From a virus, in the IMG/VR virus record IMGVR_UViG_3300035698_007246, positions 64,001-128,000 of that record: a stretch of DNA of 64,000 bases; one strand, given 5' to 3'. Position 1 is the stretch's first letter; every line of letters starts with the position of its first letter. Below the pieces are notes generated by a model. It was given only the letters and a program-made list of their open reading frames with translations, ran no database searches and had not been told where the DNA came from. Shown one piece after another: positions 1 through 64,000 of the stretch. A program made the position numbers and the translations under genes.

Positions 1-168
1 GTGACAACTATCGAAAGTCTTATTGATATTGAACAGTGGGATGATAAGTTTACTTCTGAATTTGATAGTATTACTGCTGAGATTGAAGCTGTTGAAAAAC
101 AGCTTAACCTGGAGGAAGAACTTAACGGAACAATAACTCCTGACGTTGAAGATACAAAAACAGAATAG
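1..168 (+). CDS. 3' end of an unknown gene (partial)
   Basis: Open from the window edge to a TAG at 166-168, 55 residues, acidic and helical. Its tail (EAVEKQLNLEEE) resembles the tail of the next gene (NALEKQIDLELE), so the two may be tandem paralogues. The true start lies outside the window. Function unknown. Confidence 0.6.
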   Translation: MTTIESLIDIEQWDDKFTSEFDSITAEIEAVEKQLNLEEELNGTITPDVEDTKTE

Positions 169-177
169 GATACCTAC

Positions 178-840
178 ATGATAGCGATATGGATAACTGT
201 TGGTATTGCAATCGTGTTGATGATATGGATTGGTATGTCTGAAAGAACTTCCAATCCTTCTCTTAAATCAATATCGAATTGTTCTATAGGGGAGTCGTTA
301 CGATATTTAAATAACAAGACTGAAAAGTTTAAGGCTCGTGATGGTGAGTTGAGTGAGAATATCAGGTTGTTAAGGAAACAAGCACACAAAGAAATATCAT
401 TAGCAAGTGAATTAAATGATACTCTGTCATGTGTAGTTGGTGAACACATCATTGACGGTTGTATTGTAAAACAGGGTGGACATTATTATAGTCATGGTGA
501 TGATATAAACTATTATATTCGTTATAACAATAGCGACCATGATGTTTTTAATAATGTTGAATTTACAACTGATTGTCCTCATGCCAAACGATTCAATAGA
601 CTTAAGGATGTCATTAACAAGTATAAAAAGGAATCACATTCTATAGATGAAGTTCAACAGAAGATATCTCGTTCATTGAAAATATTGAAGAATGAACAAT
701 CATATAAAGACACATTAGAACAAATTAAAGAGTTCAGTGGTCGTGATAAAGAAAGTATCAAAGATTTTAACATTGATAGTGTTGTTGTAGAAATCAATGC
801 ACTTGAAAAACAAATAGACTTGGAACTTGAAATAGCATGA
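178..840 (+). CDS. membrane-anchored coiled-coil protein, unknown function
   Basis: 220 residues. Residues 1-20 form one hydrophobic membrane segment (rich in I, V, W), followed by a long charged, helix-forming region with coiled-coil character at about 35-80 and 145-220. There is no recognisable catalytic motif. It follows the preceding gene by 9 bases and its TGA overlaps the next ATG (ATGA), so it is co-translated with the sugar epimerase gene. It probably sits on the cytoplasmic face of a membrane; role unknown. Confidence 0.75.
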   Translation: MIAIWITVGIAIVLMIWIGMSERTSNPSLKSISNCSIGESLRYLNNKTEKFKARDGELSENIRLLRKQAHKEISLASELNDTLSCVVGEHIIDGCIVKQGGHYYSHGDDINYYIRYNNSDHDVFNNVEFTTDCPHAKRFNRLKDVINKYKKESHSIDEVQQKISRSLKILKNEQSYKDTLEQIKEFSGRDKESIKDFNIDSVVVEINALEKQIDLELEIA

Positions 841-1421
841 AGATAGAAACATGTGAAATGTTTAGTGATGTATTGATTATTAATAAGAAGGTTCATAAGG
901 ATAGCCGTGGTTTCTTTACAGAGAACTTCAAGCAGGATGAATTCGATAAGAAATTCTTTTTAAATACCAAGAGGTTTGTGCAGGATAATGTTTCATACAA
1001 TCCTAATGTATATACATTACGGGGATTGCATTTCCAGTATCCTCGATGGCAGGGGAAGTATGTAACAGTTGTGAATGGTGAAGCAAATGTTGTAGTGGTT
1101 GACCTTCGTGTTGATTCTAATACATTTGGTCAATGGAATAGATATGATTTAAACATAGAGAAATCTTTGTATGTGCCTGAAGGGTTTGCACATGGGTTCC
1201 TTACTATGACTGATGAAACATATTATTTCTATAAGAACACAAGATACTATTGTCAAAATGATTGCCATATATTATATTGGGATGACCCAGATTTAAATAT
1301 CAATTGGGGGATCGGTAAAAGTTTATTACATAATGGTGCAACTATAAGTGAAGCAGATGCTGGTGGAAAATCATTTAAAGATATGAAGGATATTGTATGC
1401 ACCGAGCCAAGTCATTCTTAA
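837..1421 (+). CDS. rfbC: dTDP-4-dehydrorhamnose 3,5-epimerase-like protein (RmlC/RfbC family)
   Basis: 194 residues, close to the usual length of about 180. Family features: the SRGFF stretch near residue 23, LRGLHFQ at 61-67 with the candidate catalytic His65, Q72-G-K74 after it, a VDLR strand near 88-91, PEGFAHGF at 114-121, and a C-terminal YWDDP...INW stretch. RmlC enzymes epimerise C3 and C5 of dTDP-4-keto-6-deoxyglucose in dTDP-rhamnose synthesis. An RmlA-like gene lies 450 bases downstream, but RmlB and RmlD are not seen here, so the phage would need host enzymes or genes outside the window, or it makes a different keto-sugar. Confidence 0.85.
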   Translation: MKIETCEMFSDVLIINKKVHKDSRGFFTENFKQDEFDKKFFLNTKRFVQDNVSYNPNVYTLRGLHFQYPRWQGKYVTVVNGEANVVVVDLRVDSNTFGQWNRYDLNIEKSLYVPEGFAHGFLTMTDETYYFYKNTRYYCQNDCHILYWDDPDLNINWGIGKSLLHNGATISEADAGGKSFKDMKDIVCTEPSHS

Positions 1422-1624
1422 GGAAACGAATAACTTCTATCAATGGGATATTGGATTACATTGAAGCTAAGTCTTCAGTGGTCAATGAGATTAAGATGTT
1501 CTTTGGTAATGAATTGATGTCGAAGTCTACATCTATCTTATCAGATGAAAATGTCAAGAAGGTCAGAGCCTTTATGATTGACATCTTGAAAGATGAACGT
1601 AAGAAGTTTGAGGAGCGATTATGA
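1397..1624 (+). CDS. small unknown protein between the two sugar genes
   Basis: 75 residues, basic N-terminus then amphipathic helices. It overlaps the 3' end of the epimerase gene by 25 bases in another frame. The ATG at 1397 is preceded by AAGGA six bases upstream, and the stop overlaps the next ATG (ATGA). No family recognised. Confidence 0.6.
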   Translation: MHRAKSFLRKRITSINGILDYIEAKSSVVNEIKMFFGNELMSKSTSILSDENVKKVRAFMIDILKDERKKFEERL

Positions 1625-1878
1625 TTAAGAATTTAATAGTTTGTTTGGTAATGTTCTTTTGTTCGTGTCATTGCTTTGGTGATAAGAAGAAAGAAATCCC
1701 AACACTTGAACAACAATTTAGAAATAATTTTTCCATGACGTTACCACCCGGTTGTGTTATTGTAGAACAACTTGATGATAGGTGGTATGTTTACAAATGG
1801 AGAGGTATGTATTATAAAATCGGTGGACATTGGAGACAAGGATTTTTAGTTGAACTTTCAAACTATAAGGAGAACTGA
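1621..1878 (+). CDS. small secreted or membrane-tethered protein
   Basis: 85 residues. Residues 1-20 look like a signal peptide: Lys3, a hydrophobic core, then a Cys-rich end (CSCHCFG). The mature part is short and aromatic (W, Y). The Cys cluster hints at a lipoprotein, but no clean lipobox is visible. GAGGAG precedes the ATG. It is coupled to both neighbours by ATGA/TGATG overlaps. Function unknown. Confidence 0.65.
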   Translation: MIKNLIVCLVMFFCSCHCFGDKKKEIPTLEQQFRNNFSMTLPPGCVIVEQLDDRWYVYKWRGMYYKIGGHWRQGFLVELSNYKEN

Positions 1879-2678
1879 TGGGACATAAAGGAATAATTTT
1901 GGCTGGTGGTACTGGGAGCCGATTACATCCAATAACGTTAGCAGTTAATAAACATTTGTTGCCTATCTATGATAAGCCTATGGTGTATTATCCATTGACA
2001 ACATTAATTAATGCAGGGATACGAGATATACTTCTTATCTCTACAAAGACTGACTTGACTTTGTTCCATACCTTATTAGGTGATGGTTCTAAGTTTGGTG
2101 TGAAGATTACATATGCAATGCAGGATGTGCCGAATGGTATCAGTGAAGCATTCATTATTGGTCGAGACTTCATTGGTAAAGACAGTGTGACTCTTATCTT
2201 AGGGGACAATGTTTTTTGGGGCAATGAATTCAAAGAAGGATTAGAACAGAGCATTAAGTTTGCATTGGTAAAGAGAGCAACCATATTTGGTTATAAAGTT
2301 AAAGACCCGAAGAGATATGGTGTGATGTCTTTCAATTCTAATGGTGACTTGATTGCCGTGGATGAAAAGCCTGACAAACCTAAATCAAACTACGCTGTGA
2401 TTGGAATGTATACATATCCTAATAACGTTATCGAGTATGTCAAGGATGTTAAACCATCCTATCGTGGCGAAGGTAAACTTGATGAGTTAGAAATCACTAC
2501 GTTGAATCAAATCTATTTGGACAAAGGTGAATTGGTTAACCGTCTTATTGGTGGAGGAAATCTATGGGCTGATACAGGAACTCATGAATCATTACTACAA
2601 GCAAGCCAAGCTGTAGCAATGCTTCAAGATAGATTGGGTGTTCCAGTTGGTTGCCCGGATTGTCACTTGAAAGGATAA
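1878..2678 (+). CDS. rfbA: glucose-1-phosphate thymidylyltransferase-like nucleotidyltransferase (RmlA/RfbA)
   Basis: 266 residues, slightly shorter than typical RmlA (about 290). The N-terminal nucleotide-binding signature GGTGSRLHP lies at 10-18, NKHLLPIYDKPM at 24-35, and LGDN at 108-111 supplies the metal-binding Asp. Known role of the family: dTTP plus glucose-1-phosphate gives dTDP-glucose and pyrophosphate, the first step to dTDP-deoxysugars. AAGGAG lies nine bases before ATG. Together with the upstream RmlC-like gene this suggests a phage contribution to a sugar nucleotide used on virion, DNA or host surface; the acceptor is not shown by the sequence. Confidence 0.88.
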   Translation: MGHKGIILAGGTGSRLHPITLAVNKHLLPIYDKPMVYYPLTTLINAGIRDILLISTKTDLTLFHTLLGDGSKFGVKITYAMQDVPNGISEAFIIGRDFIGKDSVTLILGDNVFWGNEFKEGLEQSIKFALVKRATIFGYKVKDPKRYGVMSFNSNGDLIAVDEKPDKPKSNYAVIGMYTYPNNVIEYVKDVKPSYRGEGKLDELEITTLNQIYLDKGELVNRLIGGGNLWADTGTHESLLQASQAVAMLQDRLGVPVGCPDCHLKG

Positions 2679-2681
2679 AGA

Positions 2682-3893
2682 ATGTCTAAAAGATTTGAAT
2701 TAAGTATAAGTGTCGATTATGTTCAAACGTGGAGAGTGTGGGAAGCTGTAAGGGAATTGTGGCAGAATGCTTTGGACTTTGGAGAACATAATTGGACATG
2801 GGAATCTTTAGAGTTGAAAGGTAAGTCTAATGTTTTAAGAATCATTAGTAAAAATGTTCAACTTGAAAAGAAATCATTATTACTTGGTACATCGACTAAG
2901 AGGGATGATAGTAAAAATATCGGTAAATGGGGTGAAGGTTATAAATTAGCTGCTCTTGTTCTTACACGAATGGGAAAGCAAGTCAAGATATACAACAACA
3001 AAGCATGTGAGATGTGGACACCAAAGATAATTAAATCAAGACGTTATAATTCTGATTTACTTGTTGTTGATGTTACTTCACATGTACCAGATGATTTATG
3101 TAATAACGATTTAGTATTTGAGATTACCGGGTTAACAAAAGCAGAGTGGGATGAAGTCATGGAAAAGAATCTGAACATCACACCTCTGAAAAAACATACG
3201 AGTACATCTTTTGGAGAGATTCTATTTGATAAGAAGTTTGTTGGTAAAGTATTTGTTGGCGGGTTGTTTGTATGTGATGTACCTGTAAAGGGTTATCGTT
3301 ATGGTTATAATATCAAACCTCAACATATAGAACTTGACAGAGATAGACAATCTGTTCGAGGGTTTAATTTTCAATGGATGACTTCTCAGATGTGGGAAGA
3401 GGTGGTGCGAACTACCAATCAAAGAAATTCATTGGTGTTTCAATTGATTGATGGTAATGCCCCTGATGTTTTATATTTTAATAATTTTAGTGGAAAAAAT
3501 TCTTCTGATATTATAAGTAATATATTTTTAAACAAACATGGAACTAAAAGTGTAGCTGTGTCAAGTGATGATGATTTGAAACAAGCTAAACGTATGTATG
3601 GAGATTCAGTTATTCCGGTGGTTGTTAGTGAGAATCAAAGAGATATTTTAAAAAAGTCTGAAGTTTATCAGGATAATATAAAATCCATTGAAGTGATTAG
3701 TGTTAGCAGGAAATCACCAAGGGGTATAGTTTCTGAAATATATAATAAACTTTATGAGATACGACCACATGCTACTGAATTATCATCAGGTGGTTTACTA
3801 TATGATGAAGGTAACGTTGAAGAATATAAAAAAGAGGTTGCTCGTGCTTTTAATAAGTTAATAGCAATCTCCGGGGAGTGGAGATGGGATTAA
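2682..3893 (+). CDS. GHKL-type ATPase domain protein
   Basis: 403 residues. The N-box-like ELWQNALDFG (25-34) and the glycine-rich lid GKWGEGYKLA (81-90) are the arrangement of GHKL (gyrase/Hsp90/histidine kinase/MutL) ATP-binding domains. Residues 100-270 form a mixed domain and 270-403 a distinct C-terminal region. There is no histidine-kinase H-box, topoisomerase or Hsp90 domain. ATP binding is a good inference; the task is unknown. It lies four bases downstream of rfbA and overlaps the next gene slightly, in the same operon. Confidence 0.75.
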   Translation: MSKRFELSISVDYVQTWRVWEAVRELWQNALDFGEHNWTWESLELKGKSNVLRIISKNVQLEKKSLLLGTSTKRDDSKNIGKWGEGYKLAALVLTRMGKQVKIYNNKACEMWTPKIIKSRRYNSDLLVVDVTSHVPDDLCNNDLVFEITGLTKAEWDEVMEKNLNITPLKKHTSTSFGEILFDKKFVGKVFVGGLFVCDVPVKGYRYGYNIKPQHIELDRDRQSVRGFNFQWMTSQMWEEVVRTTNQRNSLVFQLIDGNAPDVLYFNNFSGKNSSDIISNIFLNKHGTKSVAVSSDDDLKQAKRMYGDSVIPVVVSENQRDILKKSEVYQDNIKSIEVISVSRKSPRGIVSEIYNKLYEIRPHATELSSGGLLYDEGNVEEYKKEVARAFNKLIAISGEWRWD

Positions 3894-5152
3894 GAATAAA
3901 AAAGAAGGAAGAGTTAGAAAGAGATTTTGGTTCTGATTGGCGTGAAAGAGTGTTATGCTTGTGGACTCCGGGGATGGATGAGTTGTTTGGTCGGGTGTTG
4001 AGTGATAAACAAGAGGAAGAGGTTGAAGAGTTTTCCCCTGAGTATGATTCAATTAACATTGATGGATTCAATATCAGTACTGATATGATTACTGAAGATG
4101 AAGATGATGATGATGAAGAGGTCGTTGAAAAGGATTCATCTACTGATGACGATGAATCTGATGAAGAAGAATCTGATGAAGAAGAATATTGTGATTGTGC
4201 ACCATCATTAACAGCAGAAGAGATTGACATGCGTGTGCGTGATGTTGCTGAAGGAATCGAAAAGAAGTTTGTTGGTCGAGTAGACGAATATCTTGAGACG
4301 ATGTTTAAAGATTACGAAGACCAATATGTTGGTCAGATTGATAGAAGGGTAGAAAGTGCAATGCGAGACTATGTGAACCGACAAAAGAATCCTTGTGCTG
4401 GGATAGGGAATCTTTTACAAGGAGATATTGACGATTTAAAACATAGGCTATTAAAATTTGCTTCACACAGAAACTATGTTATGAGTGAAATAAATGATAT
4501 GATTGTTGAGTATGGATATGAGCCTGAATTAAATCATTTATGTGCTGAGTATTATGGTGTGTCTGATTATAAATCTAAATCATTAGACTCTCGCATTGCG
4601 TCAGTCATATTTGAGATGAGGGAAAAATCACTCAGAGAACAACAAGATGATGAAGAATTTTTTAATGTTATAAAAGGAGAAGACAAAATGACTGAAGGAA
4701 AAGCAACAACTGTGGATACGGCTCTACAGTTCGGGAAGAAGATTTGGAAAAAGAATGCTGCACTCAATATTTCTGCTGCAAAAAATGCTGCGAAACGTAA
4801 AGTTGGACAAATTGTCAACAATAAACTTGTTGATATGATTTTAAAGAATGTTCCCATGCCCCGATGGATTGCAGTTATAGGGGGGAAGAAAATATTAAGA
4901 CCACTTGTTAAATTGCTTGTGTCCAACAGTGGCGTTGTATCTATGGGGTTCCTTGAATTACAAGGATATAAATCAAGTAAAGCTGAATTTGTTTCAGAAG
5001 CAATGATGCTTGACGGATACGACAGTTTAGCTGACCTCATTAATACAGAAAATATTTCAGCTATTGTTGATAAAATAATAGACGCTGTTCCAGATACGTT
5101 ATTAACGGATGCGGGTTTTAATAAATCTAAATCTAAATCTGAAGATGAGTAG
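3884..5152 (+). CDS. acidic, helical protein with internal start; function unknown
   Basis: 422 residues from the ATG at 3884, which follows GGGGAG by five bases. Residues about 65-110 form an Asp/Glu/Ser-rich acidic tract, followed by a helical middle. From residue 269 on comes a basic helical C-terminal domain of 154 residues. That domain starts at a Met with a strong ribosome site inside the gene (AAAGGAGA at 4673-4680, ATG at 4688, in frame), so a shorter second product is likely. The last gene of the leading operon; a hairpin terminator follows. No family recognised. Confidence 0.7.
   Translation: MGLRIKKKEELERDFGSDWRERVLCLWTPGMDELFGRVLSDKQEEEVEEFSPEYDSINIDGFNISTDMITEDEDDDDEEVVEKDSSTDDDESDEEESDEEEYCDCAPSLTAEEIDMRVRDVAEGIEKKFVGRVDEYLETMFKDYEDQYVGQIDRRVESAMRDYVNRQKNPCAGIGNLLQGDIDDLKHRLLKFASHRNYVMSEINDMIVEYGYEPELNHLCAEYYGVSDYKSKSLDSRIASVIFEMREKSLREQQDDEEFFNVIKGEDKMTEGKATTVDTALQFGKKIWKKNAALNISAAKNAAKRKVGQIVNNKLVDMILKNVPMPRWIAVIGGKKILRPLVKLLVSNSGVVSMGFLELQGYKSSKAEFVSEAMMLDGYDSLADLINTENISAIVDKIIDAVPDTLLTDAGFNKSKSKSEDE
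4673..4690 (+). promoter_or_regulatory. internal ribosome binding site and ATG
   Basis: AAAGGAGA followed nine bases later by an ATG in frame with the surrounding gene. This matches the best ribosome sites in the window and is unlikely to be needed for the coding sequence, so it probably initiates a 154-residue C-terminal isoform ending at 5152. Confidence 0.5.
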
Positions 5153-5198
5153 TCAATATTGAATTGATATTTTTAAATTCATAATAGGGAATTCTAAC

Positions 5199-5240
5199 AA
5201 GATGAATATTGTTTTCTTTACAATATTCATCTTTTATTTT
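5199..5240 (+). terminator. rho-independent-like terminator
   Basis: A 13-base stem (arms 5199-5211 and 5221-5233) with a T-rich tail, directly after the leading operon. Confidence 0.65.
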
Positions 5241-5275
5241 ATTTAATAATTTGGTTAATTCAGTCGAGGTGATAT

Positions 5276-5458
5276 ATGTTTGAAACTATTTTAAGAGTTA
5301 TGGCAATTCTATTATGCTTGTTAGTTATTTGTAACTGGGATAGTATCTGGGGATACCCACGTGATGAAGTCATTGATGGGCATACCTATAAACATTTAGG
5401 GGCATACCAATCGGTACACAGTCCTGATTGTAAACATCCTAAATGTGTGGGGGAATAA
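5276..5458 (+). CDS. small membrane protein
   Basis: 60 residues with one N-terminal membrane segment (about residues 4-22), then a short polar tail containing C/H residues (C52, H54, C57). GAGGTGATAT precedes the ATG. Function unknown. Confidence 0.65.
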   Translation: MFETILRVMAILLCLLVICNWDSIWGYPRDEVIDGHTYKHLGAYQSVHSPDCKHPKCVGE

Positions 5459-5459
5459 T

Positions 5460-5801
5460 ATGGGAGGTGAACCACGTAGTGTTAATATTAATCCTTTTAC
5501 TAAAGATGTATTGACAAACGAAGAACAGTATCTATTTGATTCTATCAAAGCTGCTCGTAATGTGCAAGAGTTTCTTTGGGGAGACTTCAATAAGGAATGG
5601 AGTATTGATGAGTGGCGGTTGATGTTCAAGAAACGAATGAAGAAGATTGACGACATCGACCCAAACAAACCACATGCCAAGATTGAATTAAAGAAAAGAA
5701 TATTACAGAATGCCGCGTTATCAATTGCGTTGTTGAATATAATTGACAATGGATTGCCTGAGCAATGTGATGTTGAATCTAATCTTAAGGAGTATGAATA
5801 A
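5460..5801 (+). CDS. unknown protein
   Basis: 113 residues; start taken at the ATG at 5460, preceded by GGGGGAATA, overlapping the previous TAA. Predicted helical, with charged KKRMKK and DDIDPNKP stretches. Coupled to the next gene by a TAATG overlap. No recognised family. Confidence 0.65.
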   Translation: MGGEPRSVNINPFTKDVLTNEEQYLFDSIKAARNVQEFLWGDFNKEWSIDEWRLMFKKRMKKIDDIDPNKPHAKIELKKRILQNAALSIALLNIIDNGLPEQCDVESNLKEYE

Positions 5802-6364
5802 TGGCAAGTGCACCACAAACAATATACTTTAAATTAAAGTACGATACGATAAACCATTCATTCTTTGATGCTATACAATCGTTACCCACATTAATGTCAA
5901 AATCAATTGACCAATTCTTTATATCAAAGTATCACGAGGATTATATAATCAATAGAGAGGACGCAGAGTTGTGTGATGTTAGTGAGTTTAAAGTTATACA
6001 ACCAATAGTATCTGACACACCATCCCCTTTTGTATTGTATGGTGATTACTTAGAAGTTCGTATGTATGTAGGGAATATGATTACAGATAGGTCAAGTACT
6101 CTTTTAAGAAAGACTACATCATTTTTAAATTCATTGTTTCCAATTTCGGAAGACAATAGATACGAAACCACAATACAAACATGCTTCGAAATTAAACCTG
6201 ATAAATTAATAAACAGTAAGATTAAACTTTATGATGATAGTGGTGTATTTAATATGAGTATTAAGAATACTGGTAAGAAATCTTATATCACATTAAACAA
6301 TTATTCTGCATGGAACTTCATTGCATTATATAATATATTTAAAAAACTGGAGATGAAATCATAA
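5801..6364 (+). CDS. unknown protein
   Basis: 187 residues, mixed alpha/beta character, no signal peptide or membrane segment. AAGGAG precedes the ATG. The stop overlaps the start of the next small gene (TAATG). No recognised family. Confidence 0.7.
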   Translation: MASAPQTIYFKLKYDTINHSFFDAIQSLPTLMSKSIDQFFISKYHEDYIINREDAELCDVSEFKVIQPIVSDTPSPFVLYGDYLEVRMYVGNMITDRSSTLLRKTTSFLNSLFPISEDNRYETTIQTCFEIKPDKLINSKIKLYDDSGVFNMSIKNTGKKSYITLNNYSAWNFIALYNIFKKLEMKS

Positions 6365-6474
6365 TGGTGAATAACTTTTTAATTGAACATAAAAAGTTAA
6401 TTGAATTCCTTGGTATCCATAAAGATGTAGACGGGTTTGAAGTAAAATTTGGTGCGATTGTTTATTCAAATTAA
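6364..6474 (+). CDS. very small unknown protein
   Basis: 36 residues. The ATG overlaps the preceding stop (TAATG) and lies downstream of GGAG. The frame ends just before a promoter. Short, so supported mainly by its coupling to the upstream gene. Confidence 0.45.
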   Translation: MVNNFLIEHKKLIEFLGIHKDVDGFEVKFGAIVYSN

Positions 6475-6483
6475 AAATAAACC

Positions 6484-6512
6484 TTGACATCTCTTTGACC
6501 GTAACATATATT
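6484..6512 (+). promoter_or_regulatory. sigma70-like phage promoter
   Basis: TTGACA at 6484-6489, 17-base spacer, TATATT at 6507-6512; first member of the repeated promoter family, upstream of the LemA-like gene. Confidence 0.8.
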
Positions 6513-6547
6513 TAAAGCGTATTTAAAACTTTTTAAAGGAGTTATGT

Positions 6548-7108
6548 ATGAATAAATTACCTAAGTGGGTTGTCCCAACAGTTATTACTGGAGTTGTTGT
6601 TCTTGTATTAATCATTATGCTTATGAATACGGTTGGTACTCGGAACACGGCAAACCTTTTAATCAATCAGTTTGAAGCACAGAAGAAAGCGATTGAATTA
6701 AATTTTGACCGTGTGTGGAAAACAATTAAACAAAAAGCTCGAATCAGTGAGAAGTATTCAAATGATTTTAAAGAAATCTATATAGGTGGAATGAAAGAAC
6801 GCTATAGTTCTGGTGCAGGTAAAATGATGTTGTGGATAAAGGAACATAATTCCACTCTATCAGTTGAACTGTATAAAGATTTAGGTCAGACCATTGAATC
6901 AAATCGTTTGAGCTTTGAACGTGAACAGAAGAAAGCTGTGAGCATTGCACAACAATATAGAAATATGAATACAACCGTTCCAACTAAATGGTATCTCTTT
7001 GGAATGCCGGACAAGTTGGAACAGAAACTTATAACCAGTACCAAGTCAAAGAATGCTGTGGAAACTGGTGTGGATAATGGTGTGGATTTGTTTGGGAAAG
7101 AAAACTAA
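6548..7108 (+). CDS. LemA-like membrane protein
   Basis: 186 residues. One membrane segment at about 8-27, then a long three-helix region with the NLLINQFEAQKKAIELNFDRVW stretch split across two helices, which resembles the start of the LemA family helical domain (usual length about 190). A YRNMNTTVPTKWYLFGMP stretch near 145-165 also fits. LemA proteins are membrane-anchored helical bundles of unclear biochemical role. Preceded by its own promoter and AAAGGAG. Could be another membrane-anchored coiled coil; family assignment is moderate. Confidence 0.6.
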   Translation: MNKLPKWVVPTVITGVVVLVLIIMLMNTVGTRNTANLLINQFEAQKKAIELNFDRVWKTIKQKARISEKYSNDFKEIYIGGMKERYSSGAGKMMLWIKEHNSTLSVELYKDLGQTIESNRLSFEREQKKAVSIAQQYRNMNTTVPTKWYLFGMPDKLEQKLITSTKSKNAVETGVDNGVDLFGKEN

Positions 7109-7109
7109 T

Positions 7110-7484
7110 ATGTTAAAGAAAGTCAAGAAAGCACAAGAAGGATGGCAGCAGTCTATTAGAACACAATTGGCTAAGACAAGAACTTTAATAAATCAAAACA
7201 ATATTCTTGAAGATGAACAATTTGAAGAGCTTGAAAAAGAATTCATGAAGTTTCAAGAATTAAGACAACGGTTATATTCTATTGAGTTATTGCTTTGGGC
7301 AGATGATATTATTAGAGTTGGTGATAAGGTAGTACCTAAAAATAAGAATAGAATCTTAAGGTCAGAGTGTTTTGTATATGACTATGCTGTGGTTGAATCA
7401 TTAGAACCATTTGTACTGGTGTCTGAACATGAATACATGACTTGGAGCTGTTCATTTAAAGTAGAAGACGTTAAGAAAATATAA
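7110..7484 (+). CDS. unknown helical protein
   Basis: 124 residues from the ATG at 7110, right after the preceding stop. Basic N-terminus, helical middle (residues 25-60), then a beta-rich C-terminus (VGDKVVP..) that may form a small barrel. In the LemA-like transcription unit; a strong terminator follows. Confidence 0.65.
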   Translation: MLKKVKKAQEGWQQSIRTQLAKTRTLINQNNILEDEQFEELEKEFMKFQELRQRLYSIELLLWADDIIRVGDKVVPKNKNRILRSECFVYDYAVVESLEPFVLVSEHEYMTWSCSFKVEDVKKI

Positions 7485-7508
7485 TCTCTTTATATAATGT
7501 TGGTGGTG

Positions 7509-7548
7509 AAAAGAGGAGGAGCTTTCAAAGTTTCTCCTCTTTTTTTAA
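7509..7548 (+). terminator. rho-independent terminator
   Basis: AAAGAGGAG / CTCCTCTTT stem with a 12-base loop region followed by a run of seven T. Confidence 0.8.
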
Positions 7549-7556
7549 TTTAGGGG

Positions 7557-7585
7557 TTGACATCTCTTCGGGCGTAACATATCTT
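7557..7585 (+). promoter_or_regulatory. sigma70-like phage promoter
   Basis: TTGACA, 17-base spacer, TATCTT, then TTACGTATTAAA at the expected start point; upstream of the 381-residue membrane protein. Confidence 0.85.
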
Positions 7586-7619
7586 TATTACGTATTAAAT
7601 TTTTCAAAGGAGGACTAAT

Positions 7620-8765
7620 ATGATTTGGTTGTGTTTATTAATTCCAATGGCGACTATTATATTTTGTGCGGTAAAGTTTGGTAACAAGATGGCATGGTGG
7701 GAATACATTCTCCAGTTTGCTATCCCATTGATATTGATTGTGGTATCAAAGTTATTTTCAGTATCCAGTCAAACAAAAGACTCGGAGCAATGGAACATGT
7801 ACTTGACGAGTGCAACACATATAGAGTATTGGAGTACGTGGGTTGATGATGAATGTTGTACTACAGATAGTGATGGGAATGAAACATGTGTTGATTGTTC
7901 TTACTGTGATGAGAACGGAGCTTACTGGGAAGCCATTGATAACTGTGGTAACGTACATAGAATAACAGAACACTTCTATCGACAACTTGTAAGGCTCTGG
8001 GGTAATGAGAAGTTCATAGAGTTGTACAGAAGTATTGACAGGTACGGAGGTTGTGGTGTCGATGGTGACCAGTTCATTACTTCGTTTGGTGGGTCATTTG
8101 ATAACCTTGTACCCGTGACAGAGACACATAGTTATAAGAACAAAGTTAAAGCCTCTAAGGACGTGTTTAACTTTCCAGAGGTCTCACTTGTGGGTAAGAT
8201 GACTTATGAGCTTTATGAGTATCCTAAGAGCGATAGGTTCAATTATAAACCAATACTTGGTGATAACAATCCTGAAGCAAACAAAAAACTATTTCAATAC
8301 AATGGTCTTCTTGGAAGTGAAAAACAACTTCACATGTTGATAGCTGTCTTCCATAACAAGGACGCTAATGCTGCATTCTATCAGGAGAACTACTGGAAGG
8401 GTGGCAACAAGAATGAAGTGATTCTTTGTATTGGTTTGGACAATACTCAAAAAATTAAATGGACTAAATTGATTACATGGTGTGAGGATGATAGATTAAA
8501 AATAGATATAGAAAAAACTGTTCTTAATATGAATTATGATTTAATTGCTATCATTGACTATATGGCAAAAGAATGTAAAAATAGATACAAACGTAAAGAG
8601 TTTGCAGACTTCAACTACATTCAGATTAAACCAACAACCACTGCCGTGATAATAACATTCATCTTGACATTGTTATGTTCAATTGGGTTAGCTATCTGGT
8701 GTGTAAAGAATGATTTTACATTTGATGACCCTGCTAATAATGGAAACGGATATAGGCACGGGTGA
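7620..8765 (+). CDS. three-pass membrane protein, conserved-looking phage protein of unknown function
   Basis: 381 residues. Two N-terminal membrane segments (about 2-18 and 27-45) and one near the C-terminus (about 337-358). The middle is a soluble domain rich in W, Y and Cys (CCTTDSDGNETCVDCSYC near 79-96) that may bind metal or form disulfides. AGGAGG precedes the ATG. Coupled by TGATG to the next small membrane protein. Resembles hypothetical membrane proteins of large phages; function unknown. Confidence 0.75.
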   Translation: MIWLCLLIPMATIIFCAVKFGNKMAWWEYILQFAIPLILIVVSKLFSVSSQTKDSEQWNMYLTSATHIEYWSTWVDDECCTTDSDGNETCVDCSYCDENGAYWEAIDNCGNVHRITEHFYRQLVRLWGNEKFIELYRSIDRYGGCGVDGDQFITSFGGSFDNLVPVTETHSYKNKVKASKDVFNFPEVSLVGKMTYELYEYPKSDRFNYKPILGDNNPEANKKLFQYNGLLGSEKQLHMLIAVFHNKDANAAFYQENYWKGGNKNEVILCIGLDNTQKIKWTKLITWCEDDRLKIDIEKTVLNMNYDLIAIIDYMAKECKNRYKRKEFADFNYIQIKPTTTAVIITFILTLLCSIGLAIWCVKNDFTFDDPANNGNGYRHG

Positions 8766-8968
8766 TGAAAATGAGATATATATTTATAATCGCAATGATA
8801 TTAACACTCTGTTGTTTCGGAATAAAGAAAGTACTTGAAAAACCTAATACAATAGGAGTATCCAGTACAAAAGAACCATGTGCAGTGAAAGTTAATTGTC
8901 CATGTGGTGGTGTGGTCGGAGTCGATTGGTTATGCTCTGTGTGCGGTATGGATTATTATTATGAATAA
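8765..8968 (+). CDS. small membrane protein with C-terminal zinc ribbon
   Basis: 67 residues from ATG 8765. One membrane segment (about 3-19), then a short zinc-binding-like end with CPC and CSVC pairs. Overlaps the upstream stop. Likely partner of the preceding membrane protein. Confidence 0.65.
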   Translation: MKMRYIFIIAMILTLCCFGIKKVLEKPNTIGVSSTKEPCAVKVNCPCGGVVGVDWLCSVCGMDYYYE

Positions 8969-8973
8969 AAGTC

Positions 8974-9002
8974 TTGACATTTCCTGGAGTTCATTGTAAA
9001 AT
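8974..9002 (+). promoter_or_regulatory. sigma70-like promoter
   Basis: TTGACA, 17-base spacer, TAAAAT. The -10 differs from the TATCTT form but spacing is exact. Confidence 0.65.
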
Positions 9003-9041
9003 ATACTAAGTAATTTATATTAAACTTTGGGAGGAACAAGA

Positions 9042-9224
9042 ATGGATAACGAAAAACGTATGTTAATTAATAGAGCAACAGCCAAAGGAAACATTTATCC
9101 TTTGGGACAATACACAACACTGAATGAATGTTTCACTGTTGAAACTATAAAGGGTGAGAGTTGGTTGTTTTTTTGGTACAACACATCTGATAAATCTACT
9201 CACTTAGAAAAATTGAAAATTTAA
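9042..9224 (+). CDS. small unknown protein
   Basis: 60 residues; ATG 9042 follows GGGAGGAA by six bases. Compact, beta-rich sequence (W, F, Y in the second half). Own promoter upstream. No family recognised. Confidence 0.65.
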   Translation: MDNEKRMLINRATAKGNIYPLGQYTTLNECFTVETIKGESWLFFWYNTSDKSTHLEKLKI

Positions 9225-9262
9225 TATATCTTTGTTATGTATTTAATTAAAAGAGGAGAACT

Positions 9263-9622
9263 ATGCATTGTTTAGTGAATATTGAATATAAAGAAACAGA
9301 TACCGGGGAACTTCAATCTCAGGTTGGTTTAAATTTTGATTTGGATATAGCTATTGAATTAAAAACTCATCAATATTCTGGTTCCACGCAAAGATTTTAT
9401 GTTTATATCAACACACCAAAGAAGAGTGAGTATTTTCAAATCTATGGTGATGAGATAACTAAACTCACGTTGTGGTTTTATAAACATAAGAAACCAATAG
9501 TAATGATTAATGACGATGGTATGACAGGTAAGTTATCTGAGAAGGAATTCACTTTAAAAATATACAATCAGTTCTTGGAATTACAGAAAGAACATATAAT
9601 GGGGTGGCTTGGTGACGGGTAA
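9263..9622 (+). CDS. unknown protein
   Basis: 119 residues; AGAGGAGA precedes the ATG. Mixed beta/alpha, no motifs. Same unit as the previous small gene. Confidence 0.65.
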   Translation: MHCLVNIEYKETDTGELQSQVGLNFDLDIAIELKTHQYSGSTQRFYVYINTPKKSEYFQIYGDEITKLTLWFYKHKKPIVMINDDGMTGKLSEKEFTLKIYNQFLELQKEHIMGWLGDG

Positions 9623-9786
9623 AGATGTGGTAGAGTTCATTGATACAATGTATCAATGAGTATATAAATTGTGGGGTGGTTCCGTTCACAGACTTCATTT
9701 CGTTTAAAGACGGATGTCATGATAAGTTTTATAAAAATAATACATCAATTGAAAGTCTTAAAAATAAAAGAGAAAATAAGTCTTGA
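9612..9786 (+). pseudogene. possible frameshifted small gene
   Basis: A short frame from GTG 9612 ends at a TGA inside a palindrome (CATTGATA...TATCAATG, 9639-9658). A second frame continues from there in coding-like style (EYINCGVVPF, DFISFKDGCHDKFYKN) to a TGA at 9784-9786 that lies inside the next promoter's TTGACA. One indel near the palindrome would join them. Alternatively the palindrome is just a terminator and nothing here is translated. Confidence 0.3.
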
Positions 9787-9811
9787 CATCACTTATTCCA
9801 TTAAATATATT
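9783..9811 (+). promoter_or_regulatory. sigma70-like promoter
   Basis: TTGACA, 17-base spacer, TATATT; the -10 abuts the tandem repeats of ribosome site plus ATG. Confidence 0.8.
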
Positions 9812-9890
9812 TAAGGAAATTGAAATATGATTAAGGAAATTGAAATATGATTAAGGAAATTGAAATATGATTAAGGAAATTGAAATATGA
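9811..9890 (+). repeat. four perfect 20-base tandem repeats of a translation start
   Basis: TTAAGGAAATTGAAATATGA occurs four times in a row. Each unit holds an AAGGA ribosome site and an ATG. The first three ATGs open an eight-codon frame (MIKEIEI, stop) whose TGA overlaps the next ATG. The fourth ATG (9887) starts the downstream zinc-ribbon gene. Confidence 0.95.
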
Positions 9891-10369
9891 TTATATGTCA
9901 GAATTGTTATAAGAAAATGAAAGCAACAAAGACTGGTGTCCTTGTTCGCTTTACTAAAGATGGGCATCACACATACTCTGGTGATAAATATGTATGTGAC
10001 GAGTGTGATAATACAATAGTGGTAACTGCTGAATGTAATTTTGAAAGTCTTAATCCAACGTACACGGAGCATGACGTGTGGATGGACTTGACACCATTAG
10101 AGCATAACAAAAAACAATATCCGACTATTAACTTTGATAAATTGATTAATGAATATGGATGTAAATATTGTGAGCATTGTGAGTTATTATGTGAATCTGT
10201 TGTTGAAGAGTATATTTGCCATAAAAATAAATGGACTAGAACAATTACTAATGTGAAAGACCATAACTGTGATATGTGGGAAGTTGATACAGATAAAACA
10301 TATACTGATGAAATAACTGATGTTGATGATAAATGTATTCAGGATGAATATTATATTGATAATAAATAA
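9887..10369 (+). CDS. double zinc-ribbon protein
   Basis: 160 residues. N-terminal CQNC ... CDEC (residues 4-7 and about 37-40) forms one zinc ribbon; CKYCEHC and later Cys form a second cluster; the C-terminus is acidic. Initiated from the last copy of a four-fold repeated ribosome site. Likely nucleic-acid or protein binding; no specific family. Confidence 0.7.
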   Translation: MIICQNCYKKMKATKTGVLVRFTKDGHHTYSGDKYVCDECDNTIVVTAECNFESLNPTYTEHDVWMDLTPLEHNKKQYPTINFDKLINEYGCKYCEHCELLCESVVEEYICHKNKWTRTITNVKDHNCDMWEVDTDKTYTDEITDVDDKCIQDEYYIDNK

Positions 10370-10379
10370 AAGGAGTTAT

Positions 10380-11315
10380 ATGAACACAATATATAAAAAA
10401 GAATTAGATATTAATGTTTCTGGTAATGTTGTTTATATTTATGTGTCTAATAATAAAAAAAGATTATTTCAAAGTAAAAAAGAAATACAAAAATATACAA
10501 TTAAATATACGACATGTGATTCAAAGATATGTCAATATAAAAAAGATTTAAATTGTCCATTAGCAAGTTATGGACTATATGGTTGGTGCGTGTGCCCTCA
10601 TGGACAAACTCATAGCATAGTTCAACCACGAAGAGGAACGAAAAAATATGATACATTCCGTAACAATGTAACACTATTTAATATTAGAAAATGTTTTGGT
10701 ATATATTCTGATTGGGTTTATAATAATATAGATTATGATTTAACAGCAAATGAATACAATGATATAAAAGATTTGAAAGAGTTTCAAATTAAAAATATGA
10801 CTAATTATTGGAAATCAAATCATGAATTTCTGAAAGAAATATCTGATAAATCTGATAAAGATGAAATTAATAGTTATGTTAAAGGAAAATTAAAAACTCC
10901 CAGATTTTGTGGACAATTGTGTAGGTCGTTTATTAAACATTTACTTAATGAATATAATATGAATGATAATAAGTTATCAAAAATAGACAAAGAAAGAATT
11001 GAATTTGAAAATAAAAACAATTTGTTTTTAATTTGTGGTGAGTATTTGTTTATGGATATTCCTTGGTTAAGAACAAATAGTTTTATATATAAAGATATTT
11101 TTAAATATGAACATACTGGTGGGTTTTCAGGGCATAATTTTAATTTGATTAAGTTAAGTAATGTTATTAAATATGAAAAAGAATTATATGAATATTTGAT
11201 ATCAGAAACTCCCCAAGCATTGATGGGAGGAGAAATAACAGATTATCAAACGTTATATGTTCCTCTTATTAAAAAGATATGGAGTAGTGTTATTAAAGAA
11301 ATTAAAGGTATATAA
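10380..11315 (+). CDS. unknown protein with Cys cluster
   Basis: 311 residues from ATG 10380 (AAAGGAGTTAT before it). A Cys cluster lies at about 42-75 (CDSKIC..., CP, CVCPHG), which could hold zinc or an iron-sulfur cluster. The rest is Lys/Asn/Ile-rich and helical. Very AT-rich even for this window. No family recognised. Confidence 0.65.
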   Translation: MNTIYKKELDINVSGNVVYIYVSNNKKRLFQSKKEIQKYTIKYTTCDSKICQYKKDLNCPLASYGLYGWCVCPHGQTHSIVQPRRGTKKYDTFRNNVTLFNIRKCFGIYSDWVYNNIDYDLTANEYNDIKDLKEFQIKNMTNYWKSNHEFLKEISDKSDKDEINSYVKGKLKTPRFCGQLCRSFIKHLLNEYNMNDNKLSKIDKERIEFENKNNLFLICGEYLFMDIPWLRTNSFIYKDIFKYEHTGGFSGHNFNLIKLSNVIKYEKELYEYLISETPQALMGGEITDYQTLYVPLIKKIWSSVIKEIKGI

Positions 11316-11316
11316 G

Positions 11317-11541
11317 ATGGGATTGATGATAAAAGGTGGTACATGTGATTCATGTGGACGAAGATACGAATTGCATGTTAGTACTGGTGATGAACCTATT
11401 GTAGAAGATGGGAGATGTCAGGAATGTTTTGATAAAGATAAACCAAGAACTGCTGGTGCAATCAATTCATTGTGGATGTCTATTCCAGTTGTGTTGATTA
11501 TAGTATGGTTAATAATTGAATGTATAAATAGATTCAATTAA
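11317..11541 (+). CDS. zinc-ribbon protein with C-terminal membrane anchor
   Basis: 74 residues. CDSCG and CQEC pairs (about 10-13 and 34-37) form a small zinc ribbon; one membrane segment at about 50-68. Follows the previous stop directly. Probably tail-anchored; role unknown. Confidence 0.65.
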   Translation: MGLMIKGGTCDSCGRRYELHVSTGDEPIVEDGRCQECFDKDKPRTAGAINSLWMSIPVVLIIVWLIIECINRFN

Positions 11542-11551
11542 GGAGTAAACT

Positions 11552-11836
11552 ATGAAACGTAAAATATTTGAAAAATTTAAATCGTCTGGAAACCTTAATG
11601 TTTTATTAGAAATGTCAGATAGATTTAAAACTATATTGTCATTGGCTAAGAGTGGTATTCTTATTAAATCAAAATCTGAATTGGTTAAAGCATTAGGGCA
11701 TAAAGAATATTATATGGAAATAACAATGCGTAAAGCTGAGAAATGTGATTTAATAAAACGTTTAAAGAATTCTAATGGTAAACGAATTTATCATATTACT
11801 ATGGATGGATTTAAATTTTTAAGTTGTTATAAATAA
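11552..11836 (+). CDS. winged-helix-like DNA-binding protein
   Basis: 94 residues. Helices followed by a stretch with the pattern of a winged helix (ITMRKAEKCDLIKRL, then GKRIYHITMDGFKFL as wing and strand). Could be a small transcriptional regulator. AAGGAG precedes the ATG. Fold assignment rests on pattern only. Confidence 0.55.
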   Translation: MKRKIFEKFKSSGNLNVLLEMSDRFKTILSLAKSGILIKSKSELVKALGHKEYYMEITMRKAEKCDLIKRLKNSNGKRIYHITMDGFKFLSCYK

Positions 11837-11850
11837 AGGAGAGTTAGAAA

Positions 11851-12321
11851 ATGATAGGGAACCCCTTTCAAAGTAGATTGATTTCATTTAAGACAATTAA
11901 TGTAAACACTCAAGGTCGAAAAGAATTGAAACTTCTTTTTGAAAGTGCTGAAGCAGTTCAAGACTTTCTTGAGTCATGGGATGAATCATTCAATATGAAT
12001 ATGAGACATTATTTCAAGACTGATATTATCCATTGGAATAATATTGAGTTCAAAGATTTGTTTCCTCATTTGAATATCAGATTTGATTGTGCAACTGGAG
12101 ATGGAGTCCTTCTTGAGAAGTGTGAAGTCAATAAGATAAAGGTCAAAAGAAAAGATACTAAACAGGGTGCGGTATTTAACTATGAATTAACTATAGTTAA
12201 GCCGGTTCAGTCCAGAGTTGATGAGTTGTTGTCTGATGTTTATTATCAAACTAAAGATTATGATGAAAACGACAAACTTCAATTTATTTGGTATGAAACA
12301 GAAATAGAAAGAACAATTTAA
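11851..12321 (+). CDS. unknown protein
   Basis: 156 residues; AAAGGAGAG before the ATG. Mixed alpha/beta, no motifs or membrane segments. Last gene before a terminator. Confidence 0.65.
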   Translation: MIGNPFQSRLISFKTINVNTQGRKELKLLFESAEAVQDFLESWDESFNMNMRHYFKTDIIHWNNIEFKDLFPHLNIRFDCATGDGVLLEKCEVNKIKVKRKDTKQGAVFNYELTIVKPVQSRVDELLSDVYYQTKDYDENDKLQFIWYETEIERTI

Positions 12322-12338
12322 ATTGATGAGAGTGAGAG

Positions 12339-12370
12339 TTCCCCAACATTAATTTGTTGGGGAATTTTTA
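12339..12370 (+). terminator. rho-independent terminator
   Basis: TTCCCCAACA / TGTTGGGGAA perfect 10-base stem with a T-rich tail. Confidence 0.85.
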
Positions 12371-12468
12371 TTATATATTAGATAAAATATCGGGGATGTC
12401 TTTAAATTTTGTGTATGGAATTCTAATTAATTTAATATTATTCTTTATACAAATTTTTAAAAAAACTA

Positions 12469-12497
12469 TTGACATCTCTTTGGTCATAATATATCTT
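12469..12497 (+). promoter_or_regulatory. sigma70-like phage promoter
   Basis: TTGACA, 17-base spacer, TATCTT; upstream of the 684-residue gene. Confidence 0.85.
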
Positions 12498-12540
12498 TTA
12501 ACACATATTAATATTTTTAAACAAATTCAAAGGAGTTTAT

Positions 12541-14595
12541 ATGGAATTTATTAAATTTTCAAATGCCATAAGAAAACAATTTAATAAAATGGCAAAGACT
12601 GAAAAGTTATTTGTTGTTAAAGTTGATGATAAAAATGAACTTTGGAATTTTTATCTTAATAGTTTCCCTACTGGAACGAATGAAATATATAAAGAAAATA
12701 AGGAATACGATTGTAATTTTTGTAAGTCATTCATCAAAAAAGCTGGTCATATTGTAACGATTAAAAACAATAAACTGGTAAGTATTTTTGACATCACTAT
12801 CAATGATAGTACTTTTCAAGCAGTTGTAGACGCAATGTCCGAATATATCAAAGGAAAAGAAATTGATACAGTTTTTTGTCATGATGAAAATACAATCGGA
12901 ACGGAATTCAATACACAAATAACAGGCAATGGTTCAATTCGATGGAATCACTTTTATATTGATGTGCCAAATGAATTTATTAAAGATAAAAATGACATCG
13001 GCACGTATCGGGGTGATAATAGAACTACAAAGGGTGTTCTCTATAGAAGTTTAAAAGAACTTAGCCTTGAAGCTGCACAGATTGTTTTAGAGCTTATTGA
13101 AAGTGGAAGTCTCTATCGTGGTGATGAACATAAAAAAGTTGTAAAAGATTTTATTAAATCAAAGAAAACATTCAATAAGATTCCTGTTGCAAAACAAAAG
13201 ATATATTGTTGGTCATTAAAAGAATATGGTATTCGTAATACAGTTATTGGGAGTTTGTTGATTGATATTAGTGAAGGAAAGGATTTAGAATCATCGGTTA
13301 AATCTTTTGAATCTAAAGTTGCACCTCAGAATTATAAACGTCCAACGGCACTGGTAACTAAATGGATGATTGAAAATGCACAAAAAAAATGTGAAGAGCT
13401 TGGTATTGAAGCAAGTTTGTATAGACGTTGTGCTGTTGCTGAAGACATCACTATCAATAATGTTTTGTTTGCAGACCGAAGTGTTCAACCTGCAATGGGA
13501 GTTAATGCATTCGATATGCTTAAAAAAGATGTTGGTGATGTTGTGACTAATAAACAATTGGATAAGATTGAAGAGGTTCCTATTCAAACATTTATTGATA
13601 CAATACTTCCAAAAGCTAAATCATTTGAATTGTTATTGGAAAACAAACATGAAAACAATTTAATGAATCTTATTGCTCCTGTTAATCCAGACGCACCAAA
13701 TATTTTAAAATGGAATAACAATTTTAGTTGGGGGTATAATGGTGAAGTTGCTGATAGTATGAGGCAACGTGTCAAAAATGCAGGTGGACGAGTTGATGGT
13801 GTCTTTAGATTTAGTCATTCTTGGAATGAATTAGAACCTAATCAATCATTAATGGATTTACATGTATTTATGCCTGGAAATACTCACGTTCCTGGTAAAA
13901 TTCATGATAATTATGGTAATTATGAAAGGGTAGGATGGAATCATAGAAAACATAATAATTCAGGTGGTTCTCAAGATGTTGATTATGTTGACCAAGCTCC
14001 TCCAAAATATATACCTGTAGAAAATATCACGTTTCCAAATTTAGGAAAAATGCTTGATGGGAAATATATATGTAAAATTCATAATTGGAGTTATAGAAAT
14101 AGTGGAGGTAAAGGTAAAGCAGAAATTGAATTTGGTAGTAACATTTATAAATATGTATATCCATCTACTAAAAATAAAGAATGGGTTACTGTTGCAGAGG
14201 TAACTTTAAAAAATGGAGAATTCAGTATTAAACATATTTTACCTGAATCACAAGAGACAAAAGAAATATATGGTATCACTACCAATAAATTTCATCCTGT
14301 GACTATGATGATGAATTCTCCAAACCATTGGGATGGTGAAGAGACAGGTAATAAGCATTATTTCTTCATGCTTAAGGATTGTAAAACTAATGATACTATT
14401 CGTGGGATATACAATGAATTCATTAAGGAAGAATTGAACGAACATCGTAAAGTATTTGAAATGCTTGGTTCAAAGTTGAAAGCTGAACCTACTGATAATC
14501 AATTAGCTGGGTTGGGATTCTCTTCAACAAGACGTGATAGTGTCGTGTGTAAAGTTAAAGGAACTTTCAACAGAACAATTAAAATAACTTTTTAA
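12541..14595 (+). CDS. large conserved phage protein of unknown function
   Basis: 684 residues, the longest gene in the window, monocistronic behind its own promoter and AAAGGAG. No membrane segment. A basic, His-rich middle (about 465-490) and a C-terminal stretch with HYFFMLKDCK, HRKVFEMLGSK and GLGFSSTRR patterns that I recall from hypothetical proteins of several large phages. No known enzyme motif. Early, abundant expression is plausible given the isolated promoter, but function is unknown. Confidence 0.8.
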   Translation: MEFIKFSNAIRKQFNKMAKTEKLFVVKVDDKNELWNFYLNSFPTGTNEIYKENKEYDCNFCKSFIKKAGHIVTIKNNKLVSIFDITINDSTFQAVVDAMSEYIKGKEIDTVFCHDENTIGTEFNTQITGNGSIRWNHFYIDVPNEFIKDKNDIGTYRGDNRTTKGVLYRSLKELSLEAAQIVLELIESGSLYRGDEHKKVVKDFIKSKKTFNKIPVAKQKIYCWSLKEYGIRNTVIGSLLIDISEGKDLESSVKSFESKVAPQNYKRPTALVTKWMIENAQKKCEELGIEASLYRRCAVAEDITINNVLFADRSVQPAMGVNAFDMLKKDVGDVVTNKQLDKIEEVPIQTFIDTILPKAKSFELLLENKHENNLMNLIAPVNPDAPNILKWNNNFSWGYNGEVADSMRQRVKNAGGRVDGVFRFSHSWNELEPNQSLMDLHVFMPGNTHVPGKIHDNYGNYERVGWNHRKHNNSGGSQDVDYVDQAPPKYIPVENITFPNLGKMLDGKYICKIHNWSYRNSGGKGKAEIEFGSNIYKYVYPSTKNKEWVTVAEVTLKNGEFSIKHILPESQETKEIYGITTNKFHPVTMMMNSPNHWDGEETGNKHYFFMLKDCKTNDTIRGIYNEFIKEELNEHRKVFEMLGSKLKAEPTDNQLAGLGFSSTRRDSVVCKVKGTFNRTIKITF

Positions 14596-14598
14596 CTA

Positions 14599-14627
14599 TT
14601 GACATCACATTAACCATTTATTATATT
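14599..14627 (+). promoter_or_regulatory. sigma70-like promoter
   Basis: TTGACA, 17-base spacer, TATATT. Confidence 0.8.
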
Positions 14628-14671
14628 GAATGTACAAAATTAATTTTAAATTTTATTAAAGGAGAATCCTT

Positions 14672-15097
14672 ATGAGTGAACTTAATATTACTGACATGGA
14701 AATTGCTATACAAAAAAAATATCGTTACGATATGCCTAACTATGGTGAAGTATCAACCGAAGACCTTTATGATTTGCCTTTGGAGAAACCTGCAAGGAAA
14801 ACTCAAAGAGTCGTCCCAAATCTTGAAGATATTGCAATTGCAATTGATGGAAATCTACAAACTTCAACGAAGTCTTTTGTGAAGAAAAAGACTGTAACAG
14901 ATAATGTTGAAGCAAGAAAACTTAGAATTGTTGTCAGAGTTATTACAATTAAACAAGCAGAGATTGACGCAAAAGAACAAGCTGCATTTAAAGCTACTGA
15001 AAAACAAAGATTACTTGAGTTGTATGACGCAGCAAAGTTTAACGAAGATGGTAAGAAAACTCCTGACGAAATTAAAGCAATGATTGACACACTGTAA
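14672..15097 (+). CDS. unknown helical protein
   Basis: 141 residues; AAAGGAGAA before the ATG. Central basic segment, then a long Ala/Glu/Lys-rich helix (about 95-125). Own promoter and terminator, so a one-gene unit. No family recognised. Confidence 0.7.
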   Translation: MSELNITDMEIAIQKKYRYDMPNYGEVSTEDLYDLPLEKPARKTQRVVPNLEDIAIAIDGNLQTSTKSFVKKKTVTDNVEARKLRIVVRVITIKQAEIDAKEQAAFKATEKQRLLELYDAAKFNEDGKKTPDEIKAMIDTL

Positions 15098-15125
15098 GTG
15101 TGTGATATGATTTGGAATACAAAAG

Positions 15126-15152
15126 ACTCAGGGTATTTTTCTGAGTTTTTTT
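15126..15152 (+). terminator. rho-independent terminator
   Basis: ACTCAG / CTGAGT stem followed by seven T. Confidence 0.75.
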
Positions 15153-15162
15153 GTTTTAATGG

Positions 15163-15191
15163 TTGACATTCCTTTGGACATAACATATCTT
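15163..15191 (+). promoter_or_regulatory. sigma70-like phage promoter
   Basis: TTGACA, 17-base spacer, TATCTT, then AGTACGTGTTAAA. Confidence 0.85.
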
Positions 15192-15225
15192 TTTAGTACG
15201 TGTTAAATTTTTCAAAGGAGTTTAT

Positions 15226-15405
15226 ATGAAACATGATTTTATTTTTATTCTAATTTTATGGACTATCACGTGTATATCATGTGGTGTTCTCTGGGGTAAT
15301 GTGATGGCTGATAAGATGAATACACAGGTGGCGGTGTTCTCTGGAATAATATGTGGTAGTTGCTCTATTGGTTTAATTATTGTATTGATGTTTGGGTTAA
15401 TATAA
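15226..15405 (+). CDS. two-pass small membrane protein
   Basis: 59 residues; CAAAGGAG lies eight bases before the ATG. Two hydrophobic segments (about 5-25 and 36-58). TAATG overlap with the next gene. Function unknown. Confidence 0.65.
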   Translation: MKHDFIFILILWTITCISCGVLWGNVMADKMNTQVAVFSGIICGSCSIGLIIVLMFGLI

Positions 15406-15677
15406 TGGGTATAGTGTTTGTTATATTAGTGGCGTTCTGTATTGGAATTAGTGTGGGTTTTGGTTGGTGTTGTGATATCTATGGAAAACCTTCTTCCAGT
15501 GAATCAAAACATATTAAAGTTCGTGTTTGGATGGTTGGGTGTATAACTCCAAGAGAACATGACTTAACGGGACATATTATTAAACAAGATGATTATATTA
15601 TACTTCAACCAACAAACGTATATGAGAATGCGTATTGGTTCAAGAGAGATTTGGTTGAGAGAATTGAAATAAAATAG
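15405..15677 (+). CDS. membrane-anchored small protein
   Basis: 90 residues from ATG 15405. One membrane segment (about 2-24), then a beta-rich domain (about 37-90, VRVWMVG ... YIILQP) that could be a small SH3-like or OB-like barrel. Co-translated with the preceding membrane protein. Confidence 0.6.
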   Translation: MGIVFVILVAFCIGISVGFGWCCDIYGKPSSSESKHIKVRVWMVGCITPREHDLTGHIIKQDDYIILQPTNVYENAYWFKRDLVERIEIK

Positions 15678-15690
15678 GAGGAAAAGAAAA

Positions 15691-15921
15691 ATGCAAAAGG
15701 TAACAGTATTTAAAGATAACTATGGTAACATTCATGAAATCGAACAATGTTGTGTGATGGCGGACGCTAAGTTTGATTTGGTTGAACATCTCCAAAATGC
15801 GGCATATAATTATAGTGATGGTGTTGATATTACTGAATTCGTTAACGCAATAATGAGTTCTGCTGAAGAGCGGAATACAATTCTTAATCTTATAAGTAAA
15901 TTTAATGCGGAGGTATCATGA
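15691..15921 (+). CDS. small unknown protein
   Basis: 76 residues; AGGAGGAAAAG before the ATG; ATGA overlap with the next gene. Acidic, helical C-terminus. No family recognised. Confidence 0.65.
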   Translation: MQKVTVFKDNYGNIHEIEQCCVMADAKFDLVEHLQNAAYNYSDGVDITEFVNAIMSSAEERNTILNLISKFNAEVS

Positions 15922-16658
15922 ATGACTTAATTGTAATTCCAGCAAATACTGGTGCATATAATTTATGTAAAGTGATTAATGTGGATGATGATGAAGTTAA
16001 TTTGGTGTGTGAGAATGTTGAATACTTTAATAACATGGTTCGCTTTATTAATCCAAAGTATAAAACGATAGCTAAGTCTGTAGTTATTCAACAACCATTT
16101 CCATGTTTCAGTAAAGAATCATATCAAAACATAGTTAAATATGAAAACGATTCGTTGATTAATATGTATTGGTTTGATGAAGATGAAATCAATTGTTATA
16201 TACAAACAAATTCTTTTTGTGTTAATACAACTGCTGTTAAAGGTATCTGTGAACATAACGAGAACGTAATGAAATCGATTGCTAAGTGGGCATTCATTTC
16301 ATACGATGACGCATTAAAGAAAGTAAATGAAACTACTAAAGAAAATAACATAAGAAGTATTGAAGATAGTAAAACGTTATTAACTTTAGAAAATACATTA
16401 GCTACCGTTTGTGAACGTAAAGCCATATATCTTTATAATAATGCTGATAGTAAGTATGATTATAACAAACGAATGTATGATAGATTACCTTTCTTTATAA
16501 AGTGGTTTAAGAAATTCAAACTAAAAAAACCTGTATGGACACAGTATTTAAAAGACACTGTATTGACTGATGAAGAGATACAGAAAGTAAAAGAACTCCT
16601 TGAAAAAGAAACAAAATATTATTTTACACCAGTAAACCAGGATGGTGATAATGAATAA
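15918..16658 (+). CDS. unknown protein
   Basis: 246 residues. Beta-rich N-terminus, a helical section after 115, and a C-terminal basic patch (FFIKWFKKFKLKKP). GCGGAGG precedes the ATG. Same transcription unit as its neighbours. No family recognised. Confidence 0.7.
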   Translation: MNDLIVIPANTGAYNLCKVINVDDDEVNLVCENVEYFNNMVRFINPKYKTIAKSVVIQQPFPCFSKESYQNIVKYENDSLINMYWFDEDEINCYIQTNSFCVNTTAVKGICEHNENVMKSIAKWAFISYDDALKKVNETTKENNIRSIEDSKTLLTLENTLATVCERKAIYLYNNADSKYDYNKRMYDRLPFFIKWFKKFKLKKPVWTQYLKDTVLTDEEIQKVKELLEKETKYYFTPVNQDGDNE

Positions 16659-17052
16659 CTATTTTGCTAAGACCAATCTTGAGATTGATTTCGAATACTG
16701 GAAAAAAGTATTAACTCATGTGAGTGGTAATGTACATACATTTACTTTTAAGAGTAATGGAATGAACAACCATTGGTTAAAGATATATCTCAATGAAGAT
16801 AATCGTGAGGGTGTGACTGATGATGATTATATGTTAGAAATTTATACATGTATTGGTTCTGACTTTTCATTGGAGATATGGAAAAACGATTCAATGTTAT
16901 GTAAAATTAAAATCAAACATGACTGTAATGGTAAAGATGACAATGCTAAGTTTGACTTTGTTAAAAAGGTTTGGAATGGTTATATTAAATTGTCACATGA
17001 TAAAGATAAAAAACTATTAGATAGTTTCATTGATGAGAAACCTAATGAGTAA
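16651..17052 (+). CDS. unknown protein
   Basis: 133 residues from ATG 16651, overlapping the previous stop region. Beta-rich (THVSGNVHTFTFKSNG ...). No motif recognised. Confidence 0.6.
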   Translation: MNNYFAKTNLEIDFEYWKKVLTHVSGNVHTFTFKSNGMNNHWLKIYLNEDNREGVTDDDYMLEIYTCIGSDFSLEIWKNDSMLCKIKIKHDCNGKDDNAKFDFVKKVWNGYIKLSHDKDKKLLDSFIDEKPNE

Positions 17053-17164
17053 CTTCCCTACAATGAAATATAGTGGAGAACGTTGTGGCACATGTGATGG
17101 AAGACCAATGGCATGTACTTGTATCAACCCTGAGAAAATGTGGAGGGCAAAGAATGAAACTTAA
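17045..17164 (+). CDS. tiny Cys-rich protein
   Basis: 39 residues, with CGTC and CTC pairs (about 14-17 and 24-26) that could hold a zinc ion. ATG overlaps the end of the previous gene, and its end overlaps the next start. Small, so evidence is modest. Confidence 0.5.
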   Translation: MSNFPTMKYSGERCGTCDGRPMACTCINPEKMWRAKNET

Positions 17165-17687
17165 AGAAGTATTTGAAAAGTGTCCAGTTCAGTTTACACC
17201 ACCAGCAATCTTTGCCATTATTATTGTATTGATTGTTGGGTTTATTAGTCTATTGTATATCAATGCAGGAATAAAAGATGAATTAAAACTATATGAATCT
17301 CATAAATGTATTGCAGGTGATACTATTCATGATACTCTTATCATTCAAAAAGATGGAGTCGTTAAAGCAGTTGCAGACACTCAAGCAATCTTTTATGATA
17401 TCCCTTATGACAAGATGAATGATTTCAGTATATTATGGGAAGCAGTGTATGGTGACAATGTAGATGAGGAACCTACGTATTCATCTAAAAAGAATCAAAG
17501 GCTGTGGCAATTTTTACGTGATATGTTTTCACATGATTTCAAACCATATATGAAAGATGGTATAAGTTATTCGTGGTGTATAACTCACATAAATTCTAAT
17601 GTTGTCTGTGTTACGAATACATATCTTTTTGAATGGAATGAAAAAAAGGTAACTATTGAATATGGAAAAGCAAATGAAAGAAAATAA
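17154..17687 (+). CDS. membrane-anchored unknown protein
   Basis: 177 residues from ATG 17154, preceded by GTGGAGGG. One membrane segment (about 19-40), the rest soluble. Its 3' end carries a short direct repeat (TATGGAAAAGCAAATGAAA) that recurs 115 bases downstream at the end of the next tiny gene, suggesting a local duplication. Confidence 0.65.
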   Translation: MKLKEVFEKCPVQFTPPAIFAIIIVLIVGFISLLYINAGIKDELKLYESHKCIAGDTIHDTLIIQKDGVVKAVADTQAIFYDIPYDKMNDFSILWEAVYGDNVDEEPTYSSKKNQRLWQFLRDMFSHDFKPYMKDGISYSWCITHINSNVVCVTNTYLFEWNEKKVTIEYGKANERK

Positions 17688-17690
17688 ATA

Positions 17691-17789
17691 ATGATTGAAA
17701 TTATATTTGGTATTTTATTAATCACATGTGGTGTGTGTTTAATTAATAATGAATGGAAAAAATTAAAAATATTATGGAAAAGCAAATGA
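17691..17789 (+). CDS. tiny membrane protein
   Basis: 32 residues with a single hydrophobic segment (about 3-18). Three bases after the previous stop. Low information; could be spurious. Confidence 0.4.
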   Translation: MIEIIFGILLITCGVCLINNEWKKLKILWKSK

Positions 17790-17821
17790 AAAAATCTTGA
17801 AAGATTTTAAAGGGGAAATAA

Positions 17822-18559
17822 ATGAATAAGATTAAATTAGTTTATGTATGTGACATAGACCAAGACATTGACGATATGATTGCATGTGAATTCTTATTGA
17901 AAAGGAAGATACCTTTTACAATAGTACTTGACAGACCATCAACATCAAAGAGAATAGATGAATTAAAATCAATGGGTGCTATCTTTACAGATGATATCCC
18001 AGAAGGGACTAACGTGGTGTTCTGTGGTGGAGCATTCACAAAGATAGCTACATATGTCAAAGACCATAAACTTCCTACATTGGTAGCGAATGGTTTCTTT
18101 GCAGGAATGAATTGTGTTGGTGTTGAAGATGAACTACCAAAGTTCAAAGGTAAGAAGTACGTACCATCATACAATCCTAATTCAGATATTCCTTCTGCGT
18201 TAGCTGTATTGGATTCTGATAACATCCATGACATCAAGTTGGTGTCTAAGAATGTATGTCACCATCCTCGCAACACCGTCGGGAACGATAATAAAACTAA
18301 CAATATGTCAAAGCATATTCACTATGGGACATTCTTACAAAAGTATAACTTAAAACCAACGAAACGTCTTCATGATTTACTTATGGTAAAAGAAGGACTG
18401 GCACATATTTTTGGTGAATATTTGTCAATATGTAAATATCTCCCGGTTGATATTCATTATAAAGATAGTGGTGCTTCGAAGTTTACTCAGTGGGGAAGTC
18501 AATTGAATCATGAGAGTGAAATTAAAATATCAGTGAGGTTGAACGAATCCTATGTGTAA
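17822..18559 (+). CDS. nucleoside-hydrolase-like protein (IUNH fold)
   Basis: 245 residues. The N-terminal DIDQDIDDMIA (11-21) matches the calcium-binding DxDxxxDD signature of inosine-uridine nucleoside hydrolases, and residues 55-120 show the expected Rossmann-like pattern (NVVFCGGAFTKIA, TLVANGFFAG). IUNH enzymes cleave N-glycosidic bonds of ribonucleosides; normal members are about 310 residues, so this one is short and its substrate residues are unclear. A nucleotide-scavenging role or an NAD/ADP-ribose-type substrate is possible. AAAGGGGA precedes the ATG. Confidence 0.65.
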   Translation: MNKIKLVYVCDIDQDIDDMIACEFLLKRKIPFTIVLDRPSTSKRIDELKSMGAIFTDDIPEGTNVVFCGGAFTKIATYVKDHKLPTLVANGFFAGMNCVGVEDELPKFKGKKYVPSYNPNSDIPSALAVLDSDNIHDIKLVSKNVCHHPRNTVGNDNKTNNMSKHIHYGTFLQKYNLKPTKRLHDLLMVKEGLAHIFGEYLSICKYLPVDIHYKDSGASKFTQWGSQLNHESEIKISVRLNESYV

Positions 18560-18707
18560 ATATAGAAACGGTAAAAATCATTGTATTTATTGTATTAACT
18601 TAGACCGCCCGTCATTGGAATGTAAAATTGGTGGTGGTGATAACTGTAATTTCAAAAATGATGAGACTCAGGAAGTTGTTGAGAAAGAGGAAGAGGTAGA
18701 GGTATGA
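18552..18707 (+). CDS. tiny Cys-rich protein with acidic tail
   Basis: 51 residues. C2, C11-x2-C14, C24 and C32 suggest a zinc site; the tail is Glu-rich. Overlaps the previous stop and the next start. Confidence 0.5.
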   Translation: MCKYRNGKNHCIYCINLDRPSLECKIGGGDNCNFKNDETQEVVEKEEEVEV

Positions 18708-18781
18708 AAATGTATATTGTAGAATTGTTTAAGTTGTTGGGTATTTTATCAATGCCTTTATTGTATATGTGGCGTAGCTAA
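18704..18781 (+). CDS. tiny membrane peptide
   Basis: 25 residues, one hydrophobic segment, coupled both upstream (ATGA) and downstream (TAATG). Supported only by the tight coupling. Confidence 0.35.
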   Translation: MKMYIVELFKLLGILSMPLLYMWRS

Positions 18782-18993
18782 TGTATATTCATATATCAAA
18801 AAGAATTAAAGTATTGGGTATCCTCTTCCATTTAAGTTTGGGTGTTTCTCAAAAGAATTTAAGAAGCATTGCAGTTGGTGGATTGAAAATACTTAAACGT
18901 TTTCATAAACCTAAAAGTGTGAAAGTCATTGAATGTGAGGTTATTAATGACCCACCAAAACCTTCAACCAGAAAAATTAATCATGGTTTTTAA
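18781..18993 (+). CDS. small basic protein
   Basis: 70 residues, Lys/Arg-rich with a hydrophobic N-terminal half (about 10-35). ATG overlaps the previous stop. Last gene before a promoter. No family recognised. Confidence 0.55.
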   Translation: MYIHISKRIKVLGILFHLSLGVSQKNLRSIAVGGLKILKRFHKPKSVKVIECEVINDPPKPSTRKINHGF

Positions 18994-19001
18994 AATAACT
19001 A

Positions 19002-19030
19002 TTGACATCTCTTGTGACATAATATATCTT
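19002..19030 (+). promoter_or_regulatory. sigma70-like phage promoter
   Basis: TTGACA, 17-base spacer, TATCTT, then TTACGTATTAAA. Confidence 0.85.
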
Positions 19031-19061
19031 TATTACGTATTAAATTTTTAAAGGAGATATT

Positions 19062-19274
19062 ATGGAACAAGTGTTAGTATTTTTAAAAGGAATGGAAACT
19101 TATCAGATAATAATTGCATTAGTGATTGGTATTCCATTGGTAGCTTTAGCAATAAAAATATTTGATTTCGCTTTTAGTATATTTCTTAAATCTATTGGAT
19201 ATTTAATTGGTGCCACCATAACAGGAATTATTTTATATAGTATATATACTGCGGTTATTAATGGAGGTATGTGA
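19062..19274 (+). CDS. two-pass small membrane protein
   Basis: 70 residues, almost entirely hydrophobic, with two membrane segments (about 14-36 and 42-66). AAAGGAGA before the ATG; TGATG overlap with the next gene. Holin-like size but no basis to call it one. Confidence 0.65.
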   Translation: MEQVLVFLKGMETYQIIIALVIGIPLVALAIKIFDFAFSIFLKSIGYLIGATITGIILYSIYTAVINGGM

Positions 19275-19657
19275 TGTCTAAGATATTAAAAAAAGATATG
19301 ACAGATTTTTTAAAACATAAGTTATCAACAGATAAACATTTTTCTGAAAATGCATTGTTTAAAATCTTTGAAAGACAAACTGATGAAGAGAAAGCTCGTG
19401 GATATACAACAGACCATAATAATATTGGTTTTAATGGGATTGATGGAAAATTGCTTACAAATTTAGTTGAAAATATTTCTAAAAAAAGAAAATCGAACCC
19501 TACTTACAGATTTAGTAACAAACAATTTCAAGTAATTATTTTTAAGAGAATGCCAAAGTATTGGAAACAAATACTCGACATCTCTGATAACGATAAATTA
19601 GAAAAATATTATAATAAACACATGAAAAATGGTTTACAGTTACAACTGAGTTTTTAA
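19274..19657 (+). CDS. unknown protein
   Basis: 127 residues from ATG 19274, after GGAGGT. Basic and helical. Coupled to the small membrane protein upstream. No family recognised. Confidence 0.6.
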   Translation: MSKILKKDMTDFLKHKLSTDKHFSENALFKIFERQTDEEKARGYTTDHNNIGFNGIDGKLLTNLVENISKKRKSNPTYRFSNKQFQVIIFKRMPKYWKQILDISDNDKLEKYYNKHMKNGLQLQLSF

Positions 19658-19882
19658 AATTGACTCAATGTTTTTGAATTGAGTATATGGAATTCAAATT
19701 AATTGAATATTGATTTGTTTACAATATTTAGTTTTAATTCTGTTAGTTTGTTGTGTTCTTTTTAAGATATCTTTCATTTTTTGTTTATTTTTACTATATA
19801 TCATAACATTAAAATGTTGGATAGTTTTAATCGTAGCAATATAGTTACGATATTTTTATTATATAACAAGGAGTTTGATGTA
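19658..19882. other. non-coding gap
   Basis: A small hairpin (ACTCAAT/ATTGAGT, 19663-19684) follows the previous gene. The rest is very AT-rich. A TATCTT at about 19769 has no good -35 partner. No convincing gene seen. Confidence 0.4.
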
Positions 19883-20116
19883 ATGAGAAGTTTATTTGGA
19901 ATATTGCTTATACTATTCGGTGTTTTGTTTGGTGGATACTTAGCTTTATATGTTTGTATCTATGGTGGAATTATTCAAGTAATAGAAGCTGCAAAGTTAA
20001 CACCAATTGATAGTGCTGGTGTTGCTTTTGGAGTTGTATGAGTCATGTGTTCAAGTCTTGGATTTTGGGTAGGTGCAATGATTCCATTTGGAATTGGTAA
20101 AGCAATGTTGGATTAA
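19883..20116 (+). CDS. small two-pass membrane protein with an in-frame TGA
   Basis: ATG 19883 follows AAGGAG by nine bases. The frame encodes 52 residues (two hydrophobic segments), then TGA (20039-20041), then continues in frame for 24 residues of the same hydrophobic, Gly-rich style to TAA at 20116. The 77-codon version resembles a conserved small phage membrane protein whose second half contains such a segment. Explanations are readthrough (TGA as Trp), a disabling mutation, or a genuine 52-residue product. Confidence 0.6.
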
Positions 20117-20121
20117 TTAAC

Positions 20122-20146
20122 TGGGGAGCAATCCCCATTTTGTATT
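20122..20146 (+). terminator. short hairpin terminator
   Basis: TGGGGA / TCCCCA stem with a four-base loop and TTTTG tail. Confidence 0.55.
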
Positions 20147-20169
20147 TAATTATAAAGGAAATGAGTGAG

Positions 20170-20841
20170 ATGAGATTATCAATAAGACATCAAGCAAGAC
20201 AAAAGGCTACAGAAGTTTATTTAAATAGATTGGCACAACTTAATGTTGGTGCAGAAGAAAAGACTGTACTTGATTCAATAGACAGACCAATGCGTCCATT
20301 GATATTGGAACTGCATAGGATTGGAATGGAAACAACATTTTGTTGCTGTGGCTTTCAGTATGAAGGTGAGGAAGAGCCAAAGACTCACCATGCAAGATTA
20401 ACGTATGTATTTATCAAAGACCGTTTTCAATCTGAATTAGCAATTGACAATGCTAATAAGTTTTTTAATAAACTTGTGACTGCAACACCTGATAATGAGA
20501 AACATGCTCAGAGTTGGGGAATAAGTAAAGGTCACCAAGTATCACCTACTGGTGTGCCGATAATACATTTCTGGTATCAGAATCCAATGCCTGACTTATA
20601 TCAAAAGATTGAAGGTGTGCCTGCAATACATAACTATGAATCACAGGTTGGTGGGATTTGTAGAGCTATCAAGGTTGCAAGAAGTTTACCAACGGCAGTT
20701 AAGGAAATAAGAATACATGATGGGAATAGGGATTTCTTTGAAGCTGGCTTTGATGAATGGCAATTGGAACCTAAACCAGACTATATTCATAACGTAATGA
20801 AAGAAGTCACGGTCGAGGAAAAGGCAGAAGCTGATGATTGA
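20170..20841 (+). CDS. unknown protein
   Basis: 223 residues from ATG 20170; AAAGGA lies upstream (an ATG at 20161 is too close to it). A CCCCGF-like Cys cluster near residue 60 (TFCCCGFQYEG) sits beside a His pair. This compact globular phage protein has no recognised family. The next gene overlaps its end by eight bases. Confidence 0.65.
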   Translation: MRLSIRHQARQKATEVYLNRLAQLNVGAEEKTVLDSIDRPMRPLILELHRIGMETTFCCCGFQYEGEEEPKTHHARLTYVFIKDRFQSELAIDNANKFFNKLVTATPDNEKHAQSWGISKGHQVSPTGVPIIHFWYQNPMPDLYQKIEGVPAIHNYESQVGGICRAIKVARSLPTAVKEIRIHDGNRDFFEAGFDEWQLEPKPDYIHNVMKEVTVEEKAEADD

Positions 20842-21019
20842 GTTGACAAAGGAAGAAATGAAACAAATTTATATGTATTGGGTGACTGCTAACAAAGTAG
20901 TATCACATATACATAAAGGTGTGGATGTTACTAAGACATCATTGGACGCATTGGTAACGGAACACTATAATGTTGAAACTATTATGATGAAAGGAATGGA
21001 CAATTATGCCAAGGAATGA
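20834..21019 (+). CDS. small helical protein
   Basis: 61 residues, helical, overlapping both neighbours in other frames. No motif recognised. Confidence 0.55.
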   Translation: MIELTKEEMKQIYMYWVTANKVVSHIHKGVDVTKTSLDALVTEHYNVETIMMKGMDNYAKE

Positions 21020-21221
21020 CAAGTTGAATATTAAACACATTAAATGGAAAGTTAAGATTACAAATAATTACCAAGAACAAGAAAAATATTGGATGGCTTC
21101 ATCTGAAGATGATACATTTAAATTACATTCCAAGATAAAGTTTAATGTGGTTCAAGAAGCAAAAAATGACTGGCTTGCGTTTGCTAAGGAAAACAGAATT
21201 CGAACTTATGTATTCTGCTAA
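21006..21221 (+). CDS. small unknown protein
   Basis: 71 residues; AAAGGAATGG lies upstream of the ATG inside the preceding gene. Mixed beta/alpha. A strong terminator follows. Confidence 0.6.
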   Translation: MPRNDKLNIKHIKWKVKITNNYQEQEKYWMASSEDDTFKLHSKIKFNVVQEAKNDWLAFAKENRIRTYVFC

Positions 21222-21251
21222 ATAAAATTGTAATTGTAAGATGATAATTCA

Positions 21252-21286
21252 AAAGACATTATGAGAAATCATAATGTCTTTTTTTG
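21252..21286 (+). terminator. rho-independent terminator
   Basis: AAAGACATTATG / CATAATGTCTTT perfect 12-base stem plus a run of T. Confidence 0.9.
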
Positions 21287-21304
21287 TTTGGGTATAAAAA
21301 AGTA

Positions 21305-21333
21305 TTGACATTACTTTGCACATAACGTATCTT
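21305..21333 (+). promoter_or_regulatory. sigma70-like phage promoter
   Basis: TTGACA, 17-base spacer, TATCTT. Confidence 0.85.
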
Positions 21334-21377
21334 TTATATATCAAATTAATTAAAACAATTTTTTAAAGGAGTTAAAA

Positions 21378-21539
21378 ATGATAAACGGAACAACAGAAAC
21401 AATAAAGTACACAGCAATTATTTCTAAATATACAACAGTTGAAACTTTTCAACCTCTTAAAAAGAATACTACTAAAGGTGGTAAACAATGGACAACAAGA
21501 GAGAGCAAAAAAAGAGCACCGAAAGGGAAGAGCTTGTAA
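21378..21539 (+). CDS. small basic protein
   Basis: 53 residues with a Lys/Arg-rich C-terminus (ESKKRAPKGK). AAAGGAG before the ATG and a promoter 45 bases upstream. No family recognised. Confidence 0.6.
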   Translation: MINGTTETIKYTAIISKYTTVETFQPLKKNTTKGGKQWTTRESKKRAPKGKSL

Positions 21540-21577
21540 AAGATTGTCGTTTAATATTGTCGTTGGTATGTAATTAA
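21488..21577 (+). CDS. possible tiny overlapping gene
   Basis: 29 residues in another frame overlapping the end of the preceding gene, with GGTGG before the ATG. Highly charged N-terminal half. Could be spurious. Confidence 0.3.
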   Translation: MDNKREQKKSTEREELVKDCRLILSLVCN

Positions 21578-21607
21578 TTTCTCACGTAAATATAAAGGAC
21601 ATTATAA

Positions 21608-21958
21608 ATGAAAACTAAAGAACAAAAGATTAAAGACTTTGAAGCAAAGTATCCGACTGGCAAACAATGTCCTGTATGTGGCAAGCATTCACACCTTGAA
21701 GAGTTCAGGTTCACGTCTGAATCATCTTACTTGAGTCAGTGTGTTGATTGTAACAAATTGGTATCAAGTATCTCAGCTATTATGAGAAAGTTAAAAACTG
21801 ATGGTGATTATTGTGAGAGGCGTATACATGAAATGAAAACTCAAATAAAAATCCATGAATTGATTTATAATCATCAATGTGCAACAGCATTTGATGTTGT
21901 CAAGTTGATTAAAGGTAGTCTATCATTACAAGACTTTTATACAAAGGTTGATGAATAA
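21608..21958 (+). CDS. zinc-ribbon protein
   Basis: 116 residues. CPVCG and CVDC pairs (about 18-21 and 43-46) form a zinc ribbon; the C-terminal half is helical. AAGGAC precedes the ATG. No specific family. Confidence 0.65.
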   Translation: MKTKEQKIKDFEAKYPTGKQCPVCGKHSHLEEFRFTSESSYLSQCVDCNKLVSSISAIMRKLKTDGDYCERRIHEMKTQIKIHELIYNHQCATAFDVVKLIKGSLSLQDFYTKVDE

Positions 21959-22181
21959 AATGTTATGGGTTGGTGAATTGGTTGTGCCAAAGGAGTTATC
22001 TGAACAAGGTAACCCTTTTGTATGTAATATTTATGCTGAACCTGAACCTGTTCTATGGTTGAATGATTATGTTGACAAGTGTGGTCTTCAAATGATTTCT
22101 ATTCAGGACAAACAACGTATATATGGAATTGGTTCAGGACATTTTAATGTTATAAAGGAGACATTTAAACGTGCCTTATAA
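21951..22181 (+). CDS. small unknown protein
   Basis: 76 residues; start could be ATG 21951 or 21960. Beta-rich, with LWVGELVVPKEL at the start. Overlaps both neighbours. Confidence 0.55.
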   Translation: MNKMLWVGELVVPKELSEQGNPFVCNIYAEPEPVLWLNDYVDKCGLQMISIQDKQRIYGIGSGHFNVIKETFKRAL

Positions 22182-22485
22182 ATGTGAGAAACTTAAACTT
22201 AAACATGAACAGAACAGACGTGTAAAGCTGACTGTTGAACAAAGACAAGAGATACTATCATTGAAAGGTGCAGTGTCTCAACGTCAACTTGCTAATGATT
22301 ATGGTGTTGACCGTAGAACTATATCGTTCATTCATTCACCAGAAGCATTGGAAGAGAATAAGAAACGTAGGGCAGAACGTGGCGGTTCAAAGATTTATTA
22401 TGATAAAGAAAAGAACACCAAAGCCGTACGGGAAACCAGACAATACAAACAAGGTCTTTACTTAAAGGGAGAACTATGTGAGTAA
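22171..22485 (+). CDS. helix-turn-helix DNA-binding protein
   Basis: 104 residues with GTG start 22171 behind AAAGGAGA. Residues about 19-55 (LTVEQRQEILSLK, VSQRQLANDYGVDRRTIS) are a resolvase/transposase-type helix-turn-helix; the rest is basic. There is no catalytic domain, so a small regulator or remnant of a recombinase-type DNA-binding domain is likely. Overlaps the next gene by eight bases. Confidence 0.7.
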   Translation: MPYKCEKLKLKHEQNRRVKLTVEQRQEILSLKGAVSQRQLANDYGVDRRTISFIHSPEALEENKKRRAERGGSKIYYDKEKNTKAVRETRQYKQGLYLKGELCE

Positions 22486-22693
22486 AAAAATAATGGAAGT
22501 GTATGTATTATTATGTGATGGTGATGGTACAATGAGGTCTACTGATAAACCTTTTGGTGTTGCGGTAACTACAGAAGGCGAAGCAAAAAGATTTGTAACA
22601 GATGGTGGCGTGGGGTATACCCATTCTTATGAAAAATTAAAAATTTATAATGATAAGAATGTTGCAATTAAAGAAGCATTTACAAAGGAGTAA
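22478..22693 (+). CDS. small unknown protein
   Basis: 71 residues; GTG start 22478 with AAAGGGAGA upstream. Beta-rich globular sequence. No family recognised. Confidence 0.6.
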   Translation: MSKKIMEVYVLLCDGDGTMRSTDKPFGVAVTTEGEAKRFVTDGGVGYTHSYEKLKIYNDKNVAIKEAFTKE

Positions 22694-22705
22694 ATAGGGG
22701 AAGTA

Positions 22706-22874
22706 ATGAGCAATAGATATGGGAAAAGCAAACACAAAATAAACAAACATAAAAAAGGAAAGTTATGTCCTAAATGCCGTAAATGTAAGTTAGCGAAAGC
22801 ACCCTGCACACGTTCAGAGTGACGGACATAGCCACCATGTCATTTGTAAGAAATGTGGATTTGAAAATTATTAA
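22706..22874 (+). pseudogene. small zinc-ribbon protein split by a frameshift
   Basis: ATG 22706 (AGGGGAAG upstream) opens a basic 38-residue frame with CPKCRKC that stops at 22822. In the +1 frame the expected second half of a zinc ribbon follows (SDGHSHHVICKKCGFENY) to a TAA at 22872-22874. The two halves together give a complete ribbon of about 55 residues. The join would be near CCC-TGC (about 22800-22806). Either a decayed gene, a sequencing error, or programmed +1 frameshifting. Confidence 0.5.
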
Positions 22875-22886
22875 TAGGAGGACTCA

Positions 22887-23282
22887 ATGAGTAAAACTTG
22901 TCAGAAATGTTTAAAAAAAGATATATGTTATATAAGACACACAATTCAAAAAACAGGAAGTGAAATATATAAAACAACAAGTTTTAATTTCAACAAAGAT
23001 GATTTTAAAAGCTCTTTTGATAGTTATGCTGAAACATGTGAACATTATCTTATTTACAAAGAGGGAAGTGTAGAAGACGCATTAAGTAGCATGGAACGTG
23101 CTCACAGGTCAATTTCATGGTGTCGTGCTATGTCTCGAAAGAAAAATGATGACAATTCCAAAAGAACTATTTTTGAATATAAAGATAATGAAAAATGGAT
23201 GGATGAATATGTGGATTGTCTTGAACGTGGTATGAAACAATTAGAAAAGCAAATCACAATTTTAGGTGGTACGTGTGAGTAA
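22887..23282 (+). CDS. Cys-rich N-terminus protein, unknown
   Basis: 131 residues; AGGAGG before the ATG. CQKC at 5-8 with C13 and a later C50 may bind zinc; the C-terminal half is helical. No family recognised. Confidence 0.65.
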   Translation: MSKTCQKCLKKDICYIRHTIQKTGSEIYKTTSFNFNKDDFKSSFDSYAETCEHYLIYKEGSVEDALSSMERAHRSISWCRAMSRKKNDDNSKRTIFEYKDNEKWMDEYVDCLERGMKQLEKQITILGGTCE

Positions 23283-23595
23283 GATGATTACGTATAAAGA
23301 ATTTACAGAAGCACAAGAGACCGTTAAAAAGTTTATACTTCAATGTAAAGAGATTAGTATTAAAAGAAAACAATCAAGGGAACGTTCAAAAGGAACTACT
23401 AAGATAGATGGTTTCAAATGTGCTCTTGAAAACATTAAAAAACATCTCAACTATCAAGAGTCCCAAATAAGGAATGGTGTGTATGATAATGACTTAGAGT
23501 TCAAAGAAATTATTATAGAAAGTCATGAGTATGAAAGAAAAAACATGAACAGATTAAGAAAACTTATTAAAAAGGAAAGAGACTCTCATGAGTAA
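23275..23595 (+). CDS. helical unknown protein
   Basis: 106 residues from GTG 23275 (GGTGGT upstream); ATG 23284 is the alternative start. Highly charged, coiled-coil-like. Overlaps both neighbours by about eight bases. Confidence 0.6.
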   Translation: MSKMITYKEFTEAQETVKKFILQCKEISIKRKQSRERSKGTTKIDGFKCALENIKKHLNYQESQIRNGVYDNDLEFKEIIIESHEYERKNMNRLRKLIKKERDSHE

Positions 23596-23917
23596 CATAT
23601 ATTTAAATAGAATACCAAATCATTATGTGTGTAGTGTATGTGGTGCAAAGAATGTGAAACTTTGGAGAATGTATATGTCAACAACGATAACTCTTTTGTG
23701 TTGTAACTGTGCAGCAGAAGAACAAGATATTTCCAGTATTGATAATAATGGAATGTATAAAGATAAAAAATATGGTTTAACGTATGAGATTTCTGGTAAT
23801 GTTCCTGCTATCCCTACATTGAATGATACTAAATCGTATTGGGGATATTGTACCGTACCTCAAGATGATATTGATTGGTGGAGAACTTTACCAACAGGAT
23901 ATAATAATGAAAATTAA
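23588..23917 (+). CDS. zinc-ribbon protein
   Basis: 109 residues. CSVCG and CCNC pairs (about 13-16 and 37-40) form a zinc ribbon; the C-terminal half is aromatic (SYWGYC, DWWRTLP). AAAGGAAAG upstream. No specific family. Confidence 0.65.
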   Translation: MSNIYLNRIPNHYVCSVCGAKNVKLWRMYMSTTITLLCCNCAAEEQDISSIDNNGMYKDKKYGLTYEISGNVPAIPTLNDTKSYWGYCTVPQDDIDWWRTLPTGYNNEN

Positions 23918-23957
23918 ATATATGTCGCTGTTTATATTATGTGTGTTGTATGATTAG
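23907..23957 (+). CDS. possible tiny hydrophobic peptide
   Basis: 16 residues overlapping the end of the preceding gene. Mostly hydrophobic. Very weak; listed because it fills the space up to a recombination scar. Confidence 0.2.
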   Translation: MKIKYMSLFILCVLYD

Positions 23958-23959
23958 AG

Positions 23960-24064
23960 TTAAGGAGAATAACAAATGTTAATTAAATTTTTTCCAGTAT
24001 TTTTATTACCATGAATGGTTTGTACTTTAGAAATGAATTCTTGTGTAGTAAGTTTTTTACCCAT
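23960..24064 (-). pseudogene. truncated homing-endonuclease N-terminus (DUF723-type repeat)
   Basis: 34 residues behind a strong AAGGGGG ribosome site. The first 21 (MGKKLTTQEFISKVQTIHGN) match the opening of the phage KKLTTxEFIxKAxxxHGxKYDY repeat found in HNH/homing-endonuclease-associated proteins, then the sequence departs and stops. On the opposite strand a ribosome site plus ATG (AAGGAG at about 23961, ATG 23975) opens a 12-codon frame cut at the same place, so a deletion or insertion has joined two truncated genes here. Confidence 0.55.
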
Positions 24065-24161
24065 ACTATCCCCCTTGATAGATTAAAAATAATTGAGAAG
24101 TAATCCTTACTTATCAAGGTTTCAGGAAATGGTTTCGAACCCACTGTCCTTCTCATATAAT

Positions 24162-24169
24162 TATTTATA
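24162..24169 (-). promoter_or_regulatory. possible late-type promoter (TATAAATA)
   Basis: On the minus strand, GAATTTATATAAATAATT precedes the truncated endonuclease start by about 100 bases. Same GAATTTnTATAAATA context as at 24551 and 56038. T4-like late promoters use TATAAATA, but the 8-mer also occurs by chance in such AT-rich DNA. Confidence 0.3.
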
Positions 24170-24185
24170 TAAATTCTAAAATAAA

Positions 24186-24214
24186 AAAGCCCTTATGAAT
24201 TTCATAAGGGCTTT
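24186..24214. terminator. bidirectional rho-independent terminator
   Basis: AAAGCCCTTATGAA / TTTCATAAGGGCTTT near-perfect hairpin with A and T runs on both sides; closes the minus-strand gene that ends at 24241. Confidence 0.9.
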
Positions 24215-24240
24215 ATGTGTTTTACATTTGATAGTTGAGT

Positions 24241-24498
24241 TTATGCAACTGCTGATGTAGAACCTGTTGCATTTTGCCAAGCAGTCCCATTCCAGAAAAT
24301 TGGAACACCATAATCTGTATCAAAATATTGTTCACCTGTTTGTGCTGTCGCTGATGTAGGTCTATCACCACTAACCCCATTAGCATACAACTTGTCAATG
24401 ATTTGTTTATCCACTGAATCTTTTGCAGTTGGATTTTGGAATTCATATAGTGAATCACCGCTTTTTACATAGAAACCTTTATAAAGTTCTGCACTCAT
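24241..24498 (-). CDS. virion decoration/tail-fibre-like small protein
   Basis: 85 residues; AAGGAG before the ATG. The C-terminal half has the phage structural pattern GDRPTSATAQTGEQYFDTDYG followed by P-I-F-W-NG-T-W-ATG, seen at the ends of head-decoration and tail-fibre proteins. The N-terminal part (YKGFYVKSGDSLYEFQNP) is a small beta domain. This is the only virion-like gene in the window, and it is on the opposite strand to its neighbours with a possible late promoter. Confidence 0.6.
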   Translation of the reverse strand: MSAELYKGFYVKSGDSLYEFQNPTAKDSVDKQIIDKLYANGVSGDRPTSATAQTGEQYFDTDYGVPIFWNGTAWQNATGSTSAVA

Positions 24499-24550
24499 AA
24501 TAGTTCTCCTTAAGAAATATTGTTATTATTAAATTTTGTTCAAGTAAAAA

Positions 24551-24558
24551 TATTTATA
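24551..24558 (-). promoter_or_regulatory. possible late-type promoter (TATAAATA)
   Basis: Minus-strand GAATTTGTATAAATATTTTT, 53 bases before the start of the decoration-like gene. Position and a virion-type target support a T4-like late promoter. Confidence 0.45.
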
Positions 24559-24569
24559 CAAATTCTAAC

Positions 24570-25316
24570 TTAATTTAGAGAATTTTTTAGGTCTAAATAG
24601 ATTGTCCCCACACGTTTATTAATCAGCTTTTTAGACTTTGAATCTAATCTTTCAAATACCGATTTTCCTTTGATGTCAATATTTTTTAAATTATTTATTA
24701 CTTCATTATAAAAAATATCAAAATTGTTATAGTGTTCAGGATTCTTTTTATATTTTGGTATAATAGTACTAAGAGCTTGTCGTGTCCATGAATTGATTTC
24801 TTCATGACCTCTTGTATACATATTTAAATCTTTTTCTTTATCATGGTCGTATGGCTGTTTAATGGAACTCTTTCCTTTTGATAATATGTTATTATAAAAA
24901 TGACTATATTCATGCACAAAAATATGTTGTTTATTTTTCAATTCATTTTGAAACTGGTTCAATATAGAAGGAAAATTTAAATTATCATTTTCAACATCAA
25001 AATTACTTTTTATTAAAATAAACTGACGACCATCTTTTGTTGATGTTCTTTTAGCTTTTCCCCGGATAATATCACCACTATCAGGAACAAACATCAAATT
25101 CAAATCAGTAACATGTTCATTATCAGGAAAAAGTTTTTGTAAATTTATTCCTTTTAATATTTTATCTTTTATTTTCATCTTGAAATTAAAAATATTATTC
25201 TTTTTTAATTTTATTTCGGTCATAAGTTTTTGAAATATATTATTAGCTATTTCAACTGTTTCAATATCTTTCTTTCTTTCTATAAAATAATGATTTATAA
25301 ATCTTGTATTTTTCAT
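24570..25316 (-). CDS. putative zinc metallopeptidase (HExxH)
   Basis: 248 residues; AAAGGAGAA before the ATG. HEYSH at 135-139 is an HExxH zinc-binding motif within a hydrophobic helix (IFVHEYSHFYNN). A conserved-looking SWTRQAL and acidic residues follow. The rest matches no family I know. Similar orphan HExxH proteins occur beside phage structural genes; proteolysis of a virion or host protein is an inference. Confidence 0.55.
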   Translation of the reverse strand: MKNTRFINHYFIERKKDIETVEIANNIFQKLMTEIKLKKNNIFNFKMKIKDKILKGINLQKLFPDNEHVTDLNLMFVPDSGDIIRGKAKRTSTKDGRQFILIKSNFDVENDNLNFPSILNQFQNELKNKQHIFVHEYSHFYNNILSKGKSSIKQPYDHDKEKDLNMYTRGHEEINSWTRQALSTIIPKYKKNPEHYNNFDIFYNEVINNLKNIDIKGKSVFERLDSKSKKLINKRVGTIYLDLKNSLN

Positions 25317-25374
25317 GAATGTTCTCCTTTTATATTTAAAGTATATAATTATTTATCTTTTTTGTATTTAAGGG

Positions 25375-25403
25375 TTGACATCTTTTGTGTTTTAACATAT
25401 CTT
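25375..25403 (+). promoter_or_regulatory. sigma70-like phage promoter
   Basis: TTGACA, 17-base spacer, TATCTT, TTACAGATTAAAA; followed by the conserved AATAACTTTTT leader. Confidence 0.85.
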
Positions 25404-25443
25404 TATTACAGATTAAAATTTAAATAACTTTTTGAAGGGTGAT

Positions 25444-25908
25444 ATGATGGCAATAACAAGTACTGAAAGAAGGAAACAAAATAAAAATAAATGGAAAAGA
25501 ATTTATATTGATTATAAAAAATTATATGACCGTGATAAAAAATTAGCAATGGAATATTTAGATTCTGGAATTGACGATGTTAATAAATTTTTAGCTACTA
25601 AATATGTAAAAGTTTCGAATTCTAAATGTTCTCATAGTATTGACAATATAGTATATGAAACTAAACGTAAATGTATCTGTTTTAATGAAGATGAAATGGT
25701 TAGTTATTTTTTAGAAATGACAAATACAAAAAATGTAGATAATCATACACAAATTAAATCAAATATGATTCTTGAAATAGAAAGAAAAATAAAAATAGCT
25801 GAGGAAAAATTTAAATTTGAAAAGAATCATGTTGAATATACTAAGAAGCGTAAAGCACTTTGGTATCAAAAAAAACAATTAAAAAAATATAAAACATTGG
25901 GGTATTAA
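25444..25908 (+). CDS. basic helical protein, unknown
   Basis: 154 residues from ATG 25444 (GAAGGGTG upstream; ATG 25447 possible). Lys-rich, with a Cys pair (CIC near 75-77) and a long helical C-terminus. First gene of a three-gene unit. Confidence 0.65.
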   Translation: MMAITSTERRKQNKNKWKRIYIDYKKLYDRDKKLAMEYLDSGIDDVNKFLATKYVKVSNSKCSHSIDNIVYETKRKCICFNEDEMVSYFLEMTNTKNVDNHTQIKSNMILEIERKIKIAEEKFKFEKNHVEYTKKRKALWYQKKQLKKYKTLGY

Positions 25909-26181
25909 ATGTCTATAAAAAGTACAAGATTTATATCATTAGAACATGCAATTGAAAGAATAACTCAGATTGCTTTGTTGATACAACAAAAGAAATACAG
26001 AGATATAGAGAATGAATCGTCTGAACATGACGGGGACGTACAACAGTTTGTGGAAGCAAATAGTTCTATTGATGTATCAAACATTGACAACTGGATAGAT
26101 ACAATGTTGGAAGATAAAATGGATGAACCATTTTTTAGACATTCAATCTTTGATAACTATTTAATTGGAAAGGGAGATTAA
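25909..26181 (+). CDS. small acidic protein
   Basis: 90 residues, starting immediately after the previous TAA. Helical and acidic. No family recognised; co-translated with its neighbours. Confidence 0.6.
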   Translation: MSIKSTRFISLEHAIERITQIALLIQQKKYRDIENESSEHDGDVQQFVEANSSIDVSNIDNWIDTMLEDKMDEPFFRHSIFDNYLIGKGD

Positions 26182-26182
26182 A

Positions 26183-26530
26183 ATGGTAATGAATGTAACA
26201 AGCAATAAGTTTGAATATTATGATTCTTTTATATCAAAAGTTACAATATTACGTACTGTACTTTTAGATAAAGCATTTCATAAATATGGTCGCAAAGTGC
26301 ATGATGTATTAGAAATTGGTATAACTCCAATTGGTGACCACTGTTATAAAGAATTTATTATTTCTGTGGGAAATGGTAAAACAAAACATTTATTTGGTCA
26401 CTCCCTTAGTAATAGTGCCGAGTCATACATCACAGAAAAAATAAACGAACTTGAAAAAAAGCCAATCCGTATCTTTATGTATAACAATGACATAGTTGGT
26501 ATTGAATTAATTAATGAAGAAAAGTTTTGA
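26183..26530 (+). CDS. unknown protein
   Basis: 115 residues from ATG 26183 (AAAGGGAG upstream). Mixed alpha/beta. Its TGA stop lies inside the TTGACA of the next promoter, showing how tightly units are packed. Confidence 0.65.
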   Translation: MVMNVTSNKFEYYDSFISKVTILRTVLLDKAFHKYGRKVHDVLEIGITPIGDHCYKEFIISVGNGKTKHLFGHSLSNSAESYITEKINELEKKPIRIFMYNNDIVGIELINEEKF

Positions 26531-26555
26531 CATCTCTTTATCCATACGGTATATT
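26527..26555 (+). promoter_or_regulatory. sigma70-like phage promoter
   Basis: TTGACA, 17-base spacer, TATATT, TTACAGATTAAAA, then the AATAACTTTTTTT leader. Confidence 0.8.
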
Positions 26556-26601
26556 TATTACAGATTAAAAATTTAAATAACTTTTTTTAAAGGATGATGA
26601 T

Positions 26602-26667
26602 ATGTTACTTTTAAAACTTTTTTGTAAATTTGATAATTATAATTGTTATGTTTTGTTAGACCATTAA
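26602..26667 (+). CDS. possible tiny leader peptide
   Basis: 21 residues behind AAAGGATGATGAT and directly downstream of a promoter. Hydrophobic and Leu-rich. Could be a leader or a truncated gene; nothing else is coded before 26722. Confidence 0.35.
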   Translation: MLLLKLFCKFDNYNCYVLLDH

Positions 26668-26721
26668 TTAATATAATTAGTAGAGAGATAGATACATTAA
26701 TAAAAAACAAGAGGCAATAAA

Positions 26722-27282
26722 ATGAATGTTGTGAATGTAATAATAACGGATAATGAATTACATAATGTCCGGTCAAAACTCTTGACTGTTCAAGATAATG
26801 TGACAGAGGAAGCTATTGTTAAACGTGCCTATAATAGTTTTCATTACGAAGGGTATTCAGGATACATCGTATACACTGAAACCAATACCATTTGGGATGG
26901 CGTCGACTGGAAAGAGTATGATTATACTCTTGAGTATGCAGAGATACCACAGCAAGTTGTAATATGTTCTGAATGTCAACAACCTTTAAAGGATAGCATT
27001 AAAAATAGAAAGAATATAATGGACATTCAAAAGTTAATGGTAGAAGGTATGGAGATACATAAAAGGTTTGATGATATAGGAGACATATTGTATAATGAAT
27101 GTCTTAAACTTATTAAGCCTTTACTTGAAAAGAATCTATTCGAGAAAGCAAAGATACAAACAGGTAAGTTTTTTGCACCTGCTACTATTCCAACTATTGG
27201 ATGTATCTTTCCTATTAAAGTTTTAATATTTCATTATATAATCGTAATGGAAAAGAAAAACCTTGACACCGATTACCCATAA
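26722..27282 (+). CDS. unknown protein with internal Cys pair
   Basis: 186 residues; GAGGCAATAAA before the ATG. CSECQQ near 89 gives one Cys pair; the second half is helical and ends in a hydrophobic stretch. The 3' end overlaps the next promoter. Confidence 0.65.
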   Translation: MNVVNVIITDNELHNVRSKLLTVQDNVTEEAIVKRAYNSFHYEGYSGYIVYTETNTIWDGVDWKEYDYTLEYAEIPQQVVICSECQQPLKDSIKNRKNIMDIQKLMVEGMEIHKRFDDIGDILYNECLKLIKPLLEKNLFEKAKIQTGKFFAPATIPTIGCIFPIKVLIFHYIIVMEKKNLDTDYP

Positions 27283-27290
27283 TGTATCTT
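27263..27290 (+). promoter_or_regulatory. sigma70-like phage promoter (16-base spacer)
   Basis: TTGACA, 16-base spacer, TATCTT, TTACGTATTAAAAATT; overlaps the end of the upstream gene. Confidence 0.75.
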
Positions 27291-27326
27291 TATTACGTAT
27301 TAAAAATTTAACAAGGAGATAATTAA

Positions 27327-27911
27327 ATGAAAACTTCAATTGAAGCAATCAATGCTATCATTATAAGTAAAATGGGTGCAATCACAGCATGGGAAAACTA
27401 TGTATTGAATAAAAATGCCCCTATTGAAATCACTATATTAAAAGGTGAGATAACATCATTAGAAACCGCCCGAAACATAATTGAAAAAAACAGTTATGAA
27501 AGTGAGCTATTTGAATTTGATACGGCATATTTAATAATGTCTTTGTCAATACAAGAAAAATCTACATTGTGTGAGTTATGTGGTGATGAAGTTATTGAAT
27601 GTGATAATTTTATTATTGGTAAATTATATGAAAAGGAATTGTTAGAAAATCACATTACCGGAAAACTAACAATCAAAGGTAGACAGATTGCAGAGTATCT
27701 GACGTTGTGGGTAGATATTCCTTTGACATACATAGAACGAAATATTCTTATTGATATGTATGATACTGGTAATGTACAAGAATCTTCTTATGATGCATTG
27801 GTATCGTTACAAAAAAGTAATTTACTTATTGATAATAAATTAACTACTAAGGGCAAAGAGTACGCAAAATGGATTGTATGGTCTTTATCTTCAATGAAAA
27901 GGAACAGATAA
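27327..27911 (+). CDS. two-part winged-helix-like protein
   Basis: 194 residues; AAGGAGA before the ATG. CELCGDEVIEC near 85-95 is a possible zinc site. Two similar segments (HITGKLTIKGRQIAEYL near 107 and LIDNKLTTKGKEYAKWI near 168) have the form of the wing and last helix of winged-helix domains, suggesting a duplicated DNA-binding fold. A small regulator is plausible but unproven. Confidence 0.55.
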   Translation: MKTSIEAINAIIISKMGAITAWENYVLNKNAPIEITILKGEITSLETARNIIEKNSYESELFEFDTAYLIMSLSIQEKSTLCELCGDEVIECDNFIIGKLYEKELLENHITGKLTIKGRQIAEYLTLWVDIPLTYIERNILIDMYDTGNVQESSYDALVSLQKSNLLIDNKLTTKGKEYAKWIVWSLSSMKRNR

Positions 27912-27953
27912 TTATATATGTGAATAAATTTCACTCTCTAAGTTAATGAATTC

Positions 27954-27985
27954 AAAAGATTTTTAAGAAACCAGAAATCTTTTTT
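27954..27985 (+). terminator. rho-independent terminator
   Basis: AAAAGATTT / AAATCTTTTTT stem; nearly the same sequence recurs at 29130-29162, each followed by TGCATTTATGGGTTGAC of the next promoter. Confidence 0.75.
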
Positions 27986-27996
27986 GCATTTATGGG

Positions 27997-28025
27997 TTGA
28001 CTTTATTTTGGTATTAATATATATT
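27997..28025 (+). promoter_or_regulatory. sigma70-like promoter
   Basis: TTGACT, 17-base spacer, TATATT. Confidence 0.75.
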
Positions 28026-28072
28026 TGTATTAATTAATTGTAATTAGATTTTTGATAATAGGGGTGTATATT

Positions 28073-29104
28073 ATGAATAAAATTAAAGCATATAAAGTAT
28101 TTAATCCAAATTGGACGTGTTTAAATTTTAAATATGAGGTTGGTAAAACCTATGAAATAAAGGAACCTGTGAACCTGTGTAAAATTGGATTTCATGCTTG
28201 CACAAAAATAAATAATTGTTTTAATTATTATAGTTTTAATACTAAAAATAAAGTTGCTGAAGTTGAATTGTTTGGTGATGTTTTAGGTATTGATGAAGAA
28301 AAACAATGTTCATCAAAAATAAAAATAATTAAAGAAATAACGTGGGAAAATATGTTAAAATTAGCTAATATCGGTGTTGGTAATTCAGGGCATAGTAACA
28401 GCGGAAATAGGAACAGCGGAGATATGAACGGCGGAGATATGAACAGCGGAAATAGGAACAGCGGAGATATGAACGGCGGAAATAGTAACAGCGGAAATAG
28501 GAACAGCGGACATTGGAACAGCGGAGATTGGAACGGCGGAAATTGTAACAGCGGAAATAAGAACAGCGGAAATTGGAACAGCGGACATTGGAACAGCGGA
28601 AATAGGAACAGCGGAAATTGTAACAGCGGAAATAGTAACAGCGGAAATAAGAACAGCGGAGATTGGAACAGCGGAAATAGGAACAGCGGATATTGGAACA
28701 GCGGAGATTGGAACGGCGGAAATTGTAACAGCGGAAATAAGAACAGCGGAGATTGGAACAGCGGAAATAGGAACAGCGGATATTTTAATAATATAATACC
28801 AAAAATAATAAATGTGTTTAATAATTCTTGTGATATTAATATCTGGGATAATATAGAAAAACCAAAGTTTATTTATAATATTATATTGGAAGAGTGGGTT
28901 TATTTTAATAATATGTCCGTTGAAGAAAAAAAACTTTATCCTAAAGCATATATACGAGATGGATATTTAAAAACACACTCATATAAAGACGCGTGGAATA
29001 CTGCTTATAAAAATGCTACAACTGATGATATAATATTATTAAAGCAATTGCCTAATTTTGATGTTCGTGTGTTTGAAGATATAACTGGAATACGAATTAA
29101 ATAA
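28073..29104 (+). CDS. tandem-repeat beta-helix protein with a DUF7666-like N-terminus
   Basis: 343 residues from ATG 28073. Residues 1-100 form a globular domain (KAYKVFNPNWTC, GFHAC, FNYY, KVAEVE) resembling the DUF7666-type domain that often precedes repeats. Residues about 103-237 are about 27 five-residue repeats of the form N(S/G)G(N/D/H)x, coded by 15-base DNA repeats, expected to fold as a quadrilateral beta-helix. The C-terminal 105 residues are a separate domain. Own promoter and terminator. The repeat may mimic DNA or bind a ligand; role unknown. Confidence 0.7.
   Translation: MNKIKAYKVFNPNWTCLNFKYEVGKTYEIKEPVNLCKIGFHACTKINNCFNYYSFNTKNKVAEVELFGDVLGIDEEKQCSSKIKIIKEITWENMLKLANIGVGNSGHSNSGNRNSGDMNGGDMNSGNRNSGDMNGGNSNSGNRNSGHWNSGDWNGGNCNSGNKNSGNWNSGHWNSGNRNSGNCNSGNSNSGNKNSGDWNSGNRNSGYWNSGDWNGGNCNSGNKNSGDWNSGNRNSGYFNNIIPKIINVFNNSCDINIWDNIEKPKFIYNIILEEWVYFNNMSVEEKKLYPKAYIRDGYLKTHSYKDAWNTAYKNATTDDIILLKQLPNFDVRVFEDITGIRIK
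28383..28785 (+). repeat. 15-base tandem repeats (AACAGCGGAnATnnG)
   Basis: Roughly 27 copies of a 15-base unit, varying mainly in the codons after GGA, coding the five-residue repeats. The GCGGA core makes this stretch more GC-rich than its surroundings. Confidence 0.9.
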
Positions 29105-29129
29105 TTTTACTCTATAAAGTTTTAATTTT

Positions 29130-29162
29130 AAAAGATTTTTGGGAAACCATAAATCTTTTTTG
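29130..29162 (+). terminator. rho-independent terminator
   Basis: AAAAGATTT / AAATCTTTTTT stem, a near-copy of the terminator at 27954. Confidence 0.75.
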
Positions 29163-29172
29163 CATTTATGGG

Positions 29173-29201
29173 TTGACATCTCCCCTACCTTAAAGTATCT
29201 T
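29173..29201 (+). promoter_or_regulatory. sigma70-like phage promoter
   Basis: TTGACA, 17-base spacer, TATCTT, TTATACACAC. Confidence 0.8.
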
Positions 29202-29232
29202 TTATACACACAATTTAACAACGGTGTGAAAA

Positions 29233-29760
29233 ATGATTAATAAAAAAGATTACCAGAAAAAACAATTAACAACTAATAGTAAGAAACCTTGTTATAGGTA
29301 TGATTACTTTGGTAAAGGTGTAACTGTTGTTATTATTTTTGAAGAGAATCAAGGCAAAAGGGCTTATGATATTCAAATCAGTTATGAGGGTGAGACCTAT
29401 AAATATTATTATACTTCTCTTAAAGTTGATAAGCTTATGGTTATAGGTTATGTTACTGAAGGTGTAGAACAATTTATTGTACGTTCTCGTTCACCTTTTA
29501 AGACTGTTAATAATATCATTGAATCAATAGTAAAGACTATGGATTATAAAAAGTGTTACCTGAAAGCAATTAAAAAAACTCAAACGTTATTAAATAATAA
29601 TAACACTATAATAGAAATTTCTAAAGAAATTGAAAGCGATTTTGAATTACTTTCTCAAAAGTTAATGCTTGTTAAGTCTGGTGTAATGTCTACAGTTGAT
29701 TTAATTATATTCCTTGATAATGAAATAGAAAAAACAAACTATCCATATAAGGTAGGATAA
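29233..29760 (+). CDS. unknown protein
   Basis: 175 residues; weak ribosome site (GGTGTG). Beta-rich first half (VTVVIIFEEN), helical second half. Its stop is followed at once by the next ATG. Confidence 0.65.
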   Translation: MINKKDYQKKQLTTNSKKPCYRYDYFGKGVTVVIIFEENQGKRAYDIQISYEGETYKYYYTSLKVDKLMVIGYVTEGVEQFIVRSRSPFKTVNNIIESIVKTMDYKKCYLKAIKKTQTLLNNNNTIIEISKEIESDFELLSQKLMLVKSGVMSTVDLIIFLDNEIEKTNYPYKVG

Positions 29761-29761
29761 T

Positions 29762-29950
29762 ATGTTAAGTGTCCATGCATATTATAATGGCAGAGGGTTT
29801 TCTTTTGAATATGATAATACTCTCTATGAATTTGTTTGTACTGGCTCAGCAACAAATTTTTTAAACAATAAAGGATATACCTCCACTTCCTATATCATTG
29901 AGAATACTAATGTTGTGGGTGTAAGATTTTTTTGTGGAAATAAAATGTAA
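29762..29950 (+). CDS. small unknown protein
   Basis: 62 residues; starts one base after the previous stop. Beta-rich, aromatic. No family recognised. Confidence 0.55.
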   Translation: MLSVHAYYNGRGFSFEYDNTLYEFVCTGSATNFLNNKGYTSTSYIIENTNVVGVRFFCGNKM

Positions 29951-29959
29951 AAATAACTA

Positions 29960-29988
29960 TTGACTTTGGTTTGTTCCTAAAGTATCTT
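29960..29988 (+). promoter_or_regulatory. phage promoter, TTGACT subtype
   Basis: TTGACT, 17-base spacer TTGGTTTGTTCCTAAAG, TATCTT, then TTATACGTACTT. Shares its spacer with the promoters at 31680, 32003 and 32736. Confidence 0.85.
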
Positions 29989-30028
29989 TTATACGTACTT
30001 AAAAATTAAATAACTTTTTCAAGGGGAT

Positions 30029-30685
30029 ATGATGAGTAGATATTCATACGAATTAAAAACAACGGGAATAACAGCAGAACAAAAAAATGTGGTGGATTCA
30101 TTTATTAACAACATGAAAAAACACCCACAATATAGTGAGCAATCAAACATGGTTGATTATTTGAGTAGTCGAATGAGAGAATTGTGTATTGACCCACATT
30201 CTGAAGGTGTTCCGTTATGGGATAGTAATGCAACTTTACAATTAACTAATTCTTCTGTTGGTTCTTATTGTCCAGATATGTATAAATATTTTAAATTCAT
30301 TTTTGATAATGTCAAACAAAATAAAACACATACAGACGATGGAATATATAAAAATTATTCTGTTCGTAAACAAGGGGATTCTTTATATTTTCGTATCTTT
30401 CAGAATCAATCAGGTAAACATTTTATTGTTCGATATACTAAAAATTGTTTACGAGAAGAGTTTGAGATTGCCAGAGGTAACAGAATAAATGTATTTCGTT
30501 ACTGTGATTGCAGAGACGATAATTTTATTTTTGGTTTTAACTATGAATTTGACAACAATAAAGAGTTTCAATTTGAAGATGATATCTTAATGAACCATAA
30601 TACATTTAAAGATTTGAGATATTTCTGTATACAATTAGTAAATATCTATGACGACCTCAAAGAACAGATAAAAGAAAATGCATAA
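30029..30685 (+). CDS. unknown protein
   Basis: 218 residues (ATG 30029 or 30032, AAGGGG upstream). Mixed alpha/beta with a Cys pair near 155 (CDCRDD). One-gene unit behind its own promoter. No family recognised. Confidence 0.7.
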   Translation: MMSRYSYELKTTGITAEQKNVVDSFINNMKKHPQYSEQSNMVDYLSSRMRELCIDPHSEGVPLWDSNATLQLTNSSVGSYCPDMYKYFKFIFDNVKQNKTHTDDGIYKNYSVRKQGDSLYFRIFQNQSGKHFIVRYTKNCLREEFEIARGNRINVFRYCDCRDDNFIFGFNYEFDNNKEFQFEDDILMNHNTFKDLRYFCIQLVNIYDDLKEQIKENA

Positions 30686-30767
30686 AAAATTATTTAGGTA
30701 TCTTCCTATAAAATATATAGTTACCATATATAAATATTATTCACTATTAAATAATTAATCTTTTCTC

Positions 30768-30796
30768 TTGACATCTCTTTGCATATAAAGTATCTT
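30768..30796 (+). promoter_or_regulatory. sigma70-like phage promoter
   Basis: TTGACA, 17-base spacer, TATCTT, TTATACGTACTT, followed by the AATTAATAACTTTTAAAGGAG leader. Confidence 0.85.
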
Positions 30797-30838
30797 TTAT
30801 ACGTACTTAAAATTAATAACTTTTAAAGGAGTGGTGGA

Positions 30839-31204
30839 ATGAACAGACAAGAAAAATTTCAAAACCAAGTAACTAAGTTTGTAACTAAGCATAGAAATAC
30901 AATCAAATCAGATAACCATTATGATTACTGTATTGAAACTATTTACGGTAAACTCTTTATATCTTTACATAGTTTAGATTGTGAAATACCTCTTTCAAAA
31001 TTGTATAGTGTATTCTGTCGTTTTGAATTTCCTGAACTGGTTACCAATAAAAATATAAGAAATCAAATGAATCTTAATTCTGGTAAATGGAATTTTCATA
31101 ACTCTGATAGAAAGATAATGTATAATACTTTCAAAGGCTGGATAGCTTTTATATGTCTTAAGAATCAACCATTAATAACAAAATGGGAAAACATGGTAAA
31201 GTAA
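30839..31204 (+). CDS. unknown protein
   Basis: 121 residues; AAAGGAGTGG before the ATG. Contains a SGKWNFHNSD stretch near 80-90. TAATG overlap with the next gene. No family recognised. Confidence 0.65.
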   Translation: MNRQEKFQNQVTKFVTKHRNTIKSDNHYDYCIETIYGKLFISLHSLDCEIPLSKLYSVFCRFEFPELVTNKNIRNQMNLNSGKWNFHNSDRKIMYNTFKGWIAFICLKNQPLITKWENMVK

Positions 31205-31641
31205 TGAATGCAAAGTATTATTACTATTCAATCAAAACTTCAAAGGGTAAATTCAACGTGTGTGTGATGGAAAGAAATACATACACATTGAATCAATTCA
31301 ATCAAAAATTAATATCACTTAATGAATTGTGTGACCATGATAAATATATAGTCACAACAGAACAAAAACAATTCAATGAATCTATACAATATAATAAAGA
31401 CTTTGGTTTGTTTTCTATTGGTGGAATTAAACTAATATTTAAATATACTGCACTCCCAGTGTTAAAAGTTTTGTTCGCTGTTTTAAAGTACTTCTATGCA
31501 ATCACAGCACAAAGTTTTATAGATGTCTGTTCCTGGCTTAAAGGTATCTTGATTAAAATATTTTCATTCCTGTTTAAAATTGCAATCGTTGCAGGGATTA
31601 TATTTATTATTTATTACATCGTAACTCATTATTATATATAA
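31204..31641 (+). CDS. C-terminally membrane-anchored protein
   Basis: 145 residues from ATG 31204. Soluble N-terminal half, then hydrophobic segments at about 73-98 and 114-143. Co-translated with the preceding gene. Confidence 0.65.
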   Translation: MNAKYYYYSIKTSKGKFNVCVMERNTYTLNQFNQKLISLNELCDHDKYIVTTEQKQFNESIQYNKDFGLFSIGGIKLIFKYTALPVLKVLFAVLKYFYAITAQSFIDVCSWLKGILIKIFSFLFKIAIVAGIIFIIYYIVTHYYI

Positions 31642-31679
31642 AGATGTACTCCCCTATCAAAAATAATAAAAGAAATACC

Positions 31680-31708
31680 TTGACTTTGTTTTGTTCCTAA
31701 AGTATCTT
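31680..31708 (+). promoter_or_regulatory. phage promoter, TTGACT subtype
   Basis: TTGACT, 17-base spacer, TATCTT, TTATACGTACTA. Confidence 0.85.
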
Positions 31709-31750
31709 TTATACGTACTAAACAATTGAACTTAAACAAAAGGAAACACG

Positions 31751-31993
31751 ATGAAAAAATTAAATTATAATCCAAATAATCCAGATGATTACAATAGATT
31801 AATAAACGATTTTTATATAATGGTTACTGAAGAGAATGAAACTATTATGAATAATATAATGAAAGATTGTATTAAACAAAATAACGATGTTACAAAAACA
31901 ATGAAAAGGGGACTTGATTTAATTAAACAACGATGCATTGACACTGATAATATTCACATGTGGATACGTTTCAATAAAAAAGCATTTAATTAA
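31751..31993 (+). CDS. small helical protein
   Basis: 80 residues; AAAAGGAAACACG before the ATG. Asn/Lys/Ile-rich, helical. One-gene unit. No family recognised. Confidence 0.6.
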   Translation: MKKLNYNPNNPDDYNRLINDFYIMVTEENETIMNNIMKDCIKQNNDVTKTMKRGLDLIKQRCIDTDNIHMWIRFNKKAFN

Positions 31994-32002
31994 TCTTTTC
32001 TC

Positions 32003-32031
32003 TTGACTTTGTTTTGTTCCTAAAGTATCTT
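32003..32031 (+). promoter_or_regulatory. phage promoter, TTGACT subtype
   Basis: TTGACT, 17-base spacer, TATCTT, TTATACGTACTT, same leader as at 30768. Confidence 0.85.
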
Positions 32032-32075
32032 TTATACGTACTTAAAATTAATAACTTTTTTAAAGGAGTGATGAA

Positions 32076-32555
32076 ATGGGTTTAAAATATTTAATAAGTA
32101 TCATTAATAAATGTGAGCTGGTAAATGAATACACTTATCAAACAGAAATTAAAAACGCTAACAATTTTTGTTTAACATTACATAACAAGAAATCTAAAAT
32201 TGATTTATTTATTATGTTCAAACACGAACATAATTTAATTAATATTTATATTAAGAATGGACATGTTGCAATAATTCTGAACAATGACAATTTAAATCTA
32301 TTAAAATTACATCTAATCGAAAAATTTAAAATTCCATTTCCTGTTGAATTTTGTTTGTGGTTCTCAAGTTGTTGTATGAATTCGACCAAACATTATAAAT
32401 ATGGAAACCACCAATTAACAAACATACAATACAGGAAATCAACACAAGATTATAAAAACAAACTTAATAAAAATATTATCACTTCTTTTAAATCTTCTGA
32501 AGATGATTTTAAATCTTTAATTAAAAAACTTGATTCTTTTAAAAAAGGAATGTAA
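32076..32555 (+). CDS. unknown protein
   Basis: 159 residues; AAAGGAGTGATG before the start. Basic; a Cys pair CC near 106. No family recognised. Confidence 0.65.
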   Translation: MGLKYLISIINKCELVNEYTYQTEIKNANNFCLTLHNKKSKIDLFIMFKHEHNLINIYIKNGHVAIILNNDNLNLLKLHLIEKFKIPFPVEFCLWFSSCCMNSTKHYKYGNHQLTNIQYRKSTQDYKNKLNKNIITSFKSSEDDFKSLIKKLDSFKKGM

Positions 32556-32559
32556 TAAA

Positions 32560-32730
32560 ATGTTAAATAACGATACATTAAAAACTAATCCTACAATTAT
32601 GACTATCATTATTAATATTCAAACGATGTCAAAAATGAAAGGTAACGAAAAAACTTTTGATGAATTGGAAAATAAAACATATCAAGAGCTTAGTATAATT
32701 CAAGATTCTTTAATTAGAAAATTAAAATAA
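32560..32730 (+). CDS. small helical protein
   Basis: 56 residues from ATG 32560, four bases after the previous stop (AAAGGAATG upstream). Charged C-terminal helix. No family recognised. Confidence 0.55.
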   Translation: MLNNDTLKTNPTIMTIIINIQTMSKMKGNEKTFDELENKTYQELSIIQDSLIRKLK

Positions 32731-32735
32731 ATACC

Positions 32736-32764
32736 TTGACTTTGTTTTATTCCTAAAGTATCTT
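32736..32764 (+). promoter_or_regulatory. phage promoter, TTGACT subtype
   Basis: TTGACT, 17-base spacer, TATCTT, TTATACGTACAA. Confidence 0.85.
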
Positions 32765-32806
32765 TTATACGTACAAAACAATTGAACTTAAACAAAAGGA
32801 AACACT

Positions 32807-33139
32807 ATGAAAGAATTAAATTATATGATGCTTGGTAGATTACAATCTGATTGTGAATGTTTAAAATATTTATGGGCTAATGATGAACAAGAACAAATCA
32901 ATGGAAACATGACGAACGGAACAAATTATATGATGCTTAGTAGATTACAATCTGATTGTGAATATTATCTCAATGCTGGTGGTAGATGTTTAAAATATTT
33001 ATGGGCTAATGATGAACAAGAACAAATCAATGAAATGAAAAAACAGTATAATTTGATACCAACAGATAAAAAACCGGAATGGTTGACATATAAACAAATA
33101 GAAGAGTATGAAAAACTCATGGTTAAAAAGGATAATTAA
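32807..33139 (+). CDS. LPD11-like protein with an internal duplication
   Basis: 110 residues. The second half (NYMMLSRLQSDCEYYL, then CLKYLWANDEQEQINEMKKQYN, KPEWLTYKQIEEYE) resembles the LPD11-type domain carried by large polyvalent phage proteins and by small phage proteins. Residues 5-32 repeat residues 40-76 almost exactly, but the first copy lacks the eight residues YYLNAGGR, so it is a recent partial duplication. AAAGGAAAC before the ATG. Function of the domain is unknown. Confidence 0.6.
   Translation: MKELNYMMLGRLQSDCECLKYLWANDEQEQINGNMTNGTNYMMLSRLQSDCEYYLNAGGRCLKYLWANDEQEQINEMKKQYNLIPTDKKPEWLTYKQIEEYEKLMVKKDN
32816..33030 (+). repeat. near-identical direct duplication inside a gene
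   Basis: Two copies of AATTATATGATGCTTxGTAG...GAACAAATCAATG; the first copy lacks 24 bases present in the second. DNA identity outside that gap is almost complete. Confidence 0.9.
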
Positions 33140-33142
33140 AAA

Positions 33143-33514
33143 ATGACTTACAATCTTAAAAAAATATTATACAACAGAACAACAAACAAGATTCAACAAC
33201 AAAAGGTTTTAATTATGAATGAATGTAAAGATATAATAAAAATTAATGCATCAAATTTAACAATGGAAGAGATATCTTTCACCAACACAACAAACAAGTT
33301 TTGTAAATTTCATATATCATTTAATACTAAAACTAATATGGTTCATGCTCTAAGAAATATAATGGTTTCTGACTCTGGTTTCTATTCAATGATTAAAAGT
33401 AAGAAGATTGATTTATATACCTATGATGAATTAATAAAAGAAATTAAAAAGTATCACAAAATAAAAAAGATTAATATTAAACCTGTATATTGTAATTTTT
33501 CTTTTCACAATTAG
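33143..33514 (+). CDS. unknown basic protein
   Basis: 123 residues, starting three bases after the previous stop. Lys/Asn/Ile-rich. No family recognised. Confidence 0.6.
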   Translation: MTYNLKKILYNRTTNKIQQQKVLIMNECKDIIKINASNLTMEEISFTNTTNKFCKFHISFNTKTNMVHALRNIMVSDSGFYSMIKSKKIDLYTYDELIKEIKKYHKIKKINIKPVYCNFSFHN

Positions 33515-33529
33515 AGGAGCAACAACAAA

Positions 33530-33667
33530 ATGAAAGATATAATTTATATAAGCAACGACCGAAAATTATACACATTACTTTTAAGACTATTCAAAAAAAT
33601 ACAAATATCTTTAAAATTATTTCACATCATAACCACCTGTCATTCATATAGTTACAACAAACTATAA
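33530..33667 (+). CDS. small basic protein
   Basis: 45 residues; GAGGAGCAAC before the ATG. Basic and hydrophobic, possibly membrane-associated. Weak support beyond the ribosome site. Confidence 0.45.
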   Translation: MKDIIYISNDRKLYTLLLRLFKKIQISLKLFHIITTCHSYSYNKL

Positions 33668-33685
33668 AAATAAATTAAAAAGTAC

Positions 33686-33714
33686 TTGCTTTTAAAATTG
33701 TATTAAAGTATCTT
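33686..33714 (+). promoter_or_regulatory. phage promoter with a divergent -35
   Basis: TTGCTT, 17-base spacer, TATCTT, TTATACATCGAAA. The -10 region is canonical for the family, the -35 is not. Confidence 0.65.
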
Positions 33715-33757
33715 TTATACATCGAAAGAAACAAAACAATTTAAAACAAAAGGAAAC

Positions 33758-34435
33758 ATGATGAAAGATACTAAAAAGATAACAGATAAAAACACAAAAA
33801 AAGGAACAATCAAAATTGCTGGTCTTGAATTAACATTAGGTAATTCAAAACTTCCAATAACTACAGCAATTCTCAATATGGGAACTGCACACAATTGCCC
33901 CTCTGATAAATGTGGTCTTTGTCCTTTTGGTATCAATGGCAAAGGGAGATTAAAAAACAAATGTTATGCATTAAAATCTGAATACATGTATGTAAATACA
34001 AAATTAATGAGAGAACGTCAAGAAAAATATTGGTTAGAAACTCCAACAAAAACAATCGTTGATCATTTCAATTATGCTTTCCAAACTGGCAAAAAAGGAA
34101 AAGAAATAAACGCCGTAAGATTTAATGAATCCGGTGATTTTCATTCAAAGGAATGTCTTACAAAACTTAAGAAGATTGCAAAGGCATTCCCAAACATAGA
34201 ATTTTATACATATACTCATAGAAGTGATATAATGAAAAGTGTAACAGTAAACAGTTTACCTACAAACTTGAATATTAATCTTTCTTATGTTAATAATAAA
34301 AAAGGTTTCAATACTTTCTGTCTTGATACTCAATTCAAACCAGAAACAAAAACATTAACTTGCACCAAATGTTTTAAAGGCTGCACCCTCTGCCATAAAG
34401 CTAAAGGTTTAAACATTGCTGTAAAAATTCACTAA
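33758..34435 (+). CDS. Gp88-like phage protein
   Basis: 225 residues. A Cys-rich middle (CPSDKCGLCPFG, CYALKSEYMY), RFNESGDFHSKECL, FYTYTHRSD and a Cys-rich end (CTKCFKGCTLCHKAKG) follow the layout of the phage Gp88 family, which I recognise from mycobacteriophage and other phages. The Cys clusters suggest metal or iron-sulfur binding. No biochemical role is known to me. AAAGGAAACATG precedes the start. Confidence 0.7.
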   Translation: MMKDTKKITDKNTKKGTIKIAGLELTLGNSKLPITTAILNMGTAHNCPSDKCGLCPFGINGKGRLKNKCYALKSEYMYVNTKLMRERQEKYWLETPTKTIVDHFNYAFQTGKKGKEINAVRFNESGDFHSKECLTKLKKIAKAFPNIEFYTYTHRSDIMKSVTVNSLPTNLNINLSYVNNKKGFNTFCLDTQFKPETKTLTCTKCFKGCTLCHKAKGLNIAVKIH

Positions 34436-34461
34436 GATAATTCAAGGGGAGCAATCCTCTA

Positions 34462-34481
34462 ATTAAATTAAATTAAATTAA
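34462..34481 (+). repeat. AATTA microsatellite flanking a promoter
   Basis: Four to five AATTA units lie before TTGACA at 34485, and another AATTA run lies after the -10 (about 34530-34551). Confidence 0.8.
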
Positions 34482-34484
34482 ACC

Positions 34485-34513
34485 TTGACACTAATTATAC
34501 ATTAATATATCTT
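34485..34513 (+). promoter_or_regulatory. sigma70-like phage promoter
   Basis: TTGACA, 17-base spacer, TATCTT, TTACAGACAATGAAA; flanked by AATTA repeats. Confidence 0.85.
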
Positions 34514-34567
34514 TATTACAGACAATGAAATTAAATTAAATTAAATTAAAACATAAAGGATGTAAAA

Positions 34568-34846
34568 ATGAATAAGTATCAAAATTTAGTTACACAACAC
34601 AATACAATATCAAAAAATATTATTTCTTCGTTAAAATTAGAAATAAATGAAAGTAACATTAAATCAAAATACATAAATTGTAATGCACTTCCCGTTAATG
34701 TATTTGATTATGATGAATTAGTTGTTGTGAATGATGAACTCACGTTTTTAGATGAATATGGAAATCATTATTCATTATATGCTAAATGTATTAATAATGA
34801 TTTAATTGAAATTTTATATAATATTGCAGACTTGAAAATAAATTAA
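34568..34846 (+). CDS. unknown protein
   Basis: 92 residues; AAAGGATG before the start. Acidic second half. No family recognised. Confidence 0.6.
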   Translation: MNKYQNLVTQHNTISKNIISSLKLEINESNIKSKYINCNALPVNVFDYDELVVVNDELTFLDEYGNHYSLYAKCINNDLIEILYNIADLKIN

Positions 34847-34849
34847 ACC

Positions 34850-34868
34850 TTGACACCAATTATATCTT
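34850..34868 (+). promoter_or_regulatory. promoter remnant with a 10-base spacer deletion
   Basis: TTGACA, only 7 bases, then TATCTTTATTACAGACAATGAAA, matching the promoter at 34485 except for exactly 10 missing spacer bases. Probably inactive as a sigma70 promoter. Confidence 0.6.
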
Positions 34869-34901
34869 TATTACAGACAATGAAACAAAGGATAAAACAA
34901 A

Positions 34902-35132
34902 ATGAAACAATCTTTTAAAGACCTTGCTCAAAGAAGAGAGAACGCCCGTGAACGTTTTATTGATGTGATGATAGAACAATATCAGTTCACCAAAGAACAA
35001 GCACAACAGATACTTAAAACGTATCTTAAATTAAAGCTGGTTAAACTCTCTCCCAATGATGGACAATTCAATATTAAACATGGTGCATATATGGATAAAG
35101 CTGTACTTAAACGTGCATTGATTGTTGGATAG
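34902..35132 (+). CDS. small helical protein
   Basis: 76 residues; AAAGGATAAAAC before the ATG. The pattern of helices followed by a short wing-like strand could be a small DNA-binding fold; no firm family. Confidence 0.55.
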   Translation: MKQSFKDLAQRRENARERFIDVMIEQYQFTKEQAQQILKTYLKLKLVKLSPNDGQFNIKHGAYMDKAVLKRALIVG

Positions 35133-35198
35133 ATAAGAAACTATCTGATAAAATAAATAATGACGTTATAGAATTAACTCCCCAGAAAGGGCTTTAAA

Positions 35199-35438
35199 AT
35201 GATTGGTATACTCTTTGCTGTCTGGTTCTCCATCGCTATTATTCTTATGGGAATGATTAACCAAATCTCTATTATAGTGCTGTCTAACAAATCACCAGAG
35301 GAAAAAATAAAACTATTACAACTATTCTGTTCTAAAAATATAATCAATACCATGATTAAATACTATAAATTTAATAAAGCACTCAAAACTATATCCAAAA
35401 TAGTTAAGAAGGACAAACAAAATGAAACACTACTGTAA
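35199..35438 (+). CDS. membrane protein, small
   Basis: 79 residues with one N-terminal membrane segment (about 2-26), then a Lys-rich cytoplasmic tail. AAAGGGCTTTAAA before the ATG. Confidence 0.6.
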   Translation: MIGILFAVWFSIAIILMGMINQISIIVLSNKSPEEKIKLLQLFCSKNIINTMIKYYKFNKALKTISKIVKKDKQNETLL

Positions 35439-35456
35439 AATAATTAATCTTTTCTC

Positions 35457-35485
35457 TTGACACTAATTATACATTAATATATCTT
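35457..35485 (+). promoter_or_regulatory. sigma70-like phage promoter
   Basis: TTGACA, 17-base spacer, TATCTT, TTACAGATTAAAA; core identical to the promoter at 34485. Confidence 0.85.
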
Positions 35486-35529
35486 TATTACAGATTAAAA
35501 TTTGAAATAACTTTAACAAAGGATTAAAA

Positions 35530-35799
35530 ATGAATAATTTAATTAGGTATCAAGTAAAAATTAAAAATACTGAAATTATAAAAATTGTATCTTTTTCAAA
35601 AACACAAAAAAGAAATGATGTTATTAAAAAATTTACTACATTATTAAATTTAGATACAACAGGCAGTAATAACGAATACATTATTAAACAAATTAATTGT
35701 AAAACTTGTACAGAATTTAATAGTTATATACACACTTGTGGTTTAGATAATACAATGACTAAATCACTTGATTCTTGTATTGAATGGAAAAAAAGATAA
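35530..35799 (+). CDS. small Cys-containing protein
   Basis: 89 residues; AAAGGATTAAAA before the ATG. Four Cys in the second half (CKTC, then two single Cys) could bind zinc. No family recognised. Confidence 0.6.
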   Translation: MNNLIRYQVKIKNTEIIKIVSFSKTQKRNDVIKKFTTLLNLDTTGSNNEYIIKQINCKTCTEFNSYIHTCGLDNTMTKSLDSCIEWKKR

Positions 35800-35839
35800 A
35801 GATAAAAATGTTTAAATTTAAACTAAGGAGTAAAACAAA

Positions 35840-36040
35840 ATGATAAAATTATGTGTCGGTTCAATCGCTTTCCTTATCTATGCTGTTAGTATCTTACTTG
35901 ATAAAGACCTAAAACAAAAAGGAAAGATGTATTTTAAACAGTTTTGGAATGTTAAAAAACCAATAGGCATTATTGGAGTAGTCTCATTTGTGATATTTAC
36001 TATTACCAAAGCGTTCACCCAACACAAAAGGAAACTATAA
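35840..36040 (+). CDS. two-pass small membrane protein
   Basis: 66 residues; AAGGAG before the ATG. Membrane segments at about 2-20 and 42-58. Function unknown. Confidence 0.6.
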   Translation: MIKLCVGSIAFLIYAVSILLDKDLKQKGKMYFKQFWNVKKPIGIIGVVSFVIFTITKAFTQHKRKL

Positions 36041-36476
36041 TATTTCTATATATGTTCAATAAATGTACAAACTATGTACATAAAATGTACTTAAGACATT
36101 ACCAAAACCTATCTTATCTATTGGTAATGTCTTACAAGATATCATGTAAAAAATACCACATAATAGGGGTAACTCCCTGTGTGTGGTGTATACAATAAAT
36201 GTACATTACATAAAGGGTGGATACTGCTGGTGATGTCGCTCTGTTTAGATAATCTGCAAAGACATCACCGCAATTTTAACAGCCCAGAATGATTATATTA
36301 CGATATTCGAAATCTTTCTCGACGACGTTTGTATATTATGATTATTTTATATATTGAAATTACGTTATTCGTAATATATTTACAAATACCATTCTCATGA
36401 TGTCAATAAACTATTGGTATGATATTCTCCATAGCAATTCTTATACCAATAAAAATAAAATAAAACAAGAAATGTC
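36041..36476. other. hairpin-rich non-coding region
   Basis: No credible gene in 436 bases. Contains four long inverted repeats: AAGACATTACCAA (36093-36105) with its complement at 36121-36133; ATACCACA (from 36153) with TGTGTGGTGTAT; GGTGATGTC (36229-36237) with 36261-36269; and TATTGGTAT with ATACCAATA (about 36413-36452). TGTAC words also recur at the left end. May be a structured RNA, a regulatory region or a replication element. Confidence 0.6.
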
Positions 36477-36505
36477 TTGACATCATTTTGTTATTAAAGT
36501 ATCTT
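36477..36505 (+). promoter_or_regulatory. sigma70-like phage promoter
   Basis: TTGACA, 17-base spacer, TATCTT, TAATACATAGAAA. Confidence 0.85.
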
Positions 36506-36548
36506 TAATACATAGAAATAAATTAAACATAAACAAAGGAAAAAACAA

Positions 36549-36695
36549 ATGTTCAAAACAATAACAACAATTTTAATAATCATTTCCCTTTCATGTATTG
36601 CTATAATGGACGACAATGATAAAAAAGAAATGATGTCAAGTATTGATTCATTCAGAAATAATACTCATGAAACTATTTTAAATAAATTAAAATAA
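36549..36695 (+). CDS. small lipoprotein-like protein
   Basis: 48 residues; AAAGGAAAAAAC before the ATG. Lys3 and a hydrophobic core end in LSC (14-16), a plausible lipobox, followed by a short charged tail. Own promoter. Confidence 0.55.
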   Translation: MFKTITTILIIISLSCIAIMDDNDKKEMMSSIDSFRNNTHETILNKLK

Positions 36696-36698
36696 CTA

Positions 36699-36727
36699 TT
36701 GACATCATTTAAACATTAAAGTATCTT
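36699..36727 (+). promoter_or_regulatory. sigma70-like phage promoter
   Basis: TTGACA, 17-base spacer, TATCTT; a near-copy of the promoter and leader at 36477, including the ATAAATTAAACATAAACAAAGGA leader. Confidence 0.85.
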
Positions 36728-36771
36728 TAATACATAGAAATAAATTAAACATAAACAAAGGATAATATACT

Positions 36772-37029
36772 ATGAAAACGATTATATGTTCTACTACAAC
36801 ACAAAAAAAGAAATATGATCACAATGTTACAGCAAAAGTATATCGTATTAAAAATAACGTTCCCATTTTAATTGGACTGTGTGAATGGAATACCGGAAGT
36901 TGTAAAGGAACACTAAACGAAGTCTTTTCCTTTTTATTTGAACAAAAATTAATATCTAAAAAAGAATATAACAAATATAATCAATATTATATTCATGGAG
37001 AAAATAATATTAATATTATTGAAGTATAA
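36772..37029 (+). CDS. small unknown protein
   Basis: 85 residues; AAAGGATAATATACT before the ATG. Mixed beta/alpha. One-gene unit. No family recognised. Confidence 0.6.
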   Translation: MKTIICSTTTQKKKYDHNVTAKVYRIKNNVPILIGLCEWNTGSCKGTLNEVFSFLFEQKLISKKEYNKYNQYYIHGENNINIIEV

Positions 37030-37039
37030 TAATTTACAA

Positions 37040-37164
37040 ATTTGACATCCTTATTTTATACAGTTGATAAAAATTATAAGGATGTCAAATCAATAAGTTA
37101 CAAAAAATGTCTTTAAGAGTCGTGTATAAAATAATATATGAAATGGTTATATTATTTTATACAC
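37040..37164. repeat. two long perfect inverted repeats
   Basis: ATTTGACATCCTTAT (37040-37054) pairs with 37076-37090 over 15 bases, and GTGTATAAAATAATATA (37122-37138) pairs with 37148-37164 over 17 bases. Neither has a typical terminator tail on the + strand. The first contains a TTGACA-like word within its arm. Confidence 0.85.
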
Positions 37165-37186
37165 TAAAAATAAAATAAGAAATGTC

Positions 37187-37215
37187 TTGACATCATTTAA
37201 ATTATAATATATCTT
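37187..37215 (+). promoter_or_regulatory. sigma70-like phage promoter
   Basis: TTGACA, 17-base spacer, TATCTT, TAATACGTAATAAA. Confidence 0.85.
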
Positions 37216-37257
37216 TAATACGTAATAAAAAATAACAAATTTTTCAAAGGATTTAAA

Positions 37258-37833
37258 ATGACTACTTCAAAATTATACTTCAAATCAGACGAACAATTAT
37301 TAAATGCTGTTACTGTTGCTACACTTGGTAAAGGTCAATCATTCGCAAGTCTTACAGCAACGACATCACCAAAATGTACAAAGAAGCACAGAGTATCAAA
37401 AGATTTGTTCGACACAATATTTACTGGTGCTGTATACAAAACAACTGTTACAACGTGCAACATAAATGTAAAATATGAAAATGCTGTTAACAATCAATTA
37501 AAGCGGGAAGGTATGAATCAATTGACATTTGCTGGTGAGACTTTGCCTTATGGTGAGTGGGTTGATGGTCTTGAAAATATAGTAATTGTTCACAATGAGT
37601 CATATCAGTTACGTTACTTTGTGGGTATGAATGACAATAAGCCAAGTGTGGTATATCACTATGCAAACGGTGTTGAGCTAACTGAGTGGGAACGTGAACA
37701 GCTCAATGGGTTCCTTCCTAAAAAATATGCTGCTAAGAACCAAGGCACTGATAAGGAAATCAAACCTCGTAATGTAAAGTTTGCTGGTGTAGTTGAATTG
37801 AAATTAAATGGACAGCACTTAGTACGTAAATAA
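37258..37833 (+). CDS. conserved-looking phage protein, unknown function
   Basis: 191 residues; CAAAGGATTT before the ATG. Less AT-rich and more balanced in composition than its neighbours. Central EYGEWVDG-like segment and a beta-rich C-terminus. I recall similar small hypothetical proteins in several phages, but no function. Own promoter and a hairpin after it. Confidence 0.7.
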   Translation: MTTSKLYFKSDEQLLNAVTVATLGKGQSFASLTATTSPKCTKKHRVSKDLFDTIFTGAVYKTTVTTCNINVKYENAVNNQLKREGMNQLTFAGETLPYGEWVDGLENIVIVHNESYQLRYFVGMNDNKPSVVYHYANGVELTEWEREQLNGFLPKKYAAKNQGTDKEIKPRNVKFAGVVELKLNGQHLVRK

Positions 37834-37847
37834 AAACTTGTAAACCC

Positions 37848-37877
37848 GAAACGTTCAAGACATCTCTTGAACGTTTC
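37848..37877 (+). terminator. hairpin after the 191-residue gene
   Basis: GAAACGTTCAAG / CTTGAACGTTTC perfect 12-base stem; lacks a strong T run, so a terminator or processing site. Confidence 0.6.
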
Positions 37878-37904
37878 ACAACACTTTTATAATGGAGATT
37901 TAAA

Positions 37905-38039
37905 ATGAATGACAACGAAATGAATGAATATCTTGACGATAGTTTAAATTTAAGTGATGATGAAAAACTGTTAAGTGAATGTAGTAATGATGATGATATG
38001 TTGATTTTAAATGAAAGTCAAGGTCAAGACAATGAGTAA
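37905..38039 (+). CDS. small acidic protein
   Basis: 44 residues, very acidic (about one third D/E). TGGAGA before the ATG. Overlaps the next start. Acidic small phage proteins often inhibit host factors, but nothing here shows a target. Confidence 0.55.
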   Translation: MNDNEMNEYLDDSLNLSDDEKLLSECSNDDDMLILNESQGQDNE

Positions 38040-38220
38040 GATGATTAAAAGGATTAAACGAATGAATACAAACGAACAAATCAATACATCACTTAAAACC
38101 TCCATTGGTATAGTATGTGGCTTATTTGTATTCATCCTTATACTAAACTATATCTTTGCATGTTTTAATAGCTGTACCGCTCTGCAATACATCGAGACAT
38201 CATTACAAAGAATGTATTAA
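38032..38220 (+). CDS. small membrane protein
   Basis: 62 residues from ATG 38032. Basic N-terminus (KRIKR), one membrane segment (about 28-50), Cys in the short external part. Last rightward gene before the convergent junction. Confidence 0.6.
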   Translation: MSKMIKRIKRMNTNEQINTSLKTSIGIVCGLFVFILILNYIFACFNSCTALQYIETSLQRMY

Positions 38221-38691
38221 TTCACTGGCATAGTATTTGATTCAAAGCAAGTATCATACCAATGATGTCTTGACATGATACGACATCATTTAAAAACTGG
38301 CACACTTATTGACCTTAGCAAGTACCATGCCAATATAAAACTAAGGAATCCCTCTGATAATTCTACCATACCAAGAACTGTACACATCTCGGTGATGTCC
38401 TATATGTCAAGAACCATAGTAGAAATAGTTGGCACGATATTTGCCCAGAGCAAACCCTGTGCCACCCCTGCCCAAAGCAATAACCATGCCAGGACCTTGG
38501 AATTCGCTATATATGGTGTTTTGAGGGGGACCCCCGGGGGCGGAATCAATGCCCGACCCTGTGTTTTGACATCCATGAGAATCAAAGAGAATCAAAGAGA
38601 ATCACTCCCAAAATAAAAATTTTTACAATATATTTCGACATCACTGAGAATCATTTACAGAATAAAAATTTTTACAATTTTTTTGGAAATG
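38221..38691. other. non-coding convergent junction with repeats
   Basis: No supported gene. GC content rises sharply around 38430-38570, including GGGGGACCCCCGGGGG (palindromic core). GACATC/GATGTC words recur, GAGAATCAAA is repeated in tandem three times (about 38576-38604), and ATAAAAATTTTTACAAT occurs twice (about 38614 and 38663). CATGCCA/TGGCA words recur. Rightward and leftward transcription meet here. Could be a replication origin, a terminus or a recombination hot spot. Confidence 0.5.
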
Positions 38692-39150
38692 TCAGAATGA
38701 AATTAGGATTTGTCTAACCTTCATCAATATTATTCCGAGTATATTTCGACTTTCAATTTTTGTACAGTATCCGCATGAGCAATTTCCCCAGAAGTTGTCG
38801 CACCAGGTATTTCCTTCAACGAGTTCATGTGGTAATGTTTTTATAAGTCTAATTAGTAGTTCTTGATTTTGAGTAAATTTATTAATTACAGCTTCAATCA
38901 TGACATCCTTTTTACTATCGTCATCCCAATACATAATATCTTTTTTATATTTTCTTGCATATTTTTTAGTATCATATGGGCTATTCATTCTATATATATT
39001 CTCAAAATGTTCACCTTTGAATTTATTAGCTTGGTAGAAATGTTCTGAGGATTTCCATTTATATATTTTACCATCTTTGACAATGATAAAAGGAGCTTTT
39101 TCATACATGTTAGATAGGTAGCGATGTTCATTTCTGAATTTATCAATCAT
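38692..39150 (-). CDS. NADAR/YbiA-like protein
   Basis: 152 residues. EHRYLSNMY, an SSEHFYQANKF stretch, a WDDDSKKDVMIEAVINKF stretch, LVEGNTWCDNFWG, and NILGIILMKVR follow the conserved order of the YbiA/NADAR family (usual length 150-180). Family members cleave N-glycosidic bonds in ADP-ribose-linked or riboflavin-pathway substrates, and some reverse ADP-ribosylation of guanine. In a phage it may remove ADP-ribose marks or process NAD derivatives. Lies near a Tpt1-like gene, which also handles ADP-ribose chemistry. Confidence 0.75.
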   Translation of the reverse strand: MIDKFRNEHRYLSNMYEKAPFIIVKDGKIYKWKSSEHFYQANKFKGEHFENIYRMNSPYDTKKYARKYKKDIMYWDDDSKKDVMIEAVINKFTQNQELLIRLIKTLPHELVEGNTWCDNFWGNCSCGYCTKIESRNILGIILMKVRQILISF

Positions 39151-39715
39151 ATAAATATTCCTTATTTTCTATATTAATAACAGCTTCGGCAAATTTAAAA
39201 CTCATAAATATTTTTTTAAACTCTGCTGTGTTTCTTTTAGTTTCATATTCATCCTTTGAATTAAACCATTCATTCCATTCGCTCACAGTCTTAGTTTTAC
39301 AACCAATTAAGATAGTTTGTTTTTTATGATTATAATATACACTCCATTTGCATTGACCGATTGATTTCATTCCATCTTGCCAAAATCCAGATTTCCAAGT
39401 TCCAGATTCCCAAATTCCATCTTGCCAAAATCCATCTTGCCAAAATCCAGATTTCCAAGTTCCAGATTCCCAAATTCCAGATTCCCAAATTCCAGATTTC
39501 CAAAATCCATCTTCCCAAAATCCATCTTCCCAAGTTCCAGATTCCCAAATTCCAGATTCCCAAATTCCAGATTTCCAAGTTCCAGATTGCCAAGTTCCAG
39601 ATTGCCAGACAACCATATCATTTATTATATATATATATTCATTTTTAACAGAAATATCACCACATTTAAGCCATTCAGGACATTCCTTTAATTTTCTTAT
39701 TTCAGATAATTTCAT
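39143..39715 (-). CDS. tandem-repeat (WxSGx) beta-helix-like protein
   Basis: 190 residues. Residues about 36-115 are some 16 five-residue repeats (W-x-S/D-G-x), expected to form a compact beta-solenoid. The flanks are a short N-terminal domain (LKECPEWLKCGD) and a C-terminal domain of 70 residues (GCKTKTVSEWNEWF). Overlaps the upstream end of the YbiA-like gene. The DNA unit is 15 bases, so several frames on both strands stay open there; only this one has a ribosome site, start and flanking domains. Confidence 0.65.
   Translation of the reverse strand: MKLSEIRKLKECPEWLKCGDISVKNEYIYIINDMVVWQSGTWQSGTWKSGIWESGIWESGTWEDGFWEDGFWKSGIWESGIWESGTWKSGFWQDGFWQDGIWESGTWKSGFWQDGMKSIGQCKWSVYYNHKKQTILIGCKTKTVSEWNEWFNSKDEYETKRNTAEFKKIFMSFKFAEAVINIENKEYLYD
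39373..39612 (-). repeat. 15-base tandem repeats
   Basis: About 16 copies of CCAGATTnCCAAntT (plus-strand view) coding the five-residue repeats. Confidence 0.9.
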
Positions 39716-39727
39716 ATTGCTTTCCTA

Positions 39728-39834
39728 TTAATTCATTATATTTTGGACATTTCCGAGATTAGAGACTTCATAATTTTGGGGAAGTCTTTGATGGGTTTCC
39801 ATTCTTCTTCAATTATTATTAATTGTTCATTCAT
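39728..39834 (-). pseudogene. NUMOD4 remnant (decayed homing endonuclease)
   Basis: ATG 39834 behind AAGGAG opens EEEWKPIKDFP, the start of a NUMOD4 domain; the expected continuation YEVSNLGNVQN is present, but in another frame, with the break at a CCCCAAAA run. Neither frame runs further. A frameshifted fragment of a NUMOD4-containing HNH endonuclease. Confidence 0.6.
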
Positions 39835-39892
39835 TTTAAAACGCTCCTTATAATGTGGTTATTATTCCGAGGACAATTGCCCATTTTTCATT

Positions 39893-40825
39893 TTACTCCT
39901 GGAAGTGTTTATTAAGAAGTTCGGTGACGAGTTCACCAAATTCATTTTGGAATGCTTCTCCATTTTCGTGGTATTGGAACATCCCCCAGCCTCTGACATC
40001 CAGTAGAAGGTTCTCATCACCATCGAATATCATTTGACCGTTAGGGTCGTAGTTGAAGGGTGATTTAATAAGTTTGTTAAGACCTGAGTCTTTAGAGTCA
40101 AAGTCATTTTCTTCATGACATCCCCCAGCTTCTATAATTTCGCCTTTTTTATTTTCATATTTGTTATGTGTAATTCGTTTACAGATGGAAGTTTCTGGAG
40201 CTGGTTCTCTATTATAAAGAGTTCTAAACGCTTTAATATGAGCCATTAGTCCGGCAGCAACGTAGACATAGACATATTCGCCATAGTCTTTGAAATTTCG
40301 AATATATTTAATTGGGACTAAATCAGTGAGCCAGACATCATTTTCAGATTTAAAGAATGGGAATTTATCTTTAGCCATTTCTTTGGCATTGATTTCGAGG
40401 ACAACGGGTTCACCGTGTCTGCTACCGACATCAATGGCAGTTTGGAAGTCATGGCTGAGGTGGACATGATTTCGTTGTTGTTTAGAGATTCCATCTTTTT
40501 TGATAGAGTCTATAAATTTTATGGCAGTTCCGTGGTATAGAGTGTCAGGTGGTTTAATGGGTTTGAGACCTAAGTTGACATTAATGGAATGACCTTGATT
40601 TGCACGAATACGTTTTTTATCTGTACTGAATATAAATCGTTTTTTATTGTTGTCTTTAACGATGTGTTTTAGTGTAGAAATGCCAATGACTATATTATGG
40701 TCATTCATTTTTTTAATTAGTTCTTGAGTATTAGCCCATCCACCATCATCAAGTTTGAGTCCAATGGTATCTGGTTTATGTCTGAGGACAAGGCTCAGGA
40801 ACATGCTTAGTTTTTTATCTTTCAT
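39893..40825 (-). CDS. kptA: Tpt1/KptA-like RNA 2'-phosphotransferase with C-terminal extension
   Basis: 310 residues; AAAGGTGG before ATG 40825. Residues 1-180 carry the Tpt1/KptA signatures in order: LRHKPD (14-19), GW (29-30), RANQGHS (74-80), YHGT (97-100), HVHLS (120-124), GSRHG (134-138) and WLTD (165-168). Known reaction: NAD-dependent removal of a 2'-phosphate from RNA splice junctions, giving ADP-ribose 1'',2''-cyclic phosphate. Bacterial KptA is about 180-220 residues; the extra 130 residues include a DVRGWG motif near 277 and are of unknown function. An RtcB ligase gene lies 10 kb away on the same strand. Confidence 0.85.
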   Translation of the reverse strand: MKDKKLSMFLSLVLRHKPDTIGLKLDDGGWANTQELIKKMNDHNIVIGISTLKHIVKDNNKKRFIFSTDKKRIRANQGHSINVNLGLKPIKPPDTLYHGTAIKFIDSIKKDGISKQQRNHVHLSHDFQTAIDVGSRHGEPVVLEINAKEMAKDKFPFFKSENDVWLTDLVPIKYIRNFKDYGEYVYVYVAAGLMAHIKAFRTLYNREPAPETSICKRITHNKYENKKGEIIEAGGCHEENDFDSKDSGLNKLIKSPFNYDPNGQMIFDGDENLLLDVRGWGMFQYHENGEAFQNEFGELVTELLNKHFQE

Positions 40826-40883
40826 CGTCACCACCTTTGATTTTTTTAATCATATTATTTATTAAACCAAATATTACAAACAT
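40815..40883 (-). CDS. possible tiny coupled peptide
   Basis: 22 residues; ATG overlaps the stop of the upstream gene (TAATG) with GGTGG before it, and its end overlaps the Tpt1-like start. Hydrophobic then basic. Could be spurious. Confidence 0.3.
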   Translation of the reverse strand: MFVIFGLINNMIKKIKGGDDER

Positions 40884-41512
40884 TATTTACCACCGTCCTT
40901 CTTTTCATCACCCTCATGTTTAAATCTATCAGCAAGAGCTTTTGCTTTGTCAACAACATCAAGTTTCATAAGTTCCATATAATCAAACTTATTATTAAGA
41001 GCGTCAACGACATCAATATCGTCACCTTCAAATCCAAGAAACTCATTGTTATATGTTTGGATATACTTAGGGATTTTTAGATTTTTTATTACAAAATCAT
41101 ATCCTTCTTGAGTTGGGGTCCAAAGTCCTGCTTTTCTATTCATACTTTTTTCTGAGATGTTTGGATGGATAAGTCTCCAGAATACTAGTTGAGAAAAGTT
41201 TCTGTCTTTGGGTGTCAATGTAAAATCTTCTTTGTGAAGAGGATGTTCCCCATCAAAAAGTCTTACCAACATAATAAGGTCAGCAACAGCGGTTGACACA
41301 ATTGACTTTTTCCACACTTTTGCTTTTTGTTGACAGCACGGACATTCAACACCATCTTTTTTATACTTGAGTTTATCAACGTATGCTTTGGCTGTGTTGA
41401 GTGGGGTAATAATTCTATCAGTTTCTTTATTTTTTAATCTTCCAATATTAGATAATTGAAATCCTGGGATTGTGGCACAATCCGTCCAAGTTTCTTCATC
41501 TTTAGTTATCAT
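40883..41512 (-). CDS. NUMOD4-fused conserved phage protein
   Basis: 209 residues from ATG 41512 (AAAGGGAAAC upstream). Residues 1-35 (ETWTDCATIPGFQLSNIGRLKNKET) match a NUMOD4 domain, normally the DNA-binding front of HNH homing endonucleases. Residues about 40-185 look like a different phage protein family: CPCCQQKAKVWKKS zinc site, DRNFSQLVFWRLI, GLWTPTQEGYDFV, and FEGDDIDVVDALNNKFDYMEL. No HNH motif is present. The fusion is likely a by-product of an endonuclease insertion or deletion. Confidence 0.6.
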   Translation of the reverse strand: MITKDEETWTDCATIPGFQLSNIGRLKNKETDRIITPLNTAKAYVDKLKYKKDGVECPCCQQKAKVWKKSIVSTAVADLIMLVRLFDGEHPLHKEDFTLTPKDRNFSQLVFWRLIHPNISEKSMNRKAGLWTPTQEGYDFVIKNLKIPKYIQTYNNEFLGFEGDDIDVVDALNNKFDYMELMKLDVVDKAKALADRFKHEGDEKKDGGK

Positions 41513-41672
41513 TTTTAGTTTCCCTTTCTTTATACCAAATAAATGTATCAATATTACCCTCTTCACCAGTGGCACAATGTCTAATTGATTTAATTTTAAT
41601 ATCAGTATTATTTTCAAGCCAAATATTCATATTGACTTCATAACTATATTTAAATTTTTTAACTTTTAACAT
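41502..41672 (-). CDS. small unknown protein
   Basis: 56 residues; poor ribosome site. Beta-rich (MNIWLENNTDIKIKSI). Overlaps the next start. No family recognised. Confidence 0.5.
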   Translation of the reverse strand: MLKVKKFKYSYEVNMNIWLENNTDIKIKSIRHCATGEEGNIDTFIWYKERETKNDN

Positions 41673-41699
41673 TTTCTTTTTCTTTCTTTTATTTTTATA

Positions 41700-41819
41700 T
41701 CAAATAGTTGTAATTATGTTTGCGTCATATGGGTCACCATATTCTTCAAACCAATCATTTATTTCATCTTCAATCCATTTAATTTTATTATTAAATATTT
41801 TAACTTGTAATATGCTCAT
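41700..41819 (-). CDS. small acidic protein
   Basis: 39 residues overlapping the end of the SprT-like gene by 20 bases. Acidic (WIEDEINDWFEEYGDP). No family recognised. Confidence 0.45.
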   Translation of the reverse strand: MSILQVKIFNNKIKWIEDEINDWFEEYGDPYDANIITTI

Positions 41820-42315
41820 AATCTCCATCCGGGATATAATATGTTCGTGCTAATTCAGGTTTAAGCAGTTCAACTTGAATACCTATTCCTTTGTAAATTT
41901 CATCATCTCTGACGATATACTCTTCACCTATGTCATACCAATCATCTTTACTTGCTCTGATAATTTTAATTCGTCTTCGTGATGTTGCTTTCTCCATTAC
42001 AATTTTAACAAATTCATTTCGTAAAGCATAGTAGCATTCATCCCATTCTTTCCCATGTGGGTCTTTAACGGTATCATCATCAAAAACTCCCACTCTGACA
42101 TGAGCCAATTCATGACCTGTAATTTCCACGAGTCTGCTCATTGGTAACCTATAATTCAAATGAATTAATTTTGCGGTTCCATTTTCAACAAATATTTCAC
42201 TGATTTTTTCAGATTCCATATTTGGGTCAAATGCAATTTTAATATCAATATTCCCATACAAATTAGTATATGCTTTTATTATCACATCAAAGGGATTACT
42301 CAATTTTATAGGCAT
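41800..42315 (-). CDS. SprT-like zinc metallopeptidase
   Basis: 171 residues from ATG 42315 behind GGAGGT. HELAH (68-72) and DPHGKEW (85-91) reproduce the SprT/WSS-type HExxH...HGxxW arrangement, with the third ligand in the second motif. SprT-family domains are DNA-associated proteases or zinc-binding proteins. The C-terminal half is beta-rich (EEYIVRDDEIYKG). Target unknown. Confidence 0.65.
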   Translation of the reverse strand: MPIKLSNPFDVIIKAYTNLYGNIDIKIAFDPNMESEKISEIFVENGTAKLIHLNYRLPMSRLVEITGHELAHVRVGVFDDDTVKDPHGKEWDECYYALRNEFVKIVMEKATSRRRIKIIRASKDDWYDIGEEYIVRDDEIYKGIGIQVELLKPELARTYYIPDGDYEHITS

Positions 42316-42658
42316 TACTATGCACCTCCACATGTTGCATTTTTATACTATACATCATTTCATTGATTCTACATACTTTATAAACTCCATGTTCGCTAGA
42401 TTTATCAGTCCATTCGACATCACCAATATTTTTTATTTTTTTATCGACAAACTCATTTGCATCACTGTCAAGTAAAAATAAAGTAACATCATGGTAATTA
42501 GAAGTTTCTTCAACGACTTGATAAACAAAAGGTGGTTCTCTTTTGGATAAGACAATTCCCATATGAGCAAGTACTGAAACGATAGCACCACCAAGTTTTA
42601 TATCCTTAGTTTTCTGGCTAAGTATATTTAAAAAATGATATGCTTTATTAAATTCCAT
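42296..42658 (-). CDS. unknown protein
   Basis: 120 residues; GGAGATTGTAG before the ATG. Helical first third, then beta. Overlaps both neighbours. No family recognised. Confidence 0.6.
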   Translation of the reverse strand: MEFNKAYHFLNILSQKTKDIKLGGAIVSVLAHMGIVLSKREPPFVYQVVEETSNYHDVTLFLLDSDANEFVDKKIKNIGDVEWTDKSSEHGVYKVCRINEMMYSIKMQHVEVHSNAYKIE

Positions 42659-42833
42659 ATTCTACAATCTCCAATCTGATTTCTTCATAATCAATGAAGA
42701 CATCTTTAATCATAAAAATTTTAGTTCTACCATTTATAATATCACCGGGTTGTTTCTTTGAATATTCAAGATACTCTCGGTTGTTAATTTCTTTTTGAAA
42801 TACGATTTGTCCATTTAAAATAAATTTTAACAT
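42648..42833 (-). CDS. small beta-rich protein
   Basis: 61 residues. Beta-strand pattern with PGDIINGRTKIFMIKDVFI. Overlaps the next gene by eleven bases. No family recognised. Confidence 0.55.
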   Translation of the reverse strand: MLKFILNGQIVFQKEINNREYLEYSKKQPGDIINGRTKIFMIKDVFIDYEEIRLEIVEYGI

Positions 42834-42843
42834 GGTCTTATCC

Positions 42844-43098
42844 TTAACTTAAATCCTTAATTCTTTTTTTAGCGTCATCAAGTTCTCTTTGAGCTTTTTT
42901 TAACGCATATTGTTTTCTATTAATTTCTCTATTAATGTTATCTTGTTTTTTCTTATCCATTGCTTTTTTAACACGAGTTGATTCATCAAGAATTGTTGCA
43001 TTTGTCATTGTAAATTCAACAATATCAGGAATACCGTATGTGTGATATGCATTTGAAAAGTATGTTACAATTGCAACAACATCCACCACGATACCCAT
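42844..43098 (-). CDS. small helical protein with hydrophobic N-terminus
   Basis: 84 residues; start uncertain (ATG 43098, or a GTG two codons earlier). Hydrophobic N-terminus, then a long charged coiled coil (RVKKAMDKKKQDNINREINRK and beyond). Confidence 0.5.
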   Translation of the reverse strand: MGIVVDVVAIVTYFSNAYHTYGIPDIVEFTMTNATILDESTRVKKAMDKKKQDNINREINRKQYALKKAQRELDDAKKRIKDLS

Positions 43099-43116
43099 TA
43101 TCACATTTTTTATTCA

Positions 43117-43356
43117 TCATTTTCCGCAACATTTTTTATATTTTTTACCACTCCCACATACACATGGTGCGTTTCTTTTAATTTTCTTTTCCACAACCAC
43201 AGTATCAGTTAAAACAGGTCTATCATCTATTCTAAGACCGTGTTTGTCTTCTTTGGGAAGATTGCACCACCATTTAATTAATTTCCCAAGTTCAGGGTCA
43301 GCTTGTTCCAGAGGACTTGGGTTTTTCGTCTTTAAAGATTTTGTCGAATTCGTCAT
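43117..43356 (-). CDS. SEC-C motif zinc protein
   Basis: 79 residues. The C-terminal [14 protein letters not shown] is a textbook SEC-C zinc motif (as at the end of SecA). Residues 1-55 are a short helical lead. SEC-C-only proteins are common in phage and bacterial genomes; the partner is unknown. Overlaps the upstream gene. Confidence 0.75.
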
Positions 43357-43693
43357 GTTCTATTTTATCCATTTCTGTTTCAAATTGTTTTAATTCTTTC
43401 CCATAATCTTCTTCGTGGAAACAATCATGCTGAAAGTCAACATCAATATGTTCTTGATATGTTATAAACCCGAACCGAATCATATACTTAACAAATTGGA
43501 TTTCATCCATTGATGAATTATGAGCATAAGGATAAAATTCCGGCTGAGTTTTCATTACATACCTTGCAGCTTTAATGATACACATTTCACAAATATGTTT
43601 AAATTTTTCTTTAGAAATTAATTTATCATGATTAAATCTAAATTTAAAAATATCACCATCATAGCTACAACCCGTCATTTTATAATTATACAT
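43298..43693 (-). CDS. unknown protein
   Basis: 131 residues from ATG 43693 (GAGGAG upstream). CEMC pair near 34-37, acidic C-terminus. No family recognised. Confidence 0.6.
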
Positions 43694-43702
43694 CATACTC
43701 CT

Positions 43703-43748
43703 CAATAAAAATTTCAGTTGGCAAGACATATATCTCACCAACTGAAAT
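43703..43748 (-). terminator. rho-independent terminator
   Basis: ATTTCAGTTGG / CCAACTGAAAT 11-base stem followed on the minus strand by a T-run; closes the membrane-protein gene that ends at 43753. Confidence 0.75.
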
Positions 43749-43752
43749 TGAT

Positions 43753-44145
43753 TTAAACTTTTGGAACATCTTCTTTGTCCACTTTTTCTTTTTTTCCACC
43801 ATATTCTAATTGATAGCTAATAATTAAATAGCCGACAACAATAACTGCAAATATCGGCAAGATGTGATTTACAATCCAAGAAAGAAAACAAAAAACAAAA
43901 AACAATCCGAAGAACGCCCATCTACTGTTTGCAGATTCTAATTCAAATTCTGGTGTGTATCTGTCTTTGATAACATTTAACACAGAGACCACTTTTGGAT
44001 AAAGTAGTCTGAGATAGAATGGGAACTCAAATTTTGAGTCTTTTCCACTCATAGCAAATACTGCTTTAATAGAAATATGACACATCATTGCAAGATATAC
44101 ATACCATAACACCGTAGAGGTGATACCAGCGATTAAAAAATACAT
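43753..44145 (-). CDS. membrane protein
   Basis: 130 residues from ATG 44145 (AAAGGAG upstream). Membrane segments at about 2-22 and, as a pair, 75-110. Lys-rich tail. Between two terminators, so probably its own unit. Function unknown. Confidence 0.65.
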   Translation of the reverse strand: MYFLIAGITSTVLWYVYLAMMCHISIKAVFAMSGKDSKFEFPFYLRLLYPKVVSVLNVIKDRYTPEFELESANSRWAFFGLFFVFCFLSWIVNHILPIFAVIVVGYLIISYQLEYGGKKEKVDKEDVPKV

Positions 44146-44159
44146 ACAAACTCCTTTCA

Positions 44160-44200
44160 AAAAATGAGGATATGTATGTGCGGAAATCACATACATATCC
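44160..44200 (-). terminator. hairpin terminator
   Basis: GGATATGTATGTG / CACATACATATCC perfect 13-base stem, with TCATTTTTT after it on the minus strand. Confidence 0.75.
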
Positions 44201-44260
44201 AAAATCGAATCAAATAATTATAGGACTGACATTACCGCTAAATAATATCAGACTTTTAAA

Positions 44261-44497
44261 TTATCGTCTTCTTTTATATCTTGACAACCTTTTCTCTTTG
44301 CGTTTTTCAATAAACTCAGGATAGTAATCGTCTATAATTTTCCTCTTTACCATTTTTGTATAAATCTGATTTACAAGCTGTGGACTTACATCAGCCTCAA
44401 CAGCAATTGTAGATTTATTATATTTTTTCATTTTCAGTAAATGTTGTACCAGTGATGTTCGTGAATTATAAATTTCTGTTTCATATAAAATCTGCAC
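44261..44497 (-). CDS. helix-turn-helix-like small protein
   Basis: 78 residues; GTG start 44497 behind GGAGGG, overlapping the previous stop (TAGTG). Residues about 28-58 (NKSTIAVEADVSPQLVNQIYTKMVKRKII) have a helix-turn-helix pattern; the C-terminus is strongly basic. Likely DNA-binding. Confidence 0.55.
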   Translation of the reverse strand: MQILYETEIYNSRTSLVQHLLKMKKYNKSTIAVEADVSPQLVNQIYTKMVKRKIIDDYYPEFIEKRKEKRLSRYKRRR

Positions 44498-44913
44498 TAA
44501 GATTTCCCTCCAAATAGTTTTCCATAATTTTTTTTATTATTTTCATCAATTGTATTATCTTTCGGTGGTGGATTGTATCTTTTTGATACTACATATACAG
44601 GATGAAACATTGACCTTGAAGATTGGATACGTTTCCGTATATCACCACCAATTTTTATTGCTCGTTCCGCTCCAGTTTTTATACTAACATATTTTTTTGG
44701 TTTGATATTATCTGTAGGTGATTTCCATGAAAAATCATCAGTCATTTTAACTTTCTTTGATTTATAACCAGTAAAGGAAACACTCCTCCCGTTTATAAAA
44801 TCTATCAATAAACTGGAACTGTAACCATCATCAACATGATAATCAACACATTCACCACTGTAGACTACTCTCGCAGTTTGACTGTTTATTGCAAGTTTTA
44901 ATATTTTTTTCAT
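44497..44913 (-). CDS. unknown protein
   Basis: 138 residues from ATG 44913 (TGGAGAAT upstream). Beta-rich N-terminus, basic C-terminus. Precedes the HTH gene in the same unit. Confidence 0.6.
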   Translation of the reverse strand: MKKILKLAINSQTARVVYSGECVDYHVDDGYSSSLLIDFINGRSVSFTGYKSKKVKMTDDFSWKSPTDNIKPKKYVSIKTGAERAIKIGGDIRKRIQSSRSMFHPVYVVSKRYNPPPKDNTIDENNKKNYGKLFGGKS

Positions 44914-44914
44914 T

Positions 44915-45082
44915 TTATTCTCCAACATATTTTTCAATAAATATTTCTGAAATATTTTTGTTATTTGTTATTTTAACAAGGTCACTATCATCAATTCCAA
45001 AAAACTCAATTAGGTGTTTTCCGAGGTGCTTGTACCCGTCCCACGTTGCAAATGCTTTATAATATTCATTTTTATCAATCAT
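44915..45082 (-). CDS. small unknown protein
   Basis: 55 residues from ATG 45082 (AAGGAG upstream), first gene behind a minus-strand promoter. Helical. No family recognised. Confidence 0.55.
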   Translation of the reverse strand: MIDKNEYYKAFATWDGYKHLGKHLIEFFGIDDSDLVKITNNKNISEIFIEKYVGE

Positions 45083-45106
45083 AACTCCTTCTTTCAATTT
45101 TAATAT

Positions 45107-45135
45107 AATATAATTAAAGACTTTTAAAAAGTCAA
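45107..45135 (-). promoter_or_regulatory. sigma70-like promoter, minus strand
   Basis: TTGACT, 17-base spacer, TATATT on the minus strand, reading into the 55-residue gene. Confidence 0.7.
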
Positions 45136-45238
45136 TACCTAAATAAAAAAGAGGGATTAATATATCACACACTTTTCACAAACTTTGAATTTAGATAGTC
45201 AAACCTACCTCCTTAGCTAAATGAACAATTAATTGATA

Positions 45239-45388
45239 TTAATCCCCCTTAATATACCTCTCTCGTAATCTATGCATTAGGATTACATCAAGAGTATCTG
45301 CCCCATGAATTTTTACTATTTGTTTTGCTACCTCGACTGTGAAAGTTTCGTCTGGATTATATTCACTAATATTTATATCATTAGCCAT
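45239..45388 (-). CDS. small unknown protein
   Basis: 49 residues; GGAGTCC before the ATG and TAATG overlap with the upstream gene. Acidic N-terminus, basic C-terminus. No family recognised. Confidence 0.55.
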   Translation of the reverse strand: MANDINISEYNPDETFTVEVAKQIVKIHGADTLDVILMHRLRERYIKGD

Positions 45389-45636
45389 TATGGACTCCAA
45401 CTCCCGTATGCCCAATACCCTATATCTTTTTTACACTCCACACACACTCTCTTAATTTCGCATGGGTGATAATCAATTGTATCAACCACAACATCATTAT
45501 ATTTTTTAGAACCACAATGATAACATTTTAACGGTTCCAAATTTTCATCAATAAAACCAAATTCATGTAATAAAAATAAACAATCTTCTGTTTTTTTTAT
45601 TTTATTTAAAATAAAATTAAATATTTTTAATACCAT
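45388..45636 (-). CDS. zinc-ribbon protein
   Basis: 82 residues. CYHCG (38-42) and CVEC (65-68) form a zinc ribbon after a helical N-terminus. Overlaps both neighbours. Confidence 0.65.
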   Translation of the reverse strand: MVLKIFNFILNKIKKTEDCLFLLHEFGFIDENLEPLKCYHCGSKKYNDVVVDTIDYHPCEIKRVCVECKKDIGYWAYGSWSP

Positions 45637-45971
45637 ACATTCTCGGATTCTCCAAAAAATCTTTCTAATTCTTCATCAATATGTTTATATGTTTTACATA
45701 AAGTTAAAAATGTTACTACACCTTTTATTAATTGGGCTTCTGAAAGTTTTGATAGTTCATTAATATCAAAAAATTCCATTGTTGTTAAGACACATATCTC
45801 TTGTTTAATTTTAAATTTTGAAAATTTTTTACAATCATCAAAAGGAAACAATCTACCCATACAGAAAAAATCAGCAACAATTGTTGGTGCTCGATTAATT
45901 ATTTCAAGCATTTTATCAACGTCGTCTTGTGTAACATTATCAAAATCTTTTTCTGTAATTTTATTTTCCAT
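45627..45971 (-). CDS. unknown helical protein
   Basis: 114 residues from ATG 45971, overlapping the end of the RNA methyltransferase gene. Helical, with a few Cys. No family recognised. Confidence 0.6.
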   Translation of the reverse strand: MENKITEKDFDNVTQDDVDKMLEIINRAPTIVADFFCMGRLFPFDDCKKFSKFKIKQEICVLTTMEFFDINELSKLSEAQLIKGVVTFLTLCKTYKHIDEELERFFGESENVWY

Positions 45972-46602
45972 CAAGCATATCCCCTACTGATTTACCTTTA
46001 TAATTATCATCAAGATTACCATAATAATCATTCTCAAAATTCTGCCATCCACGAGGCTCCTTTAGAACGCTCTCCATACCCTGTTCATCAATTTCCCCAT
46101 TAAGATATTGCTTGAACACCCTATCGTACATCATAAGGTATGTAGCGGAGGTGAGGTTGCAACAATGAGCCATCGGTATGAACACCATTTGATGACAGAA
46201 CATCCGAGCCACTTTTGGAAGTGAACCATCTTCAGGACCAAACACATACACAGCATTCTTTGGATGTTCAAATGAAAATAGTGAACCTGCACCTTTCACA
46301 AGGTCAACACCTATTGGAATCACATCCTTTCCAAATCGTTCGAATGGATAGTCATGATGGTATATATCAACACCAGAATATCCTTTCATCCGTTCTTCCC
46401 TTGGTAGGCGGGACTTCCCAGTGAGTTCCAGTTGAACTCTATCACCGGTAAACCAACATTGTTTAAATCCAAAACATGAACAAGCTCTAATAGCCTGAGC
46501 GACATTCCGGGAAAACTTAGGATTCATTAATATGATAGAAGGGATTTCTCCCGACTTATCATTCTTTCCAAATATTTTTCTTAATGCTGTTTCATTAGCC
46601 AT
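45961..46602 (-). CDS. SpoU/TrmH-family RNA 2'-O-methyltransferase
   Basis: 213 residues from ATG 46602 (CAGGAAAA upstream). The three SPOUT motifs are visible: NPKFSRNVAQAIRAC (27-41) with the catalytic-type N-x-R, FGPEDGSL (121-128), and FIPMAHCCNLTSATYLMMYDR (141-161), forming the knotted SAM site. Family members methylate the ribose 2'-OH of tRNA or rRNA. The substrate is not evident; motif 3 has CCNLTSA instead of the usual SLNVSVA. It fits the RNA-processing theme of this strand. Confidence 0.8.
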   Translation of the reverse strand: MANETALRKIFGKNDKSGEIPSIILMNPKFSRNVAQAIRACSCFGFKQCWFTGDRVQLELTGKSRLPREERMKGYSGVDIYHHDYPFERFGKDVIPIGVDLVKGAGSLFSFEHPKNAVYVFGPEDGSLPKVARMFCHQMVFIPMAHCCNLTSATYLMMYDRVFKQYLNGEIDEQGMESVLKEPRGWQNFENDYYGNLDDNYKGKSVGDMLDGK

Positions 46603-47065
46603 TATTTTTCCTGAACCATTTAAACAAATCAAACTTTTTCTTTTTTTCAACACCATTTAATCGTTTGGCATAAGCTAAGAGATGTTTGATATAATTATTT
46701 TTCTTTTTTAATTTAAAATTTATTTCACACACCCACCCAACACGCCATGCTTTATTGCTTTTTGGATTTATTGTTAAAATAAATGTTGATGGTAATAATT
46801 TATTTGGAATTTTAATTGAAATGTCACTATTTTTTATAATAAGTGCATATCGGTCACCTGTGACTATAATATTGTCAACAATTTCTTTTAAAAATATTTG
46901 TTTAATCTCTTCTCTTATTGTACCACCATATGATTCTTTTTCATTATAATCAAAATTTATATGTTGATATGGTTTAGTATTAATTTCGAATTCATCATAA
47001 TGAACTCCACACCGAATCATAGCGTCATACATTTTTACAAATCTAAAAGTTTGAGTATTTTCCAT
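46595..47065 (-). CDS. unknown protein
   Basis: 156 residues from ATG 47065, with GAGGTTGTG before it; TGATG overlap with the preceding gene. Basic C-terminus. No family recognised. Confidence 0.6.
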   Translation of the reverse strand: MENTQTFRFVKMYDAMIRCGVHYDEFEINTKPYQHINFDYNEKESYGGTIREEIKQIFLKEIVDNIIVTGDRYALIIKNSDISIKIPNKLLPSTFILTINPKSNKAWRVGWVCEINFKLKKKNNYIKHLLAYAKRLNGVEKKKKFDLFKWFRKNNG

Positions 47066-47325
47066 CACAACCTCACACACATTCCGTTGGGAGCAATCAC
47101 CCAACAATCAACACCATTATGATATTTACAAATCCCCATATGACCTTTCTTTTGCTTTTCAGTCAAGTCATTTCTTTTTGATGTAAATTTATAAGCAGCA
47201 ACCACAGGAATACCATTAACGGTAACTGTGTTTGCGTCTTCAATAAAATCCGTCTTCCAATTTATATGGTTGAGTTTGGCAACATACATCTTTACAGCGT
47301 CTATATTTTCAAATTGTGTACTCAT
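47065..47325 (-). CDS. small unknown protein
   Basis: 86 residues; GGAGGATAAC before the ATG. A CKYHNGVDCW stretch near 67-76. Mixed beta/alpha. No family recognised. Confidence 0.6.
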   Translation of the reverse strand: MSTQFENIDAVKMYVAKLNHINWKTDFIEDANTVTVNGIPVVAAYKFTSKRNDLTEKQKKGHMGICKYHNGVDCWVIAPNGMCVRL

Positions 47326-47397
47326 TAGTTATCCTCCATTATAATAATTTACAAATCCTATCATCTAAAAATAATCTTACAAAAGCTGATAAAATTA

Positions 47398-48081
47398 TTA
47401 AACAAATTTAGGAACAAATCCACCTTGTATTGCCCCCACCACAGGTAATAACACATCTCCTGTTACATCAGCACCAAGTTTTTGTATATTTTGATACCAT
47501 GATTTTTTATATTGGTCTTCAATTTTACTCAATTCAATTAACACATGATACCCACCACGAGTTTCAACAATTGTATACGAATCTCTATTAATTCTTTTGT
47601 TTAATAATTCTTTAAAATTATACAGTAACATATTTTCTTTTTTTATATCGAAATCGAAATCTATGTAAACTTTACGTCCATGTTTTTGAATATTGTTCAA
47701 TGCAATCTTATGAGGATTGCGATGTTTGGTCTGTTCACCTGCAATCAATACCGCTAAGTCAATAAGAGTTTTACGTGCAGCTCTCATAAAACTTCGGGGA
47801 TTTGGCATGATGTAAAGAGCCAATGAATGTTCAGGAACTGCTTGACCTTTATATTGGTATGTCCCAACCACAGTTTCTAATTGTTTGATTTTTTGATATA
47901 AAAAATCTTTATTTGAAGTGAATCTTTTTAATTGCCCTTTATCTGAAGTGATAACTCCAGTCGGGTCATATTTTTTTCTTGTGAATAAACATCCATAGAA
48001 TTGTTCATCCTTTTCCAAATCAGGAAGCCAATTGATGAATTCCAATAATCTTTTTTCATCTTTTACAATTTCGTAGTTCAT
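47398..48081 (-). CDS. possible archaeo-eukaryotic primase-fold protein
   Basis: 227 residues. YIDFDFD near 137-143 and a TRGGYHVLI stretch near 170-178 follow the DxD and sxH order of the AEP/PrimPol catalytic core, with a helical N-terminal region before it. The third motif is unclear. AEP proteins make RNA or DNA primers. The similarity is by pattern only; it could be an unrelated phage family. Confidence 0.45.
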   Translation of the reverse strand: MNYEIVKDEKRLLEFINWLPDLEKDEQFYGCLFTRKKYDPTGVITSDKGQLKRFTSNKDFLYQKIKQLETVVGTYQYKGQAVPEHSLALYIMPNPRSFMRAARKTLIDLAVLIAGEQTKHRNPHKIALNNIQKHGRKVYIDFDFDIKKENMLLYNFKELLNKRINRDSYTIVETRGGYHVLIELSKIEDQYKKSWYQNIQKLGADVTGDVLLPVVGAIQGGFVPKFV

Positions 48082-48099
48082 TTTCTATACCTTTTTAAT

Positions 48100-48223
48100 A
48101 ATTAATAAATATTTTATTATTGATTCTTTCACTCCACCACCTTCAAATTCCACCTTTTTAATAAATATTTTATTGTTGAATCTGATTCTTTCACTCAATC
48201 ACCTTCAAATTCAACCTTTTTTA
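48100..48223 (-). repeat. imperfect direct repeat of about 60 bases
   Basis: TTAATAAATATTTTATT, TTGATTCTTTCACT..CACCTTCAAATTC.ACC occurs twice back to back; the second copy codes the C-terminus of the 92-residue membrane protein and the first lies beyond its stop. Confidence 0.75.
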
Positions 48224-48473
48224 ATTTGCCTGTATGTGGTGCTCTTGTCATTGGATATGGTGGTAAATTATGAAACGAACCTTTCTTTTCTGCATTAATT
48301 TGGTTATTCAACATTTTTTGTAAATTTTCTTTTATCATTGGATTTGTGACTTCCATAAATTCGTCATCACTAAACTTCAGTGCATAAGCTAACCCAATAG
48401 GTTTCCAAAAAACTCGAATCAGGACAACAATTATACAAATTATTATCCCGATTAAATTTTTAAACAGTTTCAT
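48195..48473 (-). CDS. small membrane protein
   Basis: 92 residues, one N-terminal membrane segment (about 6-24), then a soluble tail with PPYPMTRAP. First of several small membrane proteins in a row. Its 3' end is duplicated downstream. Confidence 0.6.
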   Translation of the reverse strand: MKLFKNLIGIIICIIVVLIRVFWKPIGLAYALKFSDDEFMEVTNPMIKENLQKMLNNQINAEKKGSFHNLPPYPMTRAPHTGKLKKVEFEGD

Positions 48474-48503
48474 ATTACCAACATCTACTCTTTCTTTTTA
48501 ATT

Positions 48504-48821
48504 TCATCTTCCAAAAACACCGACTAATTTTTTTTTAATATCGTTGCAATGATTTTTTATTAATTCTGGAGAAGCCCACAACACATTACCTGCACCCCTT
48601 TGAAACGACACATTACCTGCACCCCTTTGAATTGGGTCTTTTGCTTTTTCTTTCAAGGAATCAACATAAGTCCCACCCGTTGTTTCCTTGATTTTTTTAA
48701 TGATAATATCTTTGAAAACTCTCCAAAGAATCATTGCTAAGAATATGCCACCAGCAACAAGCATGTTGACATTTTCGGTGCTTATCCCCCGCATACCTAA
48801 TAGGTTTTTAAAAAATTTCAT
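48504..48821 (-). CDS. small membrane protein with an internal repeat
   Basis: 105 residues. One membrane segment (about 18-36) and a duplicated nine-residue unit (QRGAGNVSF, QRGAGNVLW near 71-88) from a 27-base DNA repeat. No family recognised. Confidence 0.6.
   Translation of the reverse strand: MKFFKNLLGMRGISTENVNMLVAGGIFLAMILWRVFKDIIIKKIKETTGGTYVDSLKEKAKDPIQRGAGNVSFQRGAGNVLWASPELIKNHCNDIKKKLVGVFGR
48581..48631 (-). repeat. 27-base tandem duplication
   Basis: ACACATTACCTGCACCCCTTTGAA at 48581-48604 and again at 48608-48631, inside the membrane-protein gene. Confidence 0.9.
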
Positions 48822-48822
48822 A

Positions 48823-49092
48823 TTACTTACCCACTGTATTCTTTATGTTTTCAGGTTTCAATTCAACAAGCCAATCATTGGCAAGGTTAATAAGATTGTC
48901 CGGTAATTTTTTTAATCCATCATGCTCATTGACAACATTAATAATTTTAGGAACCACCACAATAACAGCGGCTTCCTTAGTCGTTGGTGTAAACATTTGC
49001 AAAATGATACATATTATCAAACCAATTAAAGCACCAAGACCTATACTAATTGTGTCAAACATTATGATTAAATACATTATAAAATGACCCAC
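48823..49092 (-). CDS. small membrane protein
   Basis: 89 residues; GTG start 49092 behind AAAGGAG. Hydrophobic N-terminal region (about 5-32), soluble tail. Function unknown. Confidence 0.6.
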   Translation of the reverse strand: MGHFIMYLIIMFDTISIGLGALIGLIICIILQMFTPTTKEAAVIVVVPKIINVVNEHDGLKKLPDNLINLANDWLVELKPENIKNTVGK

Positions 49093-49124
49093 ATAAAAAC
49101 TCCTTTGAAAAAATTATAATTTAA

Positions 49125-49391
49125 TTACTTTTTTTCTTGTTCTGCTACCATGTCATCATAAGATTTGAACGGAAGATGTTTTTTCATAAACTTTGCATAT
49201 TCCGCTTGAGCGGTTTCTGGAATCTCCGCCCGTAACATATTTTTAATTTTTTTAGAATCTTCAGCATATTCTTTAAGATAATATTCCATGTGGGTCGTCC
49301 GAGCGTCATGGTGATTAGTTGTTGCAAACATTGCAATAACTAATATAATAACCATCACTATACATATCCCCAATAATATATTTGTTAACAT
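49125..49391 (-). CDS. small membrane-anchored protein
   Basis: 88 residues; AGGAGAC upstream of the ATG. One membrane segment (about 4-24), then a charged helix. Part of the small membrane-protein cluster. Confidence 0.6.
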   Translation of the reverse strand: MLTNILLGICIVMVIILVIAMFATTNHHDARTTHMEYYLKEYAEDSKKIKNMLRAEIPETAQAEYAKFMKKHLPFKSYDDMVAEQEKK

Positions 49392-49405
49392 TCCTTTTGT
49401 CTCCT

Positions 49406-49927
49406 TTATTTTATAAGTTCAGCATCAACGACTTTACAACCATCAGAGTTTTCATATCGTTTATTAAATTCATTAAATTCATTTTCATAAAATTCGAAAT
49501 TTTGTTTTGCAATTTCTGTGAAAAATCGTATAAAAATCCACGTAAGTAAAGAAACCATACCAAACACCCACCACCCCACACCAATCAAACCACACATCAT
49601 TAAAAATGAAATTGTGGCTCGCAATACTCTATATTTTATTGGAGGATATAATTTTTTTGCTTCCTCATAGGTTTTATTTAACAATTTTAAAAATAACCCA
49701 TCTTCGAGTTGTTTTCTTTTATGTTTTGCTTCTACATATAATACTTTACTTTTATGAACAGTATATGCAAATGTGAGAGTACCTAACCCCATTATAAACC
49801 CCCCAAGCCATAAAATAAGACCATAAATATTAATCGCCCATTGGTGACCAGTTACAGCAAATGCGTATATACTAATCCCTATAAACCACATGAAATCATT
49901 TTTATGTTTGTTTATAAATTCTTTCAT
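49406..49927 (-). CDS. multi-pass membrane protein
   Basis: 173 residues; AAAGGGGA before the ATG. Hydrophobic segments at about 13-30, 34-55, 106-122 and 124-138, with a charged loop between pairs. Function unknown. Confidence 0.65.
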   Translation of the reverse strand: MKEFINKHKNDFMWFIGISIYAFAVTGHQWAINIYGLILWLGGFIMGLGTLTFAYTVHKSKVLYVEAKHKRKQLEDGLFLKLLNKTYEEAKKLYPPIKYRVLRATISFLMMCGLIGVGWWVFGMVSLLTWIFIRFFTEIAKQNFEFYENEFNEFNKRYENSDGCKVVDAELIK

Positions 49928-49947
49928 ACAATCCCCTTTGAAAAAGA

Positions 49948-50397
49948 TTAATCAGTGATGTATAGTTCATCACCGATATTATATTTGTTATTACTATGGA
50001 AGATAAATCCATCATGTGTGTTGGTTGACATTCCATCACTAAGACCATAAGAATATTCAAATTCTTCCTTTTCATTTTTAAATATCCGCAATACAATTAA
50101 TGGTTTATCAATCACATGGTACGTTATTGCAACGAGTTCTGATGGGTCACATACATGATTTATAAAATCCCCATATTTACTTTTTGGTATTAAGGGAGTT
50201 TCCGTTGCAACATCTTTCACTACGACATTCTGTTGTTTTTTAGTGAACGTTGCAACGGTATCTCTACCTAATTTTTTATTGATTGTTTCTTTTGCTTCTT
50301 CAATATCAAGCGTAATTTTAACTGTGCCATCATCGTTCTTTTCAATGAAACACATCAAAACTAACACAAAATAGATTCCAAATAAAATATATCTCAT
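49948..50397 (-). CDS. protein with N-terminal signal or anchor
   Basis: 149 residues. Residues 2-17 are hydrophobic (signal peptide or anchor), then a soluble domain with acidic and Lys-rich stretches. Directly downstream of RtcB (3-base gap), so co-expressed. Confidence 0.6.
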   Translation of the reverse strand: MRYILFGIYFVLVLMCFIEKNDDGTVKITLDIEEAKETINKKLGRDTVATFTKKQQNVVVKDVATETPLIPKSKYGDFINHVCDPSELVAITYHVIDKPLIVLRIFKNEKEEFEYSYGLSDGMSTNTHDGFIFHSNNKYNIGDELYITD

Positions 50398-50400
50398 AAT

Positions 50401-51612
50401 CTATCCCTTTATCACACCAATTTGTGAAACAATTTCAACAACTTCAACTAAATCCTTTTCATTTTCAATCACCTGAGCGATGTCCTTATAAGCAGGACCG
50501 GATTCATCAAGTATTTTTGAAATATCTGGAGTTGAAACTTCAATTCCCTTTTTCTTAAATCGAGCAACCATATCATCAATGTTAAAAGTTTTACGAGCGT
50601 TAGTTCTTGACATCACTCGACCAGCACCATGACTTGCAGAATCAAAACTATCTTTATTACCAAGACCTTTGACAATATAAGATTGTGTTTCCATTGACCC
50701 CGGAATAATTCCCATATCACCTTCACGTGCTCGAATAGCACCTTTACGATGTATCATCACATTTTCACCAAAATGGTTTTCCGTTGCGGCGTAATTGTGA
50801 TGGGCATTTACTTCCATAGACACAGTTTTTGATATATGGCCATAATGTTTTTCAATTAGATTGAAAACAAGGCTTTTAAATCTTTCCATCATCACATATC
50901 TATTTTGTTTTGCAAAATCAAGTGCAAAATTCATAGCGGTGACATAATCTTGACCTTCTTGAGTATCCATTGGTAGAAATGCTAATTCCCATGACAGTGG
51001 AACCTTAGACCAATATTTTGCATTCAAGTCTTCAGCAAGTTTATTAAAATGTCCACAGACTTTGTATCCAAGATTACGACTACCAGAGTGCAACATAATA
51101 CATAAATTCCCTTTAGAATTTTTCTGCAATTCGATAAAATGGTTTCCTCCACCGAGGGTTCCAAGACTACACCGAGCAACATCAAGATTTTCTTGAATTA
51201 TATCCAATTCAGGTGCTGAATTAAATCCAACCCATTCTTGTTGAGTTTTATGTCTTCCAAATCCAACTGGAATAACTCTACGAGCACTATCAAGTACACA
51301 TTTTACAATACTTCTATTTTGAGTATCACAATTATATGTTAATATCGAAACTGGGATATTAGTTTCAAGAAAAGCCATCCCACATCCAATGTCAACACCC
51401 ACAGCATTTGGAATAACCACATCTTTTGTAGCAATAACACCACCAATTGGCATTCCATACCCTTGATGACCATCAGGCATTATTGACACATGTTTAAATA
51501 TTGCAGGATGATTAGCTAAATTCATAGCTTGGTCAATCGCACCTTGCTCTAAATCAGTTGCCCAATTTTTAATTGGTAACCGTTGTTTATCGTTATCATA
51601 TATTACATTCAT
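50401..51612 (-). CDS. rtcB: RtcB RNA ligase
   Basis: 403 residues, normal for RtcB. Motifs in order: PDGHQGYGMPIGGV (46-59), DIGCGM (74-79), GGGNHF (154-159), HSGSRNLG (175-182), HHNYA (271-275), HRKGA (288-292) and SHGAGR (327-332); His328 fits the guanylylated histidine. Known reaction: GTP- and Mn-dependent joining of 2',3'-cyclic phosphate or 3'-phosphate ends to 5'-OH ends, as in tRNA repair and splicing. GGAGTAATTA precedes the ATG. With a Tpt1-like gene and a Ro60-like gene on the same strand it points to phage-encoded RNA repair. Confidence 0.95.
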   Translation of the reverse strand: MNVIYDNDKQRLPIKNWATDLEQGAIDQAMNLANHPAIFKHVSIMPDGHQGYGMPIGGVIATKDVVIPNAVGVDIGCGMAFLETNIPVSILTYNCDTQNRSIVKCVLDSARRVIPVGFGRHKTQQEWVGFNSAPELDIIQENLDVARCSLGTLGGGNHFIELQKNSKGNLCIMLHSGSRNLGYKVCGHFNKLAEDLNAKYWSKVPLSWELAFLPMDTQEGQDYVTAMNFALDFAKQNRYVMMERFKSLVFNLIEKHYGHISKTVSMEVNAHHNYAATENHFGENVMIHRKGAIRAREGDMGIIPGSMETQSYIVKGLGNKDSFDSASHGAGRVMSRTNARKTFNIDDMVARFKKKGIEVSTPDISKILDESGPAYKDIAQVIENEKDLVEVVEIVSQIGVIKG

Positions 51613-51615
51613 TAA

Positions 51616-51879
51616 TTACTCCAATTCATAAGTGGTTTTTACTTTATATATTTTATCACAATGCCCTGCCATGTGTGACACACCATTTTCAACATATTGT
51701 TTAACTTGTTCTTCCCATTTCTTACGTTCTTTATATACAGTATAAAATGTTTTTTCGGGAATTTTCCAAGAAACTTCTGGATGATCCCAATCATTTTTTG
51801 AAGTTTCTGCAACAAATGTAATTAAAAAATAATGTGGGGAATCAAACGTTTTATGATTTTCAATAGTCACATTTTCCAT
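51616..51879 (-). CDS. small unknown protein
   Basis: 87 residues, three bases upstream of RtcB and likely in its transcript. Mixed alpha/beta. No family recognised. Confidence 0.6.
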   Translation of the reverse strand: MENVTIENHKTFDSPHYFLITFVAETSKNDWDHPEVSWKIPEKTFYTVYKERKKWEEQVKQYVENGVSHMAGHCDKIYKVKTTYELE

Positions 51880-51917
51880 TTTCTTTTCCTAAATAATAAG
51901 CGGGAGTCCCCACCCGA

Positions 51918-52436
51918 TTATAGTTTCGATATAAATTCAATAATATCTTCAAATTTAGACTCTGTTGTTCCAAACATTTCTTTCATTTGAGTGTCACAAA
52001 TTTGTTTCTGCAATTTCATTTGGTGCCGTTCCATTGCTTTGATATTATCTATAGTGATTGTTTTAACACGTGCTTTGTTATAAGCAAATAAAAATCCTGC
52101 TTGTTTACTGTAAGTATCATTTTCGTGGCAAATTGTTGTTCCAAAACGACCATCATATAATGTAACACGAGTTGTTTGTCCAGAAAATTTAACAGTATCG
52201 ACTTCAGGATAGTTGTTTCTAATTGTATCCATGAATTTAACTCTATCCAACCGTTTTGCAAGGTCAGCGTCAACTACTATGTGTTCTCTAAAAAACAATA
52301 CAGTATTCTTTTTTTGAGAAACAAAATTTAATGCTGATGTTGCTGATTTGAATTTTTGATTAATTTCATTTGTACCATTGTTTCCTTGTGATAATTTCCA
52401 AGAACCAATTCCATTTTTTTTTAATTGATAATTCAT
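51918..52436 (-). CDS. unknown protein
   Basis: 172 residues; first gene behind the minus-strand promoter at 52487, in the probable RtcB transcript. Mixed alpha/beta, helical C-terminus. No family recognised. Confidence 0.65.
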   Translation of the reverse strand: MNYQLKKNGIGSWKLSQGNNGTNEINQKFKSATSALNFVSQKKNTVLFFREHIVVDADLAKRLDRVKFMDTIRNNYPEVDTVKFSGQTTRVTLYDGRFGTTICHENDTYSKQAGFLFAYNKARVKTITIDNIKAMERHQMKLQKQICDTQMKEMFGTTESKFEDIIEFISKL

Positions 52437-52486
52437 ATTTTATATTTTATCTCCTTTAAAAGATTTTAATAATTTTATATAATACT

Positions 52487-52515
52487 AATATAATTCATGG
52501 TAAATGTGCTGTCAA
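52487..52515 (-). promoter_or_regulatory. sigma70-like phage promoter, minus strand
   Basis: TTGACA, 17-base spacer (ending CCATGAAT), TATATT; drives the unit that includes rtcB. Confidence 0.8.
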
Positions 52516-52532
52516 CCCCTAAATGAAACTTT

Positions 52533-52808
52533 TTAATTTTCCCATTCTGAAACACGGGGTATATGTGCCATATGTTTAACATCCGGTCTACCAACCCACA
52601 TATTTTTTATAGAGTGGTTAATAATCCACTTAATTTTCATCTGTTGTTCTGATAAATCACCTTGGTCGAATTCCAACACATGATTGATAGCGAGAATTTG
52701 TTTTGATTTTGAAATTATTGATAATAACAGGATAAAAAGAAAACCAATAATAAAAATCATACCAATCAATGCTATGTTCTGATAAATAACTTGTGATAAT
52801 ACGTCCAT
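52533..52808 (-). CDS. membrane-anchored small protein
   Basis: 91 residues. One N-terminal membrane segment (about 10-34), then a soluble tail. AAGGAG before the ATG. Own promoter. Its stop lies just upstream of the next promoter. Confidence 0.65.
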   Translation of the reverse strand: MDVLSQVIYQNIALIGMIFIIGFLFILLLSIISKSKQILAINHVLEFDQGDLSEQQMKIKWIINHSIKNMWVGRPDVKHMAHIPRVSEWEN

Positions 52809-52849
52809 AAAAAACTCCTTTGAATAGGTTTTAACATTTAATTTAAAAA

Positions 52850-52878
52850 AATATAATTCATGGTCAAAGAGTTGTCAA
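52850..52878 (-). promoter_or_regulatory. sigma70-like phage promoter, minus strand
   Basis: TTGACA, 17-base spacer (ACTCTTTGACCATGAAT), TATATT. Only 21 bases separate it from the divergent promoter at 52900. Confidence 0.8.
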
Positions 52879-52899
52879 GATAAAAATTACATTTTTTTA

Positions 52900-52928
52900 T
52901 TGACAACACAAATCCCATAATATATATT
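52900..52928 (+). promoter_or_regulatory. sigma70-like promoter, plus strand
   Basis: TTGACA, 17-base spacer, TATATT, divergent from the promoter at 52850; drives two small + genes. Confidence 0.8.
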
Positions 52929-52962
52929 GTATTGTATTATTAATTTAAACAATGGAGGAATG

Positions 52963-53181
52963 ATGAGAAAAACTGTAGTAATATACAACAAAGACAATGA
53001 TTTGGTATATTTCCAATATGTGATACTAAAGGATAATGAATACCGAGCTGCCTATGATGAGTTTAAAACTGGCAATCGGGAACGTGCGGATATATCACTT
53101 TTTATATCCGGGGTGGAAAAGCAAGGTATAATTAAACAAAAACCAATATCAATTGAACTTATAAATCTTGTAGTTGTATAG
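52963..53181 (+). CDS. small unknown protein (paralogue 1)
   Basis: 72 residues from ATG 52963 (GGAGGA upstream). Beta-rich start, then helix and strand. Same length and layout as the next gene, with weak similarity in the end (IKQKP versus IKMKP), so probably a tandem duplicate. Function unknown. Confidence 0.65.
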   Translation: MRKTVVIYNKDNDLVYFQYVILKDNEYRAAYDEFKTGNRERADISLFISGVEKQGIIKQKPISIELINLVVV

Positions 53182-53191
53182 GAGGAATTAT

Positions 53192-53404
53192 ATGGAAGAG
53201 GTGTATTTTTATGGTGGGATAAACACTTATAGAGTGAAAGTTTTAAATAAATCCGAATTTTTTGGAGCTTTAAATGGTATAACAAATATAAGTGAGAATG
53301 AATTCAGAGAATTTTTATCAGATTGTGAAAAAAAAGAAATGATAAAAATGAAACCTTCAAAGGCAACGTTAATATATTTGGGTGCTCATGTTGTTGCTAA
53401 ATAA
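53192..53404 (+). CDS. small unknown protein (paralogue 2)
   Basis: 70 residues from ATG 53192 (AGGAGGAATT upstream). Layout mirrors the preceding gene. Ends just before a bidirectional terminator. Confidence 0.65.
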   Translation: MEEVYFYGGINTYRVKVLNKSEFFGALNGITNISENEFREFLSDCEKKEMIKMKPSKATLIYLGAHVVAK

Positions 53405-53406
53405 TA

Positions 53407-53428
53407 AATGGGGCATTGCCCCATTTTT
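53407..53428. terminator. bidirectional terminator
   Basis: AATGGGGCA / TGCCCCATTTTT hairpin between the converging ends of the + gene (53404) and the - gene (53427). Confidence 0.85.
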
Positions 53429-54254
53429 ATTCCCAAAATACTTCTACTTCAAAATTTTCACGTTCTAAAATTACATTTGTTGGTTTATTTTCCAACAACA
53501 ATGTGATGTTTTTCTTAATCACCTTAATATAATTAGACATATTGAAGTTTGTTTTCCATGCTTTTCCCTTAGTCCAGATAACTTTTCCAGTTTCAAGCAA
53601 CTCTTTCCTATAATTTGAATCTAATAAGTCCGCTGTAACATGCCCTACCCTACCAGATTTAATCGCATTTAATAAATCTTTATTATTGATTACTTTTCCA
53701 TCTCCAAGATTAATTACTTTTGCGTCAATAGGTAAAGTTTCAAGAATATCTTTATTAATTATACATTTTGTTTTATCAGTAATTGGCAAATCAACAATAA
53801 GGGTGTTTGTTGAATAAATTGCATTGTATATTGATGTTTCTGATGATTCTAAATTGAGGTGTTGGACATGTTTATAGTTTTTATTAAGTAATTTGCCTGT
53901 ATCCCCTGCTGTAAATACAGTATAATATGGCAAATAATACTCTTTTTTGATTGTTGATTGTAACCATTCGAGTATAGGAGACTTTGTATATGAAATATTT
54001 ATTACACCAACGTTATTATTTTGACAATGTTTCAAATTAATATTATCTGGAGCATAATTTCTATTAAGTATCCACTTGAGGTTAGGCATTTGACGAATTA
54101 TCTTGTTATCAACCTTGCTTGTTTTAACAGATAAGACTTCACATTCCAACATGCTATGGGATAATGTATCCCGACCACCTACAAAATAATGTTCTGATAA
54201 GTCATTTTGTAATTTTTTTGTAAAATCTTTTTTATCTTTAAATAAAATCTTCAT
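53427..54254 (-). CDS. D-2-hydroxyacid dehydrogenase-like protein
   Basis: 275 residues. MPNLKWILNRNYAPDNI, then VDLPITDKTKCIINKDIL, INLGDGKVINNKDLLNAIKSGRVGHVTADLLDS (positions about 155-215) follow the NAD-domain pattern of D-isomer 2-hydroxyacid dehydrogenases. The nucleotide-binding Gly motif is altered (AGDTGKLL) and the catalytic Glu/His at the end are not evident, so it may be a non-catalytic or repurposed dehydrogenase fold. Usual length is about 320. Confidence 0.55.
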   Translation of the reverse strand: MKILFKDKKDFTKKLQNDLSEHYFVGGRDTLSHSMLECEVLSVKTSKVDNKIIRQMPNLKWILNRNYAPDNINLKHCQNNNVGVINISYTKSPILEWLQSTIKKEYYLPYYTVFTAGDTGKLLNKNYKHVQHLNLESSETSIYNAIYSTNTLIVDLPITDKTKCIINKDILETLPIDAKVINLGDGKVINNKDLLNAIKSGRVGHVTADLLDSNYRKELLETGKVIWTKGKAWKTNFNMSNYIKVIKKNITLLLENKPTNVILERENFEVEVFWE

Positions 54255-54297
54255 TAAATCTCCTTCAGCTTTTCAATATAGTCATAAATATCACTAA

Positions 54298-54305
54298 TAT
54301 TTATA
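54298..54305 (-). promoter_or_regulatory. possible late-type promoter (TATAAATA)
   Basis: Minus-strand AAAATATAAATATTAG, 44 bases before the dehydrogenase-like start. Weak, as the 8-mer is common by chance here. Confidence 0.3.
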
Positions 54306-54834
54306 TTTTGGCTAAATCAGACTTTCTTTTAAATATCATGAAATATGAATGGTTTATTTTTACTCCATCTTGGGGAGTTTCATCATAAATGATTCGATTT
54401 TTATATGCAATGACATCACTTAACACAAATCCAGACTTCTCAGCACACTCTTTCACGTCATATGAGCCACGTAGCTGCCCCATACACCTAAAATCTGTAA
54501 TTCTGACAACTAAGACACCATATTTAAATAACATGGCGTTAAAACGCCCTATGTGGCTTTTTAAAACATCATCGAAATTTTTATTACGAGGGGTTTCAAA
54601 AAAGATAATGTTGTATTTGAAGTCTTTTGCAAATCCTGTGATGTTGTTTGTCTTTGTCACATCAAACAGTTTACTGTTTTCTTGAGACCAATAGTGTGTG
54701 TTTGTCACATCTAACACTTTAGTCTTTCTATTTCGACCACGGAATGGGTCAAAATAGTTAATAATTTTCCCGAATGTCATTTTTACATTTGTATTTTCAA
54801 CAATAGACGGGAAAGGTATTTGAGCTTGAATCAT
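54301..54834 (-). CDS. possible SAM-dependent methyltransferase-like protein
   Basis: 177 residues. VLDVTNTHYW near 40-49, YNIIFFETPRNKNFDDVL near 74-91, and a late YFMIFKRK strand resemble the strand order of phage DNA-methyltransferase-like proteins, but no clear SAM Gly motif or DPPY/NPPY is visible. ATGA overlap with the HAD gene. Tentative. Confidence 0.35.
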   Translation of the reverse strand: MIQAQIPFPSIVENTNVKMTFGKIINYFDPFRGRNRKTKVLDVTNTHYWSQENSKLFDVTKTNNITGFAKDFKYNIIFFETPRNKNFDDVLKSHIGRFNAMLFKYGVLVVRITDFRCMGQLRGSYDVKECAEKSGFVLSDVIAYKNRIIYDETPQDGVKINHSYFMIFKRKSDLAKI

Positions 54835-55376
54835 AATTTTATATCTTTTAGTCCTTTTACTTGCACTACACAGGAGTCATTTATAGGGAAAGAATGATTA
54901 TGGGGTGTGTTATGATTGGATATATAGAATGCTTTCTTAACACCAGTGTTTAAAGCGTCAATAATAGTCTCTGGTCTATCATCTATAACAACATCATAGT
55001 CATTTTCTTTAAAATGAGCAGTCTTATCAAAACTACCAAGCAATACAATATTGGTTATTTCGGGAAAGTGGGTCTTTATCATACCAACCGTCCCCCATTT
55101 TATTTTATTATCACGAGCGGTTACACAAGCCATGTAATGACCTGCGGATTTCCACTCTTTAATTTTCTTTTTTGAGCCATATGTTGGTTTGAATTTACAC
55201 ATATACTCTGGCATTTTAAACCTCTTATAGCATTCATCACGACCTACAACACCTAATTCTTTCAAATGGTATGTATATTGGCTTCTTAATAGTGGGTTTA
55301 GCTTTAAATCTCGTATTACATCAAAGGGTATAGTATTATCGAACAGTGTGTCATCCAAATCAATAGCAATTCTCAT
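54831..55376 (-). CDS. HAD-superfamily 5'-nucleotidase/phosphatase
   Basis: 181 residues. DLDDT (6-10) with Asp6 and Asp8 as nucleophile and acid/base, VTAR (85-88), a Lys-containing loop near 115-120, and VIDDRPETI (130-138) with the metal-binding Asp pair. This is the layout of the C1-type HAD phosphatases close to cytosolic 5'(3')-deoxyribonucleotidases. Directly downstream of the methyltransferase gene (one-base spacing). Likely trims nucleotides; substrate unproven. Confidence 0.8.
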   Translation of the reverse strand: MRIAIDLDDTLFDNTIPFDVIRDLKLNPLLRSQYTYHLKELGVVGRDECYKRFKMPEYMCKFKPTYGSKKKIKEWKSAGHYMACVTARDNKIKWGTVGMIKTHFPEITNIVLLGSFDKTAHFKENDYDVVIDDRPETIIDALNTGVKKAFYISNHNTPHNHSFPINDSCVVQVKGLKDIKL

Positions 55377-56840
55377 TTATAAACATCCTTTTAATATATG
55401 TGCTATAACATCAACAGTCCAACCATTACCTAACATCTTATACCGTTGACTATTACTCACAAATGTAATATTCTCCATTTTTAAACCCGATAATTCCACT
55501 TTCAATAAGTTGTGACGCAATTTGTTCAAGTTGTCTATGGATAATTGAATGTTCACTTTGTCCATTACAAATGAAAAGATTTTCAATTCTATTATCAATT
55601 TTATCAAGATTGATATGATGAACTTTTTCATTACTTGTAAGTTGTCGTCCAATACAATCTTCCATAACTTTCCTGTGAACGTCTTTACCATTAATACGTT
55701 TTCTGTATCCACGACTTCCCAATTTATTTTTTTGATTATCTGAGAATAATGGGTCTCTGTGTCGTCTCCAATTTTGGTAATGTTTATTACACATTCCTCT
55801 TGCACCGCCACCCTTTTCTCCAATTTTTCTATCACAATACTTACATTTTTGTTCTGATTGAAATAGTTTTTTAGGTAATTCAACTGAACCATGTCGTTCA
55901 TATCGTTTATAATGTAAAGAACAGAGTTCTCCATATTTATGTGTTGTTGCTTGTCTATTACATCCGCTAACACTACATTTTTGTTTTTGCATAAAAATAC
56001 TCCATTGTTATTTATTTCCTGTGTAATACACATAAAGTATTTATACAAATTCGAAATTTTAGTATAATCATCTGGTACTGTCTGTAATCTTTCACATTCA
56101 ATTGGTGTTAATTTTCGCCACTCAACACCATCTAATATAGCATAATTATATGGGGTTGTGACACGTAATATATTAAATTTATCTTTAAAATTAAAACCCC
56201 CTTTATTGAAACCATGTGGCGTTTCAAAAACTAACTGCCGTCTACATCTATCAAAATATGATTTTAAATCCCCACCTTTAAAATAATGTGCATCAACACA
56301 ATAACTTTTATCTCTATCAACATATCCATGTTCTATAATATTTGTTAATAATACTCCTTTATCTTCAGGTTGTTTAATGTTAGGAATATTAGTCCAATAA
56401 TATCTAACACGATTTTGTGCTGATACTAATACACTATTAATACAAATTGGTTCAACACCCAGATGTTCTGATATAATATCTAAATATTCTTTCTTCATTC
56501 TTACATTCTCGAATAAAAAATATTTAGGTCTACATTCTTTTAGTAATCGGACAAACTCAAAAAACAATTTTGACCGTGGGTCATCAAATGCTAATTGTTT
56601 GCCAGCAAAACTAAATCCTTGACATGGACTTCCCCCAACAAGTAAATCAATCGGTTCTAAATTTTCAGCTCGTACATTACAAACATCACCAAGTTGTATA
56701 GTATCTGGGTAATTATAATCATTTACTTGGTTGGCATATTTATCAATTTCACTACTATAACGTTTATTAACCTTAATACCTAATCGGTCTAAAACTATCC
56801 AGATACATCCCATACCATTAAAAGTACTCAACACATTCAT
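55377..56840 (-). CDS. DNA cytosine-5 methyltransferase interrupted by a nested HNH gene
   Basis: 487 residues. N-terminal part has SAM-binding motif I (FNGMGC, 7-12), the catalytic SPCQG (71-75, Cys73), ENV (111-113) and QNRVR (142-146). The target-recognition region leads to RKLTPIECERLQTVPDDYTK at about 242-261. The final motifs, SNSQRYKMLGNGW and VDVIAHIL, come only at residue 463 onward, about 200 residues later than expected. The extra 597 bases contain an HNH endonuclease gene in another frame, yet the methyltransferase frame stays open right across. Methyltransferases with a large insert may still fold; activity is uncertain. Upstream partner restriction enzyme: none seen. Confidence 0.8.
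   Translation of the reverse strand: MNVLSTFNGMGCIWIVLDRLGIKVNKRYSSEIDKYANQVNDYNYPDTIQLGDVCNVRAENLEPIDLLVGGSPCQGFSFAGKQLAFDDPRSKLFFEFVRLLKECRPKYFLFENVRMKKEYLDIISEHLGVEPICINSVLVSAQNRVRYYWTNIPNIKQPEDKGVLLTNIIEHGYVDRDKSYCVDAHYFKGGDLKSYFDRCRRQLVFETPHGFNKGGFNFKDKFNILRVTTPYNYAILDGVEWRKLTPIECERLQTVPDDYTKISNLYKYFMCITQEINNNGVFLCKNKNVVLADVIDKQQHINMENSVLYIINDMNDMVQLNYLKNYFNQNKNVSIVIEKLEKRVAVQEECVINITKIGDDTETHYSQIIKKINWEVVDTENVLMVKTFTGKLWKIVLDDNLQVMKKFIISILIKLIIELKIFSFVMDKVNIQLSIDNLNKLRHNLLKVELSGLKMENITFVSNSQRYKMLGNGWTVDVIAHILKGCL
55453..55992 (-). CDS. HNH homing endonuclease nested in the methyltransferase gene
   Basis: 179 residues. Two N-terminal zinc-knuckle-like units (CSVSGCNRQA..., CKYCDRKIG), then an HNH_3-type domain: VHRKVMEDCIGR, VHHINLDKIDNRIENLFICN, SEHSIIHRQ (about 106-155). 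ATG 55992 follows GGAG, and a TATAAATA box lies 46 bases upstream. Its final codons are shared with the resuming methyltransferase sequence (TGT GAG TAA over GTGAGTAAT). Group I-intron-free insertions of this kind are known for phage homing endonucleases. Confidence 0.8.
   Translation of the reverse strand: MQKQKCSVSGCNRQATTHKYGELCSLHYKRYERHGSVELPKKLFQSEQKCKYCDRKIGEKGGGARGMCNKHYQNWRRHRDPLFSDNQKNKLGSRGYRKRINGKDVHRKVMEDCIGRQLTSNEKVHHINLDKIDNRIENLFICNGQSEHSIIHRQLEQIASQLIESGIIGFKNGEYYICE
56038..56045 (-). promoter_or_regulatory. possible late-type promoter for the nested HNH gene
   Basis: Minus-strand GAATTTGTATAAATACTTTATG at the left edge of the inserted segment, matching the GAATTTGTATAAATA at 24551 upstream of the decoration-like gene. 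Confidence 0.45.
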
Positions 56841-56950
56841 TATATTTTATCCTACACATTTAAATTCTGCTTCTTAGCAATATAATATTTAATTACTTTT
56901 TAGGTGGAGCGGTATCTCCCATTTTTGAACAGAATTAAAAATATTTTAAA

Positions 56951-57262
56951 TTAATATGGATTTTTATTACCAGTTAAAACTTCAGCTTGTTCTGACTGTG
57001 ACATATTTTTTTTCCATGCTTTCTTACCATATTCATTTTCATAACAATACCCTACAATATCAAATGCCGTAGAACCACCAAACATCTTTTCCAAGTCGCC
57101 TTTACATTGATAATTTCGAGTTTTACCATCTTTGCACTCTTTAGGGATACGTTCTATACACAACATATCATCCGGTGGTTGCATACCCTTTGGCATGTGT
57201 GAACTTGTGTTAAATTCTTTTACTTTTCCGCATTTTTTACAGAGGTAATCAAACGTAGGCAT
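56951..57262 (-). CDS. FmdB-like zinc-ribbon protein
   Basis: 103 residues. The N-terminus MPTFDYLCKKCGK is the FmdB-type zinc-ribbon start; further Cys near 35, 43 and 53 could complete a second site. FmdB-like proteins are putative regulators in bacteria; in phage the role is unknown. Confidence 0.65.
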   Translation of the reverse strand: MPTFDYLCKKCGKVKEFNTSSHMPKGMQPPDDMLCIERIPKECKDGKTRNYQCKGDLEKMFGGSTAFDIVGYCYENEYGKKAWKKNMSQSEQAEVLTGNKNPY

Positions 57263-57272
57263 TCATTTCTCC

Positions 57273-57743
57273 TTATTTCAATTTGTCAATTTTATTTTTT
57301 AAGTTATCTGTATTAGTTTTTAATGTTTTTATAATAGTAACCAATTCTAAAGACCTGGATTTTATTAATCTTGCAGTTTCTTTGTTTGTAGTAATGGGTA
57401 TGTGTAGGTTTTTCATTTCCCGATTAATGGAATTCACTAATTCGGTAACGGTATTGTCTAAATTTTCATGCGTCCGCTGTACACTCATCAACTTTATCTT
57501 GGATTTGTCTAATTTATCAACGATTTTGGAAATCAAATCAAGTGATTTTTGTCTATCATCATCAACTTTAGACATTATTCCAATTAATTTTAATATTACC
57601 TCATCAAATACATCATGTAATTGTTCTTTAAATGCAATATTTGATTTGGTATTGTTTTTATATTGTCTTGTTATCCTATACAACGCATACAATATACATA
57701 CCATTAATATGAAATTAACTATTACTGTTATCATTAGTATCAT
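57273..57743 (-). CDS. membrane-anchored coiled-coil protein
   Basis: 156 residues. One N-terminal membrane segment (about 4-23), then a heptad-rich helix across most of the protein. Overlaps the upstream gene. Function unknown. Confidence 0.65.
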   Translation of the reverse strand: MILMITVIVNFILMVCILYALYRITRQYKNNTKSNIAFKEQLHDVFDEVILKLIGIMSKVDDDRQKSLDLISKIVDKLDKSKIKLMSVQRTHENLDNTVTELVNSINREMKNLHIPITTNKETARLIKSRSLELVTIIKTLKTNTDNLKNKIDKLK

Positions 57744-58092
57744 TTACGTCCTCATCTCCCGTCAATTGTTTTCTATATACAGAATCTTCATCAAACTGTT
57801 TTAATTTCTCTTCACGAAGTGTATTATTCACATCATATGATTCAAGTCTCTTAGCCATTGTTGTAATCAATGAACCATAATCCAATAGTTCCATATTTTT
57901 ATACATATCATATAAACAAACCTGAACCATTGTCCATGTGTTGGAATGACCATTAAGATATGATTGAACTACATCATGTTCAGAACATTTTACTTTAGCT
58001 TTAAGAATTTCATTGATATCTTTTAATTGACGCATTCTGGAATTGCGTTCTTTTATATGTCTTAATATTTTTTTGATTGATTTAAAAAACAT
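57715..58092 (-). CDS. unknown helical protein
   Basis: 125 residues from ATG 58092 (AAAGGTGG upstream). Basic helical start, acidic tail. No family recognised. Confidence 0.6.
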   Translation of the reverse strand: MFFKSIKKILRHIKERNSRMRQLKDINEILKAKVKCSEHDVVQSYLNGHSNTWTMVQVCLYDMYKNMELLDYGSLITTMAKRLESYDVNNTLREEKLKQFDEDSVYRKQLTGDEDVNDTNDNSNS

Positions 58093-58112
58093 CGTATCCA
58101 CCTTTCAAAATT

Positions 58113-58142
58113 GAATAAACAAGTAGGGTAATCTCACCCTAC
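58113..58142 (-). terminator. hairpin terminator
   Basis: GTAGGGT / ACCCTAC seven-base stem, followed by TTGTTTATT on the minus strand; closes the Ro60-like gene. Confidence 0.7.
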
Positions 58143-58158
58143 TCATATTTATACATCT

Positions 58159-59616
58159 TTATTCAGGTACATTCACTTGGTATTTTTCCAAAGCCTTTTC
58201 CATGATAGCAAAAGGTGTGAAATCTTTTCCACCAAGTACAGAAGTAAGAACAGCAGGTGAAAATCCAGAGACAAGTCCAACATCTTTTGAGTTAGCTTTT
58301 TCTGGCGAGCCTCCCATACCACAAGTATTCCAATATACAATCTTAGGACGACTGAAACCAGCCTTTTCCCATCTGTCGATTGCAACTGATACTTCAGCTC
58401 CAGAATTTTTACATCCAGTATTCCATCCATATCCACCGTTACCATTAAATTGCATATCCGAAATAATCAATAGACAATTCGGAATTTGTTCATCAGTAGC
58501 ATTAAATAATTCAGCATATTCTAAAATAGTATCAAGAGCCTTTACAATATCAGTACTTGCAATACTTCTATCGAAAAGATGAGTTTGTTTTAGAGCTTCT
58601 GAAAATGTGTATGGAGTGTTATCAGGTTTCTTACTCCAATCTGTTAATTGAGATTCACTTGAAAACTGTACATACTTTCTATAGAAAGGATTTCCCTTTC
58701 CGATTCTGTCAGAACAATACAATCCAAGAGAACGACTCACATCAATAGCTCTTATAGAACCACCAACGATATTTCTCATTGAAGAAGATGAATCAACGAT
58801 TGGAAGAATTCTCAAATCATTATTTTCCATATAATTAGGCAATGCGTCAAATTGTGCGTCCGCAATTCTTGAGTCGCCATTTTCAGCAGTTCTCAAACAA
58901 TCATGTGGAAACAACACAGAAGCATTGATTTTTGCTTTCTTTTTCGGGTCTTTACTTACAAGAGCGTCTTTATAAGATGAGAAACGGTCTTCATCATGCT
59001 TATTAAACACGTTTGTGTAAAGAGACATTGCCTTTGATGGTAATTTTTCGTAGTCCACTTTATTCCATTGCTTTTTACAAAGGAGAGTTTCTACAATATT
59101 CTTACGACCAGCAGAAAGTAATCTACGGAATTCACCAATTTCACGAACAACCTTCATTTGTCTCAAAGCTCTTAAGATTTGTTTGTCCTTTTTCTTTGCC
59201 CATTTCGAAGCTAAGAAATCTTTAACAGCAATCTTTTCAGCCCATGCAGACGCAGCAGTTTCTTCGACGTCACTATTAAACGTTGAACGCAAATCATCCC
59301 ATCTACCATGTTCGGGTATATACATTATATTTGCAGCAACCCATTCAGGTGACTCATTCGACAACCATTTTAAACAATTTCTAAATCCTTGTCTATTTCC
59401 AGCACCACCCCTTGCATCTCTAACCCAAAATAATAATTTCATTGCAAGTTCATAATTACCAGAATACCAAATTGGTTGGAATAAATCTAAAGCATTAGCA
59501 CCATCTCTTGATGTTCCACGTAACGACCCGGCTTTACTAAAAAATTCAATTGCGTGGTTTCCACAATGTTCATATTGTATTGCACCATTTTCTGTTTTTA
59601 TAAAATTTTTAGACAT
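58159..59616 (-). CDS. Ro60-related DUF2828/TROVE-vWA protein
   Basis: 485 residues. The N-terminal region (to about 260) is a helical TROVE-like array (KLLFWVRDARGGAGNRQGFR at 60-79, WDDLRS at 106-111). From 265 a von Willebrand A domain begins with the MIDAS motif DSSSSM (275-280), with a second motif at ISDMQF and a late VSGFSPAVLTSVL stretch typical of DUF2828. Ro60/TROVE proteins bind misfolded and Y RNAs and, in bacteria, often sit with RtcB in RNA-repair operons. Low-complexity-free and GC-balanced compared with neighbours. Preceded by a TATAAATA box and followed by a terminator, so probably a late one-gene unit. Confidence 0.8.
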   Translation of the reverse strand: MSKNFIKTENGAIQYEHCGNHAIEFFSKAGSLRGTSRDGANALDLFQPIWYSGNYELAMKLLFWVRDARGGAGNRQGFRNCLKWLSNESPEWVAANIMYIPEHGRWDDLRSTFNSDVEETAASAWAEKIAVKDFLASKWAKKKDKQILRALRQMKVVREIGEFRRLLSAGRKNIVETLLCKKQWNKVDYEKLPSKAMSLYTNVFNKHDEDRFSSYKDALVSKDPKKKAKINASVLFPHDCLRTAENGDSRIADAQFDALPNYMENNDLRILPIVDSSSSMRNIVGGSIRAIDVSRSLGLYCSDRIGKGNPFYRKYVQFSSESQLTDWSKKPDNTPYTFSEALKQTHLFDRSIASTDIVKALDTILEYAELFNATDEQIPNCLLIISDMQFNGNGGYGWNTGCKNSGAEVSVAIDRWEKAGFSRPKIVYWNTCGMGGSPEKANSKDVGLVSGFSPAVLTSVLGGKDFTPFAIMEKALEKYQVNVPE

Positions 59617-59636
59617 AAACTACCTCATTTTCAATA

Positions 59637-59644
59637 TATTTATA
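59637..59644 (-). promoter_or_regulatory. possible late-type promoter (TATAAATA)
   Basis: Minus-strand TTTTTATAAATATATTG, 20 bases before the ATG of the Ro60-like gene, with GAGG between. Confidence 0.4.
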
Positions 59645-59676
59645 AAAATAATAAATTATCATTTAATTATCAATAC

Positions 59677-60092
59677 CTAAATATTATTTTTATGTTTTTT
59701 AATACTATTATTTCTTTTACTTGTTATACACAAATTATTTAAATGACCAATTTCACATGGGTTCATATTATTCATGAATCCATGATATATATATATATAT
59801 ATATTAATCTTGTGATCAATGGTTCTATACATAGGGTTATTATATTCTTTTGAATTAGTTAATAATTTTTCACCAGTATAATAATCAAAACCATTCCAAT
59901 TTTTAGTTTCTTTACTTATACAACTTTGAAATTACCATCATCATTGATAAATTTTATTACTTCTAATAACATATCTATAATTTGAAACTTATCATTACAG
60001 TTATTTAATTCAGCAATATCAGTTTCATTATCAAGTCCTAAAGTTTCAAATTTATATATTAAATTTTTCTTTGTGATAATTTTATCTTTCAT
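59677..60092 (-). pseudogene. frameshifted HNH homing endonuclease
   Basis: ATG 60092 (AGGAGGAAAA upstream) opens a 58-residue frame ending at 59916. In another frame, overlapping its end, the typical continuation follows (ETKNWNGFDYYTGEKLLT, TIDHKIN ... NNLCITSKRNNSIKK), which is the HNH core with His and Asn residues. An (AT)n run (about 59787-59806) interrupts the core. One frameshift plus the simple repeat disable it. Confidence 0.6.
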
Positions 60093-60220
60093 AATTTTCC
60101 TCCTAATTTAAATTAATAACAAGCAGTTCAACATAATATACTTAATTAAATTTGAGAAGTCAATAAATATTTTAAATAATTAATTCTACAAAAGTAGGAG
60201 TCTTCAATTTAGTAGACATC

Positions 60221-60249
60221 AATATAATATATTGTCATATTGATGTCAA
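60221..60249 (-). promoter_or_regulatory. sigma70-like promoter, minus strand
   Basis: TTGACA, 17-base spacer, TATATT, starting right after the stop of the upstream gene and reading into the broken HNH gene. Confidence 0.7.
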
Positions 60250-60252
60250 TAG

Positions 60253-60513
60253 TTATTTCAATTTTATTTTGGGTAACGAATCTTCTTTTTTTGTAATAAT
60301 ATAAGGTGAAAATTTGTAAATTTCCTTATCCCAATTGATTGGAACGGAATTTCTTATAATACTATCCAAATCAAATATTGAAGTAGTATCATTTTTTATA
60401 ATAATAGTCCTCAATCCATCAGTAGGACATTCTGAATAATTAAAAGTAAATGTGGAATCACCACCAAATATAAACATACACATCAATAACACAATTAAAA
60501 ACATCTTTTTCAT
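60253..60513 (-). CDS. small secreted protein
   Basis: 86 residues. N-terminal signal peptide (KK, then a hydrophobic core to about residue 18, GGDS after). The mature part is beta-rich with one Cys. Function unknown. Confidence 0.65.
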   Translation of the reverse strand: MKKMFLIVLLMCMFIFGGDSTFTFNYSECPTDGLRTIIIKNDTTSIFDLDSIIRNSVPINWDKEIYKFSPYIITKKEDSLPKIKLK

Positions 60514-60521
60514 TAATTCTC

Positions 60522-60830
60522 CTAAAAATCTAAATTCATTTTATTAATAATTCCCTCTCCTGTGATTATAAAAAGAGGTTTATTTTTTAATTCATCTTCA
60601 ATTGCTTCTCTAACAAGTTCATCACCAAATACATCAATAAACTCATTTGCAGAATCAATCGCTCTCAGAATATCTGTACGTTTTTCCAAATCAAAGTCAC
60701 TGTAAAATATTTTTACAATACCTTCATCATTCCCCTCTTCCTCAATAACCTCTTCCTCTTCAACATCATATCCATCATCATATTCAAAGAGTAAATTATT
60801 GGCACTTTTTATTTCGTTTGTTTCGTTCAT
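60522..60830 (-). CDS. acidic unknown protein
   Basis: 102 residues from ATG 60830 (AAGGAAAT upstream). A Glu-rich acidic stretch (EEEEVIEEEGNDEG) at about 23-38. Ends eight bases before the next gene. No family recognised. Confidence 0.6.
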   Translation of the reverse strand: MNETNEIKSANNLLFEYDDGYDVEEEEVIEEEGNDEGIVKIFYSDFDLEKRTDILRAIDSANEFIDVFGDELVREAIEDELKNKPLFIITGEGIINKMNLDF

Positions 60831-60840
60831 TTGTATTTCC

Positions 60841-61425
60841 TTATTTTTTAAGTTCCACATTCCAGTATAAGTAATTAACCCATTTATCATTATCAGTAAT
60901 ATTTTTCATACGTTTTAACCTTGCTATCATACCACCATGATAATTGTCAGCTAATTTTGGAGCCACCGGATTATGACGTAATGACATACCCGCTTCTTTT
61001 AAAGATTTATTACCTTTTTTGCTATTACAATCAGAGCATGAACATACAATATTTTTCCATACTGTCTCACCACCCTTACTTTGAGGATGAACGTGGTCAT
61101 ATGTAAAGTTACTAAGAGAAACTTTACAACCACAATATTGACATCTACCTTTATCTCTATCAAATACATTCTTTCTTGTGAATGCTTGATAGAATTTAAC
61201 CTTTTTGTTGGGTTTAACAAAGTGGAGCAATCTTACAACCGCTGGCATTTTAATAATATCTGAAAAACTATCAAGATATTTATCATATTTTTTATGTATA
61301 ATTTTATCTTCATACTCTTCAATAATTTCAACTTTACCATTCACCCAATCTGAAATTGCGTCCTGCCAAGACATAACTTCTAATGGCATATAAGCAGCGT
61401 TTAATTTTAATACTTGTTCAGACAC
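60841..61425 (-). CDS. HNH endonuclease
   Basis: 194 residues; GTG start 61425, behind AAGGAG (a TTG at 61440 would lie before that site). The HNH core at about 98-135: CQYCGCKVSLSNFTYDHVHP, SKGG, NIVCSCSDCNSKKGNK. Two CxxC pairs bind structural zinc, with the DH and N residues as the catalytic site. The N-terminal third (LNAAYMPLEVMSWQDAISDWV) is typical of the widespread free-standing HNH family. Could be a homing or a packaging-type nuclease. Confidence 0.85.
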   Translation of the reverse strand: MSEQVLKLNAAYMPLEVMSWQDAISDWVNGKVEIIEEYEDKIIHKKYDKYLDSFSDIIKMPAVVRLLHFVKPNKKVKFYQAFTRKNVFDRDKGRCQYCGCKVSLSNFTYDHVHPQSKGGETVWKNIVCSCSDCNSKKGNKSLKEAGMSLRHNPVAPKLADNYHGGMIARLKRMKNITDNDKWVNYLYWNVELKK

Positions 61426-61625
61426 TACCAACTCCTTCAATTTATAAATTAGCCCTTTTTCAATCGAGCTTTAATTTTCTTTCTGTCACCCATAGGGATT
61501 TTACTTCTATAATATTTTTAAATACTTGTCAATATATATATAATTATTTATATAAAATATTTATAGAAACAAAATATATAAGTATTAACAAAAACCAGTT
61601 GATTAAAAAATTGGTTATAGGAATC

Positions 61626-61832
61626 CTAATAATTAAAAGAAAGAAGGACGAGACATTTTAAATGCCCCATCCTTTTTTTTCGTTTGTATTTTATACCTTT
61701 CCAGTTTTCACATCTTCCGTTTCCAGAATCTACCCTACTGTCATAGTAATCACATAATCCAGAATTTTTATGGTTGTCATTTTTCCATTTGTAATAATAA
61801 CAACAACTACTACATTTCTTTTTACGTATCAT
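61626..61832 (-). CDS. small Cys-rich protein
   Basis: 68 residues from ATG 61832, just downstream of the tRNA. Cys at CSSCC and CDYYDSRVDSGNGRCENW could form a zinc site; the C-terminus is basic. Weak ribosome site (AAAGG). Confidence 0.55.
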   Translation of the reverse strand: MIRKKKCSSCCYYYKWKNDNHKNSGLCDYYDSRVDSGNGRCENWKGIKYKRKKRMGHLKCLVLLSFNY

Positions 61833-61847
61833 AAAAACCTTTAAAAA

Positions 61848-61942
61848 TGGCAGAGGGGAAGGGACTTGAACCCTCATCGGTATAGTTCATACACCTACAC
61901 ACGATTAGCAATCGTGTCTCTTACCAATTAGAGTACCCCTCT
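61848..61942 (-). tRNA. tRNA-Ser(GCU)
   Basis: On the minus strand: acceptor stem AGAGGGG (61942-61936) pairing with CCCCTCT (61858-61852), D-arm, anticodon stem CACGA/TCGTG around loop TTGCTAA (anticodon GCT), a long variable arm as expected for serine tRNAs, T-arm with GGTTCAAG, discriminator G and an encoded CCA. Reads AGC/AGU codons, frequent in this AT-rich DNA. Confidence 0.92.
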
Positions 61943-61946
61943 ATTA

Positions 61947-61954
61947 TATTTATA
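61947..61954 (-). promoter_or_regulatory. possible promoter just upstream of the tRNA
   Basis: Minus-strand GATATAAATATAATAGAGGGG: TATAAATA ends five bases before the tRNA, and TATAAT lies even closer. Such a short distance fits a leaderless tRNA start poorly, so the tRNA may instead be cut from a longer transcript. Confidence 0.25.
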
Positions 61955-62004
61955 TCTATATTTCGTTATGTTCTAAAATTAATTTAAAATCATAACCATG
62001 TTTT

Positions 62005-62193
62005 TCATATTCTAAATCCTTTACGTCTTTGTTCATTATGATAATGTGATGTTATCAAATATTCATCATCATAACCACATTTACATTTTAAAATAGCTTT
62101 CATGTTTGAACGAGTTGTGTCTGGATTAATTTCCTTAATCGTTTCCAAATTTGTACCACCACATTTATTACAAGTTGTTAATCTCACGGACAT
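62005..62193 (-). CDS. zinc-ribbon protein
   Basis: 62 residues. CNKCGG (8-13) and CKCG (37-40) form a zinc ribbon. Resembles small phage zinc-ribbon proteins with a basic end (EQRRKG). AGGAGTTATAC before the ATG. Confidence 0.65.
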   Translation of the reverse strand: MSVRLTTCNKCGGTNLETIKEINPDTTRSNMKAILKCKCGYDDEYLITSHYHNEQRRKGFRI

Positions 62194-62203
62194 TGTATAA
62201 CTC

Positions 62204-62539
62204 CTATCCTATTATAAAATCTGGAGGATTAAGTATCCTCATTATTTCCATTATTCGTTTTTCTCGTTTTTCAGCACACTCACGAGTTTTAGTGATATCA
62301 ATCACAACTCCTGAAACAGAATACTGAGCTAAAGATAAACACACTTGTTTTTTTATTCTTACAAGACATAACCTATTTGTTATACCTTGATGTTTAAATC
62401 TAAATTCTTCAGTGTCTTTATAAGTCTCATCAATGAAATGTTGTACCCAATTAATCTCAAGGTCTGTATACATATTTATATTTTGTAACCACTCAAGACA
62501 ATATTTAATTGAAATGTTTTTATCCAATCCATTCTCCAA
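62204..62539 (-). CDS. unknown protein
   Basis: 111 residues overlapping the DUF488-like gene by 20 bases. Mixed alpha/beta with several Cys. No family recognised. Confidence 0.6.
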   Translation of the reverse strand: MENGLDKNISIKYCLEWLQNINMYTDLEINWVQHFIDETYKDTEEFRFKHQGITNRLCLVRIKKQVCLSLAQYSVSGVVIDITKTRECAEKREKRIMEIMRILNPPDFIIG

Positions 62540-62855
62540 TTTCTATATCCAATTCAACTTTAAACCAACTTGATACAAGATAACGATGACAAAATTGCCC
62601 TGTTTCCCAACATGTTATGATTGCATCTTCACCCAATTCATCATACACTGTTTGAGCATTTAATTTGCTCAGAACTTTCTTGTAATATTGTTCTACGTAG
62701 TAGTCAACATCACCGTCTTGTTTGTATAATTTAAAAAACCAGTACTTTGGTGCCAGTTTTTTGTATTCTCTTCCTTTAAACCATACAGGTGCTCGCCCTG
62801 CAATGGAAACTACATTAGGATGATTTCTTACTTTATCAAAGTAGGAGGTATACAA
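62520..62855 (-). CDS. DUF488-like protein
   Basis: 111 residues, TTG start 62855 with AGAGAGGA upstream and a stop codon just before it in frame. TSYFDKVRNHPNVVSIAGRAP and CWETGQFCHRYLVSSWF are the DUF488 signatures (SYF at the front, and C...FCHR near the end). DUF488 is a small domain of unknown function, often in phages and near DNA-modification genes. Confidence 0.7.
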   Translation of the reverse strand: MYTSYFDKVRNHPNVVSIAGRAPVWFKGREYKKLAPKYWFFKLYKQDGDVDYYVEQYYKKVLSKLNAQTVYDELGEDAIITCWETGQFCHRYLVSSWFKVELDIEIGEWIG

Positions 62856-63016
62856 TCAACAATCCTCTCTCTTGACACTTCACCATTCTCATCGGTATGT
62901 CTTTTGAAATTAATCTCACTTACCGCTGTTATATTTATGAAAGAAACTCTTTCAGAGTCAACACTTCATGTAGCTTCACTTCTATACACACCTGGTGTTG
63001 GTATTATTTTTGGCAT
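62828..63016 (-). pseudogene. small gene with an in-frame TGA
   Basis: ATG 63016 encodes 16 residues, then TGA (62968-62966), then 45 more in-frame residues (SVDSERVSFINITAVSEI, RERIVDCIPPTLIK) to TAA at 62828. It overlaps the DUF488-like start. The residues after the TGA have coding character, so this is readthrough, a nonsense mutation, or sequencing error. No family recognised. Confidence 0.45.
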
Positions 63017-63017
63017 A

Positions 63018-63191
63018 TTATAATTCCACCATATCACCTTGTTTTGTTCTGAATCCACAAATGCATTCAAATACCAATTTCTTTTTTGGTAATACCATGA
63101 TTGCTTTTTGCTTTTGATTACAAACATCACAAGTTTTTATTGTCCTTTTACCACGATTTTCTATCGCATTCTTTGAGCCTTTTTTAGCCAT
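63018..63191 (-). CDS. small basic zinc-ribbon protein
   Basis: 57 residues; ATG overlaps the upstream stop (TAATG). CDVC (21-24) and CIC (43-45) form a zinc ribbon in a basic protein, which suggests nucleic-acid binding. Confidence 0.6.
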   Translation of the reverse strand: MAKKGSKNAIENRGKRTIKTCDVCNQKQKAIMVLPKKKLVFECICGFRTKQGDMVEL

Positions 63192-63454
63192 TACAATATT
63201 CCTTTCAATGATATATTATAAAATTCTATTGAAATCATTTGTTCAGATTGAAATTCAAAAAATGTAACTTCAATTCCTAATGATGACAATTCTTTTATTG
63301 ATTCAAATAAATCTTCATAATCTATTTGTATTTGTCCAGATGTTGGATATGTTTCCTCAACATATTCCTTTACAGATATATCAAAATCTGATATTTCATC
63401 ACATTGCTCTGTAAAATATTTTATTTTTTTTAATACGGTATCATAAAATACCAT
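63191..63454 (-). CDS. small unknown protein
   Basis: 87 residues, acidic, mixed alpha/beta. Coupled to the zinc-ribbon gene downstream. No family recognised. Confidence 0.6.
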   Translation of the reverse strand: MVFYDTVLKKIKYFTEQCDEISDFDISVKEYVEETYPTSGQIQIDYEDLFESIKELSSLGIEVTFFEFQSEQMISIEFYNISLKGIL

Positions 63455-63477
63455 GTGACATCCTTGGGTAATGATAA

Positions 63478-63981
63478 CTAATTGAAAGTTATATAATTTG
63501 TTTTGGCATACACATTACGATAAACTGGAATCCCTTTGAAATATCCAAAACGTTGTAATTTTTCAAATTTTAAAACTTCTTCACATAGTTTTTCACAATC
63601 ATGAACAAATTCTTCACAATTTTGAACAAAACTTTCATCAATAGAATTTTTAAGATTAGAACCAACCAACATCACACACACAAGAGGACTTGTAATAATA
63701 CCCTCTGTGTTTTCATTAATATTGTTTTTAATTAAAGTAACTAATGATACACAAAATGGAAATGGATTGTCAATAAATATCCCAAATGTTTTTTGGTCAC
63801 TCAAATCACTCGATAATTTTAACTCTTCACATAATTCTTTTTCATTAATGGTAACACCATTAGCATGATACATTTCAGATTTACAGTCATCACAAACAAC
63901 ATCAATTATGACTTTATCTCCCGGACATTCACATTGTTCACAAATTTTACCACATATAGTACAGATATTTTTATAGTGCAT
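63478..63981 (-). CDS. zinc-ribbon-fronted unknown protein
   Basis: 167 residues. N-terminal CTICGKICEQCECPG and CDDC (about 8-32) form a zinc cluster. The remainder is alpha/beta with FGIFIDNPFPFCVSLVTLI and a helical acidic C-terminus. GAAGGT precedes the ATG. No family recognised. Confidence 0.65.
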   Translation of the reverse strand: MHYKNICTICGKICEQCECPGDKVIIDVVCDDCKSEMYHANGVTINEKELCEELKLSSDLSDQKTFGIFIDNPFPFCVSLVTLIKNNINENTEGIITSPLVCVMLVGSNLKNSIDESFVQNCEEFVHDCEKLCEEVLKFEKLQRFGYFKGIPVYRNVYAKTNYITFN

Positions 63982-64000
63982 TACCTTCTTCCTCGTCTAA
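63971..64000 (-). CDS. 3' end of an unknown gene (partial)
   Basis: The minus strand stays open from the window edge to a TAA at 63971-63973 (LDEEEGNAL), overlapping the next gene's start. Very short, so only a hint that the operon continues. Confidence 0.35.
   Translation of the reverse strand, partial: LDEEEGNAL

Follow-up and report, generated by a model that had tools for sequence, protein, structure and literature searches.

An out-of-frame HNH endonuclease gene within a phage C5-cytosine methyltransferase gene whose reading frame stays open

A C5-cytosine DNA methyltransferase (MTase) gene in a 224-kb jumbo phage genome contains a complete HNH endonuclease gene in a different frame, and the MTase frame runs through the HNH gene without a stop codon. 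The window that we analyzed is a 64,000-nt stretch (positions 64,001 to 128,000 of IMG/VR virus record IMGVR_UViG_3300035698_007246); the source record comprises 223,879 bases, in which both genes are single copy. Probably, the locus is a nonsplicing homing element in which the choice of synonymous codons is limited in such a way that translation of the MTase can run on through the HNH gene. Two open frames, an exact insertion in an 11-residue spacer, avoidance of stop codons beyond chance, recurrence of the arrangement in diverged relatives, and the lack of a detectable intron or intein are observed directly. We infer that the HNH protein cleaves DNA and homes, that the 487-residue protein is translated, and that it is active as an MTase.

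The MTase frame matches the Pfam family DNA_methylase at 3e-38 and contains motifs I, IV (PCQ), VI (ENV), VIII (QNRxRYYW), IX, and X (QRYKMLGNGW), while the HNH open reading frame (ORF) matches HNH_3 at 2e-7. Position 1 of each HNH codon in the window corresponds to position 3 of a host codon. Several elements of the first-pass annotation, which had proposed an HNH gene inside a cytosine methyltransferase with an open host frame, its own ribosome site, and last codons shared with the MTase, are borne out: the 487-codon frame has no stop across the 179-codon ORF, the GGAG is present, and the HNH TAA is formed inside the host codons GTG-AGT-AAT (V461-S-N). The HNH stop is thus borrowed from the target sequence, as it is in relatives L073 and L074 (TCTAAC). 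The features are listed in Table 1, in which site A denotes the loop between motifs IX and X of C5 MTases.

Table 1. Features of the nested MTase and HNH genes, in window coordinates
Feature	Position	Strand	Basis
C5-cytosine DNA methyltransferase (MTase) frame, 487 codons, stop-free across the insert	55377..56840	-	Pfam PF00145 and motifs
MTase N-terminal part, host codons 1-262, motifs I-IX	56055..56840	-	alignment to uninterrupted relatives
Net insert, 198 codons/594 nt, edges +/- a few codons	55461..56054	-	invariant 11-residue IX-X spacer
HNH endonuclease gene, 179 codons, two Cys/His zinc-binding-like modules followed by HNH_3 domain	55453..55992	-	
MTase C-terminal part, host codons 461-487 (motif X) and stop	55377..55460	-	conserved in all site-A members
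HNH stop codon TAA within host codons V461-S462-N463	55453..55455	-	
Shine-Dalgarno-like GGAG, 7 nt 5' of the HNH ATG	56000..56003	-	seen in sequence
TATAAATA, fits T4-type late promoter consensus (weak evidence)	56038..56045	-	
Predicted RNA hairpin, TATAAATA arm paired with GGAG and AUG of the HNH gene	55986..56049	-	

The size of the insert follows from the spacer between motifs IX (ECERLQTVPD) and X (YKMLGNG). This spacer is exactly 11 residues long in every uninterrupted relative in which both motifs are readable and 209 residues long in the window, so the net insert is 198 codons. The previously reported distance of 597 bases (199 codons) correctly describes the separation of two (I/V)SN stretches but not the net insert, which is 594 nt when measured against the 11-residue spacer. 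Relatives with a natural region of 200 residues at this place had been named as a possible refutation; the readable close relatives all have 11 residues, favoring insertion. The (I/V)SN stretches themselves had been interpreted as a target duplicated or converted by homing. The repeat exists in protein but not in DNA (ATTTCGAAT versus GTGAGTAAT): across the insert junctions there is no exact DNA repeat of >7 nt, and the longest (7 nt) lies elsewhere than (I/V)SN. Because the match is confined to protein and its left-hand copy is missing in other members, it is poor evidence of target duplication, and we rejected this interpretation.

Seven relatives of the window carry an insert at site A (L008, L009, L010, L073, L074, L095, and L126). 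Their HNH proteins are ∼36 to 57% identical to that of the window, and all share the same loop, the same phase (phase 2), an open host frame, and a motif X that follows the insert; this recurrence strengthens the central claim of an HNH gene inserted in a C5 MTase with an open frame and no detectable intron. L008, L009, and L010 are the closest HNH relatives in IMG/VR, and L095 comes from a bacterial contig. A second site, B, just after motif VIII of C5 MTases, is filled in L081, L082, L096, L097, L098, and Omegavirus L001. In these members the HNH start lies at the junction, and codons of a conserved Arg-rich motif resemble Shine-Dalgarno sequences (aaggagg in L096, aggagg in L001, and aagaggg in L098) and could serve as such in some of them. 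Further nested examples are the published ShiLan element (L003, L116, and L117) and an N6/N4 MTase case (L104). Free-standing HNH relatives include L078, which lies directly downstream of a complete C5 MTase gene.

Some additional hidden HNH genes belong to other HNH lineages and lie in the other phase. The MTase of L081, filled after motif VIII, has a second hidden HNH gene of another subfamily in its IX-X loop (4122-4583), and L147 (2169-3788) has one downstream of motif VIII in a C5 MTase from a different family. A single universal phase, which at first held in 16/16 cases, was rejected on the strength of these two loci. In L098 (2192-5431), a single C5 MTase ORF contains two HNH sequences, one out of frame following motif VIII and the other in frame within the IX-X loop; therefore, this loop tolerates large inserts. 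Deep branches of the HNH tree are not resolved, and the tree does not settle the number of independent origins. One scenario, which we offer tentatively and which is somewhat less than an even bet, is that the two MTase hotspots were entered repeatedly by unrelated HNH lineages, converging on a stop-free host frame in either phase and drawing their start, Shine-Dalgarno, and stop signals from codons of the host gene. The shadow peptide would then have been selected as a tolerated or useful MTase loop, so that much of this DNA would code for two selected proteins.

Could the HNH gene instead be carried by a self-splicing intron of group I, group II, or another type? HNH genes of the window's family do occur in group I introns, and an intron was suspected by the annotators of Omegavirus phages, where the HNH-containing C5 MTase of Schatzie and Bombitas is annotated “unable to determine intron boundaries.” As the first-pass annotation had anticipated, no intron was found by Rfam in the window (E ≤ 10), nor was there a match in the nested loci (E ≤ 1); the search covered the window and 12 related loci, and only the control, thyX of Alteromonas phage AD45 (L004), was positive, with a group I intron at 4.9e-27. 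The HNH ORF occupies 540 of the 594 nt, leaving scant room for an intron core. An intron also does not need an open, in-register host frame, and the HNH relative in the thyX intron has 11 host-phase stops. We therefore consider an intron unlikely. In L004 (2237-2943), the HNH gene overlaps the group I intron core. An intein finds no support in the window either: the host-frame translation of the insert has no match to any Pfam family, intein families included, and inspection of the edges (K-ISNLYK ... NITF-VSN) revealed none of the splice residues (Cys/Ser start, His-Asn end). Among the other loci, a T4-like portal protein (L093, 1894-4701) has an HNH-bearing intein.

Two further alternatives would separate the products differently, and we regard both as very improbable. 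The N-terminal part of the MTase and a separately initiated motif X peptide could assemble into a split enzyme, as happens with Aeh1 NrdA interrupted by mobE; split enzymes are known (PMC2988022), and motif X begins close to a GTG (V461) and an ATG. Splitting, however, needs neither an open frame nor register, the motif X peptide would be only 27 residues long, and its GGAG is weak and badly spaced. Alternatively, the HNH domain could be made as an MTase-HNH fusion via programmed frameshifting rather than as a protein of its own, given that most members are in one phase from which a single frameshift reaches HNH. This explanation does not demand an open host frame, the window HNH has its own ATG and GGAG, and the second insert of L081 and that of L147 are in the other phase.

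To compare the open host frame with chance, we fixed the HNH protein and drew synonymous codons by the window's own usage in 20,000 reshuffles. The host frame has 0 stops versus 7.7 expected, at a P value of ≤1.5e-4 that excludes the extra 1-in-3 chance of the insert staying in register; the other frame over the window HNH has 33 stops versus 27 expected. A stop-free methyltransferase frame had been called improbable, and these numbers agree. Each of 15 nested genes has 0 host-frame stops (3.2 to 11.4 expected), as do three further nested genes (6 to 11 expected). Thus, 18/18 distinct nested insertions, a class first recognized by its open frame and checked for its host gene later, have zero host-frame stops, and all those found here sit in DNA MTases. 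In contrast, 13 nonnested relatives have 7 to 25 stops in the corresponding frame, about as many as expected. Among the additional relatives that we scanned, stops interrupt both frames over the HNH gene in almost every case. These results support the view that the host frame is held open by more than chance. That the insertion broke the MTase and the open frame is luck in one case is extremely improbable: chance has modest odds for GC-rich members alone (P of ∼0.02 for L081 at site B and for L003), and against it stand the window P value, the stop-free frames of the nested set where other relatives have stops, and the conservation of motif X past the insert even though motif X lacks an evident start signal of its own.

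Codon usage is consistent with a constraint on both frames. At conserved HNH residues, codon identity exceeds that of reshuffles in the nested sets (855 versus 757 ± 27 and 621 versus 458 ± 18), and there is no excess in a free control set that is more diverged than the nested sets (253 versus 271 ± 12). Host-frame amino acid similarity is in excess at both sites (z of 4.6 and 13.7), which is only suggestive, since the control frame shows an excess as well (z of 2.1 and 9.7). For this reason, the synonymous conservation is not attributable to host-frame protein selection alone, and we did not accept such selection as established. Taken together, the data fit selection on both proteins but do not prove it, as the sets differ in divergence.

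Under the nonsplicing homing model, the conserved DNA that joins MTase motifs IX and X would have received a copy of an HNH gene equipped with a ribosome site; the presumed route is that empty alleles were cut and then repaired with the filled copy as template. The element would have no splicing device. Synonymous codon choice would instead spare the host gene by keeping its frame stop-free and in register, so that ribosomes translating the MTase would pass through the insert and continue to motif X. In the MTase protein, the ∼198 added residues would be a disordered loop, and the HNH protein would be made separately by internal initiation (GGAG, ATG), ending on the TAA formed by host codons.

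Structure prediction is compatible with such a loop. In the AlphaFold model of the full MTase protein, the core has a pLDDT of ∼90, the insert (residues 264 to 459) of 28 to 50, and motif X of 76 to 91. The predicted core matches DNMT3 structures; in PDB sequence and fold searches, the MTase is nearer to eukaryotic DNMT3 than to M.HhaI. The HNH protein alone is predicted to fold at a pLDDT of 80; its model had no match among PDB structures under an E value of 0.001, and the only match of its sequence profile in the PDB was to a zinc ribbon in a topoisomerase.

The predicted hairpin at the HNH start has a free energy of −13.3 kcal/mol (z of −1.9), and 8 of 200 shuffles are as good. Stronger hairpins are found at the same place in L074 and L126 (z of −5.2 and −3.8) and none in four other site-A members examined. 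A box of its own, TATAAATA, had also been ascribed to the HNH gene. This octamer shows no overall enrichment in the window (22 occurrences versus 17 expected), but its frequency immediately upstream of same-strand starts is modestly raised (8/22 versus 14% for octamers of the same composition; P = 0.007). In T4 I-TevI and Aeh1 mobE, such hairpins block early translation, and a late promoter frees the site (PMC2988022). By analogy, control of the window HNH gene by a hairpin or late promoter is plausible.

No near-identical empty allele of the window phage gene was found, and the mobility of the window element is therefore argued by analogy. At site B, Omegavirus Schatzie (L001) and Porcelain (L125) are 98.5% identical to the right of the insert and diverged to its left, with a recombination breakpoint at the insert edge. 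Since Porcelain is a recombinant, we did not accept it as a clean empty counterpart of the Omegavirus insert. Both phages encode the C-terminal part of the MTase in an ORF of its own.

This kind of element was described in 2025 (PMC11855218). The name ShiLan domain refers to an HNH that lies hidden, out of frame, within DNA methylases of mycobacteriophages (Arsenault et al. 2025, PMC11855218; Gosselin et al. 2023, PMC9957025) with a disjunct distribution (PMC11855218, PMC9957025); the 2025 report was based on DPPY-type mycobacteriophage methylases and one divergent methylase (PMC11855218). Like ShiLan, the window insert is in frame in a DNA methylase gene, has zero host-frame stops and no intron or intein features, encodes, in the same relative phase, a zinc-finger HNH protein that ends at a TAA stop at the right edge, and is predicted to form a loop. 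Unlike ShiLan, it occupies the IX-X loop of a C5 cytosine MTase rather than a DPPY-type methylase, its HNH gene uses ATG and GGAG rather than a GTG without a ribosome site, and its phage is a 224-kb non-actinophage; sequence relatedness is confined to the HNH region. The window element is therefore a known kind in a new form, set apart by the family of its host gene, its insertion site, its ribosome site, and the type of phage. To the description of this kind, our analysis contributes the chance test, a diverged same-site series, another C5 site, members in the other phase, and the use of host codons as signals for start and stop.

Other systems resemble the window in part. Omegavirus Schatzie and Bombitas also have an out-of-frame HNH ORF in a C5 MTase with an open host frame and the same phase, but their insert follows motif VIII, the N-terminal DNA-binding part is Myb/HTH-like and not of the zinc type, and the host MTase is split again further downstream. 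Aeh1 mobE in nrdA and T4 mobA in gene 60 are likewise HNH homing endonuclease genes in a phage gene without an intron (PMC2988022); these free-standing genes interrupt the frame of the host gene, whose product is then split (PMC2988022), whereas the window frame continues. The AD45 thyX intron has a related HNH domain in a phage gene, but its insert has a ribozyme core and host-frame stops and is removed by splicing.

Overprinting would thus be a third solution, besides introns and inteins, that lets a homing endonuclease gene occupy a coding gene. With the present loci, the kind also covers C5 MTases from other phages and from bacterial and uncultured-genome contigs, in both phases, and provides natural cases of long same-strand dual coding. 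It also carries a warning for annotation, since an MTase with an odd 200-residue insert may hide a nuclease gene. The neighborhood of the window MTase encodes RNA repair functions, a Tpt1/KptA 2'-phosphotransferase and an RtcB ligase (window positions 39893-40834 and 50401-51612, respectively, both on the minus strand).
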